Positions 1-64,000 of a stretch of 64,000 nt of DNA are shown here, in pieces (the first letter of the stretch is position 1; the number at the start of each line of letters is the position of its first letter). Source of the stretch: Pseudomonas sp. 31-12. GTDB taxonomy: Bacteria > Pseudomonadota > Gammaproteobacteria > Pseudomonadales > Pseudomonadaceae. The notes under the pieces are model-generated. The model ran no database searches, was not told the origin of the DNA, and worked only from the letters and a program-made list of their open reading frames with translations. Position numbers and translations under genes: made by a program. The stretch is taken from positions 1,240,001 to 1,304,000 of the forward strand of contig NZ_CP029482.1 in the NCBI RefSeq assembly GCF_003151075.1. The letters run 5' to 3'.

Positions 1-676
<676 letters not shown>

Positions 677-690
677 CATTGTTGAAATGA

Positions 691-717
691 AAAAACCGGC
701 TTCGGCCGGTTTTTTTG
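691..717 (+). terminator. Rho-independent terminator of trxB
   Basis: A perfect hairpin with arms AAACCGGC and GCCGGTTT around a TTCG tetraloop is followed by a T-run, 15 bases after the trxB stop. Confidence 0.9.
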
Positions 718-740
718 TGCCTTCAGAAAAATGCCGTAAA

Positions 741-834
741 CCTGTGGGAGCGGGCCTGCCCGCGATGGCGGTGGGTCAGGCGACGTAAATGTTTAATGAT
801 AAATCGCTATCGCGGGCAAGCCCGCTCCCACAGG
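741..834. repeat. REP pair (inverted)
   Basis: Two copies of the Pseudomonas REP core face each other: CCTGTGGGAGCGGGCCTGCC at 741 and its inverted form ending at 834, with about 40 bp between. It lies between the 3' ends of the convergent trxB and aminotransferase genes. Confidence 0.85.
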
Positions 835-854
835 ATGTGCGTCAACTTCAATGC

Positions 855-2105
855 TCAAGCCAGTTTTTTCAGGCACGCCTCAAGCATATCCAGCCCTTCC
901 TCCAGCACTGACGCCTCGGTGGTCAACGGCGCCAACAGCCGAATGATGTGACGCGACTTGCCGCTGGGCATCAGCAGCAATCCCGCGTCTCGCGCCAGGC
1001 TCAGAAGTTGCGTCAACTGCGCCGAGGCCGGGGAGCCGTCGGCATGGGTCAGCTCGATACCGCGCATCGCACCGACGCCGGTCAAGCGTCCCAGGTACGG
1101 CGACAGTTTGCTGGTACGCCAGGACTCATAGCGGCTGACAATCGCTTCTTCCTGCTGCGCGCCCCAGGCTTGCAAGTTCGCGTCAGTCATCTCGTCCAAG
1201 GTCGCCAATGCGGCTGCGCAGGCGATAGGGTTGCCTGAATAAGTGCCGCCCAGTCCGCCTTTGGGCAAGGTGTCGAGCAGCGTCTTGCGTCCAACCACCG
1301 CGCCCAGTGGCACGCCGCCGGCAATGCTTTTGCCCAGCAGGATCAGGTCCGGCTCGATGCCTAGGCGCGAAAAGGCAAAACGTTCGCCGGTGCGGCCGAA
1401 GCCGGACTGGATTTCATCGGCGATCAACACGATGTTTTTTTCATCGCAGAAGCTTCGCAGCGCCTGTGCGAACTCGACATCCATCGCCAGGAATCCCGCT
1501 TCACCTTGCACCGGTTCGACGATAAAGCAGGCCACGTCATTGACGTCGATTTCGACGCTGAACAGTCGATCCATCGCCTTCAAGGCTTCGGCGCAGGTCA
1601 CGCCGTTGTCCTTGCTTGGGTACGGCAAATGGAACACCGGACCCGGCAGCACGCCGACTTTCTGTTTGTAAGGCGCGACTTTGCCATTGAGATTGAGAGT
1701 GGCGAGCGTGCGTCCATGGAAGGCGCCGTCGAAGGCAATGACGGCCGTGCGGCCGGTCGAACCGCGGACGATCTTCAGGGCGTTTTCCGCCGCTTCTGCG
1801 CCGCTGTTGGTGAGCATGCCACTGACAGCGTAGTCCACAGGAATGAACGCCGTCAGACGATCCATCAGTTCGATGTAGGGCACATGCGGGGCGGCGTTGA
1901 ACGCGTAGTGGGTCAGGCGCGAGGCCTGTTCGCGAATGGCTTCGACGATGCGCGGATGGCAATGGCCGAGATTCAGGACGCCGATGCCGCCGACGAAGTC
2001 GATGTAGCGTTTGCCCTCGGTGTCCCAGACCTCGGCATTTTTGCCGTGGCTGAGCGTGACGGGATGAACGACGTTGATCGACTGGCTGATGGTTTCGCTG
2101 CTCAT
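855..2105 (-). CDS. Class III PLP aminotransferase (GABA aminotransferase-like)
   Basis: The 416-residue protein has the full class III (omega) aminotransferase layout: an N-terminal VGGIGVLNLGHCHP segment, TNSGAEAAENALK (residues 99-111) for phosphate binding, FHGRTLATL, IADEIQSGFGRTG with the cofactor aspartate at 230, and the Schiff-base lysine at 259 in LLGKSIAGG. Family members use 4-aminobutyrate, 5-aminovalerate or acetylornithine as donor and 2-oxoglutarate as acceptor. The closest resemblance is to GabT, but no succinate-semialdehyde dehydrogenase (gabD) is beside it, so this is probably a stand-alone paralogue. The start is ATG at 2105. Substrate is inferred only. Confidence 0.85.
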   Translation of the reverse strand: MSSETISQSINVVHPVTLSHGKNAEVWDTEGKRYIDFVGGIGVLNLGHCHPRIVEAIREQASRLTHYAFNAAPHVPYIELMDRLTAFIPVDYAVSGMLTNSGAEAAENALKIVRGSTGRTAVIAFDGAFHGRTLATLNLNGKVAPYKQKVGVLPGPVFHLPYPSKDNGVTCAEALKAMDRLFSVEIDVNDVACFIVEPVQGEAGFLAMDVEFAQALRSFCDEKNIVLIADEIQSGFGRTGERFAFSRLGIEPDLILLGKSIAGGVPLGAVVGRKTLLDTLPKGGLGGTYSGNPIACAAALATLDEMTDANLQAWGAQQEEAIVSRYESWRTSKLSPYLGRLTGVGAMRGIELTHADGSPASAQLTQLLSLARDAGLLLMPSGKSRHIIRLLAPLTTEASVLEEGLDMLEACLKKLA

Positions 2106-2221
2106 GGATGACCGACTCTGAAGAAGGGATGCTTCTTTTTATCTAAGCCGTGAGCAGTGGTTTGGGGCAAACGAAATAAAGTGGCCGGGTCAATCTTAAA
2201 AGTCGGGATGTGCGGTGGAAG

Positions 2222-2268
2222 ATCAAAAGATCGCAGCCTTGAGTGAAACGAGGCTGCGATCTTTTGAT
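2222..2268. terminator. Long inverted repeat downstream of the hopJ-like gene
   Basis: Arms of 19 bases (ATCAAAAGATCGCAGCCTT and its complement) surround a 10-base loop, six bases past the minus-strand stop. The T-rich flank on the minus strand fits a terminator. The arm sequence resembles a motif common in intergenic regions of the P. fluorescens group. Confidence 0.65.
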
Positions 2269-2274
2269 TTTGAA

Positions 2275-2613
2275 TCAGCGGCGAGTCAGCGGCTGTTGGG
2301 TGAATTTCACGCCCGCCAGACCGTGAGCGATCAATGCACGGATATTGCCGTGATCGCTGCCTTCAGGCGTGGCCACCACCGAGCGGTAATGCTCGCCGAA
2401 AGCCAACAGCGCTTCTTCATCGCTCAGGCCTTCCAGCAACGCCAGACCCAGGGTCTTGCACGAACCTTCGTTCTGCCCGGCGGCGTTTTCCACGCCACCG
2501 TTGTTGAACGCCTGAGGCTGGTAGTCGTAACCCGCGGCGATGAACGCCAGGGTGTCGGCGAAAGCGTGTTCGCCGCTCTTGAGGCTGGCGCGCAGGGTGT
2601 TCAAATCACTCAT
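2275..2613 (-). CDS. HopJ-family protein
   Basis: A 112-residue protein that starts MSDLNTLRASLKSGEHAF and contains the conserved GGVENAAGQNEGSCK block and the SDHGNIRALI motif of the HopJ family. The family is named after a P. syringae type III effector, but homologues are widespread in Pseudomonas species without that secretion system and their role is unknown. I see no secretion signal and no type III genes nearby, so an effector role is not implied. The start at 2613 was chosen over a longer frame because it matches the conserved N-terminus. It overlaps the end of the DUF1244 gene by 8 bases, which suggests one transcript with translational coupling. Confidence 0.82.
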   Translation of the reverse strand: MSDLNTLRASLKSGEHAFADTLAFIAAGYDYQPQAFNNGGVENAAGQNEGSCKTLGLALLEGLSDEEALLAFGEHYRSVVATPEGSDHGNIRALIAHGLAGVKFTQQPLTRR

Positions 2614-2902
2614 TGGGTTTTCCTTTGGCGAACGCCGCTTGTTGTTCGGCGCTGGCTTCTTGCTGGTATTGGGCTTTCCACTCGGCGTACGGCATGCCGT
2701 AGACCACTTCGCGGGCGTCATCGAGGCTGACCTCGATCTGGCGTTCATCGGCGGCGGCCTTGTACCACTTGGACAGGCAGTTGCGGCAGAAACCCGAGAG
2801 GTTCATCAGGTCGATGTTCTGCACGTCCTTGCGGCTGTCCAGGTGGGCGACCAGCCGGCGAAAGGCGGCGGCTTCAAGTTCCAGGCGTTGTTGATCGTTC
2901 AT
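2606..2902 (-). CDS. DUF1244 family protein
   Basis: A 98-residue protein (MNDQQRLELEAAAFRRL at the N-terminus) with a central SGFCRNCLSKWYKAAADE segment, where the CxxC-type pair (CRNC) is the family signature, and a C-terminal YGMPYAEWKAQYQ motif. DUF1244 proteins are small, cytosolic and of unknown function. The start at 2902 is preferred over an upstream GTG-type extension because the extra residues look non-coding. Its stop overlaps the start of the downstream HopJ-like gene, and this gene pair occurs together in other Pseudomonas genomes as far as I recall. Confidence 0.8.
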   Translation of the reverse strand: MNDQQRLELEAAAFRRLVAHLDSRKDVQNIDLMNLSGFCRNCLSKWYKAAADERQIEVSLDDAREVVYGMPYAEWKAQYQQEASAEQQAAFAKGKPNE

Positions 2903-2970
2903 GGCGGGCTCTGTGCAATCCAATCGTGGCGCGGATGATAAAAGTCTGACGGACATTGCGCCAGACGTGG

Positions 2971-3342
2971 TCAGCGGCTCGCGGCCAGGGTAATCGACAC
3001 CGACTCGGCGAATCGCAACGCATGTGGCTTATCGACTTCGACCTCGGCGTACAGCACCGATTCGTTGGCCATCACCAGGTCGAGGATTTCCTGGGTCAGG
3101 CGTTCGAGCAGGGCGAAGCGATTGCCCTCCACGTGGGCGATGATCGCCTTGGTGATGGTTCGGTAATTCAACGCGTGATCGATGTCGTTGTCACGCACCG
3201 CTTCTTGAGCGGCATACAGGATGGTCAGGTTGATCAGCACATCCTGCTTGTTGAGGATTTCATCCTCGTTGATCCCGATGAAGGTCCGCAGGCACAGGTC
3301 CTTGACCCGGATGCGTGCCATTCCTGGTTGAAGTTGTGGCAT
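2971..3342 (-). CDS. folX: Dihydroneopterin triphosphate 2'-epimerase
   Basis: A 123-residue member of the FolB/FolX fold ([17 protein letters not shown], residues 8-24; the conserved NYRTITKAI segment near residue 60; [11 protein letters not shown] near 79). FolX converts dihydroneopterin triphosphate to the monapterin epimer. It could be confused with the aldolase FolB, but the epimerase call is favoured by the adjacent folE and folM, which together form the tetrahydromonapterin route. The folE gene ends 2 bases upstream of the folX start, so the two are co-transcribed. Tetrahydromonapterin serves as cofactor of phenylalanine hydroxylase in Pseudomonas. Confidence 0.88.
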
Positions 3343-3344
3343 TG

Positions 3345-3920
3345 CTACTTGCTCCGTCCAATCAATTGCAGGAACTCCTGGCGGGTGTTGCTCGACTCGC
3401 GGAAGGCGCCGAGCATCACCGAGGTGTTCATGGTCGAATTCTGTTTCTCGACGCCGCGCATCATCATGCACATGTGCCTGGCTTCGATGACCACTGCGAC
3501 GCCCGCCGCGCCGGTCACTTGCTGCACGGCGTCGGCGATTTGCCGAGTGAGGTTTTCCTGGATCTGCAGGCGACGGGCGAACATATCCACCAGCCGCGCA
3601 ATCTTCGACAGGCCCAGCACCTTGCCCGTTGGAATATAAGCCACATGCGCCTTGCCGATGAAGGGCAGCATGTGATGTTCGCAAAGCGAGTACAGCTCGA
3701 TGTTATCGACGATGATCATTTCATCGTTGTCTGACGCAAACAGTGCGCCGTTGACGATCTCTTCGACACTCTGATCGTAGCCATGGCAGAGGTACTGCAT
3801 GGCCTTGGCCGCGCGAACCGGGGTGTCTTGCAGTCCCTCACGGTCAGGGTTTTCACCGAGGCCGATGAGGATTTCGCGATAGCTCTGGGACAGTGAATTC
3901 TGGGGCAGGGATAACGTCAT
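3345..3920 (-). CDS. folE: GTP cyclohydrolase I, type IA
   Basis: This 191-residue enzyme opens GTP to give 7,8-dihydroneopterin triphosphate. Zinc ligands are visible as Cys80 and His83 in LCEHHMLPF and Cys151 in [10 protein letters not shown], as in E. coli FolE. The [14 protein letters not shown] block and the C-terminal TRQEFLQLI end complete the fold. It lies between folM and folX on the minus strand with almost no gaps. In Pseudomonas a second folE serves folate synthesis, so this copy is probably dedicated to pterin cofactor production. The nearby LOV and MerR genes raise the possibility that the block is light-responsive, which is inference. Confidence 0.95.
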
Positions 3921-3942
3921 GGAACATCCTCGCGGGGGCCGC

Positions 3943-4653
3943 TTATTTGATGTGCCGTCCGCCGTTGACGGTCAGGGTCGTGCCGGTGACATAAGGGTTG
4001 TCGAGCAAATAACGCAAGCTCTGGTAGATCACTTCGCTGCCGGGTTCGATGCCCAGCGCGGACTTGGCCAGGGCTTTGGCGCGGTACGCGGCGTCGTCGT
4101 CGGGATTGAACATTAGCAGGGCTGGCGCGATGCCGTTGACCTTGATTGTCGGCGCGTATTTCGCGGCGAAGGACAGGGTGAGGCTGTCGAGCCCGGCTTT
4201 GCTGGCGCAGTAGCCGATGTGCTTGCTGCTGCCCCTGCGGGTCACGTCATCGCTGATGTGCACGATGTCGGCCGGGCTAGAGCGTTCGAGCAAGTCGGCA
4301 CAGTGCAGGTTGATCAGGTAGGGCGCGAGCATGTGCACGCTGAACATGCGGGTGAAGGCCTCGGCATCGGTGTCAGGGGTTTCGGCCAGCCATTCGGACG
4401 CGTTATGGACAATGGCTCGCAGGCTGTCGGTGTGGGTTTTCAGTTCGTTGATGAACGCGAGGATGCCCGCTTCAGTGGAGAAGTCTGCAAACACCGCGGT
4501 CGCGCCCAAGTCGCGCAATGTCTGCACGCCGGGGCGTTCGCTGCGGTAGCTGAAGATCACCGGATGGCCGTCTTCGAGCAAACGCTGCGCACAGTGCAGG
4601 CCGACACGCTGGCCGGCACCGGTGATGAGGATCGGAGCTGCGGAAGAGGTCAT
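3943..4653 (-). CDS. folM: Dihydromonapterin reductase (SDR)
   Basis: A 236-residue short-chain dehydrogenase with TGAGQRVG at residues 11-18 as NADPH-binding glycine motif, NASEW in place of the usual NNAG, and the catalytic YCASK stretch. The C-terminal [17 protein letters not shown] end is typical of FolM. The enzyme reduces dihydromonapterin to tetrahydromonapterin. It precedes folE by 22 bases and is the first gene of the folM-folE-folX run. The start at 4653 was chosen because it puts the glycine motif at the usual distance from the N-terminus. A longer frame begins at 4680. Confidence 0.88.
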
Positions 4654-4714
4654 GAACGGCTCGCGTCGCGGTGAGAGCAAAACTATACCAGCGCGCGGCG
4701 ACGTACACCTATTG

Positions 4715-4886
4715 CGGGAGCCTTGTGGCGAGGGGATTTATCGGAATGCCGCACCACCCCGTTGGGCTGCGAAGCGGCCCCGATTCCAACACCGCGGTGA
4801 ATCAGATACACCGCAGACAATGGTTTTACGACTGCTTCGCAGCCGAACGGGGATAAATCCCCTCGCCACAAAGGCTCGCTTCCACA
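4715..4886. repeat. REP-like inverted pair (GGCGAGGGGATTTATC type)
   Basis: Arms at 4721-4742 and 4852-4874 are near-perfect inverted copies. The interior also contains a GGGCTGCGAAGCGGCCCC element and its partial inverse (GCTTCGCAGCC). It fills the gap between the folM start and the end of the ABM-domain gene. Confidence 0.8.
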
Positions 4887-4890
4887 ACGG

Positions 4891-5463
4891 TTATCCGTGA
4901 TTCTGGGTGGAGGGTTCGGCGGGCAACGGGCGCGTCGGTGGGCTGTTCAGCCAGCCGGCCAGCAGGCGGGTCGACAGCGGTATGAAGAAGTAGACCATCA
5001 ACGGCGTCAGGCACAGGGTGCTGATGAGCACGCGGGCCAGCAGGCTCATGTCACTGAGCAACGGTCCCAATACAAAGTTGAACAGCAAGGACACCGGAAA
5101 GAACGCCAACCAGATCGCCACGGCCTGTTTCCAGCGGGGTGGACGCTGGCCCACGGCGCCGAACCAGCCTTCGATACCGCTCACGCGATGTTCCGTCTTG
5201 TGCGCAAACAGATCGCTGCCACGCGCCAGCCATGCGGTACGCGAAGCGGAATGCTCCCAGGCGTACATGGTTTGCTCGTTGGCAAAACGGAAAATAATCT
5301 GGAATTCGTTATCGCCGGGCGGCGGAGCGAGCACGCCTGAGCCGAGATAACCGGGAAAGTCGGTGGCCAGTTGTTCGCCTTCGCGCAACCAGACCATCAG
5401 GTCTTGATAACGCCCATCGGCGACACGACGAGCAACCATCAGCGTGACGGGTGAGGTAGACAT
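4891..5463 (-). CDS. ABM-domain (antibiotic biosynthesis monooxygenase-like) membrane protein
   Basis: A 190-residue protein. Residues 1 to about 100 form a ferredoxin-like ABM domain (VTLMVARRVADGRYQDLMVWL, EFQIIFRFAN, W at AWEHS). This is followed by two hydrophobic helices near residues 122-145 and 151-172 and a short hydrophilic tail. Many such fusions are annotated as monooxygenase, but there is no proof of enzymatic activity. It is transcribed divergently from the LitR-like MerR gene, 210 bp away, so it is a good candidate target of that regulator. The start at 5463 follows from the typical MxxSPVTLMVARRV beginning. Specific function is unknown. Confidence 0.75.
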   Translation of the reverse strand: MSTSPVTLMVARRVADGRYQDLMVWLREGEQLATDFPGYLGSGVLAPPPGDNEFQIIFRFANEQTMYAWEHSASRTAWLARGSDLFAHKTEHRVSGIEGWFGAVGQRPPRWKQAVAIWLAFFPVSLLFNFVLGPLLSDMSLLARVLISTLCLTPLMVYFFIPLSTRLLAGWLNSPPTRPLPAEPSTQNHG

Positions 5464-5607
5464 GGTGAATCTCCGTATAACAGATGCGTCGCTCCGGGTA
5501 GGAGTTTCGCCAGGCGCAGCGCCGGGGTGATGGGCTGCGTCTTGAGACAAGCAAGGATTATTCCTGATTCTGACGGATACACCAGCGACATTCGTCGTTC
5601 ATCGGCC

Positions 5608-5638
5608 TTGAACATGCACGGGGTAGAGGAGTTAGAAT
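5608..5638 (+). promoter_or_regulatory. Candidate MerR-type promoter with 19-bp spacer
   Basis: TTGAAC (5608-5613) and TAGAAT (5633-5638) are separated by 19 bp, the over-long spacing characteristic of promoters activated by MerR regulators through DNA distortion. It sits about 35 bp in front of the MerR gene, which may therefore be autoregulated. This is motif spotting by eye only. Confidence 0.35.
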
Positions 5639-5673
5639 GGGATCCAATTTTGTGCGCGGACGTCAATTGCCTA

Positions 5674-6633
5674 ATGCCTGTCCTGACTGAGGGTGTCCCA
5701 GCGTTGCAGCAAGATACTGCGCTGGAACAAGAGGAGCTGTTTCCCATTCGTGAAGTGGCGCGCCTGACGGGTATCAACCCCGTCACCTTGCGGGCATGGG
5801 AACGACGTTATGGCCTGATCCAGCCCACACGCACCGAAAGCGGGCATCGGTTGTACTCGATGGCCGATATTGAAAAGGTTCGCAGCATTCTCGGCTGGAT
5901 CGATCGAGGCGTCGCAGTCAGCAAGGTCGGCAAGATACTGGCCAAGACCGAACCCCTCAAAGCCCTGGCGAAGATCATTCCCGAAGAACTCGTTCAGGCC
6001 GACTATGCCCAGTGGCAACAGCAGGTTGAGGCGGCCGTGACGGCGTTTGACGAGGTGCAACTGGAGCAGATATATGGACAGGTTTTTTCCAGCTATCCCC
6101 TGACAGTGGTGTTCCAGGACATCCTGATGCCGATCTGGAAGTTGATGCTTCAGCGACATGACGCGTTCGGTCAGACCAGCGAATGGCTGTTCCTGGATGG
6201 TTTTCTGCGATCTCGCGTATTGCAACGCATGCTGCTTGTGCGCGTCATGCAACCGCGCCGTGTGATTGTCTGCGCCCTGGCCGATCAGGCCCATGAACTC
6301 GAAGTGCTGCTCACGGCGCTGTATCTGAGCAGTGTCGACTCGGCCATTCAATTGCTGGCCATCGGTCAGCCCTTCGACGAGTTGACCCTGGTTTGCGAGC
6401 GGATCAAGCCCACGGCACTGGTGCTGGTGTCCAATCACGCGCCGGCCGCAGAATTGCCTCGACGTTTGAATCGACTGGCCATGAGCCTGGACTGTCAGTT
6501 GTTGCTGTCCGGCGATGCGTCGGACCTGGTACAGGACAGCCTGGCCGGAACGTCGATCGGGTGTCTGGGGAATGAGGGAATGGTGATGCGTCAGCGTCTG
6601 AAACAGTTCCTGGCAGGAAACCTGGATACCTGA
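5674..6633 (+). CDS. MerR regulator, class II LitR-like
   Basis: A 319-residue regulator. The N-terminal winged helix (FPIREVARLTGINPVTLRAW, residues 23-42, then ERRYGL and SGHRLYS) is of MerR type. The rest matches the length of the B12-binding photoreceptor family CarH/LitR, but the motifs for adenosylcobalamin are eroded: an EW pair replaces the EH pair (residues 170-171), and only a DQAHELEVL remnant of the lower-ligand motif remains at 204-212. Such B12-independent class II LitR proteins in P. putida control light-induced genes together with a short LOV protein, and a LOV gene lies close by here. The start is uncertain: 5614 is possible, but neither site has a good ribosome-binding site. 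Confidence 0.78.
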   Translation: MPVLTEGVPALQQDTALEQEELFPIREVARLTGINPVTLRAWERRYGLIQPTRTESGHRLYSMADIEKVRSILGWIDRGVAVSKVGKILAKTEPLKALAKIIPEELVQADYAQWQQQVEAAVTAFDEVQLEQIYGQVFSSYPLTVVFQDILMPIWKLMLQRHDAFGQTSEWLFLDGFLRSRVLQRMLLVRVMQPRRVIVCALADQAHELEVLLTALYLSSVDSAIQLLAIGQPFDELTLVCERIKPTALVLVSNHAPAAELPRRLNRLAMSLDCQLLLSGDASDLVQDSLAGTSIGCLGNEGMVMRQRLKQFLAGNLDT

Positions 6634-6634
6634 A

Positions 6635-7240
6635 TCAGATGTGCAGGGCGGGATGTGTCAGACGATGTTGCTGAAGGATGTACTGACGCAGACGCTCGGT
6701 CTCGTCCTTGTCACTCTGGCTCAATTCGTAGGCGTAGAAACCTTGCTCGGTTTCACGCTCGAAGGTGCCGCGCAATGCAATCCGCTCATAGCCTGACGGG
6801 CTGAACCACAGCGCGAAGTGCTTGGGTGGTTTGGTCTTGTTGCGCACTTCCAGCAACACCCCTTTGAACGATATTTCATGCACCCACATCGTGCCGGGTT
6901 GGCCTTTGGCATTTTCCAGCGCAACCGGCTCTTCAAGTGACAAGCGCCATGGACGAACCATAGGCCCGTCTTCAAAAATACTCGGCACGCCCAGGCGCAA
7001 ATGCAGCGCGTGAAACTCGTCTTCCACCAGGTGCAGCGGAAAGGTCATTTGCTGGTTTTCGAAGTTCGCCTGAATGGTGACTTGCTCATGTGCCGCCAGG
7101 CGCGTGAGCAAATCACGGATTTGCGATCCACCGTTGACGAGCAGGCTCGACGTCGCGTCCCGCACATTGAGTTGCGGGTTGTGTTGCATGGTCTGGATGA
7201 AATCCAGCTCATCCTGTGTCAGGAGTGCGTCGCGTTGCAT
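6635..7240 (-). CDS. YcgR/PilZ-like protein with degenerate motif
   Basis: A 201-residue soluble protein with no signal or membrane segment. The N-terminal half (RDATSSLLVNGGSQIRDLLTRL followed by beta-rich FENQQMTFPLHLVED) resembles a YcgR-N flagellar-brake type domain. The C-terminal half resembles PilZ: an RPWRLSLEEPV segment stands where RxxxR is expected, and HEISFKG stands in place of the D/NxSxxG motif. If the resemblance is right, cyclic-di-GMP binding would be weakened or lost. The ATG at 7240 is preferred to an upstream TTG at 7294. It is convergent with the MerR gene, one base apart, and shares its strand with the LOV gene. The family call is tentative. Confidence 0.55.
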   Translation of the reverse strand: MQRDALLTQDELDFIQTMQHNPQLNVRDATSSLLVNGGSQIRDLLTRLAAHEQVTIQANFENQQMTFPLHLVEDEFHALHLRLGVPSIFEDGPMVRPWRLSLEEPVALENAKGQPGTMWVHEISFKGVLLEVRNKTKPPKHFALWFSPSGYERIALRGTFERETEQGFYAYELSQSDKDETERLRQYILQQHRLTHPALHI

Positions 7241-7294
7241 GGCTAACTCGAAAGAAAAAGTTACAAAGTCATCGGTGATTGTAGTTAATGACAA

Positions 7295-7771
7295 TTAATT
7301 CGCTGTTTTGTTTTCGCCGTTCGTCGCTTTCAGCGCAGCCAGTTCGGCTTGCGTCTCAGCCAATTGGGCTTCCAGTTGCGCTACTCGCTGCTGTGCCTTG
7401 ACCTGCACCGTAACGTCTTTCTGCACGCCGACAAAATAAGTTTGCCCATCGCTCGGGTTCTTCACTGTAGAAAGGGACAGTTCATTCCAGAACGGCGTGC
7501 CGTCCTTACGGTAATTTCGCAGGATTTCCCGGCAGGAGCCGCCACGGGTCAATGACTCGCGAATCGTAGCGAGGGCCTCTTGATCGCGGTCGCCAGACTG
7601 CAGGAAACGGCAATCCTGGTAGAGAATTTCTTCGCTGGTGTATCCCGTCAGACGCTCAAACGCCGGGTTTACGTAAATCAGGATGTTGTCCTGTTCGCCT
7701 TCCTTTTCAGCAATCACGATGCCGTCGTTGGAAGCGTTTATCACCATTTGCAGCAGTTGAGCGTTGATCAT
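7295..7771 (-). CDS. Short LOV blue-light photoreceptor
   Basis: A 158-residue stand-alone LOV domain (residues about 1-120) plus a helical, Ala/Glu-rich C-terminal extension (VAQLEAQLAETQAELAALKA) likely to form a coiled coil for dimerisation. The photoactive cysteine is Cys54 in YQDCRFLQ. NPAFERLTGY, NYRKDGTPFWNEL and the flavin-flipping Gln117 in FVGVQKDV are all present. The protein closely resembles the P. putida short LOV proteins PpSB1 and PpSB2, which bind FMN, form a cysteinyl adduct in blue light and lack any effector domain. The start is preceded by AAAGGA. It probably signals by protein contact, with the nearby LitR-like regulator the obvious candidate partner. Confidence 0.93.
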   Translation of the reverse strand: MINAQLLQMVINASNDGIVIAEKEGEQDNILIYVNPAFERLTGYTSEEILYQDCRFLQSGDRDQEALATIRESLTRGGSCREILRNYRKDGTPFWNELSLSTVKNPSDGQTYFVGVQKDVTVQVKAQQRVAQLEAQLAETQAELAALKATNGENKTAN

Positions 7772-7873
7772 CGGAGAGTCCTTTCCGGATTGATAGAGAT
7801 TTGCATTCTAAAAGATCAAATGAGCCTGTGCTGTTAATATCTGTGTCTTTTACTCAGCTTCAGGATCAGTTTG

Positions 7874-8329
7874 ATGAAAGTTGCCATCATTTCCGGCTCG
7901 GTGTACGGCACGGCTGAAGAAGTTGCCCGCCACGCCGCAACGATTTTAAACGCCGCCGGTTTCGAAACCTGGCACAACCCGCGCGCATCACTTGCCGACG
8001 TTCAGGCCTTCGGCCCGGACGCGTTTCTGGCGGTGACGTCGACCACTGGTATGGGTGAATTGCCGGATAACCTGCAACCGTTGTATTCGATGATCCGTGA
8101 CCAATTGCCTGCAGCCTGGCGCGGTTTGCCGGGGGCGGTGATCGGCCTGGGCGATGCAAGTTATGGCGATACGTTCTGCGGTGGCGGTGAGCAGATGCGT
8201 GAATTGTTCGGCGAGTTGGGCCTGCGCGAAGCGCTGCCGATGCTGCGCCTGGACGCCAGCGAAAGCGTGACCCCGGAAACCGACGCCGAACCTTGGCTGG
8301 CCGAGTTGATCAGCGCGCTGCGGGGCTGA
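7874..8329 (+). CDS. Flavodoxin (MioC-like)
   Basis: A 151-residue flavodoxin. The FMN phosphate loop is SGSVYGTAEEVA (residues 7-18), the loop TSTTGMGELPDN lies near residue 57, and GLGDASYGDTFCGGG near residue 94 contacts the isoalloxazine ring. It acts as a low-potential electron carrier in the cytosol. The ATG at 7874 directly follows a TTG that is less likely to be used. It is divergent from the LOV gene, and its last 20 bases overlap the end of the convergent LysR gene. Confidence 0.88.
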   Translation: MKVAIISGSVYGTAEEVARHAATILNAAGFETWHNPRASLADVQAFGPDAFLAVTSTTGMGELPDNLQPLYSMIRDQLPAAWRGLPGAVIGLGDASYGDTFCGGGEQMRELFGELGLREALPMLRLDASESVTPETDAEPWLAELISALRG

Positions 8330-9206
8330 CCGGCCGCTCGCGCAGGAGGGCGAGCCAGGCTTGTGCGGCCTTCGACAGGTACGCGCCCTGACGCCAGATA
8401 AAGGCAATGTCCCAGCGCAAATAGCTCGGGGCATTCAAGGTCAGGCGCACCACCCCTGGCCGCACCAGCCCGCGCGCCACCACGCTGGGCAACAGCACCA
8501 CGCCCTGGCCGGCGGCCACCAGTGCCGCGAGAAAATCCGCCTGGCCACTGCGCCCACCTTCCTTTGGCGTAAAGCCCAACTGATGACAGGCCTGCAGCAA
8601 GCGGTCGTTGAGCACGAAGCTGCGTTGATACAACAGGAACGGCGTCTCGGCCAACTCTTCCAAACCGATCACCGACTTGTTCGCCAGCGGATGATCCGCC
8701 GGCAGCAGCGCGTCCAGCGGCTCATCACAGAACGGCTGAAAGGCAAACTGCGGATCTTTCGGCAACAGACTGCCACCGAGTTCGAGCTCACCGCTCAATA
8801 CCGCCTGTTCGATGTTCAGGCTACCGCCCTCCAGTAACTGGATGCTGATGTTCGGGTAGCGCCGCCGGTACTCGGCAAACAAACCGGCGAACAGCGCGTC
8901 ACTGCCGAGCAATGGCAGGCCCAGACGCAATTCCCCGCGAGCCAGTTGGCTCAAATCGTCCAGTTCGCTGAGCAATTCGTTTCGCAGTCGCAGCATGCCT
9001 TCGGCCCGTTGCAGCACCACGCTGCCGGCGGCGGTCAGGCGAAGCTGCGAACCCAGGCGCTCGAGCAGCGGGGTGCCCAGGCTCTGTTCCAGCTGAGCGA
9101 CTTGCTTGCTGACCGCCGATTGGCTGATGTGCAAGCTCTTGGCCGCTTGAGTGAAACCACCCTGGTGCATCACTTCGACGAAGCTGCGTAGCTGTTTGAA
9201 TTCCAT
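8310..9206 (-). CDS. LysR-type regulator of the cid genes
   Basis: A 298-residue LysR protein with the N-terminal helix-turn-helix (MEFKQLRSFVEVMHQGGFTQ, then AKSLHISQSAVSKQVAQLE) and a two-lobed effector domain. It is divergent from cidA-cidB with about 95 bp between the starts. In Staphylococcus, Bacillus and Pseudomonas, a LysR protein (CidR/AlsR-like) adjacent to such genes responds to acetate or overflow metabolism. Assignment as CidR is therefore by context. The start at 9206 is set by the conserved MEFKQLRSF beginning. The 3' end overlaps the flavodoxin gene by 20 bases on the other strand. Confidence 0.8.
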   Translation of the reverse strand: MEFKQLRSFVEVMHQGGFTQAAKSLHISQSAVSKQVAQLEQSLGTPLLERLGSQLRLTAAGSVVLQRAEGMLRLRNELLSELDDLSQLARGELRLGLPLLGSDALFAGLFAEYRRRYPNISIQLLEGGSLNIEQAVLSGELELGGSLLPKDPQFAFQPFCDEPLDALLPADHPLANKSVIGLEELAETPFLLYQRSFVLNDRLLQACHQLGFTPKEGGRSGQADFLAALVAAGQGVVLLPSVVARGLVRPGVVRLTLNAPSYLRWDIAFIWRQGAYLSKAAQAWLALLRERPVSPAAR

Positions 9207-9302
9207 GTGCTTGATTCCAGATTGGAATAGGTATGAGTCTAACAATTCGTTTTCGGGATAACAGCCCGCTCCGTAAAATGAGCGCCTGTGAGGACCGAAA
9301 CC

Positions 9303-9689
9303 ATGAATGCATCCACCTTGAAACGCCTGGCTCGATTAACCGCTGAACTGGCCGTGTTGCTCGGCATCTACCTGCTTGGCTGTGAGATTGCCGTAGGGTT
9401 TGCCTGGCCAATCCCGGGCGGCGTCGTCGGTATGGCACTGTTGCTGCTGGCGTTCGCCGTTGGCGCTATCAAACCGGCGGCACTGCAAATGGGTGCCGGC
9501 CTGTTGATGGCTGAAATGCTGCTGTTTTTTATTCCGGCGCTGATGAGCCTGCTCGACTACGGTGGCCTGATGCGCGACGACGGCTGGCGGATTCTGCTGG
9601 TGATCGGCGTCAGTACGCTGATGGTGATGCTGGTCACCGCATTCACCGTGGAGTGGGTGGTGCGGTTGAGGAGGTCCCATGAAGCTTGA
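9303..9689 (+). CDS. cidA: CidA/LrgA holin-like membrane protein
   Basis: A 128-residue, four-helix membrane protein of the CidA/LrgA family. It shows the characteristic PIPGGVVGMALLLLAF stretch and the FFIPALMSLLDY segment. Such proteins affect murein hydrolase activity, lysis and the export of small metabolites. The partner LrgB/CidB gene starts 11 bases before its stop, so the pair is translationally coupled. ATG at 9303 has a GAGGA ribosome-binding site. An upstream GTG at 9288 would overlap that site and is not used. Confidence 0.87.
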   Translation: MNASTLKRLARLTAELAVLLGIYLLGCEIAVGFAWPIPGGVVGMALLLLAFAVGAIKPAALQMGAGLLMAEMLLFFIPALMSLLDYGGLMRDDGWRILLVIGVSTLMVMLVTAFTVEWVVRLRRSHEA

Positions 9690-10365
9690 ACTGATGCCGA
9701 TGTTCTGGCTGGCCTTCACGCTCTCGGCCTATTTATTCAGTCGCTGGATCTATCGGCGCACCGGGCATTATCTGCTATCGCCGCTGATTCTGGTTCCAGC
9801 CCTGCTGCTGGCCCTCGCTGTGCCGCTGCACACCGCGTATTCGGAATATTCGAGCAACACCCATTGGCTGATGTTGGTGCTGGGGCCCGTGACCGTCGCG
9901 TTCGCGGTGCCGATCTGGCAACAGCGGCAGATGCTGATGCGGCATTGGTCGGCGTTGCTGCTCGGAATGCTGGCGGGCAGCGCGGCGTCCATCGGCACAT
10001 CGTTCGGTCTTGCCAAGGCGTTGGCGCTGGACAGTTCGGTGACGATGTCGCTGGTGCCCCGTTCCATCACCACGCCCTTTGCCATGCCACTGGCTCACGA
10101 CCTCGGTGGCGTGCCGGAATTGACGGCGGTGTTCGTGATGTTCACCGGGGTGTTCGGGGCGATGCTCGGCGGCATTTTGCTGAAGTGGCTGCCGTTGCGC
10201 AGTGCCCTTGCGCGCGGCGCGTTGTTTGGCGTTGGCGCGCACGGTGCCGGCGTCAGTCGGGCCCATGAAGTGGGCGGTGAAGAAGGCTCGGTCGCGGGGC
10301 TTGTCATGGTGCTGACCGGGCTGTTGAACCTGTTTGCCGCGCCTTTGTTGGCGGCGGTCCTTTGA
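9679..10365 (+). CDS. cidB: CidB/LrgB family membrane protein
   Basis: A 228-residue polytopic inner-membrane protein with the conserved LrgB core: LLGMLAGSAASIGTSFGLAKAL-type segment around residues 93-115, SLVPRSITTPFAMPL (residues about 121-135), and the glycine-rich GVGAHGAGVSRAHEVGGEEG near the C-terminus. It pairs with CidA, whose stop it overlaps. The complex is linked to programmed lysis, and plant and bacterial homologues transport glycolate or pyruvate. The set is likely controlled by the divergent LysR gene. Confidence 0.87.
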   Translation: MKLELMPMFWLAFTLSAYLFSRWIYRRTGHYLLSPLILVPALLLALAVPLHTAYSEYSSNTHWLMLVLGPVTVAFAVPIWQQRQMLMRHWSALLLGMLAGSAASIGTSFGLAKALALDSSVTMSLVPRSITTPFAMPLAHDLGGVPELTAVFVMFTGVFGAMLGGILLKWLPLRSALARGALFGVGAHGAGVSRAHEVGGEEGSVAGLVMVLTGLLNLFAAPLLAAVL

Positions 10366-10497
10366 CATGGATCCAGGCTTTCTTATGAACTGACTCGTTA
10401 GGCCATCAAGCTGGCTGCCAATGCAACTACACGAACTCCGGGGCCTGACTAGACTGCTGTAACGACAGTAAAACAATAAGAACAGGAGGTCCTTGCC

Positions 10498-11280
10498 GTG
10501 AATGTTGCTCCCGTCCAATCCCCCCACAGTGTCAAAAACCAGGTCAGTGCCGCCGAGTGGCAGACCCGCGTCGACCTGGCTGCCTGTTATCGTCTGGTCG
10601 CCTCGCATGGCTGGGACGATCTGATCTTTACGCACATTTCCGCCAAGGTGCCGGGCACCGAAGATTTCCTGATCAACCCGTTCGGGCTGATGTTTCACGA
10701 GATCACCGCGTCGAGCCTGGTCAAGGTCGATCAGGCCGGCAACAAGCTGATGGACAGTCCTTACGAGATCAACCCGGCGGGTTACACCATTCACAGCGCG
10801 GTGCATGAAGTGCGTCACGATGTGGTCTGCGTGCTGCACACTCACACCGCAGCGGGTGTGGCGGTGTCCGCGCAAAAGCAGGGCATTCTGCCGATCAGTC
10901 AACAGTCATTGTTTGTGCTGTCCAGCCTGGCTTACCACGCCTACGAAGGCGTTGCCCTGAACCATGAAGAGAAGGCGCGCCTGCAAGCCGATCTGGGTGA
11001 AAACAATTTCCTGATGCTGCACAACCACGGCTTGCTGACCTGTGGCAGCACCATCGCCGACACGTTCCTGATGATGTTCACCTTCCAGCGTGCCTGCGAT
11101 ATCCAGGTGCTGGCGCAGAACGGTGGTGCCGAGCTGATTGCCATCGAGCCGCAGATTCTGGCGGGCGCCAAGGCGATGATCGCCGGCGTGACCAAAAGTG
11201 CTCAAGGAATGGGCGGTGCGTTGGCCTGGCCGGCGTTGCTGCGCAAACTCGATCAACAAGACCCGGGTTATAAAATCTAA
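10498..11280 (+). CDS. Class II aldolase/adducin family protein
   Basis: A 260-residue cytosolic protein beginning with GTG behind a strong AGGAGGT site. The class II aldolase core has the zinc ligands HTHTAAG (residues about 119-125) and HNHGLLTCG near 174. The GWDDLIFTHISAK segment is typical of the adducin-like branch found in many proteobacteria, whose substrates are not defined, so it should not be called fuculose-phosphate aldolase. Its TAA stop shares a base with the ATG of the following hydrolase (TAATG), so the two are made together, probably in one catabolic function. Confidence 0.85.
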   Translation: MNVAPVQSPHSVKNQVSAAEWQTRVDLAACYRLVASHGWDDLIFTHISAKVPGTEDFLINPFGLMFHEITASSLVKVDQAGNKLMDSPYEINPAGYTIHSAVHEVRHDVVCVLHTHTAAGVAVSAQKQGILPISQQSLFVLSSLAYHAYEGVALNHEEKARLQADLGENNFLMLHNHGLLTCGSTIADTFLMMFTFQRACDIQVLAQNGGAELIAIEPQILAGAKAMIAGVTKSAQGMGGALAWPALLRKLDQQDPGYKI

Positions 11281-12182
11281 TGCCACTTGCCGAGATCCCC
11301 CTGTGTGTCTGGCGCAAACGCGGCCAGACGTTCGTATTCCGTGGCCAGACCATCCGTTACTGGACGGCGGGGCAGGGTGAGCCGCTGTTGCTCATCCATG
11401 GCTTCCCGACCGCCAGTTGGGACTGGCATTACCTGTGGCAACCGCTGACGCAGCGCTATCGGGTGATTGCCTGCGACATGCTCGGCTTCGGCGACTCAGC
11501 CAAACCGGTCAACCATGAATACAGCCTGTTGGAGCAGGCCGATCTGCAACAGGCGTTGCTCGCGCACCTGAACGTCGAGCAGCCGGTGCATGTGCTGGCC
11601 CACGATTACGGCGACAGCGTGGCCCAGGAACTGTTGGCCCGGCATTACGAAACCCGCATTGATATCGCCAGTTGCGTGTTCCTCAACGGCGGCCTGTTCC
11701 CTGAAACCCATCGTCCGGTGTTGATGCAAAAACTGCTGCTCAGCCCCTTGGGCTGGATGATCGGTCGAGCCTTCACCCGTGACGGTCTGGTGAAAAGTTT
11801 CCGGCAGATATTTGGTCCGCAAACTCGGCCTACCGAGAGTGAGATGGATGATTTCTGGGGACTGATCGACAGCAATCACGGCCCGCGCATCATGCATAAG
11901 CTCATCGCTTATATCCCTGAGCGGCGTGTCCAGCGCGAGCGTTGGGTCAGCGCCATGCAGCGCGGCGAGGTGCCGCTGCGGGTCATCGATGGTGAGGTCG
12001 ACCCCATTTCCGGCGCGCACATGGTCAAACGCTATCGGGAACTGGTCCCCAACCCGGACACGGTGCTGCTGCCTGATATTGGCCATTACCCACAGACCGA
12101 AGCACCGGCGCAGGTGCTCAAGCATTACCAGGAGTTTCGGGATCGGCTGGTTTCTCCGCCGCGCAGGGCCGCCTGTTCCTGA
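11280..12182 (+). CDS. Alpha/beta hydrolase, MEST/haloalkane dehalogenase-like
   Basis: A 300-residue alpha/beta hydrolase. It has the oxyanion motif LLLIHGFPTASWDW (residues 36-49), the nucleophile elbow AHDYGDS in which Asp109 replaces the serine of esterases, an acid in VIDGEVDPIS, and the catalytic histidine in DIGHYPQTEAP. The aspartate nucleophile and the HDYGDS sequence are typical of the MEST-like group next to haloalkane dehalogenases and epoxide hydrolases. The substrate is unknown. It begins inside the stop codon of the aldolase-like gene (TAATG), so translation is coupled. Confidence 0.8.
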   Translation: MPLAEIPLCVWRKRGQTFVFRGQTIRYWTAGQGEPLLLIHGFPTASWDWHYLWQPLTQRYRVIACDMLGFGDSAKPVNHEYSLLEQADLQQALLAHLNVEQPVHVLAHDYGDSVAQELLARHYETRIDIASCVFLNGGLFPETHRPVLMQKLLLSPLGWMIGRAFTRDGLVKSFRQIFGPQTRPTESEMDDFWGLIDSNHGPRIMHKLIAYIPERRVQRERWVSAMQRGEVPLRVIDGEVDPISGAHMVKRYRELVPNPDTVLLPDIGHYPQTEAPAQVLKHYQEFRDRLVSPPRRAACS

Positions 12183-12291
12183 CTATCCCCCAGCCTTATC
12201 GGGCACCATTCAGCTCTACCTGTGTTTATTGTGACCAGCAGCCTGGTGCCTGACACTCGGACTTATTGTCCCTGTCTGCTGGAGTTCCCCC

Positions 12292-13203
12292 ATGAGTGAG
12301 TCTGTGCGCTTCGAAGATAAAGTTGTGATCGTCACGGGTGCCGGCGGCGGCCTGGGCCGGGCTCATGCGCTGCTGTTCGCCAAACAAGGCGCCAAAGTGC
12401 TGGTCAACGATCTTGGCGGCTCGGCTCAAGGGGAAGGCGCGAACGCGTCGGCAGCAGACCGCGTAGTGGCGGAGATCCGTGAGGCGGGCGGCATCGCCGA
12501 AGCCAACCACGACTCCGTCACCGACGGCGACAAAATCGTCCAGCACGCCCTCGACGCCTTCGGTCGTATCGACGTTGTGGTCAATAACGCCGGGATCCTG
12601 CGCGACAAAACCTTCCACAAAATGGACGACGCCGATTGGGACCTGGTTTACCGCGTCCACGTCGAAGGCGCCTACAAAGTCACCCGCGCCGCCTGGCCAC
12701 ACATGCGCGAGCAAAACTATGGCCGCGTGATCTTCACCGCATCGACCTCGGGCATCTACGGCAACTTCGGCCAGTCCAACTACGGCATGGCCAAACTCGG
12801 CCTCTACGGCCTGACCCGCACACTTGCCATCGAAGGCCGCAAGAACAACATCCTGGTCAACGCCATCGCGCCCACCGGCGGCACTCGCATGACCGAAGGC
12901 CTGATTCCGCCGCAAGTGTTCGAGCAACTCAAGCCGGAACTGGTCAGCCCGTTGGTGGTGTACCTGGCCAGCGAAACCTGCCAGGAGACTTCCGGGTTGT
13001 TTGAAGTCGGCGGCGGCTGGATGGGCAAGGTGCGCTGGGAACGCAGCCTGGGCGCCGGGTTTGATCCGCGGGTGGGTTTCTCGCCGGAAGATGTCGCGGC
13101 GCAGTGGGAGCAGATTTGTGATTTCGAAGGGGCGGCGCATCCGAAGGACAATATTGAAGCGCTGAAGGAAATGATGGGGAATTTGCAGAAGTATTCGATT
13201 TAA
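12292..13203 (+). CDS. SDR, MFE-2-type (3R)-hydroxyacyl-CoA dehydrogenase-like
   Basis: A 303-residue short-chain dehydrogenase. It has TGAGGGLG at 15-22, NNAG at 98-101, and the catalytic Tyr164 and Lys168 in YGMAK. The VNDLGGSAQGEG stretch after the second strand and the C-terminal extension beyond residue 250 (FEVGGGWMGKVRWERS) are features of the bacterial relatives of peroxisomal multifunctional enzyme type 2, which oxidise (3R)-hydroxyacyl-CoA. No hydratase domain is attached. It is downstream of the hydrolase gene with about 110 bp between, and is followed by a strong terminator. The substrate remains inferred. Confidence 0.78.
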   Translation: MSESVRFEDKVVIVTGAGGGLGRAHALLFAKQGAKVLVNDLGGSAQGEGANASAADRVVAEIREAGGIAEANHDSVTDGDKIVQHALDAFGRIDVVVNNAGILRDKTFHKMDDADWDLVYRVHVEGAYKVTRAAWPHMREQNYGRVIFTASTSGIYGNFGQSNYGMAKLGLYGLTRTLAIEGRKNNILVNAIAPTGGTRMTEGLIPPQVFEQLKPELVSPLVVYLASETCQETSGLFEVGGGWMGKVRWERSLGAGFDPRVGFSPEDVAAQWEQICDFEGAAHPKDNIEALKEMMGNLQKYSI

Positions 13204-13208
13204 CAGTT

Positions 13209-13247
13209 TAGGGGAGCAAGCATGAATGCTTGCTCCCCTATTTTTTA
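13209..13247 (+). terminator. Rho-independent terminator
   Basis: Hairpin arms AGGGGAGCAAGCAT and ATGCTTGCTCCCCT flank a very short loop and are followed by ATTTTTTAT. The 3' end reaches the first bases of the convergent immunity gene. Confidence 0.88.
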
Positions 13248-13508
13248 TTCTTCGGGTTTGAAGCCTGGTTTTCCGTTGGCGGCTCGCCATTCCTTGATGG
13301 CTTTTAGTACGCCAGCAGGGCTGTCTTCAACGCCCGGTTCGGGATAATACAAAATGCCTGTGCCGTTTGGGTGTTCTGAGGTGCTTACGATGTGGTCGAC
13401 AATTGCATCGTGTTCTCGCTCCGATAGGTAGTCGCCTTCAATTAATCGGTTTATCAGGCTTATATATTCGGATTCTGTGTATTCTTCGAATTTTTTTTGA
13501 AAGGTCAT
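13245..13508 (-). CDS. Colicin/pyocin DNase immunity protein
   Basis: An 87-residue acidic protein of the Im2/Im9 family. It has the alpha-helical start FEEYTESEYISLINRL, the binding helix III region around TGILYYPEPGVEDSP (residues about 50-64), and the tail IKEWRAANGKPGF. In this family the helix III tyrosines (YY here) hold the cognate nuclease domain. It begins one base after the pyocin stop, behind a strong AAGGAG site located in the pyocin 3' end, the usual toxin-immunity arrangement. It protects the producer from its own HNH DNase. Confidence 0.92.
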   Translation of the reverse strand: MTFQKKFEEYTESEYISLINRLIEGDYLSEREHDAIVDHIVSTSEHPNGTGILYYPEPGVEDSPAGVLKAIKEWRAANGKPGFKPEE

Positions 13509-13509
13509 C

Positions 13510-15576
13510 TCATTTATCTCCTTTTTTGGAGTGGATCCTGATGTGCTGTTTTGGTGTTAGTACTCGAAGATTATCTAGATCGTAAACCGAACCACCTTCG
13601 CTGATTGGCTGGATGTGGTGAATTTCAAACTTTTGCCGTCCACCTACTTGCTCTGATGGCAGAGCGCTCGGAGAAAGCCCTCTCCTGATATCAATTTTGT
13701 TGAAGAAGGAGAATTGGTCCATCAGAAACTTGTCATTCGCCACCGTCCTCCAAAACGCTCTCCGAAAAGCATCGAAACTCGAAAACTCCCTCCCACGAAG
13801 TTTATCCGCAATCTGCATCGGGATTGGGGCGCCTTCCAGTGTCGTGGCCGCACCCAACCAATTTCCTGAAACCGACTGACCAGCGCCGATGCCCACACCG
13901 GAATCCTGCCGTCGATCCCTAAGCAGGGTGAAGATCGGTGGAAGGCCGGAGTCGATCGGAAAGACGGTGATGAATCCGCCAAATCCGTAGCGATCAAACG
14001 CCGGAAATGGATCGATTCGTCCGGTGTGGGGAGTGACAGTGGCGCCTTCATAGATCGGCAGATCTGTTTCGGTCAGAGGGAAGTCAGTCGACGTATTTTG
14101 TGGGTCAACCAATGGCGTCCAGGTGATGACGGGACCATTGATGACGTTACTGCCGCAGACGTAAACATTCTTCTGTGGGTCAAAGTGAGCAAGCTTCACT
14201 GGCACTTTGTTAGGGACTGCCACTCCGTCAGTGGCAACGACGAAGAGTTCTACTCTATTGCGATACGTCTTCGAGCCTAGTGTCACCGGCAGGTCAATTT
14301 CTCCTCCGGTGACTGCTTGCTCGTACAGATTGGCAGTCGGAAGGGGCGCGAGCTCTGACAGGGGAACACTGACAGAATAAAGATCACTGTTGCCCAGCCT
14401 GGAGGGAACGATCAGCGCGGCGAAACCCATAAGGGTCGGCGCCGTTGCTGTTGCGAGCGCTTCGACAACGGCGACTACCGCAGTTCGCAGCGCAGCCTTA
14501 AGGGCCAAAGAGGCCTCGCGGCTAACGTCCACGGTTCCGTTTGTTCCGGAAAATACGGGGCCCGATGCCGCTGTCGATCCTGCGTTGGCGAACGTCAGAC
14601 TGGCTTGGTATGCCTGCGTGCTCCATAGCGCATGGAGGCGCGCCTTCTCTCTCTCCACTTGTTGCTTTTCAGCTCGCGCCCGCTCGTTTTGCCGAACGAA
14701 CTCGGCGTGCTTTTCCATCAACTCCCGTGAGTTTGCTTCCCTTTGTTTGCGGAACCGCTCCAATTCGGCTTCCCATTTGGCCTTGGCTTGTGCATCAAGA
14801 CGGGCCTTTTCGGCGGCGACCTGCTGCGCTGCCGCTTGCGCCGCGACTCGAGCTTGTTCCTCCGCCACTCGCCGCGCATTTTCCAAGGAGGCAAGCCGCG
14901 CTTGTTCTCGAGCCCGGGCCGCAGCTTCCTCGTTTATGCGCGCCAACTCAGCGGCGGCCTTCTGTGCTTGTTCATTGGCCTGCACAGCACTGAGAAAGTT
15001 CTGCACATTGACGTTTTGCTGTCTGAGCAATTCGAGGCCTTGAGCCAACAATCTTGCATCGTGGGCCGCCCGAAGAGACTGAAATAATGCCTGCATGGCA
15101 ACGCCGTTCGGCGCGGGTCTCTTTTCGATAGTTGTGGCCTTCTTCATGAATTCGTTGATGTGTCTGTTAAATGGATCTCCTCCATAAAAAGAATGGGCAA
15201 CCGCTGTCTTGTTTTGGAACTCAGCCGTTTTTCGAGCGGTGAGTCTGCTTCGTACGTCCAGCTCGCGAATGATCGATTGCACAGGCGGAAGTGGATCGGT
15301 TGAACCCTCAAGCCGAGTGGTGGCGAGTTCATTCTCAATGGTTTGCGGTAGTTGGCTGGACTTGGTTTGATATTCCTGTTCCAGCGCATTGGAAGTGGCT
15401 TTGATTGTATTGAGATTCTGGTAGTAAACCGGTATGCCGTGTCCGTGTGGGCCGGTTGTTACTACGTTTGATGTTAGAGGTGCGGGGATGATGTGATCGG
15501 GTGCTTCGCCAATCGTGTGAACAGGTGTGCCGATATCAAGAAATCCTGGTCTTGATTGATCTGGTGGCTTTTGCAT
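13510..15576 (-). CDS. S-type pyocin with HNH DNase domain
   Basis: A 688-residue bacteriocin. It has an N-terminal receptor-binding part with Gly/Pro-rich beginning, a long Ala/Glu/Arg-rich coiled coil (residues about 200-320), a pyocin S translocation domain (about 390-560, with SVPLSELAPLP and ITWTPL), and a C-terminal nuclease closely resembling colicin E2/E9 (GAPIPMQIADKLRGREF and the HHIQPISEGG HNH core ending in HIRIHS). It cleaves DNA of related competitors after receptor-mediated uptake. Two ATGs lie 6 bases apart (15582 and 15576). The second is better spaced from the AAAGGA site. The region is visibly less GC-rich than its neighbours, as expected for a transferred locus. Confidence 0.92.
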   Translation of the reverse strand: MQKPPDQSRPGFLDIGTPVHTIGEAPDHIIPAPLTSNVVTTGPHGHGIPVYYQNLNTIKATSNALEQEYQTKSSQLPQTIENELATTRLEGSTDPLPPVQSIIRELDVRSRLTARKTAEFQNKTAVAHSFYGGDPFNRHINEFMKKATTIEKRPAPNGVAMQALFQSLRAAHDARLLAQGLELLRQQNVNVQNFLSAVQANEQAQKAAAELARINEEAAARAREQARLASLENARRVAEEQARVAAQAAAQQVAAEKARLDAQAKAKWEAELERFRKQREANSRELMEKHAEFVRQNERARAEKQQVEREKARLHALWSTQAYQASLTFANAGSTAASGPVFSGTNGTVDVSREASLALKAALRTAVVAVVEALATATAPTLMGFAALIVPSRLGNSDLYSVSVPLSELAPLPTANLYEQAVTGGEIDLPVTLGSKTYRNRVELFVVATDGVAVPNKVPVKLAHFDPQKNVYVCGSNVINGPVITWTPLVDPQNTSTDFPLTETDLPIYEGATVTPHTGRIDPFPAFDRYGFGGFITVFPIDSGLPPIFTLLRDRRQDSGVGIGAGQSVSGNWLGAATTLEGAPIPMQIADKLRGREFSSFDAFRRAFWRTVANDKFLMDQFSFFNKIDIRRGLSPSALPSEQVGGRQKFEIHHIQPISEGGSVYDLDNLRVLTPKQHIRIHSKKGDK

Positions 15577-15652
15577 ATTCATATCCTTTTGAATGTGCAG
15601 GGTGATTTAGAAAGCGCGCGTGGTTGGCATGTCTTCTAAAAATAAATTCGAG

Positions 15653-15682
15653 TTATTACGTCGTGCCCATAAAACGTTACAA
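15653..15682 (-). promoter_or_regulatory. Candidate promoter of the pyocin gene
   Basis: On the minus strand TTGTAA (15677-15682) and TAATAA (15653-15658) are 18 bp apart, about 75 bp before the start codon. I did not find a clear LexA box or PrtN P-box in the 190 bases upstream. Confidence 0.3.
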
Positions 15683-15879
15683 CCAAAACCGACAGTCTGG
15701 GTCCGAGAGATGTGTGGGCTGTTACAGACAGGATTGAGAGAAGTTTCGATGCGGCAGGAATAAAGACGTGAATGTCTTTCGCGTAAAGAGATGTTTCTTA
15801 TCCCGATATAGGAAATATCTTGCAGGAGATTCTCGAGCGGAAATCCCTGTCCCCATCGCCAGCCACAAAACCACCGCCC

Positions 15880-15911
15880 ATAAAAAAGGCCGCTGCAAAC
15901 GCAGCGGCCAA
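15880..15911 (-). terminator. Terminator hairpin on the minus strand
   Basis: Perfect arms GGCCGCTGC and GCAGCGGCC around a 4-base loop, followed on the minus strand by a run of six T. No annotated gene ends here on that strand, so it implies a small transcript coming from 15912-16130, in which a short open frame exists. Confidence 0.75.
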
Positions 15912-15964
15912 AGTAAGACGTTGGATCAAGGAGCTACAAATCAACGTCAGTGAACACGGGGCGA

Positions 15965-16030
15965 TCAATCGATAAAGCGTCGATTCATCAGGATTCTGTC
16001 GCCAATGGCATGGGCATGATCACATGCCAT
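15965..16030 (-). CDS. Possible small protein (21 residues)
   Basis: A short frame encodes MACDHAHAIGDRILMNRRFI plus a final D. An AGGAAA ribosome-binding site precedes the ATG by about 9 bases, and a textbook terminator lies about 55 bases past the stop. I do not recognise the peptide. It contains two His residues and one Cys close together and a basic C-terminal half. The support is the terminator with no other gene to serve. The alternative is an untranslated small RNA from the same transcript, or an accidental frame. Confidence 0.35.
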   Translation of the reverse strand: MACDHAHAIGDRILMNRRFID

Positions 16031-16158
16031 CGCTTCGCGTTTCCTGGCTACTCACCGTGAAAGCCCGGCAAGAATAAGGCCTTGAGCCCAAAGGAAAAAT
16101 AGCGATTCGCGACATGAACTGTTGCAGCATAAGTAAAAGTCCACTGCGCCAAGGCCCC

Positions 16159-16279
16159 TGTAGCAGCTGCCGAGCAACGCGAGGGTCAGCCAACGCGGTT
16201 CACCAGGAGATTTGCATATGCAGGTTTTGCGACTGCTGCGCAGCCGAACGCAGCCTCGCGTTGCTCGGCAGCTGCTACA
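16159..16279. repeat. REP-like inverted repeat (TGTAGCAGCTGCCGAGC type)
   Basis: Arms of 26 bases at 16159-16184 and 16254-16279 are perfect inverted copies (TGTAGCAGCTGCCGAGCAAC... and complement). They flank about 70 bp that includes a GACTGCTGCGCAGCCGAACG element. The rest of the 15583-16473 gap holds the small minus-strand transcript described separately and no other gene I can support. Confidence 0.8.
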
Positions 16280-16473
16280 TCGGTCGGTGCCATCCTCCCG
16301 CCATGCGTTCTGCTGATAACCCTCCATCCAGCCCATCCATGCTCAGCGCAAACGCCCGTCCCATCAGGCCATTCATCCTTTAGAGGTACACCACGAATAC
16401 CTCCTTGGTGCGCTTATCGCTCCTCACGTGCGGCAGTAGGGTGGGGCCTTCTGTCACTCACCGGGGAAGACGC

Positions 16474-18267
16474 ATGACAAAAACAACAATGCGCGCCATC
16501 TTCACGCCGCAAGCGCTGGCCGCTGCGGTTGCCTTGGGCTGCTGTGCCCAGGCGCAAGCGGTTGCATTCAACATCGGCGAAATCGAGGGGACGTTTGACT
16601 CCTCGCTGTCCGTCGGCGCGAGTTGGGGTATGCGCGATGCCGATAGATCGTTGGTGGGCACCGTCAACGGCGGGACCGGACAGTCTTCGACCGGAGATGA
16701 CGGCCGGCTGAATTTCAAGAAGGGCGAAACCTTCTCCAAGATCTTCAAGGGCCTGCACGACCTCGAATTGAAATACGGCGACACCGGCGTGTTCGTCCGT
16801 GGCAAGTACTGGTACGACTTCGAGCTCAAGGACGAGGACCGCGAGTTCAAGCCGATCAGCGACAGTGGCCGCAAGGAGGGCGCCAAGTCGTCCGGTGCGC
16901 AGATTCTCGATGCCTTCGTCTATCACAACTATTCCATTGCCGATCTGCCGGGCACCGTGCGCGCCGGCAAGCAGGTGGTCAGCTGGGGTGAAAGTACCTT
17001 CATCGGCAACTCGATCAACAGCATCAACCCGATCGACGTATCGGCGTTCCGTCGTCCAGGCGCCGAGATCAAGGAAGGTCTGATTCCGGTGAACATGCTG
17101 TTCGCCTCCCAGGGCTTGACCGATCAGCTCTCGGTGGAAGGTTTCTATCAACTGGAGTGGGACCAGACGGTCGTCGACAACTGCGGCACCTTCTTCGGCA
17201 ACGACGTAGTGGCGGATGGTTGCAACAACAACTACACGGTCGGCAGCCCCGCGATTGCCCCGTTGGCGCCTTTGGCGTCAGCCTTCGGTCAACCGATCCA
17301 GGTGACCCGCGAGGGCGTGGTCGTGCCCCGTGGCGGCGACCGCGATGCGCGGGATTCCGGGCAGTGGGGCACGGCATTGCGCTGGCTCGGTGACGACACC
17401 GAGTACGGCCTGTATTTCATGAATTACCACAGCCGCACACCGACGGTCGGCACCACCACCGCCGGCCTGTCGACGCTGGCCAGCCTGCCGGGCATGGTGA
17501 GTGTCGCCAACCGACTGGCGCCGGGCAGCGGTGCAGGCCTGGCCCAAAGCGTGATGCTCGGACGCGGTCAGTATTACCTCGAATACCCGGAAGACATTCG
17601 TCTCTACGGCGCGAGTTTCTCCACCACCTTGCCTACCGGCACTGCGTGGAGCGGCGAGATCAGTTATCGCCCGAATGCTCCGGTGCAGCTCAGCACCAAC
17701 GACCTGACCCTGGCCATGGTCAACCCGATTGCCGGTGGCGCTGCATCACCGATCACCACCACCCCTGGTGCTGACAACAAAGGCTACCGCCGCAAGGAAA
17801 TCACCCAGATCCAGACCACCCTCACGCAGTTCGTCGATCAAGTGTGGGGCGCCCAGCGCTTGACCCTGGTCGGCGAAGCAGCGGTGGTTCACGTCGGTGG
17901 TCTGGAGTCGCGCAGCAACCTGCGTTACGGCCGCGACTCGGTCTACGGCCAGTACGGTTTCGGCGGCGATACCGAAGGTTTCGTCACCTCGACCTCCTGG
18001 GGTTACCGCGCCCGGGCGATCCTCGATTACGCCAACGTGATTGGCGGGATCAACCTCAAACCCAACCTGTCCTGGTCCCATGACGTCGCTGGCTACGGCC
18101 CCAACGGGCTGTTCAATGAAGGCGCCAAGGCAGTCAGCGTCGGCGTCGATGCCGACTACCGCAACACCTATACCGCGAGCCTGAGTTACACCGATTTCTT
18201 CGGCGGTGACTACAACACCCTGGAAGACCGCGACTTCCTGGCACTGAGCTTCGGCGTGAACTTCTGA
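16474..18267 (+). CDS. DUF1302 family outer-membrane protein
   Basis: A 597-residue exported protein with a signal peptide (positively charged MTKTTMRA start, hydrophobic core, AQAQA cleavage region near residue 29) and a beta-rich body ending in LALSFGVNF, a C-terminal aromatic residue as in outer-membrane barrels. DUF1302 proteins are almost always encoded beside DUF1329 proteins and belong to loci for uptake or handling of hydrophobic compounds such as fatty acids, esters or sterols in Pseudomonas. The precise ligand here is unknown. The start at 16474 follows a GGGGAAG site. An in-frame start at 16405 would put a non-signal segment in front. Confidence 0.85.
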   Translation: MTKTTMRAIFTPQALAAAVALGCCAQAQAVAFNIGEIEGTFDSSLSVGASWGMRDADRSLVGTVNGGTGQSSTGDDGRLNFKKGETFSKIFKGLHDLELKYGDTGVFVRGKYWYDFELKDEDREFKPISDSGRKEGAKSSGAQILDAFVYHNYSIADLPGTVRAGKQVVSWGESTFIGNSINSINPIDVSAFRRPGAEIKEGLIPVNMLFASQGLTDQLSVEGFYQLEWDQTVVDNCGTFFGNDVVADGCNNNYTVGSPAIAPLAPLASAFGQPIQVTREGVVVPRGGDRDARDSGQWGTALRWLGDDTEYGLYFMNYHSRTPTVGTTTAGLSTLASLPGMVSVANRLAPGSGAGLAQSVMLGRGQYYLEYPEDIRLYGASFSTTLPTGTAWSGEISYRPNAPVQLSTNDLTLAMVNPIAGGAASPITTTPGADNKGYRRKEITQIQTTLTQFVDQVWGAQRLTLVGEAAVVHVGGLESRSNLRYGRDSVYGQYGFGGDTEGFVTSTSWGYRARAILDYANVIGGINLKPNLSWSHDVAGYGPNGLFNEGAKAVSVGVDADYRNTYTASLSYTDFFGGDYNTLEDRDFLALSFGVNF

Positions 18268-18290
18268 TCTGGCTGAGAAGGATGAATTTG

Positions 18291-19658
18291 ATGCGCAAGA
18301 TGATTCTGCAATGCGGCGCCCTGGCCCTGAGCCTGCTGGCGGCCAACGTGATGGCGGCGGTCTCGCCGGACGAAGCGAACAAACTCGGCACCACCCTCAC
18401 GCCGCTCGGCGCCGAGAAGGCCGGTAACGCCGATGGGTCGATCCCGGCGTGGACCGGTGGCATCCCGAAAAACGCCGGTGCGGTGGACAGCAAAGGTTTC
18501 CTGGCTGACCCGTTCGCCAGTGAAAAACCGTTGTTCGTGATCACCCCGGCCAACGTCGACAAGTACAAGGACAAACTCTCGGAAGGCCAGGTGGCGATGT
18601 TCAAGCGCTACCCGGAAACCTACAAGATCCCGGTCTACCCGACTCACCGCACCGTGGCCGTACCACCGGAGCTTGTCGAGTCGGCCAAGCGCAGCGCGCT
18701 GAACGTGAACAGCATCAACGACGGTAACGGCCTGGCGAATTTCACTGGCAACCGCTACTACGCATTCCCGATTCCGAAGACCGGGGTCGAGGTGTTGTGG
18801 AACCACATCACCCGTTATCACGGCGGCAACCTGCGCCGCATCATCACCCAGGTGACGCCGCAGACCAACGGCAGCTACACGCCAATCCGCTTTGAGGAAG
18901 AGATCGCCGTCCCGCAATTGATGAAGGACCTGGACGCGGAAAAAGCTGCCAACGTGCTGACCTTCTTCAAGCAGTCGGTCACGGCGCCAGCGCGTCTGGC
19001 GGGTAACGTGCTGCTGGTGCACGAAACCCTCGATCAGGTGAAAGAACCGCGCCTGGCGTGGATCTACAACGCCGGCCAACGCCGTGTGCGCCGCGCGCCG
19101 CAAGTGGCCTACGACGGACCGGGCACCGCCGCCGATGGTCTGCGCACCTCCGACAACTTCGACATGTTCTCGGGTGCGCCGGATCGCTACGACTGGAAAC
19201 TGGTCGGCAAGAAGGAAATGTACATCCCCTACAACAGCTACAAACTCGACTCGCCGAGTCTCAAGTACGACGACATCGTCAAGGCCGGCCACATCAACCA
19301 GGACCTGACCCGCTATGAACTGCACCGCGTCTGGGAGGTGATCGGCACGGTCAAGTCGAGCGAGCGGCACATCTATGCCAAGCGCCACATGTACATCGAC
19401 GAAGACAGCTGGCAAGTGGCGCTGGCGGACCACTACGATGGTCGCGGTCAACTGTGGCGAGTGGCCGAAGGTCACGCCCAGTACTACTACGATCACCAGA
19501 CCCAGGCGTACACGCTGGAAGCGCTCTACGACATCATTGCCGGCCGATACATTGCGCTGGGGATGAAGAACGAAGAGAAGCACAGCTTTGAATTCGGTTT
19601 CGAAGCCAAGGCCGCGGACTACACGCCATCGGCGTTGCGTGCCGAGGGGGTTCGGTAA
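18291..19658 (+). CDS. DUF1329 family periplasmic protein (LolB-like fold)
   Basis: A 455-residue exported protein with signal peptide (MRKMILQCGALALSLLAANVM, cleavage after AA). The conserved beginning of the mature part is DEANKLGTTLTPLGAEKAGN with GSIPAWTGG, and the C-terminal YRYELHRVWEVIGT-type region and ADHYDGRGQLWRVAEGH segment are typical of DUF1329. Structure predictions for the family suggest a LolB/LppX-like lipid-binding fold. It lies 23 bases after the DUF1302 gene, so the two probably form one periplasm-outer-membrane system. ATG at 18291 has a good AGAAGGA site; ATG at 18282 is too close to it. Confidence 0.85.
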   Translation: MRKMILQCGALALSLLAANVMAAVSPDEANKLGTTLTPLGAEKAGNADGSIPAWTGGIPKNAGAVDSKGFLADPFASEKPLFVITPANVDKYKDKLSEGQVAMFKRYPETYKIPVYPTHRTVAVPPELVESAKRSALNVNSINDGNGLANFTGNRYYAFPIPKTGVEVLWNHITRYHGGNLRRIITQVTPQTNGSYTPIRFEEEIAVPQLMKDLDAEKAANVLTFFKQSVTAPARLAGNVLLVHETLDQVKEPRLAWIYNAGQRRVRRAPQVAYDGPGTAADGLRTSDNFDMFSGAPDRYDWKLVGKKEMYIPYNSYKLDSPSLKYDDIVKAGHINQDLTRYELHRVWEVIGTVKSSERHIYAKRHMYIDEDSWQVALADHYDGRGQLWRVAEGHAQYYYDHQTQAYTLEALYDIIAGRYIALGMKNEEKHSFEFGFEAKAADYTPSALRAEGVR

Positions 19659-19681
19659 GGTAATTGATGTATTCGCAGTGC

Positions 19682-19712
19682 AAAAGGCGACCGCTTGGTC
19701 GCCTTTTTTATG
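19682..19712 (+). terminator. Rho-independent terminator after the DUF1329 gene
   Basis: Arms AAAGGCGACC and GGTCGCCTTT with a 4-base loop, then a T-run, 25 bases after the stop. Confidence 0.92.
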
Positions 19713-19798
19713 GGCGTCAATCAGCGTTCTGAATACTTCTAAACAAGCGGGTTGTAGAGGGCTAGGGTTGCCGGACAATTATAAATAGGCACGCCGCA

Positions 19799-22354
19799 AT
19801 GACCGCCATGACCCCGTGTCTTGACCGTTCTGGATTCCTGCCCCGTCTGTCCTCGCATCACCTGTCGCGTGATCGATTGACCGGGCCTTTGCTGGCTTCC
19901 ACGTCACGGGTGAAATTTCTCTGCGCGCCGGCCGGCAGCGGCAAGACCGCGCTGCTCGCCGACTGCCTGTTACAGGCGCCGCCGCAATGCCGGGTGTGTT
20001 GGTTGCCGTTGTCTGGCGTAACGATGAGTGCGGCGGAGTTTCGTCAGCGATTGGCCGAAGCGCTGGGGTTGGCTTCGTCGGAAGAGTCGGCAATGCTCGG
20101 CGCGCTGGCCCGATGGCAGACGCCGACCTGGCTGTTTCTCGATGACTATTGCCGCGTTCCGAACCCGGAACTCGATCACCTGCTCGATCGCATGCTGGCC
20201 GTCAGTAGTCCTGTGCTGACGTGGTGGTTGGGCGCCCGCCGCCGCCCGCAATGCAATTGGCCACGGTTGCTGCTCGATGACGAATTGTACGAATGCGAGC
20301 GCGCCACGCTGGCCTTCAATCAAGCTGAGATTGCCTCGCTGTTGCGTCACCTGACGCCGGTTGATGCCAACAGCGCCGCCAGCAAGATTATCCAGATCAG
20401 CGGCGGCTGGTGCGCCGGTGTCCGCGTTGCGCTGCTGCAAAAATGCGACTGGTCGCGCAACGACCCGCATCACAGCCGAGCGGACACGTTGCTCGATTAC
20501 CTCGAACACGAACTGTTCACCAGCCTGACTCCGGAGTTGACGGAGGCCTGGCGGGTGCTCGCGCATTTGCCACGCTTCAATGCGCGGTTGTGCGGACACC
20601 TGTTTGGTGCGGGGGAGGGCGCGCAATGCCTGAAGACGTTGCAGGACCTGGGCTGCTTTATCGAGCCTTGGCAGGACTCGACCGACTGGCTGCAGATCTT
20701 CCCTCCACTCACGCAGTTGATGCGCGATGAGCAATGGCCGGCCGGGCGTTCCTGGCATCGCCGCGCCTGCCAGTGGTTCGCCGCCGAACTGGACTGGAAA
20801 GCCGCGTTCGAGCAGGCCTTGCTGGCCGAAGAGTTCGAGGTTGCGGTCAGCCTGTTACAGCATTTCAGTTTCGAGCATTTGTTCGAGGAACAGACGGTCG
20901 TGCTGTTGTTGCGGTTGTACGAGCAACAAGGCGAAGCGCTCATGTTCGGTTCGCCGCAACTGGTCGGGCTGATCACCGCGGCATCGCTGTTTGCGGGACG
21001 GTTTGAACAGGCCGGGGATTGCATCGAGCAGTTGTCACGATTCACCCCGCAGCCGTCGGCGATTCTGCAACGGCAACTGATCGCGCGGTGGCAGGCTCAG
21101 CAGGGTTGGCTGTTGCATCTGCAGGGGCGGGCAGAGGGCTCACGCGCGCATTTTCTCGATGCGCTGAATGACCTCGGCCCCGAGCTCTGGACTGTGCGCG
21201 TGATGTGCTTGTCGGGGCTGACTCAGCAGGCCTTGCTGCGGGGCGAGCTGGATGTCGCTCAGGCGATGAATCGGGAAGCTTTATGCCTGGCGCGTGCACA
21301 AGGCTCGCTGGTTTTTGAAGGGCTGCTGGAGCTCGATCATGCGCAATTGCTCGAGCAGCGTGGTGCTCTCCAGCGTGCCGAACTCTTGCTCGCCAATGTT
21401 CACCTCATGTTTACCAGGCAGCAGCGCAATGCCGAACCATTGCTTGGTCGATTGGCGTTGCAGCGTGGCCGTTTGAATCTGTCTCAGGGACGGGATGCGC
21501 AAGCGGCCGAGTTGTTCGAGAGTGGCTTGCGGATTTGTTTGCGCAACCACGACAAACGGGTTTTGTATGGTTTTCTTGGCCTGGCGCAATTGGCGGCCAA
21601 TCAGCGTGACTATGACTTGGCGTTTGCTCATCTACGCGACGCTGAGCGGCTGATGCAGCAGCGGCAGAGTCCTGACACCGTTTACCGCGGCGTGTTGTTG
21701 CAAATCAGCAGTCATTTCTGGCTACAGCAAGGCCGTCCCGAACTGGCTCGCGAAGCACTCACTCGAGTGCTGCGCCATTATCGTGGTCCGCAAGCGCGGC
21801 AAGCACCTCCCGCAACTTTGATGTTGATCGCACGGATCGAATATTTACTGGTGCTGGCGCAAGTTTATCTACACCAGGTCGACGACCCGATGATCCAATT
21901 TGAACAAATGCTTGAGCAGTCACAGAGGGCCGCAATCCCGACACTGGAAGTTGAACTGCTGTTCGCATGCACTGAAGGTGCCTGGTTGAAGGGGGACCTG
22001 GCTGGCGCCAGAGAATTCTTGCGCAAGGGCTTGAACCTCGCAGAGCGCTGTGGGCTGCGTCAGGCACTTCGTGAATTACAACTGCGTCAGCCGGGGTTAC
22101 TGTCGTCGCTGGGTATTGCCGAAAATTTCACTGAAAACAGCACAGTGGTCATTGAAATCAATCCACTCAGTCAGCGTGAGTCTGAAGTGCTGAAGTTAAT
22201 TGCCATGGGTAATTCCAATCAACAGATTGCAGAGCAGTTGTTCATCTCGTTACATACGGTGAAAACTCATGCTCGACGTATTCATGGAAAGTTAGGTGTC
22301 GAACGCAGAACTCAGGCGGTTGCAAAGGCCAAGCGATTGGGTTTGCTGGATTGA
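19799..22354 (+). CDS. MalT-like LuxR-family ATP-dependent regulator (LAL type)
   Basis: An 851-residue STAND-class activator. The Walker A is APAGSGKT at 43-50 and a Walker B-like WLFLDDYC follows near 115. A long helical repeat region resembling TPR/MalT repeats spans about 300-770, and the C-terminal LuxR helix-turn-helix is LSQRESEVLKLIAMGNSNQQ, then EQLFISLHTVKTH. Such proteins bind ATP and an inducer and activate neighbouring catabolic operons. It follows the DUF1302-DUF1329 pair after a terminator, so it has its own promoter. A TTGCCG / TATAAA-like pair lies just ahead of the start. By position it most likely controls the DUF1302/DUF1329 genes or linked lipid-use genes. Confidence 0.87.
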   Translation: MTAMTPCLDRSGFLPRLSSHHLSRDRLTGPLLASTSRVKFLCAPAGSGKTALLADCLLQAPPQCRVCWLPLSGVTMSAAEFRQRLAEALGLASSEESAMLGALARWQTPTWLFLDDYCRVPNPELDHLLDRMLAVSSPVLTWWLGARRRPQCNWPRLLLDDELYECERATLAFNQAEIASLLRHLTPVDANSAASKIIQISGGWCAGVRVALLQKCDWSRNDPHHSRADTLLDYLEHELFTSLTPELTEAWRVLAHLPRFNARLCGHLFGAGEGAQCLKTLQDLGCFIEPWQDSTDWLQIFPPLTQLMRDEQWPAGRSWHRRACQWFAAELDWKAAFEQALLAEEFEVAVSLLQHFSFEHLFEEQTVVLLLRLYEQQGEALMFGSPQLVGLITAASLFAGRFEQAGDCIEQLSRFTPQPSAILQRQLIARWQAQQGWLLHLQGRAEGSRAHFLDALNDLGPELWTVRVMCLSGLTQQALLRGELDVAQAMNREALCLARAQGSLVFEGLLELDHAQLLEQRGALQRAELLLANVHLMFTRQQRNAEPLLGRLALQRGRLNLSQGRDAQAAELFESGLRICLRNHDKRVLYGFLGLAQLAANQRDYDLAFAHLRDAERLMQQRQSPDTVYRGVLLQISSHFWLQQGRPELAREALTRVLRHYRGPQARQAPPATLMLIARIEYLLVLAQVYLHQVDDPMIQFEQMLEQSQRAAIPTLEVELLFACTEGAWLKGDLAGAREFLRKGLNLAERCGLRQALRELQLRQPGLLSSLGIAENFTENSTVVIEINPLSQRESEVLKLIAMGNSNQQIAEQLFISLHTVKTHARRIHGKLGVERRTQAVAKAKRLGLLD

Positions 22355-22553
22355 AGTCGCGTGTTGGTTTGTGACGGCGCTTTTTGCTTTTTTATTGCGA
22401 TTAAACGTGTGTTGGACGCAGTTGGGTTGCGCGGTGAGGGTTGTTTAATATGCAGAAAAAAGTTTGATGTTTTTATCTTGGGAGAGGGGCGTTAGTGTTT
22501 GTTGGTAGAGCAATTGGCATGGTGCCATTGCTGTTGTCAACAAGGATGATTTA

Positions 22554-24965
22554 GTGAGTTTTAATAACAGTGTGCCTAGTAAACGAGAGATGCGACTGGA
22601 TTACTGGCGTCAGAGTTTTTCGGAGCAACACGTTCAGCATTTTCTGGGGCTTGAAGCAGCGTTGGTTGAAAGTGAAAAGAATTTGAACGAAGCGTTAGGC
22701 CCACGCGCTTCTTTAAAGGCTTATGCACTGAATCGTGTTCGTTCATGGGCACGCATCGCCGCCGGTGTCGAGTGTGAGCCCGACCAGATTGTCGTGACGT
22801 CCCGACATACGCTCCGCGTTGCTGGCAAGGAGATCATTCAGGAGGATAAAAGATCGCTGACCGAGTTCGCGATTTTTGGTTTGCAAATTTCGACGCTTCA
22901 GGAATTGAGTTTTGCAGGTCCGGTTTACCCGGGGCTTACCAGCGCTGGCCTTCAACAATGGCTTGCCTCGGTCGACATTCGTTCTGACTTCGCCGTGATG
23001 ATGACTATCGATGCAACCGAGGTTATCAATGAAGCGATGCAAGAGTATTTGGCCAGGCAGATAGAATTCACTCTTTTTTGCGCGAGTGTCGAGCGTGCTT
23101 ACGAACGCTTGGACGACCACTGGGTGCTGCGATACCTGGCGGGTGATCCGGCATTGTTTGTCCGTGGCGTGGTGTTGCCGGGCACGGGCGCTGCAATGAA
23201 AGATCTGTTTGTCATCAGTGAGAGAGGGAACCCGCTGGGGCGAAACATCCTGTATGCGCCCGGTGCTCCCGATGAGAAGGTTTGGCACAGCTTTGACAGT
23301 GTCGTCGAGATGGGTAACGCAGTCGGTGATTGGGCCAGCAAGTCTTCGGATTTTATCGATGATCAGGTTGATAGCCGTTTTCGGGATTCGGCTCACTTGT
23401 TTTTTCGTGAGCTCGCGGCGAATAAACGCTTCTGGAAAAACGACGATGTACAACTGCGTGAGTTTATCGCGCCCAAGGCGGGACAGCCTTTGTTTGGTGT
23501 GGTGTCTGAAAGAATTCGTCGAGACAAAATTGAAGCGATCGAATTGGCCTCGGCAAACTATCGTTATGCGCCTGTCTTCTTGCGGGAGCAGTTTGCTCGA
23601 CTCAATACCGAACTCAAGGCGTTGTATACCGTTGAGGCGCGTGATCATGCGTTGATTTCGTATTATCAGTTTGCGTACGACTTGATCAAGTATCAAGTTG
23701 AGCAGGTGCTGAAGTCTCGGGGGGAACATGTATCAGTTGATCCGGATTTGATAATTGTCGAGTTAAGTTCGACGGAAAAACTGTCTCTGACTTCCATAAT
23801 TGTCAATGAGCATGTTTTCGACGCCAGAAATGAAGGCAGTGCAAAACCTTCGTACTACCCAAGATTCAGCCTGGCGGAGGGGCAGCCTGAATTCAAGGAG
23901 CTGGATATATACGAGTTGTCTTCGTGGTCCAAGGTGTTACGACCAGGTGAAAAATATATCGATATGTTGCGCGCGGTTTATCTGGATTCCACCGAGTTGA
24001 GTTACGCGTTCAGGCGCGGTGTTCATCAACAGCGTCAGCTGGCGGAAATGAACCGGGCTGTATTGTCAGAATACTTTCAGCAGCGAATCAACTATGAGCA
24101 ACGCAATGGTCTTTTCAATTTAATCAGTTCGCTGGAGCATGTGCAGACACGCCATCCGTTGGGCGATTACCCCGCGATGGAAAACAGTATCTACCAGCTT
24201 CACCTTGGTCGGCTTCGTCCGGTGGAGGGGGTCTATGTATTCCGGCTCATGACCGCGGGGAAAAACGAGGATTGGTTGTATACCCCGCAAGCTCCGGACG
24301 GTTTATGGTTTCGCCCATTCAGCCATTTTGATACGTCGGTTCGTATCAAGGGGTTGAGGGAGTACTACTCTACGCGCGTTCATTTCAGGGATCGGCTCGC
24401 GGTCAGCAATTACTTTGATGGACTTGAGGCCTCGACTCGTAGCCTGCCTCCGCCGACATTGGAGCACGACAGTCGGGTCCGAGAGTTCGTCAGGTCTTAC
24501 GACGACATGATCTGGCGCGTCATCAGGGATGTGGACGCGCAGACGACCAGTCTGGCCGAGATCATTGCGGGCCTGACGTACAACGCTGTCATCAACGCCG
24601 CACAGGTCATCAGCCTGATTATTCCTCCTCTAGGGCTCGCGGTCGCCGGAATACAAATCACCAAAAACATTCTTGAAGGCGCGCAGGCCTATCACGATGG
24701 GGACAAAAATAAAGCGATCACCCATTTCAAGGACGCATTGATTGATCTGGCCACGTTGGGCTATGGCAAATACAAAGAGCTGGGCAAGGGCGCAATCACC
24801 GCAGCGCAAAGAACGCTGATCGACCTCGCGGGTGATGCGAAGACACTTGCAGGCCTGGTTTCTGCAGCCACTGGGCAAGAGGTTCCGCACCAGGTACTGC
24901 AGCAAATTGTTCAGGATGTATTGGCCGACACGCAGGGACGGGGCAGCAAAACCATCGTCCGTTAA
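22554..24965 (+). CDS. Dermonecrotic/TcdA-TcdB-like toxin N-domain protein (DUF6543 type)
   Basis: An 803-residue protein without a signal peptide, starting with GTG behind AAGGAT. It resembles the large Pseudomonas family annotated as dermonecrotic toxin domain (DUF6543). It has an extended alpha-helical N-terminal region, the conserved RVREFVRSYDDMIWRVIRDVDAQTTSL-type segment before a hydrophobic stretch (residues about 669-703, AVINAAQVISLIIPPLGLAV), and then the AYHDGDKNKAITHFKDALIDLATLG motif. Family members often continue for another several hundred residues into a variable toxic end, whereas this one stops at 803. The gene is more AT-rich than its flanks. No immunity or secretion gene is adjacent. 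Function as a toxin is inferred from family only. Confidence 0.7.
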   Translation: MSFNNSVPSKREMRLDYWRQSFSEQHVQHFLGLEAALVESEKNLNEALGPRASLKAYALNRVRSWARIAAGVECEPDQIVVTSRHTLRVAGKEIIQEDKRSLTEFAIFGLQISTLQELSFAGPVYPGLTSAGLQQWLASVDIRSDFAVMMTIDATEVINEAMQEYLARQIEFTLFCASVERAYERLDDHWVLRYLAGDPALFVRGVVLPGTGAAMKDLFVISERGNPLGRNILYAPGAPDEKVWHSFDSVVEMGNAVGDWASKSSDFIDDQVDSRFRDSAHLFFRELAANKRFWKNDDVQLREFIAPKAGQPLFGVVSERIRRDKIEAIELASANYRYAPVFLREQFARLNTELKALYTVEARDHALISYYQFAYDLIKYQVEQVLKSRGEHVSVDPDLIIVELSSTEKLSLTSIIVNEHVFDARNEGSAKPSYYPRFSLAEGQPEFKELDIYELSSWSKVLRPGEKYIDMLRAVYLDSTELSYAFRRGVHQQRQLAEMNRAVLSEYFQQRINYEQRNGLFNLISSLEHVQTRHPLGDYPAMENSIYQLHLGRLRPVEGVYVFRLMTAGKNEDWLYTPQAPDGLWFRPFSHFDTSVRIKGLREYYSTRVHFRDRLAVSNYFDGLEASTRSLPPPTLEHDSRVREFVRSYDDMIWRVIRDVDAQTTSLAEIIAGLTYNAVINAAQVISLIIPPLGLAVAGIQITKNILEGAQAYHDGDKNKAITHFKDALIDLATLGYGKYKELGKGAITAAQRTLIDLAGDAKTLAGLVSAATGQEVPHQVLQQIVQDVLADTQGRGSKTIVR

Positions 24966-24974
24966 CCCTGCTGA

Positions 24975-25781
24975 TTAATCGCTGATCGGGCTCGCTGCAT
25001 GGACGGGCTCATGGCCCATCCGCCAACTCACGGCCCGCGTCGCCGCCAGCAATCGCTGCGCCGCCGGGCCGTTTTCGTCGGCGTGAAATAACGAGGTAGG
25101 GCCGACAATGGTCATGACCGCCGCGACATTCCCTACTGCGTTGAATACCGGTGCTGACAAGGCGTCCACCCCCGGCATGAGCAAACCATGCACATGATGC
25201 AGGCCGCGCTCGCGGATCTGTTCGCACAAGGCCGCATAGGCTTGATCGTCCGCCAAGACGTGCTCGTTGGTGTTTTGCAGTTCCTGATCGCGCAAGTCCA
25301 CGGTTTCGCGCTTCGGTAGAAACGCGCCAAACACCAGGCCAGTGGACGAGCTGAGCAACGGCAGCACCGAACCCAACTGCGTCACAACCGTCACCGCACG
25401 CACTGCCGGTTCGATGTGCACCACGGTCGCACCCTGATTGCCCCACACCGCCAAAAAGCAAGTTTCGTTCAGTTCATCGCGCAACTCGGCCAAGGGCAGG
25501 GCGGCAACTTTCAGCACGTCCATACTGTTGAGCGCGGCGAGGCCCACGCGCAGTGCTTCACGGCCGAGTCCGTAATGGTTGGTGGCGGTGTTCTGCTCGG
25601 CGAAACCGCTGGCGATCAGCGCCTGCAAATAACGATGAACCTTGCTCGCCGGCATCTGCACGTGTTCGGCCAGGCGCGACAACGAGGTCGAAGGCGACAA
25701 CTCGGCCAGGGCCTTGAGGATGTCGGTACCGACCTCGGCCGAGCGGACTTTCTGTTTGTCGTTGTTGCGCGGCGTTTCCAT
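24975..25781 (-). CDS. hmgR: IclR-family repressor of the homogentisate genes
   Basis: A 268-residue IclR regulator. It has the winged helix at residues about 16-75 (TDILKALAELSPSTSLSRLA, then MPASKVHRYLQALIASGFAEQ) and the IclR effector domain with its LSSSTGLVFGAFLP segment. It is divergent from hmgA, and HmgR of P. putida is an IclR repressor relieved by homogentisate, so the assignment by context is strong. The intergenic region holds palindromic half-sites suited to it. It converges on the preceding toxin-like gene, with only 9 bp between the stops. Confidence 0.88.
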   Translation of the reverse strand: METPRNNDKQKVRSAEVGTDILKALAELSPSTSLSRLAEHVQMPASKVHRYLQALIASGFAEQNTATNHYGLGREALRVGLAALNSMDVLKVAALPLAELRDELNETCFLAVWGNQGATVVHIEPAVRAVTVVTQLGSVLPLLSSSTGLVFGAFLPKRETVDLRDQELQNTNEHVLADDQAYAALCEQIRERGLHHVHGLLMPGVDALSAPVFNAVGNVAAVMTIVGPTSLFHADENGPAAQRLLAATRAVSWRMGHEPVHAASPISD

Positions 25782-25843
25782 GAAGGCAGTCTGATCCCGG
25801 GACGAATGGGCGTCTTTATAGCTTGACGGTCAATACCAATCAA

Positions 25844-25869
25844 ATTACGTTATGCGTAATCGAATTACG
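25844..25869. promoter_or_regulatory. Candidate HmgR operator (three half-sites)
   Basis: ATTACG (25844-25849) and CGTAAT (25855-25860) form a palindrome with a 5-bp centre, and a third half-site ATTACG (25864-25869) pairs with the middle one across 3 bp. It lies between the divergent hmgR and hmgA starts, about 65-100 bp from each. Confidence 0.65.
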
Positions 25870-25946
25870 ACAAAAATAACCCGGGCGTGCCGAGACCTCT
25901 GCAGCAGAGCGACAGGCCATTGCCTACTCCCTGTTCAGGAGGCTCC

Positions 25947-27251
25947 ATGAACCTCGATTCAACGGCGCCAGCGCTGGCTTATCAGTCAGGCTTCGGCAAC
26001 GAATTCAGCAGCGAAGCGTTGCCCGGCGCACTGCCCGTCGGCCAGAACTCCCCGCAAAAAGCCCCTTACGGCCTCTACACCGAACTGTTCTCCGGTACCG
26101 CGTTCACCATGGCCCGCAGCGAAGCGCGGCGCACCTGGATGTACCGGATTCAGCCGTCGGCCAATCACCCGGCGTTCGTCAAACTGGATCGGCAATTGGC
26201 CGGTGGTCCGTTGGGTGAAGTAACCCCCAATCGCCTGCGCTGGAACCCGCTGGACATCCCGAGCGAACCGACCGATTTCATTGACGGGCTGGTGAGCATG
26301 GCCGCCAACTCGGGCGCAGACAAACCCGCCGGGATCAGCATCTACAGCTACCGCGCCAACCGCTCCATGGAGCGCGTGTTCTTCAATGCCGACGGTGAAC
26401 TGCTGCTGGTGCCTGAGCAGGGCCGCCTGCGCATCGCCACCGAATTGGGCGTGCTGGAACTGGAGCCGCTGGAAATCGCCGTGCTGCCGCGCGGTCTGAA
26501 ATTCCGCGTCGAATTGCTCGACCCGCAAGCGCGCGGCTATATCGCCGAAAACCACGGCGCGCCACTGCGCCTGCCAGACTTGGGGCCGATCGGCAGCAAT
26601 GGCCTGGCCAATGCCCGGGACTTCCTGACGCCCGTCGCGCATTACGAAAACCTCAAGCAACCGACCACTCTGGTGCAGAAATTCCTCGGCCAATTGTGGG
26701 GCTGTGAGCTCGATCATTCGCCGCTGAACGTGGTCGCCTGGCACGGCAATAACGTGCCGTACAAATATGACCTGCGCCGTTTCAACACCATCGGTACGGT
26801 GAGTTTCGATCACCCGGATCCGTCGATTTTCACCGTCCTGACCTCGCCGACCAGCGTCCACGGTCTGGCCAATCTGGACTTCGTGATCTTCCCGCCACGC
26901 TGGATGGTCGCCGAGAAAACCTTCCGTCCACCATGGTTCCACCGCAACCTGATGAACGAATTCATGGGCCTGATCAAGGGCGAGTACGACGCCAAGGCCG
27001 AAGGTTTCGTGCCCGGCGGCGCGTCGTTGCACAGCTGCATGAGCGCTCATGGCCCGGACGGCGAAACCTGCACCAAGGCCATCAACGCCGAACTGGCGCC
27101 AGCGAAAATCGACAACACCATGGCGTTCATGTTCGAGACCAGCCAGGTGCTGCGCCCGAGCCGTTTCGCCCTGGATTGCCCGCAACTTCAACCTAATTAC
27201 GATGCCTGCTGGGCCACGCTGCCCGCCACTTTCGACCCGACCCGGAGATAA
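25947..27251 (+). CDS. hmgA: Homogentisate 1,2-dioxygenase
   Basis: A 434-residue non-haem iron enzyme that opens homogentisate to maleylacetoacetate in tyrosine and phenylalanine breakdown. It starts with the conserved [19 protein letters not shown], and the iron-site region includes [27 protein letters not shown] and the [12 protein letters not shown] histidine segment. Length is as usual for the family. The start at 25947 follows CAGGAGG. It is the first gene of hmgA-fahA-maiA, 3 bp before the next, under the candidate HmgR operator. Confidence 0.97.
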
Positions 27252-27254
27252 CCC

Positions 27255-28559
27255 ATGACTCAGACTTCCATCACTCGTAGCTGGGTTTCTTCCGCCAACG
27301 GTCATGCTGACTTCCCGTTGCAAAACCTGCCACTGGGCGTGTTCAGCGTGAAGGGCTCTGCACCGCGCAGTGGCGTCGCCATTGGCGAACACATTTTTGA
27401 TCTGGAAGCGGCGCTGGACGCCGGCCTGTTCGAAGGCCTCGCAAAAACCGCCGTAGAAGCCACCCGTGGCGGTCAGCTGAATGCGTTTTTCGAACTGGGC
27501 CGTGAGGCTCGCGTTGCTTTGCGCGAGCGTCTGCTTGAACTGTTCGCTGAAGGCAGCACCCTGCACGGCAAGATCGAAGCCCAAGGCGCAAAGCTGCTGC
27601 CACTGGCGGCAAACTGCGAGATGCACCTGCCGGCGAAAATCAACGATTACACCGACTTCTACGTCGGTATCGAGCACGCGCAGAACGTCGGCAAACTGTT
27701 CCGCCCGGACAACCCATTGCTGCCGAACTACAAGTACGTACCGATCGGCTATCACGGTCGTGCCTCGACCATACGCCCGTCCGGCACCGACGTTCGCCGT
27801 CCGAAAGGCCAGACCTTGCCAGCCGGTCAGACCGAGCCGACCTTTGGCCCGTGCGCACGCCTGGATTACGAACTGGAACTGGGCATCTGGATCGGTCAGG
27901 GCAACGAGATGGGTGACTCGATCGCCATTGGCGACGCGGCCGATCACATTGCCGGTTTCTGCCTGCTCAACGACTGGTCGGCGCGGGACATCCAGGCCTG
28001 GGAATACCAGCCGCTGGGGCCGTTCCTGTCGAAAAGTTTTATCACCAGCATCTCGCCGTGGGTCGTGACAGCCGAAGCGCTGGAGCCGTTCCGTCGTGCT
28101 CAACCGGCGCGCCCGGAAGGCGATCCGCAGCCGCTGCCGTACCTGTTCGACAAGCGTGATCAAGCCTTGGGTGCTTTCGATATCGAGCTGGAAGTGCTGC
28201 TGCTGACCGAAGGCCTGCGCGAGCAAAAACTGCCGGCCCATCGCCTGACGCTCAGCAACGCCAAACACATGTACTGGACCGTGGCGCAAATGGTCGCGCA
28301 CCACAGCGTCAACGGCTGCCAGTTGCAGGCCGGTGACCTGTTCGGTTCGGGCACGTTGTCGGGACCGGAAAACGGTCAGTTCGGCAGCCTGCTGGAAATC
28401 ACCGAGGGCGGGAAAAAGCCGATCGAGCTGGCGTCGGGCGAGGTGCGCAAGTTCCTTGAAGACGGCGACGAAATCATCTTGCGGGCGCGTTGCAGCCGCG
28501 ACGGTTTTGCCTCCATCGGTTTCGGCGAATGCCGCGGCAAAGTCATCGCGGCGCGCTAA
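27255..28559 (+). CDS. fahA: Fumarylacetoacetase
   Basis: A 434-residue hydrolase that cleaves fumarylacetoacetate to fumarate and acetoacetate, the last step of homogentisate catabolism. Metal and catalytic motifs are visible: DFYVGIEHAQNVG, the GYHGRAST histidine region, LDYELELGIWIG with the metal-binding acidic residues, and NDWSARDIQAWEY. This gene is called hmgB in P. putida. It lies between hmgA and maiA with short gaps, in one operon. Confidence 0.96.
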   Translation: MTQTSITRSWVSSANGHADFPLQNLPLGVFSVKGSAPRSGVAIGEHIFDLEAALDAGLFEGLAKTAVEATRGGQLNAFFELGREARVALRERLLELFAEGSTLHGKIEAQGAKLLPLAANCEMHLPAKINDYTDFYVGIEHAQNVGKLFRPDNPLLPNYKYVPIGYHGRASTIRPSGTDVRRPKGQTLPAGQTEPTFGPCARLDYELELGIWIGQGNEMGDSIAIGDAADHIAGFCLLNDWSARDIQAWEYQPLGPFLSKSFITSISPWVVTAEALEPFRRAQPARPEGDPQPLPYLFDKRDQALGAFDIELEVLLLTEGLREQKLPAHRLTLSNAKHMYWTVAQMVAHHSVNGCQLQAGDLFGSGTLSGPENGQFGSLLEITEGGKKPIELASGEVRKFLEDGDEIILRARCSRDGFASIGFGECRGKVIAAR

Positions 28560-28571
28560 GAGGATCGGCTC

Positions 28572-29213
28572 ATGGAGCTCTACACCTACTACCGTTCGAC
28601 GTCGTCTTACCGGGTGCGCATTGCGTTGGCATTGAAGGGCCTGGATGTCCAGGCGCTGCCGGTCAATCTGATCGCACCGCCGGGTGGCGAGCATCGGCAA
28701 GCACCGTATCTGGCGATCAATCCGCAAGGCCGGGTGCCGGCCTTGCGCACCGATGAAGGCGAACTGCTGATTCAGTCGCCGGCCATCATCGAGTACCTGG
28801 AGGAACGTTATCCACAGGTGCCGCTGCTGTCCAAAGACCTGGTCGCGCGCGCTCATGAGCGTGGTGTTGCAGCCGTAATTGGTTGCGACGTGCATCCGTT
28901 GCACAACGTCAGCGTGCTCAACAAGCTGCGGCAATTGGGTCACGATGAGACGCAGGTGGTGGAGTGGATCGGCCACTGGATCAGCCAGGGTTTGGCGACG
29001 GTGGAGCAGTTGATTGGGGATGAGGGGTTTTGCTTTGGGCCGGAGCCAGGCTTGGCGGACGTCTATCTGATACCTCAACTGTACGCGGCCGAGCGGTTCA
29101 ACATCTCACTTGAAGCGTATCCACGGATTCGCCGGGTTGCGGCACTGGCTGCGCAGCATCCCGCGTTCATCAAGGCACACCCGGCCAACCAGCCAGACAC
29201 CCCTAAAACCTGA
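28572..29213 (+). CDS. maiA: Maleylacetoacetate isomerase (zeta-class GST)
   Basis: A 213-residue glutathione S-transferase of zeta class that isomerises maleylacetoacetate to fumarylacetoacetate. The N-terminal thioredoxin fold contains TYYRSTSSYRVRIALALK with the catalytic serine region, followed by NPQGRVPALRTDEGELLIQS and the C-terminal GFCFGPEPGLADVYLIPQ motif. It corresponds to hmgC of P. putida and closes the operon. A REP pair follows the stop. Confidence 0.94.
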   Translation: MELYTYYRSTSSYRVRIALALKGLDVQALPVNLIAPPGGEHRQAPYLAINPQGRVPALRTDEGELLIQSPAIIEYLEERYPQVPLLSKDLVARAHERGVAAVIGCDVHPLHNVSVLNKLRQLGHDETQVVEWIGHWISQGLATVEQLIGDEGFCFGPEPGLADVYLIPQLYAAERFNISLEAYPRIRRVAALAAQHPAFIKAHPANQPDTPKT

Positions 29214-29223
29214 CACCGCCATT

Positions 29224-29317
29224 CCTGTGGGAGCGAGCCTGCTCGCGATGAGGGTGTATCAGTCGACATTCATTTGGCTGATACGCCGCTATCGCGGGCA
29301 AGCCCGCTCCCACAGGG
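29224..29317. repeat. REP pair (inverted)
   Basis: CCTGTGGGAGCGAGCCTGCT at 29224 and an inverted copy ending at 29317 separate the convergent maiA and SirB1-type genes. Confidence 0.85.
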
Positions 29318-29326
29318 GATCTGTGA

Positions 29327-30130
29327 TTAATGGACGATGGAATTGGGCGGCAGATGCCCCAGTCGTTCAGTCAGGCGAATCCGCTGGATCGGGTCGTCGC
29401 TGAGCAGCAATGCATGCTCCAGGTCGAAGCGCTCGGCGTTCGGGCAGTCCAGCCGTTGATAGAGGCTGGCCCGGGCCAGGTAATCGGAGGCGTTGGCGTT
29501 GCCCAGTTCCAGCACGCGTTCAGCGTCGATCAGCGCGCCGATGTAGTCATCGTGGGAAAGGTGCAACTGGCGCAGGTTGCGTGACAGCCGTTGCAGCATC
29601 TGCACCGGTTCGGCGGTCAGCAAATGCTCGGCGTTGATTTTCATGTTCGGGCCGTACTGACGTTGCAGCAATTCCCGGCAATCGTTGGGGTACAAGCGGC
29701 GCCCGCCGCACGGGTCCAGCAGGTGATCGGCACCTGGCACCCGCAGCAGGAAGTGTCCGGGGAAGTTGACCCCGGCCAACGGGATCTCCAGGCGTCTGGC
29801 CAACTCCAGCGCGATCAACCCCAAGGACAGCGGCTGGCCGCGCCTGAGTTCCAGCACCTTATTGACCAGTGCCACTTGTGGGCGCAGCGGGGTGAAGTCG
29901 TCCTGGGCGAACCCCAGGTCATTCATCCGCCGCAACAGCGGCTGGGCCAGTTCGCTCACCGGCAGCATCGGCAAGCCATAACTGACCCGCTGTTGCAGAT
30001 CGCGAAAGTCTGCCAGCACCTTCTCGGGATTCACCTCTTTGTCATGCTCGGCCGCCATCCACAGCGCCGCCTCGAACAGCGCGGGCGGTGATCGTTGCAG
30101 GCAGTCAAAAAAGTGTTGGCGCGGGGTCAT
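29327..30130 (-). CDS. SirB1-family transglutaminase-like protein
   Basis: A 267-residue cytosolic protein of the SirB1/YchA family. It has the transglutaminase-like core with GQPLSLGLIALELARRLEIP (in place of the catalytic cysteine the family shows a serine or glycine here, so peptidase activity is doubtful), GVNFPGHFLLRVPG with its histidine, and DPCGGRRLYPNDC. A C-terminal TPR-like region (about 195-260) includes LERVLELGNANASDYLAR-type repeats. Function is unknown, and the family is often found near prfA/prmC in other genera. The start at 30130 gives the expected MTPRQHFFDCL beginning. Confidence 0.8.
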   Translation of the reverse strand: MTPRQHFFDCLQRSPPALFEAALWMAAEHDKEVNPEKVLADFRDLQQRVSYGLPMLPVSELAQPLLRRMNDLGFAQDDFTPLRPQVALVNKVLELRRGQPLSLGLIALELARRLEIPLAGVNFPGHFLLRVPGADHLLDPCGGRRLYPNDCRELLQRQYGPNMKINAEHLLTAEPVQMLQRLSRNLRQLHLSHDDYIGALIDAERVLELGNANASDYLARASLYQRLDCPNAERFDLEHALLLSDDPIQRIRLTERLGHLPPNSIVH

Positions 30131-30313
30131 CAAAATCTCCGGGCAATGCCTCGTTTTAGCCCCGTCGCCGGCATTCGTCCAGTGCGGCACACATGCGGTA
30201 TCAGGTTATGTCCGAAAGCCTGCATTGCGGCGCTGCTTATTCCGGTGCGCTTCTGCAATTTTTGGGCGCAAGCCTATACTGGCGACTACAAGAAGTGATT
30301 CGGGAGCCCTACG

Positions 30314-31333
30314 ATGTTCGCTCTCATGCAAAGCACTCGCCTTGAATCGCTGCATCTGAGCGTCGACCCAGTCACCGGGTTGAAGGCGGTCATTGCCATT
30401 CATAACAGCCGCCTGGGGCCCGCCCTGGGGGGATGTCGTTACCTTGCCTATCCCAGCGACGAATCTGCAGTCGAGGATGCCATCCGCCTGGCGCAGGGCA
30501 TGAGTTACAAGGCAGCGCTGGCCGGCCTCGCCCAGGGCGGCGGGGTGGCGGTGATTGTTCGACCGGTGCATGTGGAAAATCGTGCCGCGCTGTTCGAAGC
30601 CTTCGGCCGCTGCATCAATCAACTCGACGGGCGCTACATCACCGCGATCGACAGCGGCACTTCAGTGGCGGACATGGATTGCATCGCCCAACAGACCCAA
30701 CACGTCACCAGCACCACCTCGGCGGGCGACCCCGCGCCACACGCCGCGATGGGGGTGTTCACCGGCATTCGTGCCACCGCCATGGCTCGCCTGGGCAGCG
30801 ATAACCTCGAAGGCCTGCGGGTTGCGATCCAGGGGTTGGGCAACGTCGGTTATGCCTTGGCCGAACAGCTGCACGCCGCCGGCGCCGAACTGCTGGTCAG
30901 CGACATCGATCACGGCAAGGTGCAATTGGCGATGGAGCAATTGGGCGCTCATCCGATCGCCAACGATGCGCTGCTCAGCACGCCGTGCGACATTCTCGCG
31001 CCCTGCGGCCTCGGTGGCGTGCTCAACAGCCACAGCGTCACTCAACTGCGCTGCTCGGCAGTGGCCGGTTCGGCGAACAATCAGCTGACGCATCTGGACG
31101 TGGCCGATCAACTGGAACGTCGGGGCATTTTGTATGCGCCGGACTACGTGATCAATTCCGGCGGGCTGATCTACGTTTCGCTCAAACACCGTGGCGAAGA
31201 GCTCACGACCATCACCGCGCACCTGTCGAAAATCGCCTCGCGGCTGACCGAAGTCTTTGCCCATGCGCAGGCGGAAAAACGTTCGCCTGCACGGGTGGCG
31301 GACGAGTTGGCGGAGAAAGTGCTGTACCGCTGA
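30314..31333 (+). CDS. Leucine/glutamate dehydrogenase homologue lacking the active-site lysine
   Basis: A 339-residue member of the Glu/Leu/Phe/Val dehydrogenase family, close to leucine dehydrogenase. The Rossmann motif GLGNVG (residues about 173-178) and the substrate lysine Lys66 in GMSYKAALAGL are present. The second lysine, which acts in catalysis and is normally in GGGKAVI, is replaced by Val78 (codon GTG at 30545-30547, reading GGGVAVI). If the sequence is right, oxidative deamination should be abolished or strongly reduced, although the rest of the protein is intact and full length. The frame is clean, so it is not a classical pseudogene. Confidence 0.85.
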   Translation: MFALMQSTRLESLHLSVDPVTGLKAVIAIHNSRLGPALGGCRYLAYPSDESAVEDAIRLAQGMSYKAALAGLAQGGGVAVIVRPVHVENRAALFEAFGRCINQLDGRYITAIDSGTSVADMDCIAQQTQHVTSTTSAGDPAPHAAMGVFTGIRATAMARLGSDNLEGLRVAIQGLGNVGYALAEQLHAAGAELLVSDIDHGKVQLAMEQLGAHPIANDALLSTPCDILAPCGLGGVLNSHSVTQLRCSAVAGSANNQLTHLDVADQLERRGILYAPDYVINSGGLIYVSLKHRGEELTTITAHLSKIASRLTEVFAHAQAEKRSPARVADELAEKVLYR

Positions 31334-31360
31334 ATCCTGCTTTTACTCCAGACATGAAAA

Positions 31361-31388
31361 AGGCCCTGAGCCATTCGACTCAGGGCCT
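31361..31388. terminator. Bidirectional terminator between dehydrogenase and yebG
   Basis: Arms AGGCCCTGAG and CTCAGGGCCT, with five A before the hairpin on the plus strand (T-run on the minus strand) and a weaker T-rich flank on the plus side. It serves yebG and probably the convergent dehydrogenase gene. Confidence 0.8.
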
Positions 31389-31406
31389 ATTCAATTCGGG
31401 CATTGC

Positions 31407-31748
31407 TTACTTCGGTGTCTTGGCGGCTTTAGCTGGCTTGGTCGGCTCAGCGGTGGCAACTTCTTCAACCGGTTCAGACGTTTCAACCACTTCGGCCGGC
31501 GCATTCAGCAGTTCGGACAACGCATCCGGCTGGCTCTTGAATGCCTTGGCGAACACATCGCGATTCTTCGCCATGTAGATCCCGGCTTCTTCTACCTGCT
31601 GTTCGGTCAGGGACGGAACGGCTTTCTGCAACACTTCAGCCAGCAACTCAGCCAGTTCGAGCATTTTGTCATGACGGTCAGCTTCGGCTTTATCCATGAA
31701 CAAGCGCTCCAGATCTCGGCTGCTGCGGTATACCACTTCGACGGCCAT
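31407..31748 (-). CDS. yebG: YebG-family DNA damage-inducible protein
   Basis: A 113-residue protein with the YebG core (MAVEVVYRSSRDLERLFMDK, then KAEADRHDKMLELAELLAEVL) and an Ala/Glu/Pro/Lys-rich disordered tail ending in KAAKTPK. E. coli YebG is a small SOS-induced protein of uncertain role. A perfect LexA box lies 44 bp upstream of the start, which independently supports the assignment. Confidence 0.87.
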   Translation of the reverse strand: MAVEVVYRSSRDLERLFMDKAEADRHDKMLELAELLAEVLQKAVPSLTEQQVEEAGIYMAKNRDVFAKAFKSQPDALSELLNAPAEVVETSEPVEEVATAEPTKPAKAAKTPK

Positions 31749-31791
31749 TCACCACCTCACATGCCTTCACATTAGTTGTCTGTTTCGACCA

Positions 31792-31807
31792 CTGTATTTA
31801 TATACAG
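31792..31807. promoter_or_regulatory. LexA (SOS) box upstream of yebG
   Basis: CTGTATTTATATACAG matches the consensus CTGT-N8-ACAG exactly. It is the only such site I saw in the window. The remainder of the 31749-32062 gap holds a degenerate REP half (GCGAGCAGGCTGGCTC) and no gene I can support. Confidence 0.92.
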
Positions 31808-32062
31808 CGAAAAGGATAAGCGAATCCCTGCGCTTTGGGTAGTGGCTTTTCAATGTAGACCGAAATCAGGGTTTGTCAGGTGGACCGAGTTGCTCCCTTC
31901 GCGAGCAGGCTGGCTCTCTCAGGTGCGACCAAACGCCACGGAGCGCGTTTTAGAGCATCTCGCCATCATGTGGCAGGCGCCTCTGGCCTTTTTTCTGCAT
32001 GCAGAACAACCGTCACGTCAAACCCGCATCATCCGCTCGAACCGAGCTAAGGAAGAATCACC

Positions 32063-32563
32063 GTGAAAATCAACTGGGCCGAGAAACTGCGGCAGAACGT
32101 GCATCAATTGGCCGAGTCCCTGGGCAACCTGTTCGTCGAGACCTTCCATTACCTGGCGTTGTTCGCCATCGGTGCAGTGACCGCGTGGGCGGCGGTGATG
32201 GAATTTCTCGGGATGATCGAAGAAGGGCACATCAAGATCGATGACATCTTGCTGCTGTTCATCTACCTGGAACTGGGTGCGATGGTCGGGATTTACTTCA
32301 AGACCAACCACATGCCGGTGCGCTTCCTGATCTACGTGGCAATCACGGCGCTGACGCGACTGTTGATTTCCAACGTCTCGCACCACAACCCGCCGGACCT
32401 CGGCATCATTTACCTGTGCGGCGGGATTCTGCTGCTGGCGTTTGCGATTCTGGTGGTGCGTTACGCTTCGTCGCAATTCCCTTCGGTGAAGATCGAACAC
32501 CCGCAACGCAAGGTCGGTGCGGGTTCCGGTGAACATCCCGAAGTGGAGAAGGGCGAAATCTAA
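32063..32563 (+). CDS. PsiE-like membrane protein
   Basis: A 166-residue inner-membrane protein with four hydrophobic segments (about 28-50, 60-80, 86-104, 113-134) and a charged C-terminal tail. It resembles the phosphate-starvation-inducible PsiE family (EEGHIKIDDILLLFIYLELG and the FKTNHMPVRFLIYVAITALTR region). It starts with GTG behind AAGGAAG. Its last 4 bases overlap the end of the convergent DUF3509 gene. I did not find a convincing Pho box upstream. The role is unknown. Confidence 0.83.
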   Translation: MKINWAEKLRQNVHQLAESLGNLFVETFHYLALFAIGAVTAWAAVMEFLGMIEEGHIKIDDILLLFIYLELGAMVGIYFKTNHMPVRFLIYVAITALTRLLISNVSHHNPPDLGIIYLCGGILLLAFAILVVRYASSQFPSVKIEHPQRKVGAGSGEHPEVEKGEI

Positions 32564-32877
32564 AGTCCCATGGTGGGGCGGGGCTTGGCTTTGACTTGGG
32601 GTGGCGGCAGGTTGCGATTGTCGCCATCGGTCATGGCTTCGAGGATCGACATGGCGCTATGGCCCTGTTCGATGGCGATGCCGAACTGAATGCTTTGCAC
32701 CAGGCGCTTGAGGCGCTTGGGGTCATTGCGCTGTTCGGCGCTGATCATCCGCTTGGCAACCACGTGGCCGCTGTTGGACAGGGTCAGCATGATGCGGCCG
32801 TCCAGCCCCTGAATGCTCAGGTTGATCTGATAGTCCGCTGCAAAGGCATCGGTAATGAGCTGAAAAGGGTTGTCCAT
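32560..32877 (-). CDS. DUF3509 family protein
   Basis: A 105-residue protein of the Pseudomonas-specific DUF3509 family, with the N-terminal MDNPFQLITDAFAADYQINL, then GRIMLTLSNSGHVVAKRMIS and a basic stretch (NDPKRLKRLVQSI). Function is unknown. There is no signal peptide or membrane segment. It converges with psiE and overlaps its last 4 bases. Confidence 0.83.
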   Translation of the reverse strand: MDNPFQLITDAFAADYQINLSIQGLDGRIMLTLSNSGHVVAKRMISAEQRNDPKRLKRLVQSIQFGIAIEQGHSAMSILEAMTDGDNRNLPPPQVKAKPRPTMGL

Positions 32878-33049
32878 GATGCGTCACCGCCTGATTGAAC
32901 GTGCAGTTGTTGACCGGCCACGATCAGGTTGGTTCGCATTACCGGACCATTGGCAGGCCGCTCGCTGAGGTTTTCAAAAGTCCTTTTGCCTCAGACAAGA
33001 CTTAGCAAGGGCCATGCCGAGAAAATTGTCGAACAATGATCACGGCAAA

Positions 33050-33077
33050 AAAGAGGCGGGCACTGAGGCCCGCCTTC
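33050..33077 (-). terminator. Terminator of the serine transporter gene
   Basis: Hairpin arms AGGCGGGC and GCCCGCCT, with a run of six T following on the minus strand, about 20 bases past the transporter stop. Confidence 0.85.
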
Positions 33078-33093
33078 TTTTGGCCTGCCCGAT

Positions 33094-34395
33094 TCAGGGC
33101 AGGAATGAGTAGATGATCGCAGACAGTGCAATCAAACCGATCAACACCACGAACACGTTCGACGCCTGACCCGAGTACTGGCGCAAGGCTGGCACGCGAT
33201 GGATGGCGTACATCGGCATCAAGAACAACAGGCAGGCAATGATCGGCCCGCCGAGGGTTTCGATCATGCCGAGGATGCTCGGGTTGAACGTCGCCACGGC
33301 CCAGCAACTGAGGATCATGAACAGCGCAGTGATGCGGTTCAGCCAACTGGCAGACATCACCCGGCCACGGCCGCGCAGGCTTTTCACGATCAGGCCCTGA
33401 AAGCCTTCGCTGGCGCCGATGTAATGGCCGAGGAAGGATTTGGTGATTGCCACCAGCGCAATCAGCGGCGCAGCGTATGCGATGACCGGCGTCTGGAAGT
33501 GGTTGGCCAGGTACGACAGGATCGAGATGTTCTGCGCCTTCGCCGCCGCCAAATCAGCCGGGGACAGCGCCAGCACGCAGCTGAAGCAGAAGAACATCAC
33601 CGTCACCACCATCATGGCGTGGGCGATGGCAAGAATGCCGCTGCTCTTGCGTTCGGCCTGTTCGCCGTAACGCTGTTTCTGGTCAACGGCGAACGCGGAA
33701 ATGATCGGCGAATGGTTGAAAGAGAACACCATCACCGGGATCGCCAGCCACAAGGTTTTGAAGAACAGCGGCAGCGGCATGCCTTCGCTGGCGGTGGCGA
33801 AGAACGCGCCGTTCCAGTTAGGGATCAGGCTGACTCCGAGCAGCAGCAACGCCGCGACGAACGGATAAACCAGCACGCTCATGCATTTGACGATGACGCC
33901 CTGGCCACAACGCACGATGGCCATCAGACCGAGAATCAGCACCAGCGACAAAATCGCCCGCGGTGGCGGGGCGATGTGCAGTTGATGCTCCATGAAGCTG
34001 CTCAAGGTGTTGGTCAGCGCCACGCTGTACACCAGCAGAATCGGGAAGATCGCAAAGAAATACAGCAGCGTGATCAGCTTGCCGGTGCCAATGCCGAAGT
34101 GTTCTTCCACCACTTCGGTGATGTCTCCGGAGCGACCGGACAGCACGAAGCGGGTCAGGCCCCGGTGAGCAAAGTAGGTCATCGGGAATGCCAGCACCGC
34201 CAGGATCAGCAGCGGCCAGAAACCACCCACGCCCGCATTGATCGGCAGGAACAGCGTGCCAGCGCCGATGGCCGTGCCATAGAGGCCGAGCATCCAGGTG
34301 GTGTCGTGTTTGCTCCAGCCTTTGGTAGCGGCTGCGGTGTCGCGTTTGAGTTCTACAGCTGGGTTATCGGCAGCAGGTGTACGTACATCGGTCAT
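33094..34395 (-). CDS. Serine/threonine transporter (HAAAP family, SdaC-like)
   Basis: A 433-residue polytopic inner-membrane protein with about 11 hydrophobic segments. It has the family start W-S-K-HDTTWMLGLYGTAIGAG with LFLPINAG, the AFPMTYFAHRGLTRFVLSG loop, and the conserved MVFSFNHSPIISAF segment in the middle. HAAAP carriers bring in serine, threonine or aromatic amino acids with protons. Adjacent downstream of the L-serine dehydratase gene (61 bp gap, same strand), it most probably imports serine for deamination. Confidence 0.85.
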   Translation of the reverse strand: MTDVRTPAADNPAVELKRDTAAATKGWSKHDTTWMLGLYGTAIGAGTLFLPINAGVGGFWPLLILAVLAFPMTYFAHRGLTRFVLSGRSGDITEVVEEHFGIGTGKLITLLYFFAIFPILLVYSVALTNTLSSFMEHQLHIAPPPRAILSLVLILGLMAIVRCGQGVIVKCMSVLVYPFVAALLLLGVSLIPNWNGAFFATASEGMPLPLFFKTLWLAIPVMVFSFNHSPIISAFAVDQKQRYGEQAERKSSGILAIAHAMMVVTVMFFCFSCVLALSPADLAAAKAQNISILSYLANHFQTPVIAYAAPLIALVAITKSFLGHYIGASEGFQGLIVKSLRGRGRVMSASWLNRITALFMILSCWAVATFNPSILGMIETLGGPIIACLLFLMPMYAIHRVPALRQYSGQASNVFVVLIGLIALSAIIYSFLP

Positions 34396-34456
34396 CGTTT
34401 GGCCTCGTTATTGTTCTTGCTCGGGCTCACGGTTACGGGCGGTCAGGGAATGCTCC

Positions 34457-35833
34457 TCAGCACTCCACCCAGCTGACAGCCAGGCCGCCCCGTGAAGTCT
34501 CTTTGTATTTGTCGTGCATGTCGGCGCCGGTATCGCGCATGGTGCGGATTACCCGGTCCAGGGAAATAAAGTGTTTGCCGTCGCCGCGCAGGGCCATTTG
34601 CGTGGCGTTGATCGCCTTCACCGCTGCAATCGCATTGCGCTCGATACACGGCACTTGCACCAGGCCACCGACCGGGTCGCAGGTCAGGCCGAGGTTGTGT
34701 TCCAGGCCGATTTCGGCAGCGTTTTCCAGTTGCTCGGGCGTGGCGCCGAGCACATCGGCCAGACCGGCAGCGGCCATGGCGCAGGCGGAACCGACTTCAC
34801 CCTGGCAGCCGACTTCGGCACCGGAGATGGACGCGTTTTTCTTGCAGAGTATCCCTACGGCCGCCGCGCCCAAAAAGAACGCGACAACGTCATCGTCCGA
34901 CGCGTCCGGGTTGAATTTCATGTAGTAGTGCAGCACCGCCGGAATGATCCCCGCTGCGCCGTTGGTCGGTGCCGTCACCATGCGCCCGCCCGCGGCGTTT
35001 TCTTCGTTCACGGCGAGGGCGAACAGGTTCACCCACTCCATGGCCGACAGCGTGGACGTGATGACATTCGGCTTGCCGATTTCCAGCAGGCTGCGGTGCA
35101 ATTTCGCCGCGCGGCGCGGAACATTCAGACCGCCGGGCAGGATGCCTTCGTGACGCAAGCCTTGCTCGACGCACTCACGCATCACCGACCAGATGTGCAG
35201 CAAGCCCTGACGGATCTCGGCTTCGCTGCGCCAGGCCAGCTCGTTGGCCAACATCAACTCGGAAACCCGCAGGCCGTGCTGGTTACAGAGCTTGAGCAGT
35301 TCGCCAGCGCTGGAAAAATCGTAGGGCAGCACCACGTCGCTGGTCGGCGCGATACCGGACTCGGCTTCCGCCGCTTCGATGATGAAACCACCGCCAATCG
35401 AGTAGTACGTTTGCTCCGACAACTCTCCGGTTTCGCCGAAGGCTGTCAGGGACATGGCGTTGGGGTGGTAGGGCAAACTCTCGTCGAGCAGCAGGAGATC
35501 GCGTTGCCAGTTGAAGGCAATGGTTTTGTTGCCGGCCAGAGACAACTCGCCGGTTTCGCGCAGGGTCTGGATGCGGCTGTCGATGGTGGTCGGGTCGATG
35601 CTGTCCGGCCATTCGCCCATCAGGCCCATGACGCAGGCGCGGTCGGTCGCGTGGCCGACGCCGGTGGCCGAAAGGGAGCCGTACAGACGGATTTCTACCC
35701 GACGCACGGCGTCCAGCAAACCCTGGTCAATCAGTGCCTGGGCAAAGGTCGCCGCGGCGCGCATCGGGCCGACGGTGTGGGAACTGGACGGACCGATGCC
35801 GACTTTGAAGAGATCGAAAACACTGATAGCCAT
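34457..35833 (-). CDS. sdaA: L-serine ammonia-lyase, single-chain [4Fe-4S] type
   Basis: A 458-residue enzyme that deaminates L-serine to pyruvate. It has the N-terminal beta domain with [17 protein letters not shown], the catalytic part with [14 protein letters not shown], and the three iron-sulfur cysteines Cys343, Cys385 and Cys396, which match the positions in the Legionella enzyme. The start at 35833 yields the typical [20 protein letters not shown]. It is transcribed ahead of the serine carrier and divergently from a LysR gene that is probably its regulator. Together they allow use of serine as carbon and nitrogen source. Confidence 0.94.
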
Positions 35834-35968
35834 GCTAAAGCCTATACAAGCAATGGAAGAGAAATCGCTGCCATTTTTGTAGGACAAGCGCAATGTCGGC
35901 GATACTGCCTACCTCGGTCCTACGTGACCAACGAAACTTCCTAAGACAGCCTTTAGCAGGACTAAACA

Positions 35969-36916
35969 ATGAGTCGCCAATTGCACGCCCAGACATACGT
36001 CTGGCTGCACGTGTTTTCCTGTGCCGCGCGGCACTTGTCGTTCACCCGATGTGCTGAAGAGCTGCACATCACGCCGGGTGCGGTCAGTCAGCAAATCCGT
36101 CAACTGGAAGAACGGTTGGGCTTTCGCTTGTTTCACCGCCGTGCCCGCGGTGTGGAATTGAGCGCCGAGGGCCAGCGACTGGCCATTACGGTCAACGAGG
36201 CTTACGGCAACATCGATGCGGAATTGCGACGACTGGACGCGGGAATGATCAGCGGGATTCTGCGGGTGCGGTCTATTCCATCGTTCCTGAGCAAGTGGCT
36301 GACCCCGCGCCTGCCGCGCTTGCAGCAGCGCTTCCCGGACATTCAGTTGCGCCTGGTGGCCGAGGACAGCAGCGTGCCGTTGCACGAAGGCGACTTCGAT
36401 TTGGCGATCGACTTGAATGACGGCAGTTATCCCGGGTTGTTATCCACAACCCTGCTCGACGAACAGATCTTCCCGGTCTGCGCCCCGAGTCTGCTACGCG
36501 GCCGGCCACCGCTGCACGGCCCGGCGGGCCTGGTGCACTTTCCCCTGCTGCACGACATCACCGCCTGGCGCGGCAGTTACGAGTACGCGGAATGGGAGTT
36601 CTACCTCAATGCCATTGGCTTCGAGGGCGCGGACGTGCGGCGCGGGCATACCTTCAATCGCAATCACCTGACCATCGAAGCGGCGATTGCCGGCATGGGC
36701 GTGGCGATTGCGCGGCGAACCTTGCTGAATGACGAGCTGGAGCGAGGGACGTTGATCGTGCCGTTTGGCCTGGCGGTGCCCAATCACAAGCGTTACGTGC
36801 TGCTCTATGCGCCAGGCGCGCTGAGCCATCCGGGTGTGCGTGCGGTGCATGACTGGTTGGTAGAGGAGGCGGGGATCTTTCGGAGTCTGCACCCATTGGC
36901 GGAGCGGCAGATGTGA
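35969..36916 (+). CDS. LysR-type regulator (GcvA/DsdC-like)
   Basis: A 315-residue LysR protein of the GcvA branch. The N-terminal helix-turn-helix is VWLHVFSCAARHLSFTRCAE, then ELHITPGAVSQQIRQLEERL. The effector domain has a clear GDFDLAIDL motif and ends in WLVEEA. It is divergent from sdaA with a 135-bp shared control region, so control of the serine dehydratase and transporter genes is likely. DsdC for D-serine deaminase is the best-known relative in function, but no D-serine dehydratase gene is present here. Confidence 0.78.
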   Translation: MSRQLHAQTYVWLHVFSCAARHLSFTRCAEELHITPGAVSQQIRQLEERLGFRLFHRRARGVELSAEGQRLAITVNEAYGNIDAELRRLDAGMISGILRVRSIPSFLSKWLTPRLPRLQQRFPDIQLRLVAEDSSVPLHEGDFDLAIDLNDGSYPGLLSTTLLDEQIFPVCAPSLLRGRPPLHGPAGLVHFPLLHDITAWRGSYEYAEWEFYLNAIGFEGADVRRGHTFNRNHLTIEAAIAGMGVAIARRTLLNDELERGTLIVPFGLAVPNHKRYVLLYAPGALSHPGVRAVHDWLVEEAGIFRSLHPLAERQM

Positions 36917-37129
36917 GCAATTGCGACTAAAGAGAGGGGCGACCCAACTCCCGACCTTAACAGCGCTTTTGGCCGTTGTCCGGCTTTTTTTGCGAATCCA
37001 TATTTATCTTTTTCTAGGGGTTGAAATGTTCTGCGCGCAGACCGATTGTGTAAGTAAGAGGTCACGGTGATGACGCCCAAGGGCCAGCCGATGCGCCTCT
37101 CGCGAGCTAGCTGAAATAAGGGATGAACT

Positions 37130-37537
37130 ATGCAAATCCAAGTCAACAGTGATAACCATATTCAAAGCAGCATCCGACTGGAGGAGTGGGTACGTACTAC
37201 CATTGAGAGCACGCTCGAACGTTATGAAGAGGACCTGACACGCGTCGAGGTTCATCTGCGGGACGAGAACGGCGACAAGCCAGGTCCCCATGACATGCGC
37301 TGTCAGCTGGAAGCGCGGCCAAAAGGCCACCAACCGATTTCTGTCACTCATAAAGCCGACACCCTGGAGCAAGCGATCGACGGTGCGGCGGAAAAGCTCG
37401 AACATGCGCTAGAGCATCTGTTCGGCAAACTGCGGGGCAAACCACGTGCCGCTGTTGTGCCATTCGAACGAGTCGCTGCCGATGCGCTGCTGGAAGACGA
37501 GTTTCTCGAGAACGAACAGGCTGCTCAAAACGGCTGA
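37130..37537 (+). CDS. HPF/RaiA-family ribosome-associated protein
   Basis: A 135-residue protein related to hibernation-promoting factor and YfiA. It has MQIQVNSDNHIQSSIRLEEW at the start, TRVEVHLRDENGDK, CQLEARPKGHQPISV, and the HKADTLEQAIDGAAEKLEH helix. A C-terminal extension (about 105-135) is acidic. Such proteins bind the small ribosomal subunit and stop translation in stationary phase or stress. The usual hpf gene sits in the rpoN operon, so this is a second, stand-alone paralogue. About 210 bp of upstream sequence with no supported gene may hold its own stress promoter. Confidence 0.83.
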   Translation: MQIQVNSDNHIQSSIRLEEWVRTTIESTLERYEEDLTRVEVHLRDENGDKPGPHDMRCQLEARPKGHQPISVTHKADTLEQAIDGAAEKLEHALEHLFGKLRGKPRAAVVPFERVAADALLEDEFLENEQAAQNG

Positions 37538-37566
37538 AGCCTGATTCACTTTTTACCTTCCCACTG

Positions 37567-37600
37567 AAAACGGGCCTGCTAATGCAGGCCCGTTCTTGTT
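37567..37600 (+). terminator. Terminator after the HPF-like gene
   Basis: Arms AACGGGCCTGC and GCAGGCCCGTT around TAAT, then CTTGTTT, 30 bases past the stop. Confidence 0.82.
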
Positions 37601-37635
37601 TACGGTGTTCACCAGAATCTCTGGCTCCACGATTA

Positions 37636-37669
37636 CCTGTGGCGAGGGAGCAAGCTCCCTCGCCACAGG
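37636..37669. repeat. Single palindromic REP (TGGCGAGGGAG type)
   Basis: A 15-base arm CCTGTGGCGAGGGAG and its complement around CAAG. It lies between the HPF-like terminator and the fecA stop. Confidence 0.8.
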
Positions 37670-37702
37670 GGCTACGACAATCTCAAGTGATGTCGACAGT
37701 AA

Positions 37703-40036
37703 TCAGAAAGCCACCGAGGTCTGCACATAAACCGTTCGCGGTTCCCCCACGTACTTGCCCTTGTTGTTGTCATCGAACGAGCGGGTGAAGTACTGGTGGT
37801 TGAAGATATTCTTCACCCCCACCGCTACATTCAAATCCGACAACTTCGGCCCGAAGTCATACGCCGCTCGGCTGCTGAACAGCATGTACCCGGGAATCTT
37901 GCCCGTGCTGCCGTCAGCGCTTTCTGCCGGAGTGTTGGCGTTGTCGGCAAACTGGTCGCTCTGATAGCTGCTGTCCAGATTCAGCTTCCACGCGCCTTCG
38001 GTGTAACCCACGCCAAGGGTGCCTTTGTGTTTCGAAGAGAACGGCACACGATTGCCCTTGTTCGGTCCGTCTTCGCGGATGGTCGCGTCCACATAGGCGT
38101 AAGTGGCGTACACATCGAAGCCGGCCAGTGACGGGCTCAAATCATCCAGCGAATAGTTGATGCTGCTTTCGATCCCTTGATGACGCGTCTCGCCGCGGGC
38201 GATCACCGAGTCATTGGTCTGATTACTTTCGTACTGATTGTCGAAGTTGATCAGGAACGCGCCGATTTCCGCTCTCAACGCACCGTTGTCGTAACGGGTG
38301 CCCAGTTCCCAGGTCCGCGCCTTTTCCGGTTTGACTTCGCCGCTGGTCACCCGGTTAGGCATCTGGCTGTATTGCACGCTGCCGAACGAGCCTTCGGTAT
38401 TGGCGTAGAGATTCCAGGAGTCCGTCACGTGATAGAGCACGTTCAGCGCCGGCAGCGCGGTGTTGTAATCGCCTTTGTATTTCACGTTGGTCAGGTTGTT
38501 GGTCTGCTGCGAATCGATCATCTCGTAGCGAATGCCCGGCGTGAGTGTCCACTTGCCGATGTCGATCCGGTCATCAAGGAAGAACGCGTTGGCCTCGGTG
38601 CCCCCCCGGGTGTCGCGATCATTGCGGCTGTTAGTGGTCGGGTAGGTATTGTTGGCAATCGGCTCGCGGTAACGCAGTTCGTGGCCGGCTTCGTTGATGT
38701 AGCGATAGCCGATACCGACTTCATGGCTGGTCGGGCCGAGGTCAAAGCCTTGGGCGAAACGGGTTTCCAGGCCGCGTACCCAATACTCGCGCGGGGACAG
38801 CGACAGGAACGTGCCCTGATCCAGATAACCACTGCGCAGGGTTTTGGTGAAGAAGGTGTTGGCGGTGAATTCGCGACGGTCTTCCTGATAGCGATAGCCG
38901 AAGTTGAACATCGTCCGGCGGCCCCAGAACTGGTCTTTCGGGCGGGTCGACTGGTACGGGTCGGCATCGTAATCGGCGACGTTCAAGCCGCCGGGCATGT
39001 CGGCCTTGCCTTCGTAATACTGAGCCATCGCGTTGAAACTGTTGGCGTCATCGAGCTGGTATTTGCCCTTGAGGATCAGGTCGTCGATTTCGGTATCGCT
39101 GCGTTCACGCCAGTCGCCACCGCGGGTGCCGGAATACAACAGCGCGCCGCCCAAGCCGTTGTCGGCGGTGCCGCCGGCCAGCAAGTTGCCGGTGGTTTTG
39201 AAGCCGTCGTGGCTGGAGGACGGGCTGGTTTCGGTCTGGAAGCCCCCTTTCACCGTTGGTTCATCGGGAATCGCGCGGGTCACGAAGTTGACCACGCCGC
39301 CGACGTTCTGCGGGCCGTAACGCACCGCGCCGCCGCCGCGCACCACGTCCACCGCGTCCATGTTGCCGATGCTCACTGGCGCGAAAGACAACTGCGGCTG
39401 GCCATAAGGTGCGAAGGGCACCGGGATGCCGTCCATCAATACAGTCGAGCGTGAAGCCAGGCGCGGATTGAGCCCACGAATGCCGAAGTTCAGCGCCATG
39501 TCATGGCTGCCGGTGCCGTTGTTGTCCGGCGCGTTCACGCCGGGGATGCGGTTGAGCACGTCCTTGGCCTGGGTCGCGCCCTGGCGCTCGAACTCCTCGC
39601 GGCGGATCACATCACGTGCGCCAGGATGCTCGAAGACGTTGATTTGCGCGGCGTCACCGAGCCAGTCGCCGACCACTTTCGAGGTGTCCAGCTCCAGCGC
39701 AGTGTCGCCCACCGGTTGCAGGCTGAAGGCATTGTCGCCCTCGGCACGCGCTTGCAGGCCGGTGCCTTCGAGCAATGCGTCCAGGCCCTGCGACGGGGTG
39801 AAGTTGCCTTCCAGTCCACGACTCTGCACACCGCTAGTGACTTGCGAACCGAAGGTAATCAACACGCCGGCTTCACGGCCGAACTGGTTGAGTGCGCTTT
39901 CGAGCGAGGACGGTGCGATGTGGTACGGCTTGGCATCGGCGGCGAACGCGAGCGGCAGCGCGCCGAAGCTCAAGCTGGCGCCGAGCAAGAGGTGGCGCAC
40001 GGTTCGGGCCAGCGGAGTGAGGCGGGTGGGGTGCAT
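37703..40036 (-). CDS. fecA: FecA-like TonB-dependent receptor with signalling domain
   Basis: A 777-residue outer-membrane receptor. The signal peptide ends near residue 33 (PLAFAAD). An STN signalling domain follows (about 38-110, YHIAPSSLESALNQFGREAG), then the plug (LNRIPGVNAPDNNGTGSHDM and AVDVVRGGGAVRYGPQNVGG) and the 22-strand barrel ending in YVQTSVAF. The plug motif NFGIRGLNPRLASRSTVLMDG is that of the ferric citrate receptor family. The adjacent fecR and fecI complete the surface-signalling circuit. The start at 40036 replaces a longer frame that would place 64 residues before the signal peptide. Confidence 0.9.
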   Translation of the reverse strand: MHPTRLTPLARTVRHLLLGASLSFGALPLAFAADAKPYHIAPSSLESALNQFGREAGVLITFGSQVTSGVQSRGLEGNFTPSQGLDALLEGTGLQARAEGDNAFSLQPVGDTALELDTSKVVGDWLGDAAQINVFEHPGARDVIRREEFERQGATQAKDVLNRIPGVNAPDNNGTGSHDMALNFGIRGLNPRLASRSTVLMDGIPVPFAPYGQPQLSFAPVSIGNMDAVDVVRGGGAVRYGPQNVGGVVNFVTRAIPDEPTVKGGFQTETSPSSSHDGFKTTGNLLAGGTADNGLGGALLYSGTRGGDWRERSDTEIDDLILKGKYQLDDANSFNAMAQYYEGKADMPGGLNVADYDADPYQSTRPKDQFWGRRTMFNFGYRYQEDRREFTANTFFTKTLRSGYLDQGTFLSLSPREYWVRGLETRFAQGFDLGPTSHEVGIGYRYINEAGHELRYREPIANNTYPTTNSRNDRDTRGGTEANAFFLDDRIDIGKWTLTPGIRYEMIDSQQTNNLTNVKYKGDYNTALPALNVLYHVTDSWNLYANTEGSFGSVQYSQMPNRVTSGEVKPEKARTWELGTRYDNGALRAEIGAFLINFDNQYESNQTNDSVIARGETRHQGIESSINYSLDDLSPSLAGFDVYATYAYVDATIREDGPNKGNRVPFSSKHKGTLGVGYTEGAWKLNLDSSYQSDQFADNANTPAESADGSTGKIPGYMLFSSRAAYDFGPKLSDLNVAVGVKNIFNHQYFTRSFDDNNKGKYVGEPRTVYVQTSVAF

Positions 40037-40151
40037 GGAGGACGATCCTGAGAAGGTGGAATCAAGGGGGCTTTCCTTCTCTGTCACGCCAGATCTGAAA
40101 AACGGCTCACATTGGATGAATTTATTTGCTGGGCTGACAATGGCCGGCTTT

Positions 40152-40242
40152 TGTGGCGAGGGAGCTTGCTCCCGCTGGCTGCGAAGCGGCCCCAAATTTA
40201 CGACTGCTGCGCAGCCGAGCGGGAGCAAGCTCCCTCGCCACA
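40152..40242. repeat. REP pair (TGGCGAGGGAGCTTGCTCCCGC type)
   Basis: A TTGTGGCGAGGGAGCTTGCT arm at 40152 and an inverted copy ending at 40242 flank GGCTGCGAAGCGGCC and its inverse. It lies between fecA and fecR. Confidence 0.83.
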
Positions 40243-40264
40243 GGTAAGGTGTCTCGCTCCAGAA

Positions 40265-41203
40265 TTACACCTTCGCTTCGACGGTCACCCAATACCGGGT
40301 AAAGCGCTTCACTTTCACCGGCAAGCTGATTTCCAGCAGATCCAGAATCCGTTCGCTGTCGGCCAGCGGATACGTCCCGGAAATCAACAGATCCGCCACC
40401 TTCGCATCGCAATTCAACTGCCCGCGACGATAGCGGCCGAGCTCGTCGAGAAAATCCCCGAGGCGCATGTGGGCGGCCACCAGCATGCCGTCGGCCCAGG
40501 CGCCGCTGTTGGCCTCCAGCGGCAGCGGTTTACCCACGCCGCGCGGGCCGAAACCCAATTGCCGGGCGGCAGGTAAAACCAGTGGGGCGCCATCGTTCGG
40601 CATCAACTCGACTCTGCCCTCGAACACCGCCACCTGGGTGTGATCAGCAAACTGCCGCACGTTCAATCGTCCACCTTGCGTGGTCAACACGCCCTGCGCG
40701 GTCTGCACCTGAAACGCCTGGGTCGCGGTCAAGAGCAGTTCGCCCTCCAGCAAACGAATCAGCCGTTGCGGGCCCTCCACCCGCACATCCGCCGAACTCG
40801 CGGTGTTGAGCTGCAACTGATTGCCTGCGCCGAGCGCCACCTTGCGCCGCTGGCCGATGGGGCTGCGGTAATCAGCGAGCAACGGCGGCAGCACGTTGTG
40901 TTCGCGCATGCCCCAGGTGACCGCGGAACCTGCGCCGAGAATCAGCAGCAGTTTCAACGCCTGACGTCGGCTGCCGGACTTCGGCGCATTGAGCGCCGCG
41001 TGGGCCAGCGGCGAAGACAAACCGCGAAGACGCTGATTGACCCGCTGGATATGTTCCCACGCCCGTTGATGCTCGCTGTGCCCATCGTGCCATTGCTGCC
41101 AGGCCTGTTGCTGGCGCGGGTTCAGCGGGTCTTGCTGCATTTCCATCAACCAGTGCACGGCCTGTTCGGCGACTTGGGAAGAAAAGTCCGGAGTACCGTT
41201 CAT
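40265..41203 (-). CDS. fecR: FecR-like anti-sigma regulator
   Basis: A 312-residue inner-membrane protein. The cytosolic N-terminus contains the sigma-binding motif AVHWLMEMQQDPLNPRQQQA and WQQWHDGHSEHQRAWE with the conserved tryptophans. One transmembrane helix lies at about 83-99 (ALKLLLILGAGSAVTWG). The periplasmic part contains the FecR domain (YRSPIGQRRKVALGAGNQLQ) and a C-terminal STN-like region (FLDELGRYRRGQLNCD). It relays occupancy of FecA to FecI. Its start overlaps the fecI stop by 4 bases. Confidence 0.92.
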   Translation of the reverse strand: MNGTPDFSSQVAEQAVHWLMEMQQDPLNPRQQQAWQQWHDGHSEHQRAWEHIQRVNQRLRGLSSPLAHAALNAPKSGSRRQALKLLLILGAGSAVTWGMREHNVLPPLLADYRSPIGQRRKVALGAGNQLQLNTASSADVRVEGPQRLIRLLEGELLLTATQAFQVQTAQGVLTTQGGRLNVRQFADHTQVAVFEGRVELMPNDGAPLVLPAARQLGFGPRGVGKPLPLEANSGAWADGMLVAAHMRLGDFLDELGRYRRGQLNCDAKVADLLISGTYPLADSERILDLLEISLPVKVKRFTRYWVTVEAKV

Positions 41204-41697
41204 AGCGCGAAATAGCAGCGCATGGCTGCTTTACTCAAGTGGCGTTTGACCGTGGCAATGGAAATGCCCAGTTCCGCCGCGATCTGTGGATAAGTCAGGC
41301 CATCGACCTGCGCCAGCAGAAAGGCGCGTTTGACCAGACGCGGCAAACCGTCCAGCAACTGATCCAGCTCCATCAGGGTTTGCAGGATGATCGCCCGTTC
41401 TTCTTCGGACGGCGCGTACACCTCAGGCATTTGTGCGAGTGCTTCGGCGTAGGCGCGTTCCAGATCATGGCGACGGTAATGGTTGAACAGCACGCGTTTG
41501 GCGATCGTGGTCAGGAATGCTCGCGGCTCGATGATCTGCGGTGTTTCCCGGGCGGTCAGCACGCGAATGAACGTGTCCTGAGCCAGATCCGCCGCACTGT
41601 CCGGGCAGCCAAGCCTGCGCCGCAACCAACCGGTGAGCCAGTTGTGGTGGGCGTGATAGAGGATTTCGACGGGATTGGCGGGCTGCAACAGAACCAC
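41200..41697 (-). CDS. fecI: FecI-like ECF sigma factor
   Basis: A 165-residue extracytoplasmic-function sigma factor. Region 2 contains GCPDSAADLAQDTFIRVL and region 4 has LPRLVKRAFLLAQVDGLTYP with the helix ISIATVKRHLSKAA. The GTG at 41697 gives an N-terminus VLLQPANPVEILYHAHHNWL that fits the family, while a TTG at 41727 is also in frame. Its end overlaps the fecR start. A Fur-box-like sequence lies about 90-108 bp upstream, so it is likely iron-repressed. It directs transcription of fecA. Confidence 0.87.
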   Translation of the reverse strand: MVLLQPANPVEILYHAHHNWLTGWLRRRLGCPDSAADLAQDTFIRVLTARETPQIIEPRAFLTTIAKRVLFNHYRRHDLERAYAEALAQMPEVYAPSEEERAIILQTLMELDQLLDGLPRLVKRAFLLAQVDGLTYPQIAAELGISIATVKRHLSKAAMRCYFAL

Positions 41698-41786
41698 TCC
41701 GACACAAACGGATACGTTAGAGAACAAGAATTGTTCGCATTGTAGGGGTGTGCAATGCCCCCGGCAATCGGAACTGTTTTGCGTAT

Positions 41787-41805
41787 GAGAATATTTATCA
41801 TTAAT
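41787..41805. promoter_or_regulatory. Candidate Fur box between the two iron loci
   Basis: GAGAATATTTATCATTAAT matches about 13 of 19 positions of the consensus GATAATGATAATCATTATC. It lies between the divergent fecI and DUF3649 starts and could control both. Confidence 0.55.
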
Positions 41806-41864
41806 ATTGCGCGCTTGCTGGCCCGTGACTTTTACGCGGCCTCACCCGGTTTCAAGGTCGAAAC

Positions 41865-42170
41865 ATGAAAGGCAAAATCAGCACGCTTCCCGTTTCCTAT
41901 CGATTGGCCGTCACTTCGCGAGTGCTGGCTGCGGTGTTGGGCGGCTATATCGTCGCGGCGCTGGCCAGTGTCAGCCTTAGTTTGTGGTTGCCGATGGCCC
42001 GCGCCGAAGCGGTGGTGACCGGGATGATGATCTCGTTTCTGGTCTATCTGGTCGCGGTGCTCTGGTGTTTTGCCTGTCGCAGCGCGTGGCAGGCCTGGTT
42101 CGGGTTGATCGTTCCGGGTCTGGTGCTGACAGCTGTTTCAGGGTTGGCGTACTGGATGGGCCACGCATGA
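41865..42170 (+). CDS. DUF3649 family membrane protein
   Basis: A 101-residue inner-membrane protein with three hydrophobic segments (about 20-42, 49-70, 77-97). It starts with MKGKISTLPVSYRLAVTSRV and contains the VLWCFACRSAWQAWFGL signature. DUF3649 proteins occur only in iron-uptake loci next to PepSY and DUF3325 proteins. Its stop overlaps the next start (ATGA). It is the first gene of a coupled run. Confidence 0.85.
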   Translation: MKGKISTLPVSYRLAVTSRVLAAVLGGYIVAALASVSLSLWLPMARAEAVVTGMMISFLVYLVAVLWCFACRSAWQAWFGLIVPGLVLTAVSGLAYWMGHA

Positions 42171-43747
42171 AAGAAGGATTTCGTCAGGCGATGGCCTGGT
42201 TGCACACCTGGGCCGGGTTGACCTTCGGCTGGTTGCTGTTCGCGATTTTCCTGACCGGTACGCTCGCCTATTTCAAGGACGAGATCAGCCACTGGATGCA
42301 GCCCGAAATACCGGCGCGTTCGGTCACTGCCGAAACCAGTTTGACGCTGGCGCAACACTATCTGCAGCAGCACGCCCTGGGCGCCTCACGCTGGCTCATC
42401 GATTTGCCGAGTGCCCGAGAGCCTGGCCTGTCGGTGCGCTGGCAGCAGTCGCCGCCCAATCCAGGCGAGCGCGGCCGTTTCACTGAAAAACTGCTCGACC
42501 CGCAAACCGGCGCCGAAGTGCAGGGCCGCGAGACGATGGGCGGCGACTTCTTTTATCGCTTCCACTTCCAGTTGCAAATGCCTTATCCGTGGGGCCGCTG
42601 GTTGTCGACCATCGCGGCCATGGTGATGTTCATCGGCCTGATCACCGGGATCATCACCCACAAGAAAATCTTCAAGGACTTTTTCACCTTCCGCCCGCGC
42701 AAAGGCCAGCGCTCATGGCTGGACGGGCACAACGCCGTGGGCGTTCTGGTGCTGCCGTTTCACCTGATGATCACCTACAGCAGCCTGGTGATTTTCATGT
42801 CGATGGTGATGCCGGCGAGCATTCTGGCCTCGTACAAAGGGGATGTCCGGGCGTTTTTCGACGATGTGTTTCCAGCCTCCAGTACACCGGAACTGGCGGG
42901 AAAACCGGGGCAGTTGGCCCCCATGGCGCCACTGTTGGAACGGGCACGCGAGCAATGGGCGGGCGGTCGTGTGGAGCGCTTGACGGTGAACAATCCTGGG
43001 GATGCAAACGCCTCGGTGGTGCTGGTGCGTGACGGCGCGGATCGGGTGGTGCATGACGCGGGCAGCGCGGTGACGTTCAACGGCGTGACCGGGCAACAAC
43101 TCAGCGCCACACCACAGCAACCGATGCCGATGGCGATTGCCGGCAGTTTTTATGGTTTGCACATGGGCCATTTTGCGAGCCCGGTGTTGCGCTGGTTGTA
43201 CTTTATTTTCGGTCTGGCGAGCACCGCATTGATCGGCACCGGGCTGGTGGTCTGGCTCGGCAAGCGCCAGCTCAAGCATGCGAAAAGCGCCGTGATGCCC
43301 TTCGAACTGCGGTTGGTGGAAGTGCTGAACATCGCCAGCATGTCCGGGCTGGTGGTCGCAGTGGCGGCGTTCTTCTGGGCCAATCGGTTGCTGCCGGTTG
43401 AGATGGCCACTCGGTCGGATTGGGAAGTGAACAGCTTCTTCATCGTCTGGGGCTTTAGCGTGATTCACGCGGTGATCCGCCGTGGTCGCACGGCGTGGGT
43501 CGAACAATTGGCGTTGGCCGCGGTGCTGTTCTGCGGCGTGCCGCTATTGAACGCGCTGACCACGCCGTACCACTTGGGTGTGACGCTGGCTGAAGGCGAC
43601 TGGACGCTCGCCGGGTTCGATCTGACGTGCCTGGGCAGTGGCCTGTTCCTGGCCTGGGCTGCCTGGAAAATGCAGCGTGTCGGGCAGACCGTTCGCATTG
43701 CCAAAGAACGCGCCCGACCGATCACGCTTGAGCAGAAGGTGAACTGA
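42167..43747 (+). CDS. PepSY-associated TM protein (siderophore-linked reductase-like)
   Basis: A 526-residue inner-membrane protein with four main transmembrane helices (near 17-40, about 143-163, about 195-220 and about 340-360) plus helices near the C-terminus, and a periplasmic PepSY-type loop. Conserved histidines occur in WLHTWAG, FHFQLQMPYPWGRW, DGHNAVGVLVLPFHLMITYS and GLHMGHF. Relatives such as FoxB and the FpvG group reduce ferric siderophores in the periplasm, which requires haem ligands of this kind. It starts within the stop of the DUF3649 gene (ATGA). Which siderophore it serves is unproven, but the receptor gene downstream is the natural partner. Confidence 0.83.
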   Translation: MKEGFRQAMAWLHTWAGLTFGWLLFAIFLTGTLAYFKDEISHWMQPEIPARSVTAETSLTLAQHYLQQHALGASRWLIDLPSAREPGLSVRWQQSPPNPGERGRFTEKLLDPQTGAEVQGRETMGGDFFYRFHFQLQMPYPWGRWLSTIAAMVMFIGLITGIITHKKIFKDFFTFRPRKGQRSWLDGHNAVGVLVLPFHLMITYSSLVIFMSMVMPASILASYKGDVRAFFDDVFPASSTPELAGKPGQLAPMAPLLERAREQWAGGRVERLTVNNPGDANASVVLVRDGADRVVHDAGSAVTFNGVTGQQLSATPQQPMPMAIAGSFYGLHMGHFASPVLRWLYFIFGLASTALIGTGLVVWLGKRQLKHAKSAVMPFELRLVEVLNIASMSGLVVAVAAFFWANRLLPVEMATRSDWEVNSFFIVWGFSVIHAVIRRGRTAWVEQLALAAVLFCGVPLLNALTTPYHLGVTLAEGDWTLAGFDLTCLGSGLFLAWAAWKMQRVGQTVRIAKERARPITLEQKVN

Positions 43748-44071
43748 ATGTTGCTGGCCTTGCTGCTGTGCTACGGCGGATTCACCGCGCTGTGTTTATC
43801 GATGGATCGGCATCACGTCGACCTGCTGGGGCGCAAGTCGTCGGCCCAGCGGCGTAAAGCATTCAAGCTGAGCGGCTGGTTGCTGCTGACGGTTTCCTTA
43901 TGGGCGGCGGTGTCGCAAACCGGTTGGGGCCTCGGGTTGGTGGAGTGGTTCGCGGTGTTGATGCTCAGCGCCTTGCTGCTGGTGTGGTTGATGCCGTATC
44001 GCCCGCGCCTGGCCCTGGCGTTGGCCGGGTTGAGCCTGCTCGCCAGCCCCGTCGCCGTGTTTGCGCAATGA
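43748..44071 (+). CDS. DUF3325 family membrane protein
   Basis: A 107-residue protein with three or four hydrophobic helices (MLLALLLCYGGFTALCLSMD at the start, then WLLLTVSLWAAVSQTGWGLG, and FAVLMLSALLLVWLMPYRPR). DUF3325 always accompanies DUF3649 and PepSY proteins in iron loci. It begins immediately after the PepSY stop (TGAATG) and ends inside the start codon of the sigma-factor gene (ATGATGA). The role is unknown, possibly as a small subunit of the reductase complex. Confidence 0.83.
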   Translation: MLLALLLCYGGFTALCLSMDRHHVDLLGRKSSAQRRKAFKLSGWLLLTVSLWAAVSQTGWGLGLVEWFAVLMLSALLLVWLMPYRPRLALALAGLSLLASPVAVFAQ

Positions 44072-44634
44072 TGATCACCAATCCACCTGAATCACACGAT
44101 GAAGAGCATCGCGGTGCCCGTGCGCATTTTCTTCAGGTGTTCCTGTCCCAGCGTTCGCAGATGGAAGCGCTGGTGAGTCGGCGTGTCGGCTGCCGAGCGA
44201 CCGCCGCCGACCTGGTCCAGGATTTGTTCCTGCGGTTCTGGCGGCGGCCGCTGGTGCAGGTCGAGGAGCTCAGCACTTACCTGTTGCGTTGCGCCGGCAA
44301 CATCGCCATCGACCATTTGCGCAGCGAAGGCACGCGGGTTCGGGTCAACGAAGGCTGGATGCCGGATCAACCGGACAGCCAGGGCAGCGAACCACAAGCG
44401 GCACTGGAGGCGGGCAACGATCTGCGTCACGTCGAAGCGGCGTTGCGCGCGTTGCCGGAGCGCACCCGGCAAATCTTTCTGCTCAACCGCATCCACGGGC
44501 GCAAATACGCCGAGATCGCCAAGGCCATGGGCCTGTCCCAAAGCGCCGTGGAAAAACATATGATGCGCGCCCTCGATGCCTGCAAGGCCAGCCTGCAGGA
44601 ACCGCCAACGCGCACGCCAAGGAAAGCACCGTGA
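44068..44634 (+). CDS. FecI-like ECF sigma factor (second)
   Basis: A 188-residue ECF sigma factor. Region 2 includes CRATAADLVQDLFLRFW and region 4 includes LPERTRQIFLLNRIHGRKYA with the DNA-reading helix LSQSAVEKHMMRAL. It differs clearly from the FecI at 41200. The start overlaps the DUF3325 stop, and ATG at 44071 is an alternative. It is followed, with a 4-base GTGA overlap, by its own anti-sigma gene. It should drive the receptor gene at 45836. Confidence 0.88.
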   Translation: MMITNPPESHDEEHRGARAHFLQVFLSQRSQMEALVSRRVGCRATAADLVQDLFLRFWRRPLVQVEELSTYLLRCAGNIAIDHLRSEGTRVRVNEGWMPDQPDSQGSEPQAALEAGNDLRHVEAALRALPERTRQIFLLNRIHGRKYAEIAKAMGLSQSAVEKHMMRALDACKASLQEPPTRTPRKAP

Positions 44635-45620
44635 ATCAGCTTGACCGCGTCATCCCGACGCCCGCTCAGGAGCAGGCCGCGCTTGCCTGGCTGAGCCTGC
44701 TGCACGACCAGCCCAGCGGCGGCGATCAACTCACGTTCAGCCGCTGGCTGCAGGCTGATCCCGCCCACGCCGAGGCTTACGCCCAGGCGCAAGTGCTGTG
44801 GGAATTGAGCGAAGAGCCGGCGCGAACCTTGGCCGACGAAGACGCGTTCGCCTTGCAGGGTTACCTCAGTGCCATGAACCGGTCCCGCCGCACCCGTGTG
44901 CGGCGCTGGACTGGCGCGCTGGCCATGGCCGCGTGCCTGGTGTTGATGATCGGCCTTGGCGCAGGTTGGCAGCCGACGCGCTGGATCGATGATCTGGGGG
45001 CGGACTACGTGTCTGCACCGGGGGAAATTCGCACCGTGACGCTGGCCGATCAGTCGCAAGTCACGCTGGATGCCGACAGCGCCATCGCCGTGGATTTCAG
45101 TCGCGGTGAGCGCCACGTCCAGCTGCGTCGCGGTGCCGGATTTTTCAGCGTGACCCACACGGGCGATCCGTTTGTGGTGGACGCTGAAAAGGGCCAGGCG
45201 CGGGTGCTGGGCACGCAGTTTGAAGTGCGCCTGCAACCCCATGGCGCGCAGGTCACGGTGCTGTCCGGGCGGGTCGGTGTGACCGCGGACAAGCACGCCG
45301 AGCAGCAGGTTCTGAGCGCTGGCCAGCAAGTGGCGTATGGCGAAGGCTCGGCGGAAAAACTGCATGCCGTCGACAGTGAAGCGCAGTTGGCGTGGCGTCA
45401 GGGCTGGCTCAATTACTACAAGGTCACCCTGGCCGAGGTGGTGCAGGATTTGGGGCGGTATTACCCGGGGCGGATTGTGTTGCTCAATGATGAACTGGCG
45501 GCGCGGCGGGTGAGTGGCAGTTTCCCCAGCAAGGATCCGCAGGCGGTGTTGAGTTCGTTGCAAGGTGTGTTGGGGTTTGAGCAGACCAGCGTTTTGGGGC
45601 ACCTGATTATTTTGCGGTGA
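44631..45620 (+). CDS. FecR-like anti-sigma regulator (second)
   Basis: A 329-residue membrane regulator starting with GTG. It has the N-terminal sigma-binding segment (ALAWLSLLHDQPSGGDQLTF and RWLQADPAHAEAYAQA), one transmembrane helix near 90-110 (GALAMAACLVLMIGLGAGW), the periplasmic FecR domain (VTLADQSQVTLDADSAIAVD and RGAGFFSVTH), and a C-terminal secretin/STN-like end (LGRYYPGRIVLLND). The start was set by the GTGA overlap with the sigma gene. Translational coupling keeps sigma and anti-sigma in proportion. Confidence 0.9.
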   Translation: MNQLDRVIPTPAQEQAALAWLSLLHDQPSGGDQLTFSRWLQADPAHAEAYAQAQVLWELSEEPARTLADEDAFALQGYLSAMNRSRRTRVRRWTGALAMAACLVLMIGLGAGWQPTRWIDDLGADYVSAPGEIRTVTLADQSQVTLDADSAIAVDFSRGERHVQLRRGAGFFSVTHTGDPFVVDAEKGQARVLGTQFEVRLQPHGAQVTVLSGRVGVTADKHAEQQVLSAGQQVAYGEGSAEKLHAVDSEAQLAWRQGWLNYYKVTLAEVVQDLGRYYPGRIVLLNDELAARRVSGSFPSKDPQAVLSSLQGVLGFEQTSVLGHLIILR

Positions 45621-45629
45621 GGCTACCGG

Positions 45630-45702
45630 CGTCTTCGCGAGCAAGCCCGCTCCCACAGTTGGAATGCATTCCCCTGTGGGAGCGGGCTTGCTCGCGAAGG
45701 CG
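45630..45702. repeat. REP pair (inverted)
   Basis: TTCGCGAGCAAGCCCGCTCC then the inverted copy ending GCTTGCTCGCGAAG, with a short AT-richer centre (GTTGGAATGCATTCCCC). It separates the anti-sigma gene from the receptor gene. Confidence 0.85.
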
Positions 45703-45835
45703 CCAGATCAAACACCACTGAGCCCCAACTAAATTATTTTCAAAATTATGGTGAGGTAAACCCGATCCCCATCCGTGTAGTGACTGAAACTGCGAGTCAT
45801 TCGCATCCCGTAGGTTCTACACAGGTCATTGAGCA

Positions 45836-48265
45836 ATGAAGTCCAGGGCAAAATCGGGTTCGGTCAAACAGTGGTTGGGTGCTTCTGCACTGTGTATCTC
45901 GGCGTTGGCCTTGCTGCCATCGAGCGTCGCATCCGCCGCTGAGGCGGCCAACACGCAGCCGCTTACGCAGTTCAGTTTTGCTATCGCTGCCAAGCCGCTG
46001 CCCCAGGCCTTGAGCGACTTCAGCAGGGTCACTGGCATCAGCGTGGTCTACACCGATGAAGCGCCGTACGGTCTCACCGCCCCGGCGGTCAATGGCCAGT
46101 TGAACGCCGAGCAGGCCCTGCAGCGTTTGCTCGGCGGTTCGGGTTTCACCTTCCGCCGTAGCGACGCCCACACCCTGGTGCTTGAACCGCTGCCCACCGC
46201 CGGCACGTTGAATCTGGGCACCACCACCATCAACTCGGTGGCCGATCAAACCATGAGCTATCAGCCGCCGCCCACCAGTTCGGTGATGCGCTCGTCGGCC
46301 TTGCTCCAGGAAATCCCGCAGACCGTCAACGTCATCCCGGCCCAGGTGATTCGCGATCAGGCACCGCGCAATCTGGATGACGCGCTGGCCAACGTCAGCG
46401 GCATCACTCAGGGCAACACGCTGGCGAGCACCCAGGATTCGGTGATGACCCGCGGCTTCGGCGACAACCGCAACGGCTCGATCATGCGCGACGGCATGCC
46501 GATCGTGCAGGGCCGAGGCATGAACGCGACCGTGGACCGGGTCGAAGTGCTCAAGGGCCCGGCCTCGCTGCTGTACGGTATTCAGGACCCGGGCGGCGTG
46601 GTCAACATGGTCAGCAAGAAACCCGAACTGGAGCAATACAACGCCCTGACGCTGCGCGGTTCGACCTACGGCGACGGTAAAAACGGCAGCGGCGGCGGCC
46701 TCGACAGCACCGGCGCCCTTGGTGATTCCGGTTTCGCTTACCGCATGGTGCTGGACCACGAAGACGAAGATTACTGGCGCAACTTCGGCACTCACCGCGA
46801 GACGCTGGTGGCGCCGTCGCTGGCTTGGTTCGGCGAAAGCACCAAGCTGTTGTTCTCCTACGAACACCGCGAGTTCCTGACCCCGTTCGACCGCGGCACG
46901 GTCATCGACCCGCGCACCAATCACCCGTTGGACATCTCGCGCAATGAGCGCTTGGACGAGCCGTTCAACAACATGGAAGGCCGCTCGGACCTGTACCACT
47001 TCGAGGCTGATCACGAGCTCAACGACAACTGGAACGCCCACTTCGGCTACAGCTGGAACCGTGAAACCTACGACGCCAGCCAAGTGCGCGTCACCGCCAT
47101 CGACACCCGACGCGGCACGCTGACCCGCAGCATGGACGGCACCCAGAACGCGATCAGCACCGACCGTTTCACCACCGCCAGCCTTGAAGGCAAGGTGAAC
47201 GCGCTGGGCATGCAGCATGACCTGGTGTTCGGCGTCGATGACGAATACCGCAAGATCTACCGCGAAGACCTGATCCGCCAGAGAAGCCTGAGCACCTTCA
47301 GCTACGTCAACCCGGTCTATGGCCGCGAGGTCGCCGGCACCACGGTCAGCCCGGCGGACAGCGCGCAGACCGATGAGCTGCGCAGCGATTCGATCTTCCT
47401 GCAGGACTCGATCCACCTCACCGATCAATGGATTTTCGTCGCGGGCGCACGCTTTCAGGAATACGACCAGTACGCCGGCAAAGGCGTGCCGTTCCAGGCC
47501 AACACCGACAGCAACGGCCAAAAGTGGGTACCGCGCGCCGGTCTGGTCTATCGCTTCACCGATGAACTGTCGTTCTACGGCAGCTACACCGAATCGTTCA
47601 AACCCAACTCGACCATCGCGCCATTGAGCGGCAGCAGCACCGTGCTCGACGGCAGCGTGGCGCCGGAAGAGGCCAAGTCCTGGGAACTCGGCGCCAAGCT
47701 CGACATGCCGGGCCGCGTGACCGGTAACGTCGCGCTGTTCGACATCAAGAAACGCAACGTGCTGGTGGCCAACTCCGAAGGTCCGGTGACGATCTACAGC
47801 GCCGCCGGCGAAGTGCGCTCCCGTGGTCTGGAAGTGGACTTGACCGGCCAGCTCAGCGATCGCTGGAGCATGATCGGCAGCTATGCCTACACCGACGCCG
47901 AAGTCACCGAAGACCCGGTTTACAAGGGCAAAAAACTGCAAAACGTCGCGAAGAACAGTGGCTCGTTGTCGGCGGTCTATGACTTCGGGACCATTGTCGG
48001 CGGCGATCAATTGCGGGTCGGTGCAGGCGCGCGGTATGTCGGCGAGCGGGCGGGTAATGCCGTCAACGATTTCGACCTGCCGAGCTACACCGTGGCCGAT
48101 GCCTTCGCGACCTACGACACCAAGGTTGAAGGGCAGAAGGTCAAGTTTCAGCTCAACGTGAAGAACCTGTTTGACCGCACGTACTACACCTCGGCGGCGA
48201 GCCGGTTCTTTGTGTCGATGGGGGATTCGCGTCAGATTTCACTGTCCAGCACGTTGGAGTTCTGA
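45836..48265 (+). CDS. TonB-dependent siderophore receptor with signalling domain (FoxA/FiuA-like)
   Basis: An 809-residue outer-membrane receptor. The signal peptide ends near residue 34 (VASAAEA). An STN domain follows (about 46-118, FSFAIAAKPLPQALSDFSRV), then the TonB-box/plug start (SALLQEIPQTVNVIPAQVIR; VEVLKGPASLLYGIQDPGG) and a barrel ending in SLSSTLEF. The sequence type resembles hydroxamate siderophore receptors such as FoxA and FiuA, but I cannot name the ligand. The signalling domain ties it to the sigma/anti-sigma pair directly upstream. A weakly Fur-like AT-rich stretch is seen near 45730-45750. Confidence 0.88.
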   Translation: MKSRAKSGSVKQWLGASALCISALALLPSSVASAAEAANTQPLTQFSFAIAAKPLPQALSDFSRVTGISVVYTDEAPYGLTAPAVNGQLNAEQALQRLLGGSGFTFRRSDAHTLVLEPLPTAGTLNLGTTTINSVADQTMSYQPPPTSSVMRSSALLQEIPQTVNVIPAQVIRDQAPRNLDDALANVSGITQGNTLASTQDSVMTRGFGDNRNGSIMRDGMPIVQGRGMNATVDRVEVLKGPASLLYGIQDPGGVVNMVSKKPELEQYNALTLRGSTYGDGKNGSGGGLDSTGALGDSGFAYRMVLDHEDEDYWRNFGTHRETLVAPSLAWFGESTKLLFSYEHREFLTPFDRGTVIDPRTNHPLDISRNERLDEPFNNMEGRSDLYHFEADHELNDNWNAHFGYSWNRETYDASQVRVTAIDTRRGTLTRSMDGTQNAISTDRFTTASLEGKVNALGMQHDLVFGVDDEYRKIYREDLIRQRSLSTFSYVNPVYGREVAGTTVSPADSAQTDELRSDSIFLQDSIHLTDQWIFVAGARFQEYDQYAGKGVPFQANTDSNGQKWVPRAGLVYRFTDELSFYGSYTESFKPNSTIAPLSGSSTVLDGSVAPEEAKSWELGAKLDMPGRVTGNVALFDIKKRNVLVANSEGPVTIYSAAGEVRSRGLEVDLTGQLSDRWSMIGSYAYTDAEVTEDPVYKGKKLQNVAKNSGSLSAVYDFGTIVGGDQLRVGAGARYVGERAGNAVNDFDLPSYTVADAFATYDTKVEGQKVKFQLNVKNLFDRTYYTSAASRFFVSMGDSRQISLSSTLEF

Positions 48266-48285
48266 CCGAAAACCGCGTCATCGTT

Positions 48286-48354
48286 CTTCGCGAGCAAGCC
48301 CGCTCCCACAGGGAAACGCATTCCAAATGTGGGAGCGGGCTTGCTCGCGAAAGC
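48286..48354. repeat. REP pair (inverted)
   Basis: TTCGCGAGCAAGCCCGCTCC and its inverted copy about 35 bp further on, between the convergent receptor and AraC genes. Confidence 0.85.
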
Positions 48355-48383
48355 GGCCTCCCAGCCACTGCAGATCTGCAGTT

Positions 48384-49259
48384 CTAACGCAAAAACGCCT
48401 GACGATATTCCCCAGGCGTCCCACCCAAAACCTGCCGAAACCGATTGGTGAAATGACTTGCACTGGCAAACCCGCACGCCAATGCAATCTCCCCCAGAGG
48501 CTGCGAAGTCGAACGCAACAACTCCTGCGCCCGACTCAATCGCCGCGCCAACACATACTGATGCGGCGGCAAGCCAAAGCTCTCCCGGAACATCCGCGCG
48601 AAATGATATTCCGACAGCGCACACAGCGCCGCCAATTGACCCAGGCTGATCGCCTCGGCCAATTGATTGTCGATGAACTCCACCAACTGCCGCCGCTGAT
48701 GCGCCGCCAGTCCACCCTTGAGCCGCAAGCCCTCACGCATCCCGACCTGGCCGAGCAACACGTGGCTGAGCATTTCGTGAGCGAGGCTGCTGGTGAGCAA
48801 GCGCTCGCCGGGTTCGTCCCAGTTGAGCGTGAGCATCTGCCGAAAGCGCCGGGCTTGTGCCGGGTCATCAAGAAAAGTCGCTTCGCGCAATTGCAGTTCG
48901 CGCGGCTCGCGGTCCAGCAGCGTGACGCAGCCGAGGGCGAATTGCTCGGGGCTGAAATACACGTGGGCCAGGCGAATGTCGCCGTTGATTACCCAGCCTG
49001 ACTGATGCTCGGCCGGCAGGATGCACAGCTTGTCCGGGCCGCCCTTGGTGCCGGGCTGGTCGCGACGGAAAGTGCCGGTGCCGCCGGCGATGTAGCAGGA
49101 CAAGGTGTGGTGGCTTGGCGCCTCATAGTCCTGGGCATCGTGATGGTTGCTCCACAAGGCTGCAGCCATGCCGTCACCGAGCTCGGCGCTGTGCTCGAGG
49201 CGAGCATTGGGCGAGCGGTTGAGGGCTTGAAAGACTTGCAGGGTTTCCAGTGCGGGCAT
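48384..49259 (-). CDS. AraC-family transcriptional regulator
   Basis: A 291-residue regulator with an N-terminal cupin-like sensor region (SHHTLSCYIAGGTGTFRR; SGWVINGDIRLAHVYFSPEQ) and the C-terminal AraC DNA-binding domain with two helix-turn-helix units (LAALCALSEYHFARMFRESF; LGEIALACGFASASHFTNRF), ending GGTPGEYRQAF. The start at 49259 follows GGAGAAAG. It is divergent from the DMT transporter gene, which may be a target. It converges with the siderophore receptor gene but shows no specific link with iron (PchR-like features are not evident). Confidence 0.82.
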   Translation of the reverse strand: MPALETLQVFQALNRSPNARLEHSAELGDGMAAALWSNHHDAQDYEAPSHHTLSCYIAGGTGTFRRDQPGTKGGPDKLCILPAEHQSGWVINGDIRLAHVYFSPEQFALGCVTLLDREPRELQLREATFLDDPAQARRFRQMLTLNWDEPGERLLTSSLAHEMLSHVLLGQVGMREGLRLKGGLAAHQRRQLVEFIDNQLAEAISLGQLAALCALSEYHFARMFRESFGLPPHQYVLARRLSRAQELLRSTSQPLGEIALACGFASASHFTNRFRQVLGGTPGEYRQAFLR

Positions 49260-49396
49260 GATCGCTTTCTCTCCGACGCCTTGCATCCTACTCCGTAGAC
49301 TTTGCGCTGCCAGCCTCTGCCACGACAAAAGCGCAAGTTTATGCAAGTGCGCCCACGATCAGCGCAGCACACTGGATCCCTAATCAGGCAATGCAC

Positions 49397-49507
49397 TGTG
49401 GCGAGGGAGCTTGCTCCCGCTTGAGTGCGCAGCACTCACAATAACTGGAGAAACTTGCCAGGATGGGGCCGCTACGCAGCCCGGCGCGAGCAAGCTCGCT
49501 CGCCACA
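49397..49507. repeat. REP pair (TGGCGAGGGAGC type)
   Basis: A TGTGGCGAGGGAGCTTGCTC arm at 49397 and a partial inverse GAGCAAGCTCGCTCGCCACA ending at 49507. It lies between the divergent AraC and DMT genes, so it probably overlaps their promoter region. Confidence 0.78.
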
Positions 49508-49535
49508 CCGCATTGCCCATTCCGGAGCTGTCGCC

Positions 49536-50438
49536 ATGAACCTTTCGTTGTACTTGTTGACCGTGCTGATCTGGGGCACCACCTGGATTGCCTTGAAATG
49601 GCAGCTGGGCGTGGTGGCCATTCCCGTGTCGATCGTCTATCGCTTCGGCCTTGCTGCGCTGGTGCTGTTCGTCCTGTTGCTGCTCAGCCGACGCCTGCAA
49701 GTGATGAACCGTCGCGGGCATTTGATCTGTCTGGCTCAGGGACTGTGCCTGTTCTGCATCAACTTCATGTGCTTCCTGACCGCCAGTCAGTGGATACCCA
49801 GCGGTCTGGTCGCCGTGGTGTTTTCCACCGCCACGTTGTGGAATGCACTCAATGCGCGGGTGTTCTTCGGCCAGAAAATCGCCCGCAACGTGTTGATGGG
49901 CGGTGCACTGGGTTTGTTCGGCCTTGGCTTGCTGTTCTGGCCCGAGTTGGCCGGTCATACCGCCAGCCCGGAAACCTTGCTCGGCCTGGGTTTGGCGCTG
50001 CTCGGCACCCTGTGTTTCTCGGCCGGCAACATGCTCTCGAGCCTGCAACAGAAGGCCGGTTTGAAGCCGCTGACCACCAACGCCTGGGGCATGGCGTATG
50101 GCGCTGCGATGTTGTCGGTGTGGTGCCTGGTCAGGGGCATTCCATTCGACATGGAATGGAACGCGCGCTATATCGGCTCGCTGCTGTACCTAGTGATTCC
50201 GGGTTCGGTCATCGGCTTCACCGCGTACTTGACGCTGGTCGGGCGTATGGGGCCGGAGCGAGCGGCCTATTGCACCGTGCTGTTCCCGGTCGTGGCACTG
50301 AATGTCTCGGCATTTGCCGAAGGTTATCAATGGACCGCACCGGCATTGGTCGGGTTGGTGTTGGTGATGCTGGGCAACGTGCTGGTCTTTCGCAAGCCCA
50401 GGGCGCGAGTGTTGCAGCGGACTGGCAATCTGGTCTGA
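49536..50438 (+). CDS. DMT-superfamily transporter (EamA)
   Basis: A 300-residue inner-membrane protein with ten hydrophobic helices in two EamA repeats (first from MNLSLYLLTVLIWGTTWIAL, second from about residue 145, LLGLGLALLGTLCFSAGNML). The conserved WGTTW motif of the first helix is present. Family members export amino acids, metabolites or toxic compounds. No substrate can be inferred from sequence alone. The start at 49536 follows GGAG. A longer frame from 49425 would run through the REP. Confidence 0.83.
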   Translation: MNLSLYLLTVLIWGTTWIALKWQLGVVAIPVSIVYRFGLAALVLFVLLLLSRRLQVMNRRGHLICLAQGLCLFCINFMCFLTASQWIPSGLVAVVFSTATLWNALNARVFFGQKIARNVLMGGALGLFGLGLLFWPELAGHTASPETLLGLGLALLGTLCFSAGNMLSSLQQKAGLKPLTTNAWGMAYGAAMLSVWCLVRGIPFDMEWNARYIGSLLYLVIPGSVIGFTAYLTLVGRMGPERAAYCTVLFPVVALNVSAFAEGYQWTAPALVGLVLVMLGNVLVFRKPRARVLQRTGNLV

Positions 50439-50466
50439 CAAATCTGGAGGTCGAGCGCGTTACTGT

Positions 50467-50976
50467 TCAGCGCTCAATCTTTAATGCGATATACATCAGT
50501 AACGGCAACATGAAATCGACAATATGCCGAGCCCAATCCTTGGCATTCCATGTTTGCGATCTATCCATGTCGAACCATTCGACGCCCACGACCTGCAAAC
50601 AGACGTAATAGATGAATAAACCGATCAATAGACCCATTATCGAGAATTTTTTTGCTTCATGGAATTCGCAGGCCGACGCATGCAGTTTTCGATAAAGGTG
50701 ATAAGTGCCGACCAGGCAGTAAACGGTGTAGGTCACTTCGAGGGTGATGATGAGCCAGTAAATGCGATGGTGCAGCATGGGCGAAGTAATGGCCCGGTAG
50801 GTTGTTCGTTCATTGTTGTTGGTCGTGTCCATGCTCAGGACATGGGCAACATATTCGTAGTTCGTGGTGTAGTCGGTGAAGTTGCTATACATCACCAAAA
50901 GTCCAAAAAAGCTTATATAAGCCATCAGTGCAATCTTGCTGATTCTGATGATCTTTTCAGTTGTGTAGTTGTTCAA
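50467..50976 (-). CDS. DUF2165 family membrane protein
   Basis: A 169-residue inner-membrane protein with four hydrophobic helices (about 12-30, 70-92, 108-130, 146-164). The family signature is clear: FSNxTDYxxN-like MYSNFTDYTTNYEYVAHVLS, MDTT, YRAITSPMLHHRIYWLIIT, and GVEWFDMDRSQTWN. No ATG exists near the expected start. TTG at 50976 has a GGAGAA site and gives a family-like N-terminus, while a TTG at 51015 is a weaker option. The gene is AT-richer than neighbours. The role is unknown. Confidence 0.78.
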   Translation of the reverse strand: MNNYTTEKIIRISKIALMAYISFFGLLVMYSNFTDYTTNYEYVAHVLSMDTTNNNERTTYRAITSPMLHHRIYWLIITLEVTYTVYCLVGTYHLYRKLHASACEFHEAKKFSIMGLLIGLFIYYVCLQVVGVEWFDMDRSQTWNAKDWARHIVDFMLPLLMYIALKIER

Positions 50977-51081
50977 GTTGATGGTTCTCCATGTACATAG
51001 TCCGGGGTCGGGCAAGTAAAGGAGAGTCTAAAGTGCTTAACTTTTTTTCGTCGGTTGACTGAATTGCAAGTTGTGTAAAGA

Positions 51082-51115
51082 AACGGGCAGACACTTATAG
51101 TGTCTGCCCGTTTTA
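51082..51115 (-). terminator. Terminator of the hydroxyacid dehydrogenase gene
   Basis: Arms AACGGGCAGACACT and AGTGTCTGCCCGTT, T-rich on both sides, directly after the minus-strand stop at 51117. Confidence 0.87.
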
Positions 51116-51116
51116 G

Positions 51117-52091
51117 TCAGCCTTTCCAGACTTGCGGATTGACCAGATCCTGTGGCCGCTCGCCCAGCAGAGCGCTGCGCAGGTTACCCAGCGCGCGGTT
51201 GGCCATGGCTTCGCGGGTTTCATGGGTGGCGGAGCCGATATGCGGCAATGTCACCGCGTTTTTCAGCTGGAACAACGGCGACTCGGCCAGTGGTTCTTTC
51301 TCGTAGACGTCAAGCCCCGCGCCGCGAATGCGGTTGTTTTGCAGCGCTTCGATCAGGGCAGGTTCATCGACGACCGGGCCGCGGGCGATGTTGACGAGGA
51401 TGGCGCTTGGCTTCATCAGGGCCAGTTCGCGGTGGCTGATCAGGTGTCGGGTTTTTTCGCTGAGCGGGACGACCAGGCAGACGAAATCGGCTTCGGCCAG
51501 CAGTTCGTCAAGGCTGCGGAATTGCGCGCCGAGTTCTTGTTCCAGCTGAGTCTTGCGGCTGTTGCCGCTGTAGAGGATCGGCATGTTGAAGCCCAGGCGA
51601 CCTCGACGGGCAATGGCGGCGCCGATGTTGCCCATGCCGACGATGCCCAGGGTTTTGCCGTGTACATCGCAGCCAAACAGCGGTGCGCCGACGGTGGCTT
51701 GCCATTGGCCGGCCTTGGTCCAGGCATCGAGTTCGGCGACGCGGCGGGCGCTGCTCATGAGCAGGGCGAAGGCCAGGTCGGCGGTGCTTTCGGTGAGGAC
51801 GTCTGGGGTGTTGGTCAGCATGATCCCGCGTTCGTTGAAGTAGGCAACGTCGTAGTTGTCGTAGCCGACGGAGACGCTGGAGACGACTTCGAGTTTGGCG
51901 GCGTTTTCCAGTTGCGCGCGGCCGAGTTTGCGACCGACGCCGATCAGGCCGTGGGCGTGGGGCAGGGCTTCGTTGAATTGGGCGTTGATGTCGCCGTTTT
52001 TCGGGTTGGGGACGATGACGTTGAAGTCTTGCTTGAGGTGTTCGACCATTTCCGGGGTGACGCGGCTGAAGGCGAGGACGGTCTTTTTCAT
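51117..52091 (-). CDS. ghrB: D-2-hydroxyacid dehydrogenase (GhrB/2-ketogluconate reductase-like)
   Basis: A 324-residue NAD(P)H-dependent reductase. The NAD motif is GMGNIGAAIARR (near 155). The catalytic arginine lies in NIARGPVVDE, the glutamate in DVYEKEP and the histidine in PHIGSATHETR. It resembles E. coli GhrB, which reduces glyoxylate, hydroxypyruvate and 2-keto-gluconate. The start at 52091 gives MKKTVLAFSRVTPE, and a longer frame from 52130 lacks support. It stands alone with its own terminator. Confidence 0.86.
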   Translation of the reverse strand: MKKTVLAFSRVTPEMVEHLKQDFNVIVPNPKNGDINAQFNEALPHAHGLIGVGRKLGRAQLENAAKLEVVSSVSVGYDNYDVAYFNERGIMLTNTPDVLTESTADLAFALLMSSARRVAELDAWTKAGQWQATVGAPLFGCDVHGKTLGIVGMGNIGAAIARRGRLGFNMPILYSGNSRKTQLEQELGAQFRSLDELLAEADFVCLVVPLSEKTRHLISHRELALMKPSAILVNIARGPVVDEPALIEALQNNRIRGAGLDVYEKEPLAESPLFQLKNAVTLPHIGSATHETREAMANRALGNLRSALLGERPQDLVNPQVWKG

Positions 52092-52185
52092 GGGAGGAGG
52101 GCTCGTCGGGGCTTGGTGAATGCCAAGCACGCTAACATTCTTCTCCGTTGTTGTGCGAGTCTGCGGATTGACCGGGAGTTTCTGT

Positions 52186-52208
52186 GGGAGCTGGCTTGCC
52201 AGCGATGG
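52186..52208. repeat. Single REP half-unit
   Basis: GTGGGAGCTGGCTTGCCAGC followed by GATGG, the same core as the tandem array further right, in the 888-bp gap between the dehydrogenase gene and the first DUF6124 copy. Confidence 0.7.
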
Positions 52209-52261
52209 CGGCCTTCGGGCCGACCATGTTGTGGTTGACCGGGTACATATCCATTCCTGCG

Positions 52262-52598
52262 GTTACGGCGGCTGGCGGTTTCGCCCTTACGGCGACTCAC
52301 TTTTTTTTCAAACGCCAAAAAAAAGTAAGCAAAAAAAGGCTCGCCCCAAACGTCCGGCCCCTCGCCTGGGCTCGGCGTTCCTTCGCTCCGGTATCCATCC
52401 GGGGACACTGCCCTCCGGTCTGCTTCGCGACGACCTACATGCAGCGTGTTCGACTGCGTCGAACGGCGCTGCGCGCCACTCCCCGGATGAACACCTCCAC
52501 TCAGCCTCCCGACGGGGCGGGTGGATCAAGATCAAGAGCTGCAGGCGAGCTAACGCTCGGCCTGATGAGTGGTGAGAAGCGCTTGGTGTACGCCGATC
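52262..52598. repeat. Dispersed Pseudomonas intergenic repeat, long copy
   Basis: A stretch with a low-complexity head (GACTCACTTTTTTTTCAAAC, then A-runs), a GC-rich body and the tail GATCAAGATCAAGAGCTGCA followed by GGCGAGCTAACGCTCGGCCT. The tail occurs again at 53711-53790. I recall closely similar blocks between genes in many Pseudomonas genomes, where they are sometimes mis-annotated as ORFs. No real gene is seen in it. Function is unknown. Confidence 0.6.
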
Positions 52599-52599
52599 C

Positions 52600-52975
52600 A
52601 TTGTGGGAGCTGGCCTGCCAGCGATGGCGGCCCGACAGCCGACCAATATCTTGCAGGTATACACCAAACCCCTGTGGGAGCTGGCCTGCCAGCGATGGCG
52701 GCCTGACAGCCGACCAATATCTTGCAGGTATACGCCGAACCCCTGCGGGAGCTGGCCTGCCAGCGATGGCGGCCTGACAGCCGACCAATTTCTTGCAGGT
52801 GAACACCAAACCCTGTGGGAGCTGGCTTGCCTGCGATGGCGGCCTGACAGCCGATCAATCTCTTGCAGATGTACGCCGAACCCTTGTAGGAGTGAGCCTG
52901 CTCGCGATGGCGGAGTGTCAGACGACATCAATGCTGGATGTCAGACCGCCATCGCGGGCAAGCCCGGCTCCTACA
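52600..52975. repeat. Tandem REP array with 71-bp period
   Basis: Four units carry GGGAGCTGGCCTGCCAGCGA (GGGAGC at 52605, 52676, 52747 and 52817; steps of 71, 71 and 70) joined by the spacer CTGACAGCCGACCAATATCT. A fifth, variant unit (AGGAGTGAGCCTGCTCGCGA) lies one period on and is paired with an inverted copy ending near 52975. The corresponding place in the second duplication copy (53790-53958) holds only one spacer unit. Confidence 0.85.
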
Positions 52976-52979
52976 GGTA

Positions 52980-53357
52980 TTAGCTGTGTGGCGCAGGTTT
53001 TGGTACTGCGACGTTATCCAGCATCCGGTTCGCTGCCAGTTCGGCCAGCATTACGATCTGTTGAATGGCCATTGCCTTGTGCCGGTGCGGGCCTTCCAGA
53101 TAGTCCGCGAAGTCGCTCGCCATCACGCTGGCCTGGGCCAATGACTCGCAGGTGTGGGCCAGCAGGTCTTCGTCTTTGATGTCCGGTGCGATCAAAAACA
53201 TCGTGCTGGGTTTGCGGTTGGCAGGGGATTTGAGGGCGGCGGGGTTGAGGTAGTGATCCAGCGCGCGTTCAGCGGCGTCGTGGAATTTTTTGGAATCGAG
53301 GGATTCGTAGGGGGAAACGTCATCGGTTTCCGGAGGATTCGGAGTTTCTTTAATCAT
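52980..53357 (-). CDS. DUF6124 family protein, copy 1
   Basis: A 125-residue protein: MIKETPNPPETDDVSPYESL at the start, a Pro/Ser-rich link, then helical segments with AERALDHYLNP, TMFLIAPDIKDEDLLAHTCE and IQQIVMLAELAANRMLDNV. This is the Pseudomonas DUF6124 family (formerly grouped with DUF3077), of unknown function, small and cytosolic. It is nearly identical to the copy at 53972. The difference lies mainly in two residues near position 26 and the four extra C-terminal residues APHS. An AAGGATC site precedes the ATG. A folded RNA leader lies directly upstream. Confidence 0.85.
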   Translation of the reverse strand: MIKETPNPPETDDVSPYESLDSKKFHDAAERALDHYLNPAALKSPANRKPSTMFLIAPDIKDEDLLAHTCESLAQASVMASDFADYLEGPHRHKAMAIQQIVMLAELAANRMLDNVAVPKPAPHS

Positions 53358-53494
53358 TTGGCAAAGATCCTTAGAGTCGAGGAGTTGCCACTTTTCGTTT
53401 TCCAGACGAAAGGGTGGCAGCTGTACGCGGACTGGAAAAACCGAGAAAGGATCAAACCCGGCAGACCCGAAGGTCTCCCACGTACAGCCGCCAT
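53354..53494 (-). CDS. Possible upstream ORF in the DUF6124 leader, copy 1
   Basis: A 46-codon frame starting MAAVRGRPSGLPGL and containing CHPFVWK. Its TGA overlaps the DUF6124 ATG (ATGA). Copy 2 has a corresponding frame with the same start and CHPFAWK motif. No good ribosome-binding site precedes it, and the shared residues are explained by the conserved RNA stem, so translation is doubtful. Confidence 0.2.
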   Translation of the reverse strand: MAAVRGRPSGLPGLILSRFFQSAYSCHPFVWKTKSGNSSTLRIFAK

Positions 53495-53495
53495 A
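53390..53495 (-). promoter_or_regulatory. Structured RNA leader of DUF6124 copy 1
   Basis: Minus-strand arms 53478-53492 (GGCGGCTGTACGTGG) and 53416-53430 (CCGCGTACAGCTGCC) pair over 15 of 15 positions. Inside is a perfect AGACC-TTCG-GGTCT hairpin (53463-53476), and between stem and gene a second hairpin CTTTCG/CGAAAAG (53391-53412). All elements recur in copy 2 with compensating changes. No known riboswitch or leader name comes to mind. Confidence 0.7.
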
Positions 53496-53550
53496 ACTCA
53501 AATCGCGGTGCTGAAAAAGCGCCGCATTATGTCATGCGCTGTGATCCTTC

Positions 53551-53700
53551 TTCGGGTTTTCCAGACCCGATCGCTGAAATGCCAGCGACCCACAAAGCCT
53601 ACCCATTTCCCGTCCGACCCAACAACCGACAGAACCCGTCGGAAACATTCCCCAAAATCACCGCGTCTGTAGGACTGTGAAATCAGTTCGCCACCCGACC
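53551..53700 (-). promoter_or_regulatory. Conserved upstream region of DUF6124 copy 1
   Basis: About 120 bases (53581-53699) are almost identical to 54568-54681 and precede the leader, so they probably carry the promoter. A small hairpin CGGGT/ACCCG (53553-53569) corresponds to CAGGT/GCCTG in copy 2. The last 17 bases equal the 3' end of the LysR gene at 54665 and are a duplicated remnant of it. Confidence 0.55.
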
Positions 53701-53710
53701 CACCCAGAAG

Positions 53711-53790
53711 GGGCGGGCAGATCAAGATCAAAAGCTGCAGGCGAGCTAACGCTCGGCCTGTTGAGTGGTGAGAGGCGGGTGTATGCCGCG
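53711..53790. repeat. Dispersed intergenic repeat, tail copy
   Basis: GGCAGATCAAGATCAAAAGC and GGCGAGCTAACGCTCGGCCT repeat the tail of the block at 52262-52598. Here the tail directly follows the LysR remnant, marking the junction of the tandem duplication. Confidence 0.7.
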
Positions 53791-53793
53791 CTC

Positions 53794-53958
53794 TTGTAGG
53801 AGCGAGGCTTGCCCGCGAAGGCGGCCTGACAGCCGACCAATCTCTTGCAGATGTACCCAATTCAATTGTGGGAGCGGGCTTGCTCGCGAAGGCGGTGGAT
53901 CAGTCGATATCAATGTTGAATGACCCGCTTTCGCGAGCAAGCCCGCTCCCACATTGGG
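53794..53958. repeat. REP cluster (one spacer unit plus inverted pair)
   Basis: One GTAGGAGCGAGGCTTGCCCG unit, the spacer CTGACAGCCGACCAATCTCT, then an inverted pair with GTGGGAGCGGGCTTGCTCGC at 53870 and its inverse ending near 53955. It is the equivalent of the longer array at 52600-52975. Confidence 0.8.
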
Positions 53959-53971
53959 ATTAGCCGTGCGG

Positions 53972-54337
53972 CTAAGGTTTTGGTATGGCGACGTTATCCA
54001 GCATCCGGTTTGCGGCCAGTTCAGCCAGCATGACGATCTGTTGAATGGCCATTGCCTTGTGCCGGTGCGGGCCTTCCAGATAGTCCGCGAAGTCGCTCGC
54101 CATCACGCTGGCTTGGGCCAATGACTCGCAGGTGTGGGCCAGCAGGTCTTCGTCTTTGATGTCCGGTGCGATCAAAAACATCGTGCTGGGTTTGCGGTTG
54201 GCAGGGGATTTGAGGGCGGCGGGGTTGAGGTAGTGATCCAGCGCGCGTTCGGCGGCTTCGTTGAGTTTTTTGGAATCGAGGGATTCGTAAGGGGAAACGT
54301 CGTCGGTTTCCGGAGGGTTCGGTGTTTCTTTGATCAT
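53972..54337 (-). CDS. DUF6124 family protein, copy 2
   Basis: A 121-residue protein that matches copy 1 almost residue for residue (SKKLNEAAERALDHYL here against SKKFHDAAERALDHYL) and ends IPKP without the extra APHS. Differences between the copies are few, and many are silent, so the duplication is recent or the copies are kept alike by gene conversion. The gene follows the same type of RNA leader, but with a poorer ribosome-binding site. Function is unknown. Confidence 0.85.
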   Translation of the reverse strand: MIKETPNPPETDDVSPYESLDSKKLNEAAERALDHYLNPAALKSPANRKPSTMFLIAPDIKDEDLLAHTCESLAQASVMASDFADYLEGPHRHKAMAIQQIVMLAELAANRMLDNVAIPKP

Positions 54338-54358
54338 AAAAAATTACTCGATATGGGA

Positions 54359-54475
54359 TTAATCGAGCTGCCATTTTCGTTTCCAAGCGAAAGGGTGGCA
54401 GCCATGCGCGGTCTGGAAAACCGGATATCCCACCAAAACCGGCAGACCCGAAGGTCTCCCGCGCACAGCCGCCAT
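54359..54475 (-). CDS. Possible upstream ORF in the DUF6124 leader, copy 2
   Basis: A 38-codon frame (MAAVRGRPSGLPVLVGYPVF, later CHPFAWKRKW) that ends 21 bases before the DUF6124 start and so lacks the stop-start overlap of copy 1. The ribosome-binding site is absent. It is listed because the first twelve residues are shared with copy 1. Confidence 0.2.
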   Translation of the reverse strand: MAAVRGRPSGLPVLVGYPVFQTAHGCHPFAWKRKWQLD

Positions 54476-54476
54476 A
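54370..54476 (-). promoter_or_regulatory. Structured RNA leader of DUF6124 copy 2
   Basis: Minus-strand arms 54459-54473 (GGCGGCTGTGCGCGG) and 54397-54411 (CCGCGCATGGCTGCC) pair at all 15 positions although they differ from copy 1 at several. The same AGACC-TTCG-GGTCT hairpin lies inside, and a TTTCG/CGAAA hairpin sits on the gene side. The part from 54480 to 54664 matches the copy 1 upstream region and holds no gene. Confidence 0.7.
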
Positions 54477-54664
54477 ACAAGGAATTGCGTGCAGAAAAAA
54501 GCGCCGCAGTATGCCATGTGCTGTGATGGGAATATCAGGTTTCCAAGCCTGGCCGCTGATTTTGCAGCGACCCACAAAGCCTACCCATTTCCCGTCCGAC
54601 CCAACAACCGACAGAACCCGTCGGAAACATTCCCCAAAATCACCGCGTCTGTAGGACGGTGAAA

Positions 54665-55633
54665 TCAGTTCGCCACCCGAACCCCGCCCAGACTCCCACT
54701 CAATTCATACGCCACCAATTCCGCCTGATGCGCCGCCAGTATTTCCGGCAGTGACCCGCGCAAGTACTCGACCCACGTCTTGATCTTCGCGTCCAGGTAC
54801 TGCCGCGACGGGTAGATCGCATACAGATTCAGTTCCTGCGAGCGGTAGTTCGGCATCACTCGCACCAGCGTGCCGTTGCGCAAGCCTTCGATCGCCGCGT
54901 ACACCGGCAACACGCCGACGCCCATGCCGCTGATGATCGCGGTTTTCATCGCGTCAGCCGAGTTCACCAGGAATGGCGAGCTGTTGATGGTGACCATTTC
55001 CTGGCCTTCCGGACCGTCGAAGGTCCATTTCTCCAGCGGGATCACCGGGCTCACCAGACGCAGGCACGCGTGGTTGAGCAAGTCGCTGGGTTTGTGTGCG
55101 CAGCCGTTGGCTTTCACATAAGCGGGCGAGGCGCAGACGATGCTGTAGGTGATGCCCAGGCGCTGGGAGACGAAGCCCGAGTCCGGCAGTTCGCTGGCCA
55201 GCACGATGGAGACGTCGTAACCCTCGTCGAGCAAGTCCGGCACGCGGTTGGCCATGGTCAGGTCGAAGGTCACGTCCGGGTGAGTCTTGCGATAGCGGGC
55301 GATGGCGTCGATCACGAAGTGCTGGCCGATGCCGGTCATGGTGTGCACTTTGAGCTGCCCGGCCGGGCGCGCGTGGGCGTCGCTGGCTTCGGCTTCGGCT
55401 TCTTCGACGTAGGCCAGGATCTGCTCGCAGCGCAACAGATAGCGCTTGCCGGCCTCGGTCAGGGCGATGCGGCGGGTGGTGCGGTTGAGCAGGCGGGTTT
55501 GCAGGTGGGCTTCCAGATTGGAGACCGCGCGCGAGACGTTGGCCGTGGTGGTGTCGAGTTGCACGGCGGCGGCGGTGAAGCTGCCGGCCTCGGCCACGTA
55601 ACTGAAGGCGCGCATGTTTTGCAAAGTGTCCAT
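54665..55633 (-). CDS. LysR-type regulator of the aromatic-acid efflux genes
   Basis: A 322-residue LysR protein: MDTLQNMRAFSYVAEAGSFT, then the recognition helix TTTANVSRAVSNLEAHL, and an effector domain with MTGIGQHFVIDAIARYR and YDVSIVLASELPDSGF. It is divergent from the outer-membrane channel gene of the efflux operon. The arrangement parallels E. coli aaeR-aaeXAB, where AaeR senses hydroxybenzoates, so the same role is likely. Its last 17 bases also exist as a detached copy at 53683-53699. Confidence 0.8.
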   Translation of the reverse strand: MDTLQNMRAFSYVAEAGSFTAAAVQLDTTTANVSRAVSNLEAHLQTRLLNRTTRRIALTEAGKRYLLRCEQILAYVEEAEAEASDAHARPAGQLKVHTMTGIGQHFVIDAIARYRKTHPDVTFDLTMANRVPDLLDEGYDVSIVLASELPDSGFVSQRLGITYSIVCASPAYVKANGCAHKPSDLLNHACLRLVSPVIPLEKWTFDGPEGQEMVTINSSPFLVNSADAMKTAIISGMGVGVLPVYAAIEGLRNGTLVRVMPNYRSQELNLYAIYPSRQYLDAKIKTWVEYLRGSLPEILAAHQAELVAYELSGSLGGVRVAN

Positions 55634-55788
55634 GGGGTGCTCTCGGGTGCGATGGCAAATTGTGACACAAGGTTTCAGAGACTGAGACCCCGACCAAGGG
55701 ATTATCGCGTTAACGGTAACAAAGATTCACAGGATTCCCAGCTTATCGCCACTAAGACCCACCCCTAGAATTGCGTCGCTGCATGAAA

Positions 55789-55884
55789 CCCTGTGGGAGC
55801 GAGCTTGCTCGCGATGGCGGTGGGGCAGGCAGCATCAATGTCAGCCGTAACGGCCTCATCGCGAGCAAGCTCGCTCCCACAAAG
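55789..55884. repeat. REP pair (inverted)
   Basis: CCTGTGGGAGCGAGCTTGCT at 55789 and its inverted copy ending at 55884. It fills much of the 307-bp divergent region between the LysR and efflux genes. The remaining sequence, on the LysR side, should hold both promoters. Confidence 0.85.
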
Positions 55885-55940
55885 ATCGCGTTGCCCGCTC
55901 TACCAATATCGTGCCTTCTCCATTTCAGGAATTTTCAGCA

Positions 55941-57440
55941 GTGCCGCGTCGCATCAACAGAGCGCTTCAGACGCTCAGTGTTCTGGCTTTATCCCTGACC
56001 CTCAGCGGCTGCATCGGAACCGGAGGAATTGCCCCGCAGGGCCAGGCACTGGAGGCCAATTCACTGGCCACCGACGACGCCATCCAGAGCGCCGCGCAGG
56101 ACGCTCACTGGCCAACCGCGCAATGGTGGCAGGCCTATGGCGACCCGCAATTGAACCGCTGGATCGACCTCGCCGTGCAAGGCAGCCCGACCATGGCCAT
56201 GGCCGCCGCGCGGGTGCGGCAGGCCAAGTCCATGGCCGGTATCGCCGAGTCCGCCGAGTCGTTGCAGATCAATGGCGAATCCACCCTCAAGCGCCACAAC
56301 TGGCCCACGGATCAGTTTTATGGACCGGGCGAGTTGGCCAACTCGACGACCTGGGACAACAACGCCGCGCTGGGTTTCAGCTACGCCCTCGACCTTTGGG
56401 GCCGCGAAAGCAACGCCACCGAGCGCGCCGTGGACATGGCGCACATGACGGCCGCCGAAGCGCGTCTGGCTCAGCTCGAACTGCAGAACAACATCGTGCG
56501 CGCCTACATCGAACTGTCGTTGCATTACGCGCAGCGGGACATTGTCGAGGCGACCCTGAAACAGCAGCAGCAGATTCTCGATCTGGCGCAAAAACGCCTG
56601 AGCGGTGGCATCGGCACCCATTTCGAAGTCAGCCAGGCGGAAGCCCCGCTGCCGGAAACCCATCGCCAGATCGACGCGCTGGACGAAGAAATCGCCCTAA
56701 GCCGCAACCAGCTTGCAGCTCTCGCAGGGAAAGGCCCGGGCGAGGGCGCGCAGTTGCAGCGGCCCACGTTATCGTTGGCCGCGCCGCTGAAACTGCCGTC
56801 GTCTTTGCCCGCGCAATTGCTCGGCCAACGCCCGGACGTGGTTGCCAGTCGCTGGCAAGTGGCGGCCCAGGCGCGGGGCATCGATGTCGCCCACGCCGGT
56901 TTCTACCCCAACGTCGATCTGGTCGGCAGCCTCGGCTACATGGCCACCGGCGGTGGGGCGCTGGAGTTTTTGACCGGCAAGAAACTCAACTACAGCGTCG
57001 GTCCCGCGATCTCGTTGCCGATCTTCGATGGCGGGCGCTTGCGCTCGGAGCTGGGCGAAGCCTCGGCCGGGTACGACATTGCCGTGGCCCGGTACAACCA
57101 GACGCTGGTCAACGCGCTGAAAAACATCTCCGACCAGTTGATCCGCCGCGAGTCCATGGACAAGCAGCAAACCTTCGCCGCCGAGTCCGTGGCCACCGCG
57201 CAGAAGACTTACGACATCGCGATGATCGCGTATCAGCGCGGGCTCACCGATTACCTCAACGTGCTCAATGCGCAGACTTTGTTGTTGAAGCAACAGCAGG
57301 TGCAGCAGCGGGTTCAGGCGGCGCGGCTAAGTGCTCATGCTGAATTGGTGACGGCGCTCGGTGGAGGGCTTGGTGCAGGTAACGATGTGCCGGAAGACAG
57401 CCGCACCCAGGCACCGAAAACCCCGATGCTACTTAAGTGA
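55941..57440 (+). CDS. NodT-type outer-membrane efflux lipoprotein
   Basis: A 499-residue outer-membrane factor of the RND/EmrAB type. The signal peptide ends in a lipobox LTLSGC near residue 21, so it is a lipoprotein. Two OEP repeats follow (WWQAYGDPQLNRWIDLAVQG; SVGPAISLPIFDGGRLRSEL). TolC-like proteins form the outer channel of tripartite pumps. The start is probably GTG at 55941 behind AGGAA; GTG at 55911 is also in frame but would place extra residues before the signal. It is the first gene of the pump set, with 138 bp and a REP pair before the next. Confidence 0.87.
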   Translation: MPRRINRALQTLSVLALSLTLSGCIGTGGIAPQGQALEANSLATDDAIQSAAQDAHWPTAQWWQAYGDPQLNRWIDLAVQGSPTMAMAAARVRQAKSMAGIAESAESLQINGESTLKRHNWPTDQFYGPGELANSTTWDNNAALGFSYALDLWGRESNATERAVDMAHMTAAEARLAQLELQNNIVRAYIELSLHYAQRDIVEATLKQQQQILDLAQKRLSGGIGTHFEVSQAEAPLPETHRQIDALDEEIALSRNQLAALAGKGPGEGAQLQRPTLSLAAPLKLPSSLPAQLLGQRPDVVASRWQVAAQARGIDVAHAGFYPNVDLVGSLGYMATGGGALEFLTGKKLNYSVGPAISLPIFDGGRLRSELGEASAGYDIAVARYNQTLVNALKNISDQLIRRESMDKQQTFAAESVATAQKTYDIAMIAYQRGLTDYLNVLNAQTLLLKQQQVQQRVQAARLSAHAELVTALGGGLGAGNDVPEDSRTQAPKTPMLLK

Positions 57441-57447
57441 ACACAAA

Positions 57448-57543
57448 CCCTGTGGGAGCCAGCCTGCTGGCGATTGCGGTGCGTCAGGTGACATCAGCAT
57501 CGACTGACACACTGCAATCGCCAGCAGGCTGGCTCCCACAGGG
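57448..57543. repeat. REP pair (GCCAGCCTGCTGGCGATTGC type)
   Basis: A CCCTGTGGGAGCCAGCCTGC arm at 57448 and its inverted copy ending at 57543. It lies inside the efflux operon, between the channel gene and the FUSC gene. Confidence 0.85.
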
Positions 57544-57578
57544 ATCTCATCTGGCTGAATATCAATGAGCAGGATTCC

Positions 57579-59771
57579 ATGACTCCCTCGCCCGCACCTC
57601 TGCGCTGGCTGTATTCCCTTGAATGGCGCCGGGGTTTCTTCGACTGGGCACGCAGTGATGGCGTGACCTGGGTCTACATTTTCAAGGTGCTGATCGCCGC
57701 GTTCCTGACCCTGTGGCTGGCGATGCGCCTGGAATTGCCGCAACCGCGCACGGCGATGATCACCGTGTTCATCGTCATGCAGCCGCAAAGCGGCCAGGTA
57801 TTCGCCAAGAGTTTTTACCGCTTCCTGGGCACTCTGGCCGGGTCGGCGGTGATGGTCGCGTTGATTGCCTTGTTCGCCCAGAACACCGAACTGTTCCTCG
57901 GCTCGCTGGCGATCTGGGTCGGCATCTGCTCGGCCGGTGCGGCGCGTTATCGCAACTTTCGCGCCTACGGTTTCGTGCTCGCCGGGTACACCGCCGCGAT
58001 GGTCGGTTTGCCCGCGTTGGCCCACCCGGACGGCGCCTTCATGGCGGCGGTTTGGCGGGTGCTGGAAATCTCCTTGGGCATTCTCTGCGCCACCGTGGTC
58101 AGCGCCGCGATCCTGCCGCAAACCGCCAGCGCGGCGATGCGCAACGCCTTGTATCAGCGCTTCGGTGTGTTCGCCTTGTTCGTCACCGATGGCCTGCGCG
58201 GTCGCAGCAAACGGGACGCTTTCGAAGCCAGCAACGTGCGCTTTATCGCCGAAGCGGTCGGCCTGGAAGGGCTGCGCAGCGTCACTGTGTTCGAGGATCC
58301 ACACATGCGTCGGCGCAACGGCCGACTGAGTCGCTTGAACAGTGAATTCATGGGCATCACCACGCGGTTCAACGCCTTGCACCAACTGCTCGAACGCTTG
58401 CGCAGCAGCGGCGCTGACCACGTGGTGGCGGCCATCAAGCCGGGGTTGCAGGACCTGGCGGAATTGCTCGACGGCTTCAGCGGTCGCGCCTTGACCAGCC
58501 CCGACGCCGCACGCCTGACCAGCGCATTGGCGATCTACAAGGAGCACCTGCCGACGCGGGTGCGTAGCCTGCGGGCGATCTTTCAGGAGCGCGAGCCGAG
58601 CGACGCCGAGCAGCTCGATTTCCACACCGCCTACGAACTGCTTTATCGCTTCGTCGACGAGTTGCACAGTTATGCACAGACCCACGCTTCGCTGGCCGAT
58701 CACAGCCATGCCCGGGAGCAATGGGACGAGCCCTTCACTCCGCAAACCAACTGGATGGCCTCGGCGGCTTCGGGGATTCGTGCAGCATTCATTCTGGTCG
58801 TACTCGGCAGCTATTGGGTGGCGACGGCGTGGCCGAGCGGGGCGACGATGACGCTGATCGCCGCGGCTACTGTCGGTCTTTCTGCCGCGACGCCGAACCC
58901 CAAGCGCATGGCATTCCAGATGGCGTGCGGGACTTTCCTCGGGGCGCTGATCGGCTTCGTCGAGATGTTTTTCATCTTCCCGTGGATCGACGGTTTTCCA
59001 TTGCTGTGCGTGATGCTCGCACCGGTGATCGTGCTCGGCTCATTCCTCACTTCGCGGCCGCAATACGCCGGTGTCGGCCTCGGCTTGCTGATCTTCTTCA
59101 GCACCGGTTCGGTGCCGGACAACCTCACCGTCTACAACCCTTACGCGTTCATCAACGACTACATCGCCATGGTGCTCGGCATGCTGGTGTGCGCCGCGGC
59201 CGGGGCAATCATTCTGCCGCCGAACAGCCGCTGGTTGTGGCGTCGGCTGGAGCAGGATTTGCGCAGGCAAGTGGTCTATGCAATCAGCGGCAAGCTCAAG
59301 GGCCTGGCCTCGAGTTTCGAAAGCCGTACCCGGGACTTGCTGCATCAGGCCTACGGTCTCGCGGTGGGTCAGCCGCAGGTACAACGGGACTTGCTGCGCT
59401 GGATGTTCGTGGTGCTGGAGGTCGGCCACGCGATCATCGAGTTGCGCAAGGAACAGGCAATTCTGCCGGTGCATCCGGCCTATGCCGAATCTCAACCGTG
59501 GCGCCAGGCAATCCGCGTGATGGGCCGCTCGCTGGTGCGGCTGTTTCTGCAACCGAGCCAGAGCAATCTGGAGCGCGGATTGATTGCGGTCGACCATGCG
59601 ATCAGTCGCGTGCAGGCCACTGACGAACCCTTTGCACCGCATTTCGACACCTCGGCTTTACGTCGGGTGAAGAGCTATCTGCACTTCATTCGTACGTCGC
59701 TGCTCGACCCGCAATCACCGCTCAGCGCCTATGCAACAACCCATTCCCAAGGACTTGAACATGCCTCGTGA
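57579..59771 (+). CDS. FUSC/AaeB-type inner-membrane efflux protein
   Basis: A 730-residue inner-membrane protein of the aromatic-acid exporter family. It has two sets of hydrophobic helices (about 30-190 and 395-540) separated by a long hydrophilic region. Conserved FUSC segments include MRLELPQPRTAMITVFIVMQ with PQSGQVFAKSFYRFLGTLAG, and YWVATAWPSGATMTLIAAAT in the second half. With HlyD and DUF1656 proteins it forms an AaeXAB-like pump for hydroxybenzoates or similar aromatic acids. Its last 11 bases overlap the DUF1656 gene. Confidence 0.87.
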   Translation: MTPSPAPLRWLYSLEWRRGFFDWARSDGVTWVYIFKVLIAAFLTLWLAMRLELPQPRTAMITVFIVMQPQSGQVFAKSFYRFLGTLAGSAVMVALIALFAQNTELFLGSLAIWVGICSAGAARYRNFRAYGFVLAGYTAAMVGLPALAHPDGAFMAAVWRVLEISLGILCATVVSAAILPQTASAAMRNALYQRFGVFALFVTDGLRGRSKRDAFEASNVRFIAEAVGLEGLRSVTVFEDPHMRRRNGRLSRLNSEFMGITTRFNALHQLLERLRSSGADHVVAAIKPGLQDLAELLDGFSGRALTSPDAARLTSALAIYKEHLPTRVRSLRAIFQEREPSDAEQLDFHTAYELLYRFVDELHSYAQTHASLADHSHAREQWDEPFTPQTNWMASAASGIRAAFILVVLGSYWVATAWPSGATMTLIAAATVGLSAATPNPKRMAFQMACGTFLGALIGFVEMFFIFPWIDGFPLLCVMLAPVIVLGSFLTSRPQYAGVGLGLLIFFSTGSVPDNLTVYNPYAFINDYIAMVLGMLVCAAAGAIILPPNSRWLWRRLEQDLRRQVVYAISGKLKGLASSFESRTRDLLHQAYGLAVGQPQVQRDLLRWMFVVLEVGHAIIELRKEQAILPVHPAYAESQPWRQAIRVMGRSLVRLFLQPSQSNLERGLIAVDHAISRVQATDEPFAPHFDTSALRRVKSYLHFIRTSLLDPQSPLSAYATTHSQGLEHAS

Positions 59772-59961
59772 AATCGCCTTCCACGGCGTGTACATGCCGA
59801 CGATGACGCTGATGTTTTTCATCGCCGCGGCGCTGGCCTGGGCGCTGGACCGATTCCTGTCCGGGTTCGACCTGTACCGTTTTTTCTGGCACCCGGCGCT
59901 GCTGCGCCTGAGCCTGTTTAGCTGTCTGTTCGGCGCCCTGGCGCTGACTGTCTACCACTGA
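59761..59961 (+). CDS. DUF1656 (AaeX-like) small membrane protein
   Basis: A 66-residue protein with two hydrophobic helices (about 12-30 and 45-62) and the DUF1656 start MPREIAFHGVYMPTMTLMFF. AaeX-type proteins are small subunits encoded with FUSC and HlyD partners in efflux loci. It begins within the FUSC gene (11-base overlap) and ends 27 bases before the adaptor gene, so translation is coupled. Confidence 0.87.
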   Translation: MPREIAFHGVYMPTMTLMFFIAAALAWALDRFLSGFDLYRFFWHPALLRLSLFSCLFGALALTVYH

Positions 59962-59988
59962 CTCTCTATCTCTGAAGAAAAGGCACCG

Positions 59989-60849
59989 ATGAAAAAGCTT
60001 TTCAGCCTGCTCGCCACCCTGTTGGTGCTGGCCCTCGCCCTATGGATCGGCCGCACCCTCTGGGTGCATTACATGGACACGCCGTGGACGCGCGACGGCC
60101 GGGTGCGCGCCGACATCATCAACGTCGCCGCCGACGTCACCGGCGAAGTGGTGGACGTGCCAGTGCGCGACAACCAACAGGTGAAAAAGGGCGATTTGCT
60201 GATGCGCATCGACCCCGGGCACTACCGCATCGCGGTCAAACAGGCGCAGGCATTGGTGGCTTCACGCAAGTCAACGTGGGAAATGCGCAAGGTCAACGCC
60301 CATCGCCGCGCCGACATGGATGCCCTGGTGATCTCCAAAGAAAACCGCGACGACGCCAGCAACATCGCCGACTCGGCCCTGGCCGATTACCAGCATGCCC
60401 AGGCGCAACTGGAAGCGGCCGAACTGAACCTCAAACGCACTGAGGTCCGCGCGGCGGTGGACGGTTATGTGACGAACCTCAACGTGCATCGGGGCGACTA
60501 CGCGCGCATCGGCGAAGCGAAAATGGCCGTGGTCGATATGAACTCGTTCTGGGTGTATGGCTTCTTCGAGGAAACCAAGCTGCCGCACGTGCGGGTGGGC
60601 GACAAGGCCGACATGCAGTTGATGAGCGGCGAAGTGTTGAAAGGGCATGTGGAAAGTATTTCTCGCGGGATCTACGACCGCGATAACCCGGAAAGTCGCG
60701 AGCTGATTGCGGATGTGAACCCGACGTTCAATTGGGTACGCCTGGCGCAGCGGGTGCCAGTGCGGATTCACATTGATGAGGTGCCGGAGGGGGTGCTGTT
60801 GGCGGCGGGGATTACGTGCACGGTGGTGGTAAAGCAGGGTTCCGAATAG
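59989..60849 (+). CDS. HlyD-family periplasmic adaptor (AaeA-like)
   Basis: A 286-residue membrane-fusion protein anchored by one N-terminal helix (LLATLLVLALALWIGRTLWV). The DGRVRADIINVAADVTGEVV and VPVRDNQQVKKGDLLMRIDP segments form the first half of the lipoyl domain, followed by a helical hairpin (about 85-150), the second half (LKRTEVRAAVDGYVTNLNVH, then RGDYARIGE) and a beta-barrel. It connects the FUSC pump with the outer channel encoded at 55941. It is the last gene of the operon. Confidence 0.9.
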   Translation: MKKLFSLLATLLVLALALWIGRTLWVHYMDTPWTRDGRVRADIINVAADVTGEVVDVPVRDNQQVKKGDLLMRIDPGHYRIAVKQAQALVASRKSTWEMRKVNAHRRADMDALVISKENRDDASNIADSALADYQHAQAQLEAAELNLKRTEVRAAVDGYVTNLNVHRGDYARIGEAKMAVVDMNSFWVYGFFEETKLPHVRVGDKADMQLMSGEVLKGHVESISRGIYDRDNPESRELIADVNPTFNWVRLAQRVPVRIHIDEVPEGVLLAAGITCTVVVKQGSE

Positions 60850-60889
60850 CAGGCAGCATTTGGTGAGCTCGCCTGCGCCTTACTTGCCG

Positions 60890-61645
60890 TCAGGCTTTGC
60901 GCAACGCATCGAATTCGGTGTCTGCATGTTGGCCATTGACCAGGAGGATTCCGGCAGTGCCGAACTTTGAGCTGGGCGTCCCGTCGGGATTGAAGATCGC
61001 CACAAAACCGTGTTTCATTTCGTCCTGCGCCAGCGCATGGCCGGCGACCAGAATCCGGCCGTTGGACAGGATGTGGCAATCTTTCAGAGCGGTGGAGGCT
61101 GTTCCATCGGGCAGTTTTATTTCAACCCGTCCCTCTTTACCGAACGTTTTTACCGGGAAGCCCAGTGCGTCAAATTTGAGAAGCGTTGCTGTTTCAACGT
61201 TGAGCAGGGCTGTTACGTAGTTGGCTCCGACGATAATGCTTCCGCCCGCAAGGGTTCTAATCACTGGGGATTCGCCAATGCAGGGATGGCAGCCACTGGT
61301 GTTTTTGACGATGACTCGTCCATCGTCACCGAATTTTTTGTCCCAGCTTCCGCGGCTATCAATGCACAGAATCTCTATGTGTGGATCCAGGCAGTCAGGT
61401 GATGTTGACCAGCCAACCATAAAGACCCGGCCGTCGCCCACGGCAGTTTTAGTGCCACCGGCATTGCCTGGAGTAGCGAATTTAATCTGCTCCGGATCCC
61501 AACTTTCATGACGGTCTCGCGCTATGCGGTGGGGAATATTGGGTAGGGGCTGGGCCATCATGTCGACTCCCTCCTTCATCGAGCTCCAGTTGCCGGGACG
61601 AAAACTGATCTCAGATGAGGCATTGAGCCCCTGGCCCATCCTCAT
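60890..61645 (-). CDS. Delta-60 repeat-like protein
   Basis: A 251-residue protein built of beta-propeller-like repeats. Segments such as SWDKKFGDDGRVIV, FPVKTFGKEGRVEI and PSSKFGTAGILLVNG, each followed by a GRILVAGHAL-type stretch, resemble the delta-60 repeats (SFGxxGxVxx plus DGKIxVAG). At least three repeats are visible. There is no signal peptide in the long version. The start is uncertain: ATG at 61645, 61579 (better ribosome-binding site, GGAG) or 61561. Function is unknown, but such proteins often accompany adhesins or polymorphic toxins. Confidence 0.6.
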   Translation of the reverse strand: MRMGQGLNASSEISFRPGNWSSMKEGVDMMAQPLPNIPHRIARDRHESWDPEQIKFATPGNAGGTKTAVGDGRVFMVGWSTSPDCLDPHIEILCIDSRGSWDKKFGDDGRVIVKNTSGCHPCIGESPVIRTLAGGSIIVGANYVTALLNVETATLLKFDALGFPVKTFGKEGRVEIKLPDGTASTALKDCHILSNGRILVAGHALAQDEMKHGFVAIFNPDGTPSSKFGTAGILLVNGQHADTEFDALRKA

Positions 61646-61769
61646 GACTCGCCTGTTTTCGGCGCCTCAACTTTGAGCTGATGTGATGGAGGTCGTCTAC
61701 TGTCAACTCTGACAGGTAGACAAGCGTTAAATTGTGTGTTTCGCGGCTGCAATCCGACGTGCCCGGGTC

Positions 61770-62168
61770 TTACTGCTTGCAAAACGTCTCATGCAAATGC
61801 CGCCAGATCACCGGGCCGGACGCTTGCTTCTCAAACGCCACTGTCGAGCGTCGATCCGAATGCAGCCCCGTCGCATCCGTCTGCCGCTCGCGATAACTCA
61901 CCACCGCGCCACCGTCGTACAGCGCGATACCCCGTAAATCGCTGAGCTCGATCCTGAAGCCGAGTTTTCTTCCGCCCGCCAGCAGGAACAACTCGTTCAA
62001 CGCGGCGAAATCCAGCACCCGGCCCAATGGCGAGATCATGGAAAACTGTGGCGAAAAACGCGTTAGCAGGCGTTCAAGCGCGGACTCGTCCTGGTCCTCG
62101 GCCAGCCATTGCTCGATGGCGATGTGGGCCTGGATCACTTCGTCGAAGTATTCGGTGTAGTCGGTCAT
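61770..62168 (-). CDS. SnoaL/NTF2-like protein (DUF4440 type)
   Basis: A 132-residue protein with a cone-shaped NTF2-like pattern: N-terminal helices (EVIQAHIAIEQWL; ALERLLTRFSPQFSMISP) and a beta sheet ending in RRSTVAFEKQASGPVIWRHL. Such proteins bind small molecules or act as isomerases. No catalytic residues can be assigned. It is on the minus strand downstream of an SDR gene, with a REP pair between. The function is unknown. Confidence 0.68.
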   Translation of the reverse strand: MTDYTEYFDEVIQAHIAIEQWLAEDQDESALERLLTRFSPQFSMISPLGRVLDFAALNELFLLAGGRKLGFRIELSDLRGIALYDGGAVVSYRERQTDATGLHSDRRSTVAFEKQASGPVIWRHLHETFCKQ

Positions 62169-62200
62169 GGTTGTTCCTGAAATTCCGCAGAGATAGTTCA

Positions 62201-62277
62201 GACGTCATCGCGAGCAGGTTCGCTCCCACAGTTGGAATGCATTTCCCTACGGGAGCGAGCCTGCTCGCGATGACGTC
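62201..62277. repeat. REP pair (inverted)
   Basis: GACGTCATCGCGAGCAGG and its perfect inverse CCTGCTCGCGATGACGTC with REP cores TCGCTCCCACA and TACGGGAGCGAG between. It separates the SDR gene from the SnoaL-like gene. Confidence 0.83.
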
Positions 62278-62286
62278 GACTCGGTC

Positions 62287-63111
62287 TTAGAGTTGACCCT
62301 TCAACCCAAACCGCTTCATCAACCCCGCCTCCAGCAACCCTTTAGGCAACAAGCCCGCCAACAACGGCAATGCCCGGCTGCCGTTGCCCAGTCGAATCAG
62401 ACGCGGTGGCTTACCCTGCTGCACGGCCTTGAGCAAACCTTCGGCAAATTCCCGGGCCGGTGTCGGCTTGTCCTGAGACGCCTTGGCCCGCGCACGAATG
62501 CCTTCACGCAACGGCCACCACGGTGATTGCTCGGAAATCAATTGCTCTGCCTCATGCCCGGCATTCTTGGCGAAGCTGGATGCGATTGCACCCGGCTGTA
62601 CTTCCATCACGCGCACGCCGAACGGCGACAACTCCATGCGCAATGCATCGCTCAATGCATGCACCGCCGCTTTCGAGGCGCAATAGGCGCCGGCAAACGG
62701 CGTGACCAATACCCCGGAAACGCTGCCGATGTTGACCACCAAACCCTTGGCACGACGCAGCACTGGAAACAGCGCGCGTGTCACACCGACAACGGCAAAC
62801 ACATTGGTTTCGAACTGCCGCTGCATCGCCGGCACGCCGCCGTCGAGCAGCGGCCCCATGGCGCCGTAACCGGCATTGTTGATCAACACATCGAGGCCGC
62901 CATGTTGCTGGTTGATCTGCTCGCTCAGCTGTTCGAGCGCGGCGCCGTCGTTGACGTCCAGTTGCACGGCGGTGAAACCGGCGGCGGCCAGAACAGCCAC
63001 ATCTTCAGCCTTGCGGGCGCTGGCCCAGACTTCGTATCCGGCACCTTTGAACACATCGGCGAGGGCGCGGCCAATGCCGCTGGAGCAACCGGTAATCAAC
63101 GCAACGGGCAT
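62287..63111 (-). CDS. Short-chain dehydrogenase/reductase
   Basis: A 274-residue classical SDR. It has TGCSSGIGRALAD (residues 7-19), NNAGYGAMGP (residues about 81-90), the catalytic serine in NIGSVSG, and YCASKAAVHALSDAL with Tyr and Lys. The C-terminal part (PREFAEGLLKAVQQGKPPRLIRLG-like) resembles retinol-dehydrogenase-type or YbbO/oxidoreductase SDRs with an extra substrate cap. The substrate is unknown. The start at 63111 follows AAGGA. A frame from 63129 is less likely. Confidence 0.83.
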   Translation of the reverse strand: MPVALITGCSSGIGRALADVFKGAGYEVWASARKAEDVAVLAAAGFTAVQLDVNDGAALEQLSEQINQQHGGLDVLINNAGYGAMGPLLDGGVPAMQRQFETNVFAVVGVTRALFPVLRRAKGLVVNIGSVSGVLVTPFAGAYCASKAAVHALSDALRMELSPFGVRVMEVQPGAIASSFAKNAGHEAEQLISEQSPWWPLREGIRARAKASQDKPTPAREFAEGLLKAVQQGKPPRLIRLGNGSRALPLLAGLLPKGLLEAGLMKRFGLKGQL

Positions 63112-63141
63112 GGCGCGGTCCTTGTGCAAAAAAAATAGGGA

Positions 63142-63606
63142 TCAGTCGGAGAAACTACCCTGCAAACGCTCGGCGCGAAACTCCAGGGTTTGCGGACGAT
63201 AGCCAGGGCGTAGCGGCGGCAGGGGCAAGCAGTCTTCCCAATTGGCGCCGGCCTGCAGTTCGCCGGGGCCGCGATAGCGCGGGGCGGCGTATTGATTGTC
63301 GGCCAGATTCACCGTATCGCCCGGCGCGTACGCGGCAACGCGCCAGCGCAACTCGGTCAGCGGCACATCGTTGCCATTGTTCATGGTCAGCTGCAACGGG
63401 CGGTCCGCCGGGCAGTGTTCGGGCGCGTAGGTGATGCGTAACTCCAGGCGCGCCAGTTGCTTGACCTCGCGGCTGTCCATCCAGATCACCCACGTGGCCA
63501 CCAGACCCAGGCCGATGGCGGCCGCCACAGAGACGGGCAACGCCTTGGCCGGGTAGCGCAGCAATAAAATCAGCCAGGTGATGACCAGCAGGACGCCGAT
63601 GAACAT
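63142..63606 (-). CDS. Small membrane-anchored protein of unknown function
   Basis: A 154-residue protein with two hydrophobic helices at the N-terminus (about 2-17 and 23-43) and a soluble, beta-rich periplasmic part with two cysteines (HCPADRPLQL and WEDCLPLPPL) that could form a disulfide. Such proteins are annotated as multidrug transporter in some Pseudomonas genomes, but nothing in the sequence supports transport. It lies 30 bp ahead of the SDR gene on the same strand, so they may be co-transcribed. I do not recognise a named family. Confidence 0.65.
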   Translation of the reverse strand: MFIGVLLVITWLILLLRYPAKALPVSVAAAIGLGLVATWVIWMDSREVKQLARLELRITYAPEHCPADRPLQLTMNNGNDVPLTELRWRVAAYAPGDTVNLADNQYAAPRYRGPGELQAGANWEDCLPLPPLRPGYRPQTLEFRAERLQGSFSD

Positions 63607-63772
63607 ATTTGAACGCTCCTTGAACTCATGACCACCATCCTACCGAACGGCTGCCGGAATGGACATTCACGGATCAACGGCGATCACCGTTGGTCGGTAC
63701 TGTAATTTCTGACAGTAGCCAGCCCTGAGCACGCGAAGTTAGATAACCGCAGGCAAACAGGGACGAATCGGC

Positions 63773-64000
63773 ATGCAGGCTGCGGCAGTGGGAATGCACT
63801 ACAACACCCCCCGATTGTTCGCCGTCGATCCGCGAGGACTGTCGATCCGTTACGTGGATTACTGGCGCGAGGTCGAGGGTGCCCCGGCTCAGGCTCGCAT
63901 CAACCGCACCTTGCACAATGCCGCTGGGGGCACGGTAAAACAGTGGGATTCACGGCTCTGGCGGCTACAGCAACAAGAGCCGATGGCGCCCGCCAATCTC
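63773..64000 (+). CDS. TccC/RHS-type toxin protein, N-terminal part (cut by right edge)
   Basis: The first 76 codons of a gene starting at ATG 63773 behind AGGGACG (a second ATG at 63794 begins MHYNTPRLFAV). The residues MHYNTPRLFAVDPRGLSIRY, INRTLHNAAGGTVKQWDSRL and the later PANL match the beginning of TccC-like subunits of insecticidal Tc toxin complexes and the RHS proteins of fluorescent pseudomonads. In the family the N-terminal RHS shell encloses a variable C-terminal toxin. The rest is outside the window, so neither the toxic domain nor TcA/TcB partners can be judged. Confidence 0.75.
   Translation, partial: MQAAAVGMHYNTPRLFAVDPRGLSIRYVDYWREVEGAPAQARINRTLHNAAGGTVKQWDSRLWRLQQQEPMAPANL

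Follow-up and report, generated by a model that had tools for sequence, protein, structure and literature searches.

Chromosomal C4 antisense RNA cassettes in Pseudomonas look like largely self-addressed switches

In a 64,000-nucleotide stretch of the Pseudomonas sp. 31-12 chromosome (NZ_CP029482.1, positions 1,240,001 to 1,304,000; hereafter the window), two small genes of the DUF6124 family each stand behind a C4 antisense RNA, a regulator whose workings were established in phages P1 and P7 (cited in PMC5320573). We consider it probable, at about 80%, that each copy is a self-contained cassette of the P1 immI type, in which the C4 RNA would block translation of its own DUF6124 gene through its b' and a' stretches, a reading built on sequence and on analogy with P1. 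The RNA family itself is already known; what is new is the scale and self-specificity of the C4 set, with 36 to 55 copies in each of four Pseudomonas chromosomes and specificity loops that nearly all differ. Judged from their pairing sequences, the roughly 50 chromosomal cassettes look like largely self-addressed switches and not like one shared regulon, each RNA matching its own gene in most cases in the two genomes tested. If so, a common genus would carry a collection of self-addressed antisense switches that ranks, to our knowledge, among the largest, and some 50 natural antisense pairs become material for measuring how RNA-RNA specificity evolves. For DUF6124, an orphan family, the finding poses a testable question: what must stay off, and what turns it on?

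Two C4 cassettes in the window

Both DUF6124 leaders match the C4 antisense RNA family of Rfam (RF01695, cut-off 45 bits) on the minus strand, copy A at 54391..54479 (71.5 bits, E 5.9e-12) and copy B at 53410..53498 (71.4 bits, E 6.4e-12). An initial annotation had recognised a structured leader here and knew of no named family for it. That last point was wrong, since Rfam assigns RF01695 to both copies and the c4-a1b1 target element RF03163 to the sequence upstream of copy A, which rules out an unknown RNA family. The structural description itself was accurate. All 15 pairs of the outer stem (53478-53492 with 53416-53430; 54459-54473 with 54397-54411) hold in both copies, which differ, as described, at pair 10 (A-U to G-C), pair 7 (U-A to U-G), pair 8 (G-C to G-U) and pair 13 (U-G to C-G). 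Also confirmed are the hairpin with the UUCG loop and the upstream A-U/G-C exchange, which by eye falls in hairpin 2 of the a1/b1 element. Conservation is lowest between the arms, and it is there that the b' loop sits. For each copy, none of 200 dinucleotide shuffles folds as well as the native element (z -5.4 and -3.5). The minimum-energy fold of copy B has the Rfam shape, and that of copy A keeps the outer stem and UUCG hairpin with the third helix re-paired.

Copy A can be followed along the minus strand from a putative promoter, with a -35-like hexamer TTGTTG (54602..54607) separated by an 18-nt spacer from a -10-like hexamer TAGGCT (54578..54583), into the RF03163 element (54532..54584; 53.0 bits, cut-off 46.7). 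This region carries the a1 site TTGGAAA (54540..54546), a candidate partner for a', and the b1 site GATATTCCCATC (54525..54536), whose predicted duplex with b' reaches -17.8 kcal/mol. Within the C4 RNA lie, as assigned by pairing, the b' loop (54425..54434) and the a' stretch TTTTCCAG (54413..54420). Beyond it come the a2 site TTGGAAA (54380..54386; -6.8 kcal/mol with a') and the b2 site ATCCCAT (54353..54359; -10.9 kcal/mol with b'), followed by a DUF6124 gene of 121 codons (53972..54337; PF19619, 75.2 bits, cut-off 27). Here b2 is 16-22 nt upstream of the ATG, the Shine-Dalgarno sequence is weak, and b2, itself a weak site, lies off its core; on leader sites copy A's own cassette comes no higher than 20th among the 52.

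Copy B has the same layout, with better-matched leader sites. Its -35-like TTGTTG (53620..53625) and -10-like TAGGCT (53596..53601) lie ahead of a c4-a1b1-like element (53549..53602) that at 42.9 bits falls under the RF03163 cut-off; its a1 site CTGGAAAA (53557..53564) and b1 site AAGGATC (53543..53549; b' duplex -16.5 kcal/mol) nonetheless pair. The b' core GATCCTT (53447..53453) is fully complementary to the b2 site AAGGATC (53366..53372; -13.8 kcal/mol), which has the Shine-Dalgarno sequence inside it, and the a' stretch TTTTCCAG (53432..53439) is fully complementary to the a2 site CTGGAAAA (53398..53405). The DUF6124 gene behind it (52980..53357, 125 codons) scores 75 bits against PF19619. 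All these features lie on the minus strand.

The annotated c4-icd-ant operon of P1 shows the same order of promoter, a1, b1, C4, a2, b2 and start codon at similar spacing (a1 48255, b1 48269, C4 48343-48419, a2 48423, b2 48452, icd start 48470), and in P1 too b' is the loop of the third helix and pairs with b1 and b2. When P1 was run through the same extraction as a control, b'-b1, b'-b2 and a'-a1 were recovered; the automatic a'-leader duplex missed the annotated a2, despite a2 having the seven letters of a1. Behind the P1 C4 stand icd and ant, whereas DUF6124 occupies that place here; no P1-type anti-repressor (Ant, Bro-N) stands behind the window C4s, Bro-N occurring only elsewhere in the genome. 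The Pseudomonas cassettes also differ from P1 in being chromosomal and present in tens of copies.

Other Rfam matches were set aside. Neither copy belongs to isrK (RF01394), copy A being a near miss at 48.2 bits and the other scoring 23.1, both below the cut-off of 50. Matches to rows named for miRNAs at 53866-53953 are far under their cut-offs and fall on a palindrome that we take to be a Pseudomonas REP element.

Covariation and self-specificity across copies

The two window genes are a tandem duplication, with a unit of 980-982 bp that includes the last codons of a LysR gene, so two copies alone are weak evidence and the case is carried by the remaining ones. The element is present at both DUF6124 copies, as first noted, but is not confined to them: this genome holds 55 C4 matches, 52 of them above the cut-off, and three other Pseudomonas genomes hold 36-47 each. 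Extending the comparison of stems to further homologues, as the initial annotation proposed, gave a favourable outcome over 63 copies (52 of this genome plus 11 drawn from the 35 of a second). Paired cells amount to 95.2%, falling to at most 44.3% when the partner is slid by 1-3 columns, and changes on both sides occur at 19 of 25 pairs; none of 500 shuffles reaches the observed value of any of five covariation measures, although these shuffles do not correct for relatedness. Most of the signal comes from helices 1 and 2, with both-sided changes in 18 of 20 pairs, helix 3 contributing less (such changes in 1 of 5 pairs; 86.7% of cells paired).

Both window copies run from promoter through a1/b1, C4 and a2 to a b2 at the ribosome-binding site, with the start codon about 50 nt past C4. 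Directly before the a1 hairpin, 80 of 87 cassettes of the two genomes carry, by raw count, the promoter-like consensus TTGTGC-17 nt-TAnnnT. This sigma-70-like consensus, and with it the predicted transcript start, is upstream of the element and not downstream of the stem. The sequence signature of RNase P-like ends is widespread, with a 5' TGG or CGG in 86 of 87 cassettes and a 3' CC[AGT]CC in 80.

The 52 b' loops compared are all different from one another. When all four sites are combined, a C4 RNA finds its best target in its own cassette in 45 of 52 cases in this genome and 27 of 35 in the second, with combined duplex energies of -50.1 for own against -35.4 for other cassettes (52 of 55 loci) and -51.5 against -37.4 (35 of 36 loci). 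Self-preference was matched in none of 5000 permutations at each site in both genomes. On leader sites alone, the own cassette comes first for 29 of 52 RNAs here and for 20 of 35 in the second genome. Single sites are far from unique, so cross-talk is possible: b' has its own Shine-Dalgarno region as best partner at 19 of 52 loci here and 20 of 35 in the second genome, a' has its own a2 at 9 of 52 and at 3 of 35, and in broader windows the own pairing of b' with the leader comes first in only 9 of 52.

After a redundancy filter on b' loops with a 6-mer in common, which left 49 of the 87 cassettes, pairing of b' with the Shine-Dalgarno region still gave -12.8 for own against -7.8 for other targets, a difference reached in none of 10000 permutations, and shuffled own loops gave -8.0; the own target ranked first in 21 of the 49 and within the top three in 32. 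Among the 47 loci of this genome with a start codon 25-75 nt past C4, the own b' helix spans at least 4 nt of the zone from -14 to -5 in 37. That b' and the Shine-Dalgarno site vary together between copies favours self-addressed switches over a shared regulon, and the best match of most C4s to their own small gene suggests a phage immunity device that has been copied many times.

Genes behind the C4 RNAs

A C4 lies just upstream of 35 of the 41 DUF6124 domains of this genome. The other six have none within 500 nt; five of these were scanned and none was seen. Further afield, C4 precedes DUF6124 at 77 of 80 loci in named genomes, a proportion biased upwards by these being the closest relatives found, and at 54 of 59 loci on viral contigs in IMG/VR. 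Phage records yielded DUF6124 once among 50,697, at the extreme edge of DVM-2008, adjoining prtR and with a C4 upstream; that record is presumably a tailocin. Among 72,556 plasmid records there was no DUF6124 locus. The cassettes sit between host genes and also in prophage tail regions; ordinary host genes make up most of the flanks inspected.

The slot taken by icd and ant in P1 is filled by DUF6124, DUF3077, Bro-N (three loci, 3 of the 53 downstream genes) or a third small family, a loose grouping of eight members made by eye. A few copies are broken (a stop at L053, partial domains at L043 and L066), and the start codons called for the downstream reading frames at L022, L026 and L066 may be wrong. 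Profile comparison of DUF6124, DUF3077 and the third family gave alignments but no significant homology, with hhalign probabilities of 2.3, 0.2 and 0.2% on thin alignments. The predicted DUF6124 fold (mean pLDDT 72.8, pTM 0.45) has a C-terminal helical hairpin (62-85, 90-114) and a loose N-terminus; the PDB held no fold match at E 0.001 or better and no sequence match at E 1, and no function is therefore read from the model. None of the 53 downstream proteins matched a PADLOC model of known anti-phage defence at E 0.01. We found no paper on DUF6124 and none pairing any two of DUF3077, DUF6124, 'C4 antisense' and 'Pseudomonas fluorescens', an absence that is weak given that most subscription papers and supplements fell outside the search. 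Since P1 keeps Icd/Ant in this slot and three loci here keep Bro-N anti-repressor-like genes in it, we infer that the DUF6124 protein acts in phage conflict or phage control.

A proposed mechanism and its rivals

In the mechanism that we favour, a transcript from the sigma-70-like promoter would run through the a1/b1 hairpins and C4 into DUF6124, and host RNase P, as in P1 and in keeping with the conserved ends, would cut at the GG of the outer stem to free C4 as an RNA some 77-80 nt long. Its b' loop would pair with b2 over or beside its own DUF6124 gene's Shine-Dalgarno sequence, at sites picked out by sequence and self-preference, while a' would pair with a2 directly after C4, the two duplexes jointly preventing translation if repression works as in P1. 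The upstream a1/b1 region may bind the same C4, serving either as an additional target or as a decoy by which the level of free RNA is tuned. DUF6124 would then stay off until transcription exceeds C4 or C4 is titrated. A bolder and doubtful extension makes of the set some 50 separately keyed trip-wires, in which each C4 would silence one effector (DUF6124, DUF3077, Bro-N or the third family) until a phage transcript with matching a/b sites titrates it and frees an effector that disturbs infection. On such a scheme phage pressure would make the b' loops diversify in the manner of recognition sequences; the same cassettes are carried by prophages at tail-region sites, some adjoining defence genes.

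C4 might instead act mainly on transcription, as the CI RNA of phage P4 does, with pairing at a1/b1 and a2/b2 stopping polymerase early, short IsrK-like RNAs the usual product and the translation block secondary. According to PMC4825925, P4 CI is a processed antisense RNA with targets upstream and downstream (seqA and seqC) that terminates transcription, and Gifsy-1 IsrK of Salmonella is a terminated RNA, compared with P4 SeqA/CI and followed by a stable processed RNA. The position of a1/b1 at the presumed transcript start fits such a scheme, as do a1/b1-C4 duplexes no weaker than the leader's (mean -27.4 against -22.7 in this genome, although over a longer stretch) and the closeness of copy A to isrK. 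We nevertheless hold it unlikely, for a T-run of five or more within 80 nt upstream of C4 is confined to 16 of 52 loci in this genome and 5 of 35 in the second (T-runs alone being counted), whereas predicted pairing over the Shine-Dalgarno zone is found at a larger share of loci (37 of 47). The isrK-orf45-anrP region also resembles our cassettes in having an upstream hairpin RNA, then a processed RNA and an anti-repressor gene downstream, but its IsrK activates orf45 translation, and C4 is unnamed in the part of the paper used (PMC4825925). An addiction module akin to type I toxin-antitoxin systems, in which a harmful DUF6124 is held down by C4 as antitoxin and the unit spreads and multiplies without benefit to the cell, would fit the joining of antisense RNA and small gene in many copies, the insertion at a host junction in some species and its absence in others, a ParE toxin match at one prophage locus, and the control by P1 C4 of icd, annotated as an inhibitor of cell division. 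We think this improbable, as C4 is on the strand of its target and presumably in the same transcript, unlike an independent antitoxin gene, while the window proteins match no toxin family, the PADLOC search was empty, and six of the 41 DUF6124 domains do without a nearby C4.

The initial annotation had suggested a selected RNA, perhaps a cis-regulatory element. Selection on structure stands, and regulation of DUF6124 is its most likely role, but a simple riboswitch-like leader with no separate antisense RNA is hardly credible despite its place in the 5' leader and its stable fold: the C4 match is full, with both target sets, and changes in the loops are mirrored at separate complementary sites, so that C4 homology and pairing sites argue for a precursor from which an antisense RNA is processed, with loops matching its own leader. 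The C4 part is processed out in P1, and in Acinetobacter baumannii AB5075 the C4-like Group 1 sRNAs, with 21 copies in the genome, are likewise cut at a GG from longer transcripts and differ among copies in one loop (named a', 7-11, which may correspond to our b'); the part of that report used here describes no downstream target of their own, whereas Pseudomonas C4s precede small genes and match their leaders (PMC5320573). That the cassettes are functionless, decaying prophage remnants is very unlikely, even though the RNA family is known best from phages and a few copies are broken: structure and pairing are preserved by compensating changes, the neighbours are for the most part host genes, and the copy B DUF6124 gene has a dN/dS of 0.06-0.14 against five close relatives, though the median over paralogue pairs within the genome is 0.45.

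C4 antisense RNAs ahead of both DUF6124 genes

The minus-strand leaders at 54391-54479 (copy A) and 53410-53498 (copy B) take the fold drawn in the initial annotation, with every pair of the 15-pair outer stem kept in both copies and the described base exchanges present. It knew of no named family for them, but one exists: both are Rfam RF01695, the C4 antisense RNA of phage P1 immunity, scoring 71.5 bits in copy A and 71.4 bits in copy B (Rfam cut-off 45). Each beats 200 of 200 shuffles in folding energy, and in the minimum-energy fold of copy A the third helix is re-paired. The c4-a1b1 element RF03163 precedes copy A above its cut-off, and an element of this type lies before copy B with a score below it.

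Both copies share the site order of phage P1, whose record places a promoter first, followed by a1 (48255), b1 (48269), C4 (48343-48419), a2 (48423), b2 (48452) and the icd start (48470). When P1 was run through the same site extraction as a control, the loop of the third helix was identified as b' and found to pair with both b1 and b2, and a' to pair with a1; the automatic a'-leader duplex picked a site other than a2, though a2 has the same seven letters as a1. In copy B, a1 and a2 both read CTGGAAAA and a' reads TTTTCCAG, while b1 and b2 read AAGGATC and b' GATCCTT, with b2 including the Shine-Dalgarno sequence ahead of the ATG at 53357. Copy A retains the a'/a2 match and a strong b1; its b2 is weaker and placed before a poor Shine-Dalgarno sequence. 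The a1 hairpin was located by pattern in 80 of 87 cassettes (from this chromosome and a second genome, G010), and upstream of it the consensus is TTGTGC, 17 nt and TAnnnT, a putative sigma-70-like promoter from which transcription would begin at a1.

Judged by their similarity, the two window genes are the products of one tandem duplication, with 96% identity over 300 nt of coding sequence and 92% over 144 nt upstream. The C4 region is only 83% identical over 99 nt (53399-53497 against 54380-54478), and the RNA has therefore changed more than the coding sequence, which would be expected if specificity is diversifying or cassettes are recombining. Repeats spaced by ~70 nt, four in a row and a fifth further on, follow the DUF6124 genes at 52602-52926 and 53796-53908, and these, with an inverted repeat at 53859-53961, may aid cassette duplication or exchange.

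A genome-wide set of self-matched cassettes

The chromosome holds 55 C4 matches, 52 of them above the cut-off (150 scored of 1903 first-look candidates), and 41 DUF6124 domains, 35 of which lie 101-299 nt downstream of a C4 on the same strand; 14 control genomes had neither. In three further complete genomes the C4 matches number 36, 47 and 41, and the DUF6124 domains 29, 43 and 38. In a sample of the genus, C4 matches (counted up to 33 per genome) occur in 110 of 119 genomes and DUF6124 in 95. Across 244 genomes of the order, with 17 candidates scored per genome, C4 occurs in 36, spread over 19 of 112 genera, whereas among 274 genomes of the class, which include few close relatives outside the genus, DUF6124 was found nowhere but in this genome. 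Among the 120 of 2749 protein matches listed, part carry an organism name, and in each of these it is Pseudomonas. C4 is thus widespread, and DUF6124 looks confined to Pseudomonas or centred there.

The b' loops are all different among the 52 chromosomal loci compared, and 33 of 35 differ in G010; a' falls into 29 and 18 types. Duplex energies were computed for every C4 against the four sites of every cassette, using 52 of 55 chromosomal loci (51 above the Rfam cut-off, plus L074) and 35 of 36 in G010. Own pairs were stronger than others at each site in both genomes (0 of 5000 permutations per site). With four sites combined, the own cassette was the best target for 45/52 and 27/35 C4s in this genome and G010; the two leader sites gave 29/52 and 20/35, b' against the Shine-Dalgarno region alone 19/52 and 20/35, and a' against a2 alone 9/52 and 3/35. 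Broader windows gave the same direction of self-preference with weaker ranks. As a guard against shared ancestry, loops with a common 6-mer were dropped, and in pairing of b' with the Shine-Dalgarno region the 49 left of 87 gave -12.8 for own against -7.8 for other targets (0 of 10000 permutations; shuffled own loops, -8.0). The own target came first for 21 of them and no lower than third for 32. In 37 of the 47 chromosomal loci with a start codon 25-75 nt after C4, at least 4 nt of the Shine-Dalgarno zone (positions -14 to -5) lie within the own b' helix. Such self-matching, a covariation of two separate RNA segments, is the strongest evidence here for antisense action.

The best explanation, to which we assign a probability of about 0.8, is that each self-matched C4 would block translation of its own DUF6124 message; the absence of the third helix from the minimum-energy fold of copy A counts slightly against it. 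Cross-talk between cassettes is possible. At one chromosomal locus (L077, near 6461770) a c4-a1b1-like element at 2231-2284 (41.8 bits, cut-off 46.7) precedes a DUF6124 gene for which the scan found no C4, and this gene might therefore be under trans control by other C4 copies.

The RNA family is already known, and the cassettes represent a variant of it: what appears new is that self-addressed C4 cassettes form a set spanning the genome on host chromosomes, with DUF6124 in the anti-repressor slot. A literature search, which covered mainly the main texts of open-access papers, returned no report of such a set; the nearest precedent among the papers examined is a 21-member C4-like group in Acinetobacter baumannii (PMC5320573).

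Genes in the slot behind C4

Where P1 carries icd-ant, the 53 proteins downstream of chromosomal C4s comprise 32 DUF6124, five DUF3077, three Bro-N (L025, L054 and L074) and 13 that are none of these, eight of which (L030, L033, L034, L037, L062, L069, L070 and L071) were placed by eye in a third small family without a Pfam match. Anti-repressor PHROGs match three downstream proteins, which we take to be the Bro-N three. At three loci, then, the icd-ant position is still occupied by genes resembling anti-repressors. In L054 the Bro-N protein begins as DUF6124 proteins typically do, with an MxKxTPNPP stretch, as though gene families had their first codons in common.

Values of dN/dS of 0.06-0.14 (five comparisons) indicate that DUF6124 is under purifying selection relative to close relatives, and less so among its paralogues in this genome (median 0.45; 304 of 351 pairs). 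Its predicted model is a helical hairpin for which a fold search returned no significant relative, and defence models gave no match. A phage-conflict effector or regulator is our leading guess for its role, with an addiction module as the main alternative.

Host junctions and prophages

Of 109 flanking ORFs, 80 were scanned. Ordinary host genes (LysR, GGDEF/EAL, transporters, DsbA) make up most of the families listed, which number 25 of 46 for PHROGs and 25 of 68 for Pfam; two transposase PHROGs have a single member each. The window's LysR/hydroxyacid dehydrogenase junction, scanned at 19 loci in relatives, bears C4 in five and lacks it in 14, in 11 of which alignments of both flanking genes lie only 49-280 nt apart. 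Loops at the five differ (two copy A-like, two copy B-like, one a different cassette), and cassettes have therefore been gained, lost and exchanged at a single site. In named genomes C4 accompanies 77 of 80 close relatives, as a rule ending ~50 nt before the gene, and two of the three exceptions have too little upstream sequence.

IMG/VR holds 59 DUF6124 loci, 54 with C4 by the model built here, and many near contig ends may be host flank. In six read closely, phage tail genes are found downstream of the cassette (tail families were tested in L151 and judged from similar-looking translations in the other five), and the cargo is variable. Ten genes of these loci were scanned with PADLOC, giving strong matches to Dsr1 with a SIR2 domain (L163), PDC-S51 (L172) and PDC-S06 (L154), a weak match to LmuA (L181, 4e-10) and none in L151 and L187; L154 also has a ParE match and a Phd/YefM match just under cut-off. 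In several viral loci another C4-like match, a weak one, lies ~500 nt upstream of the C4 itself. In the DVM-2008 record (L109), whose edge carries a C4-DUF6124 cassette, group II intron pieces lie at 14526-15131.
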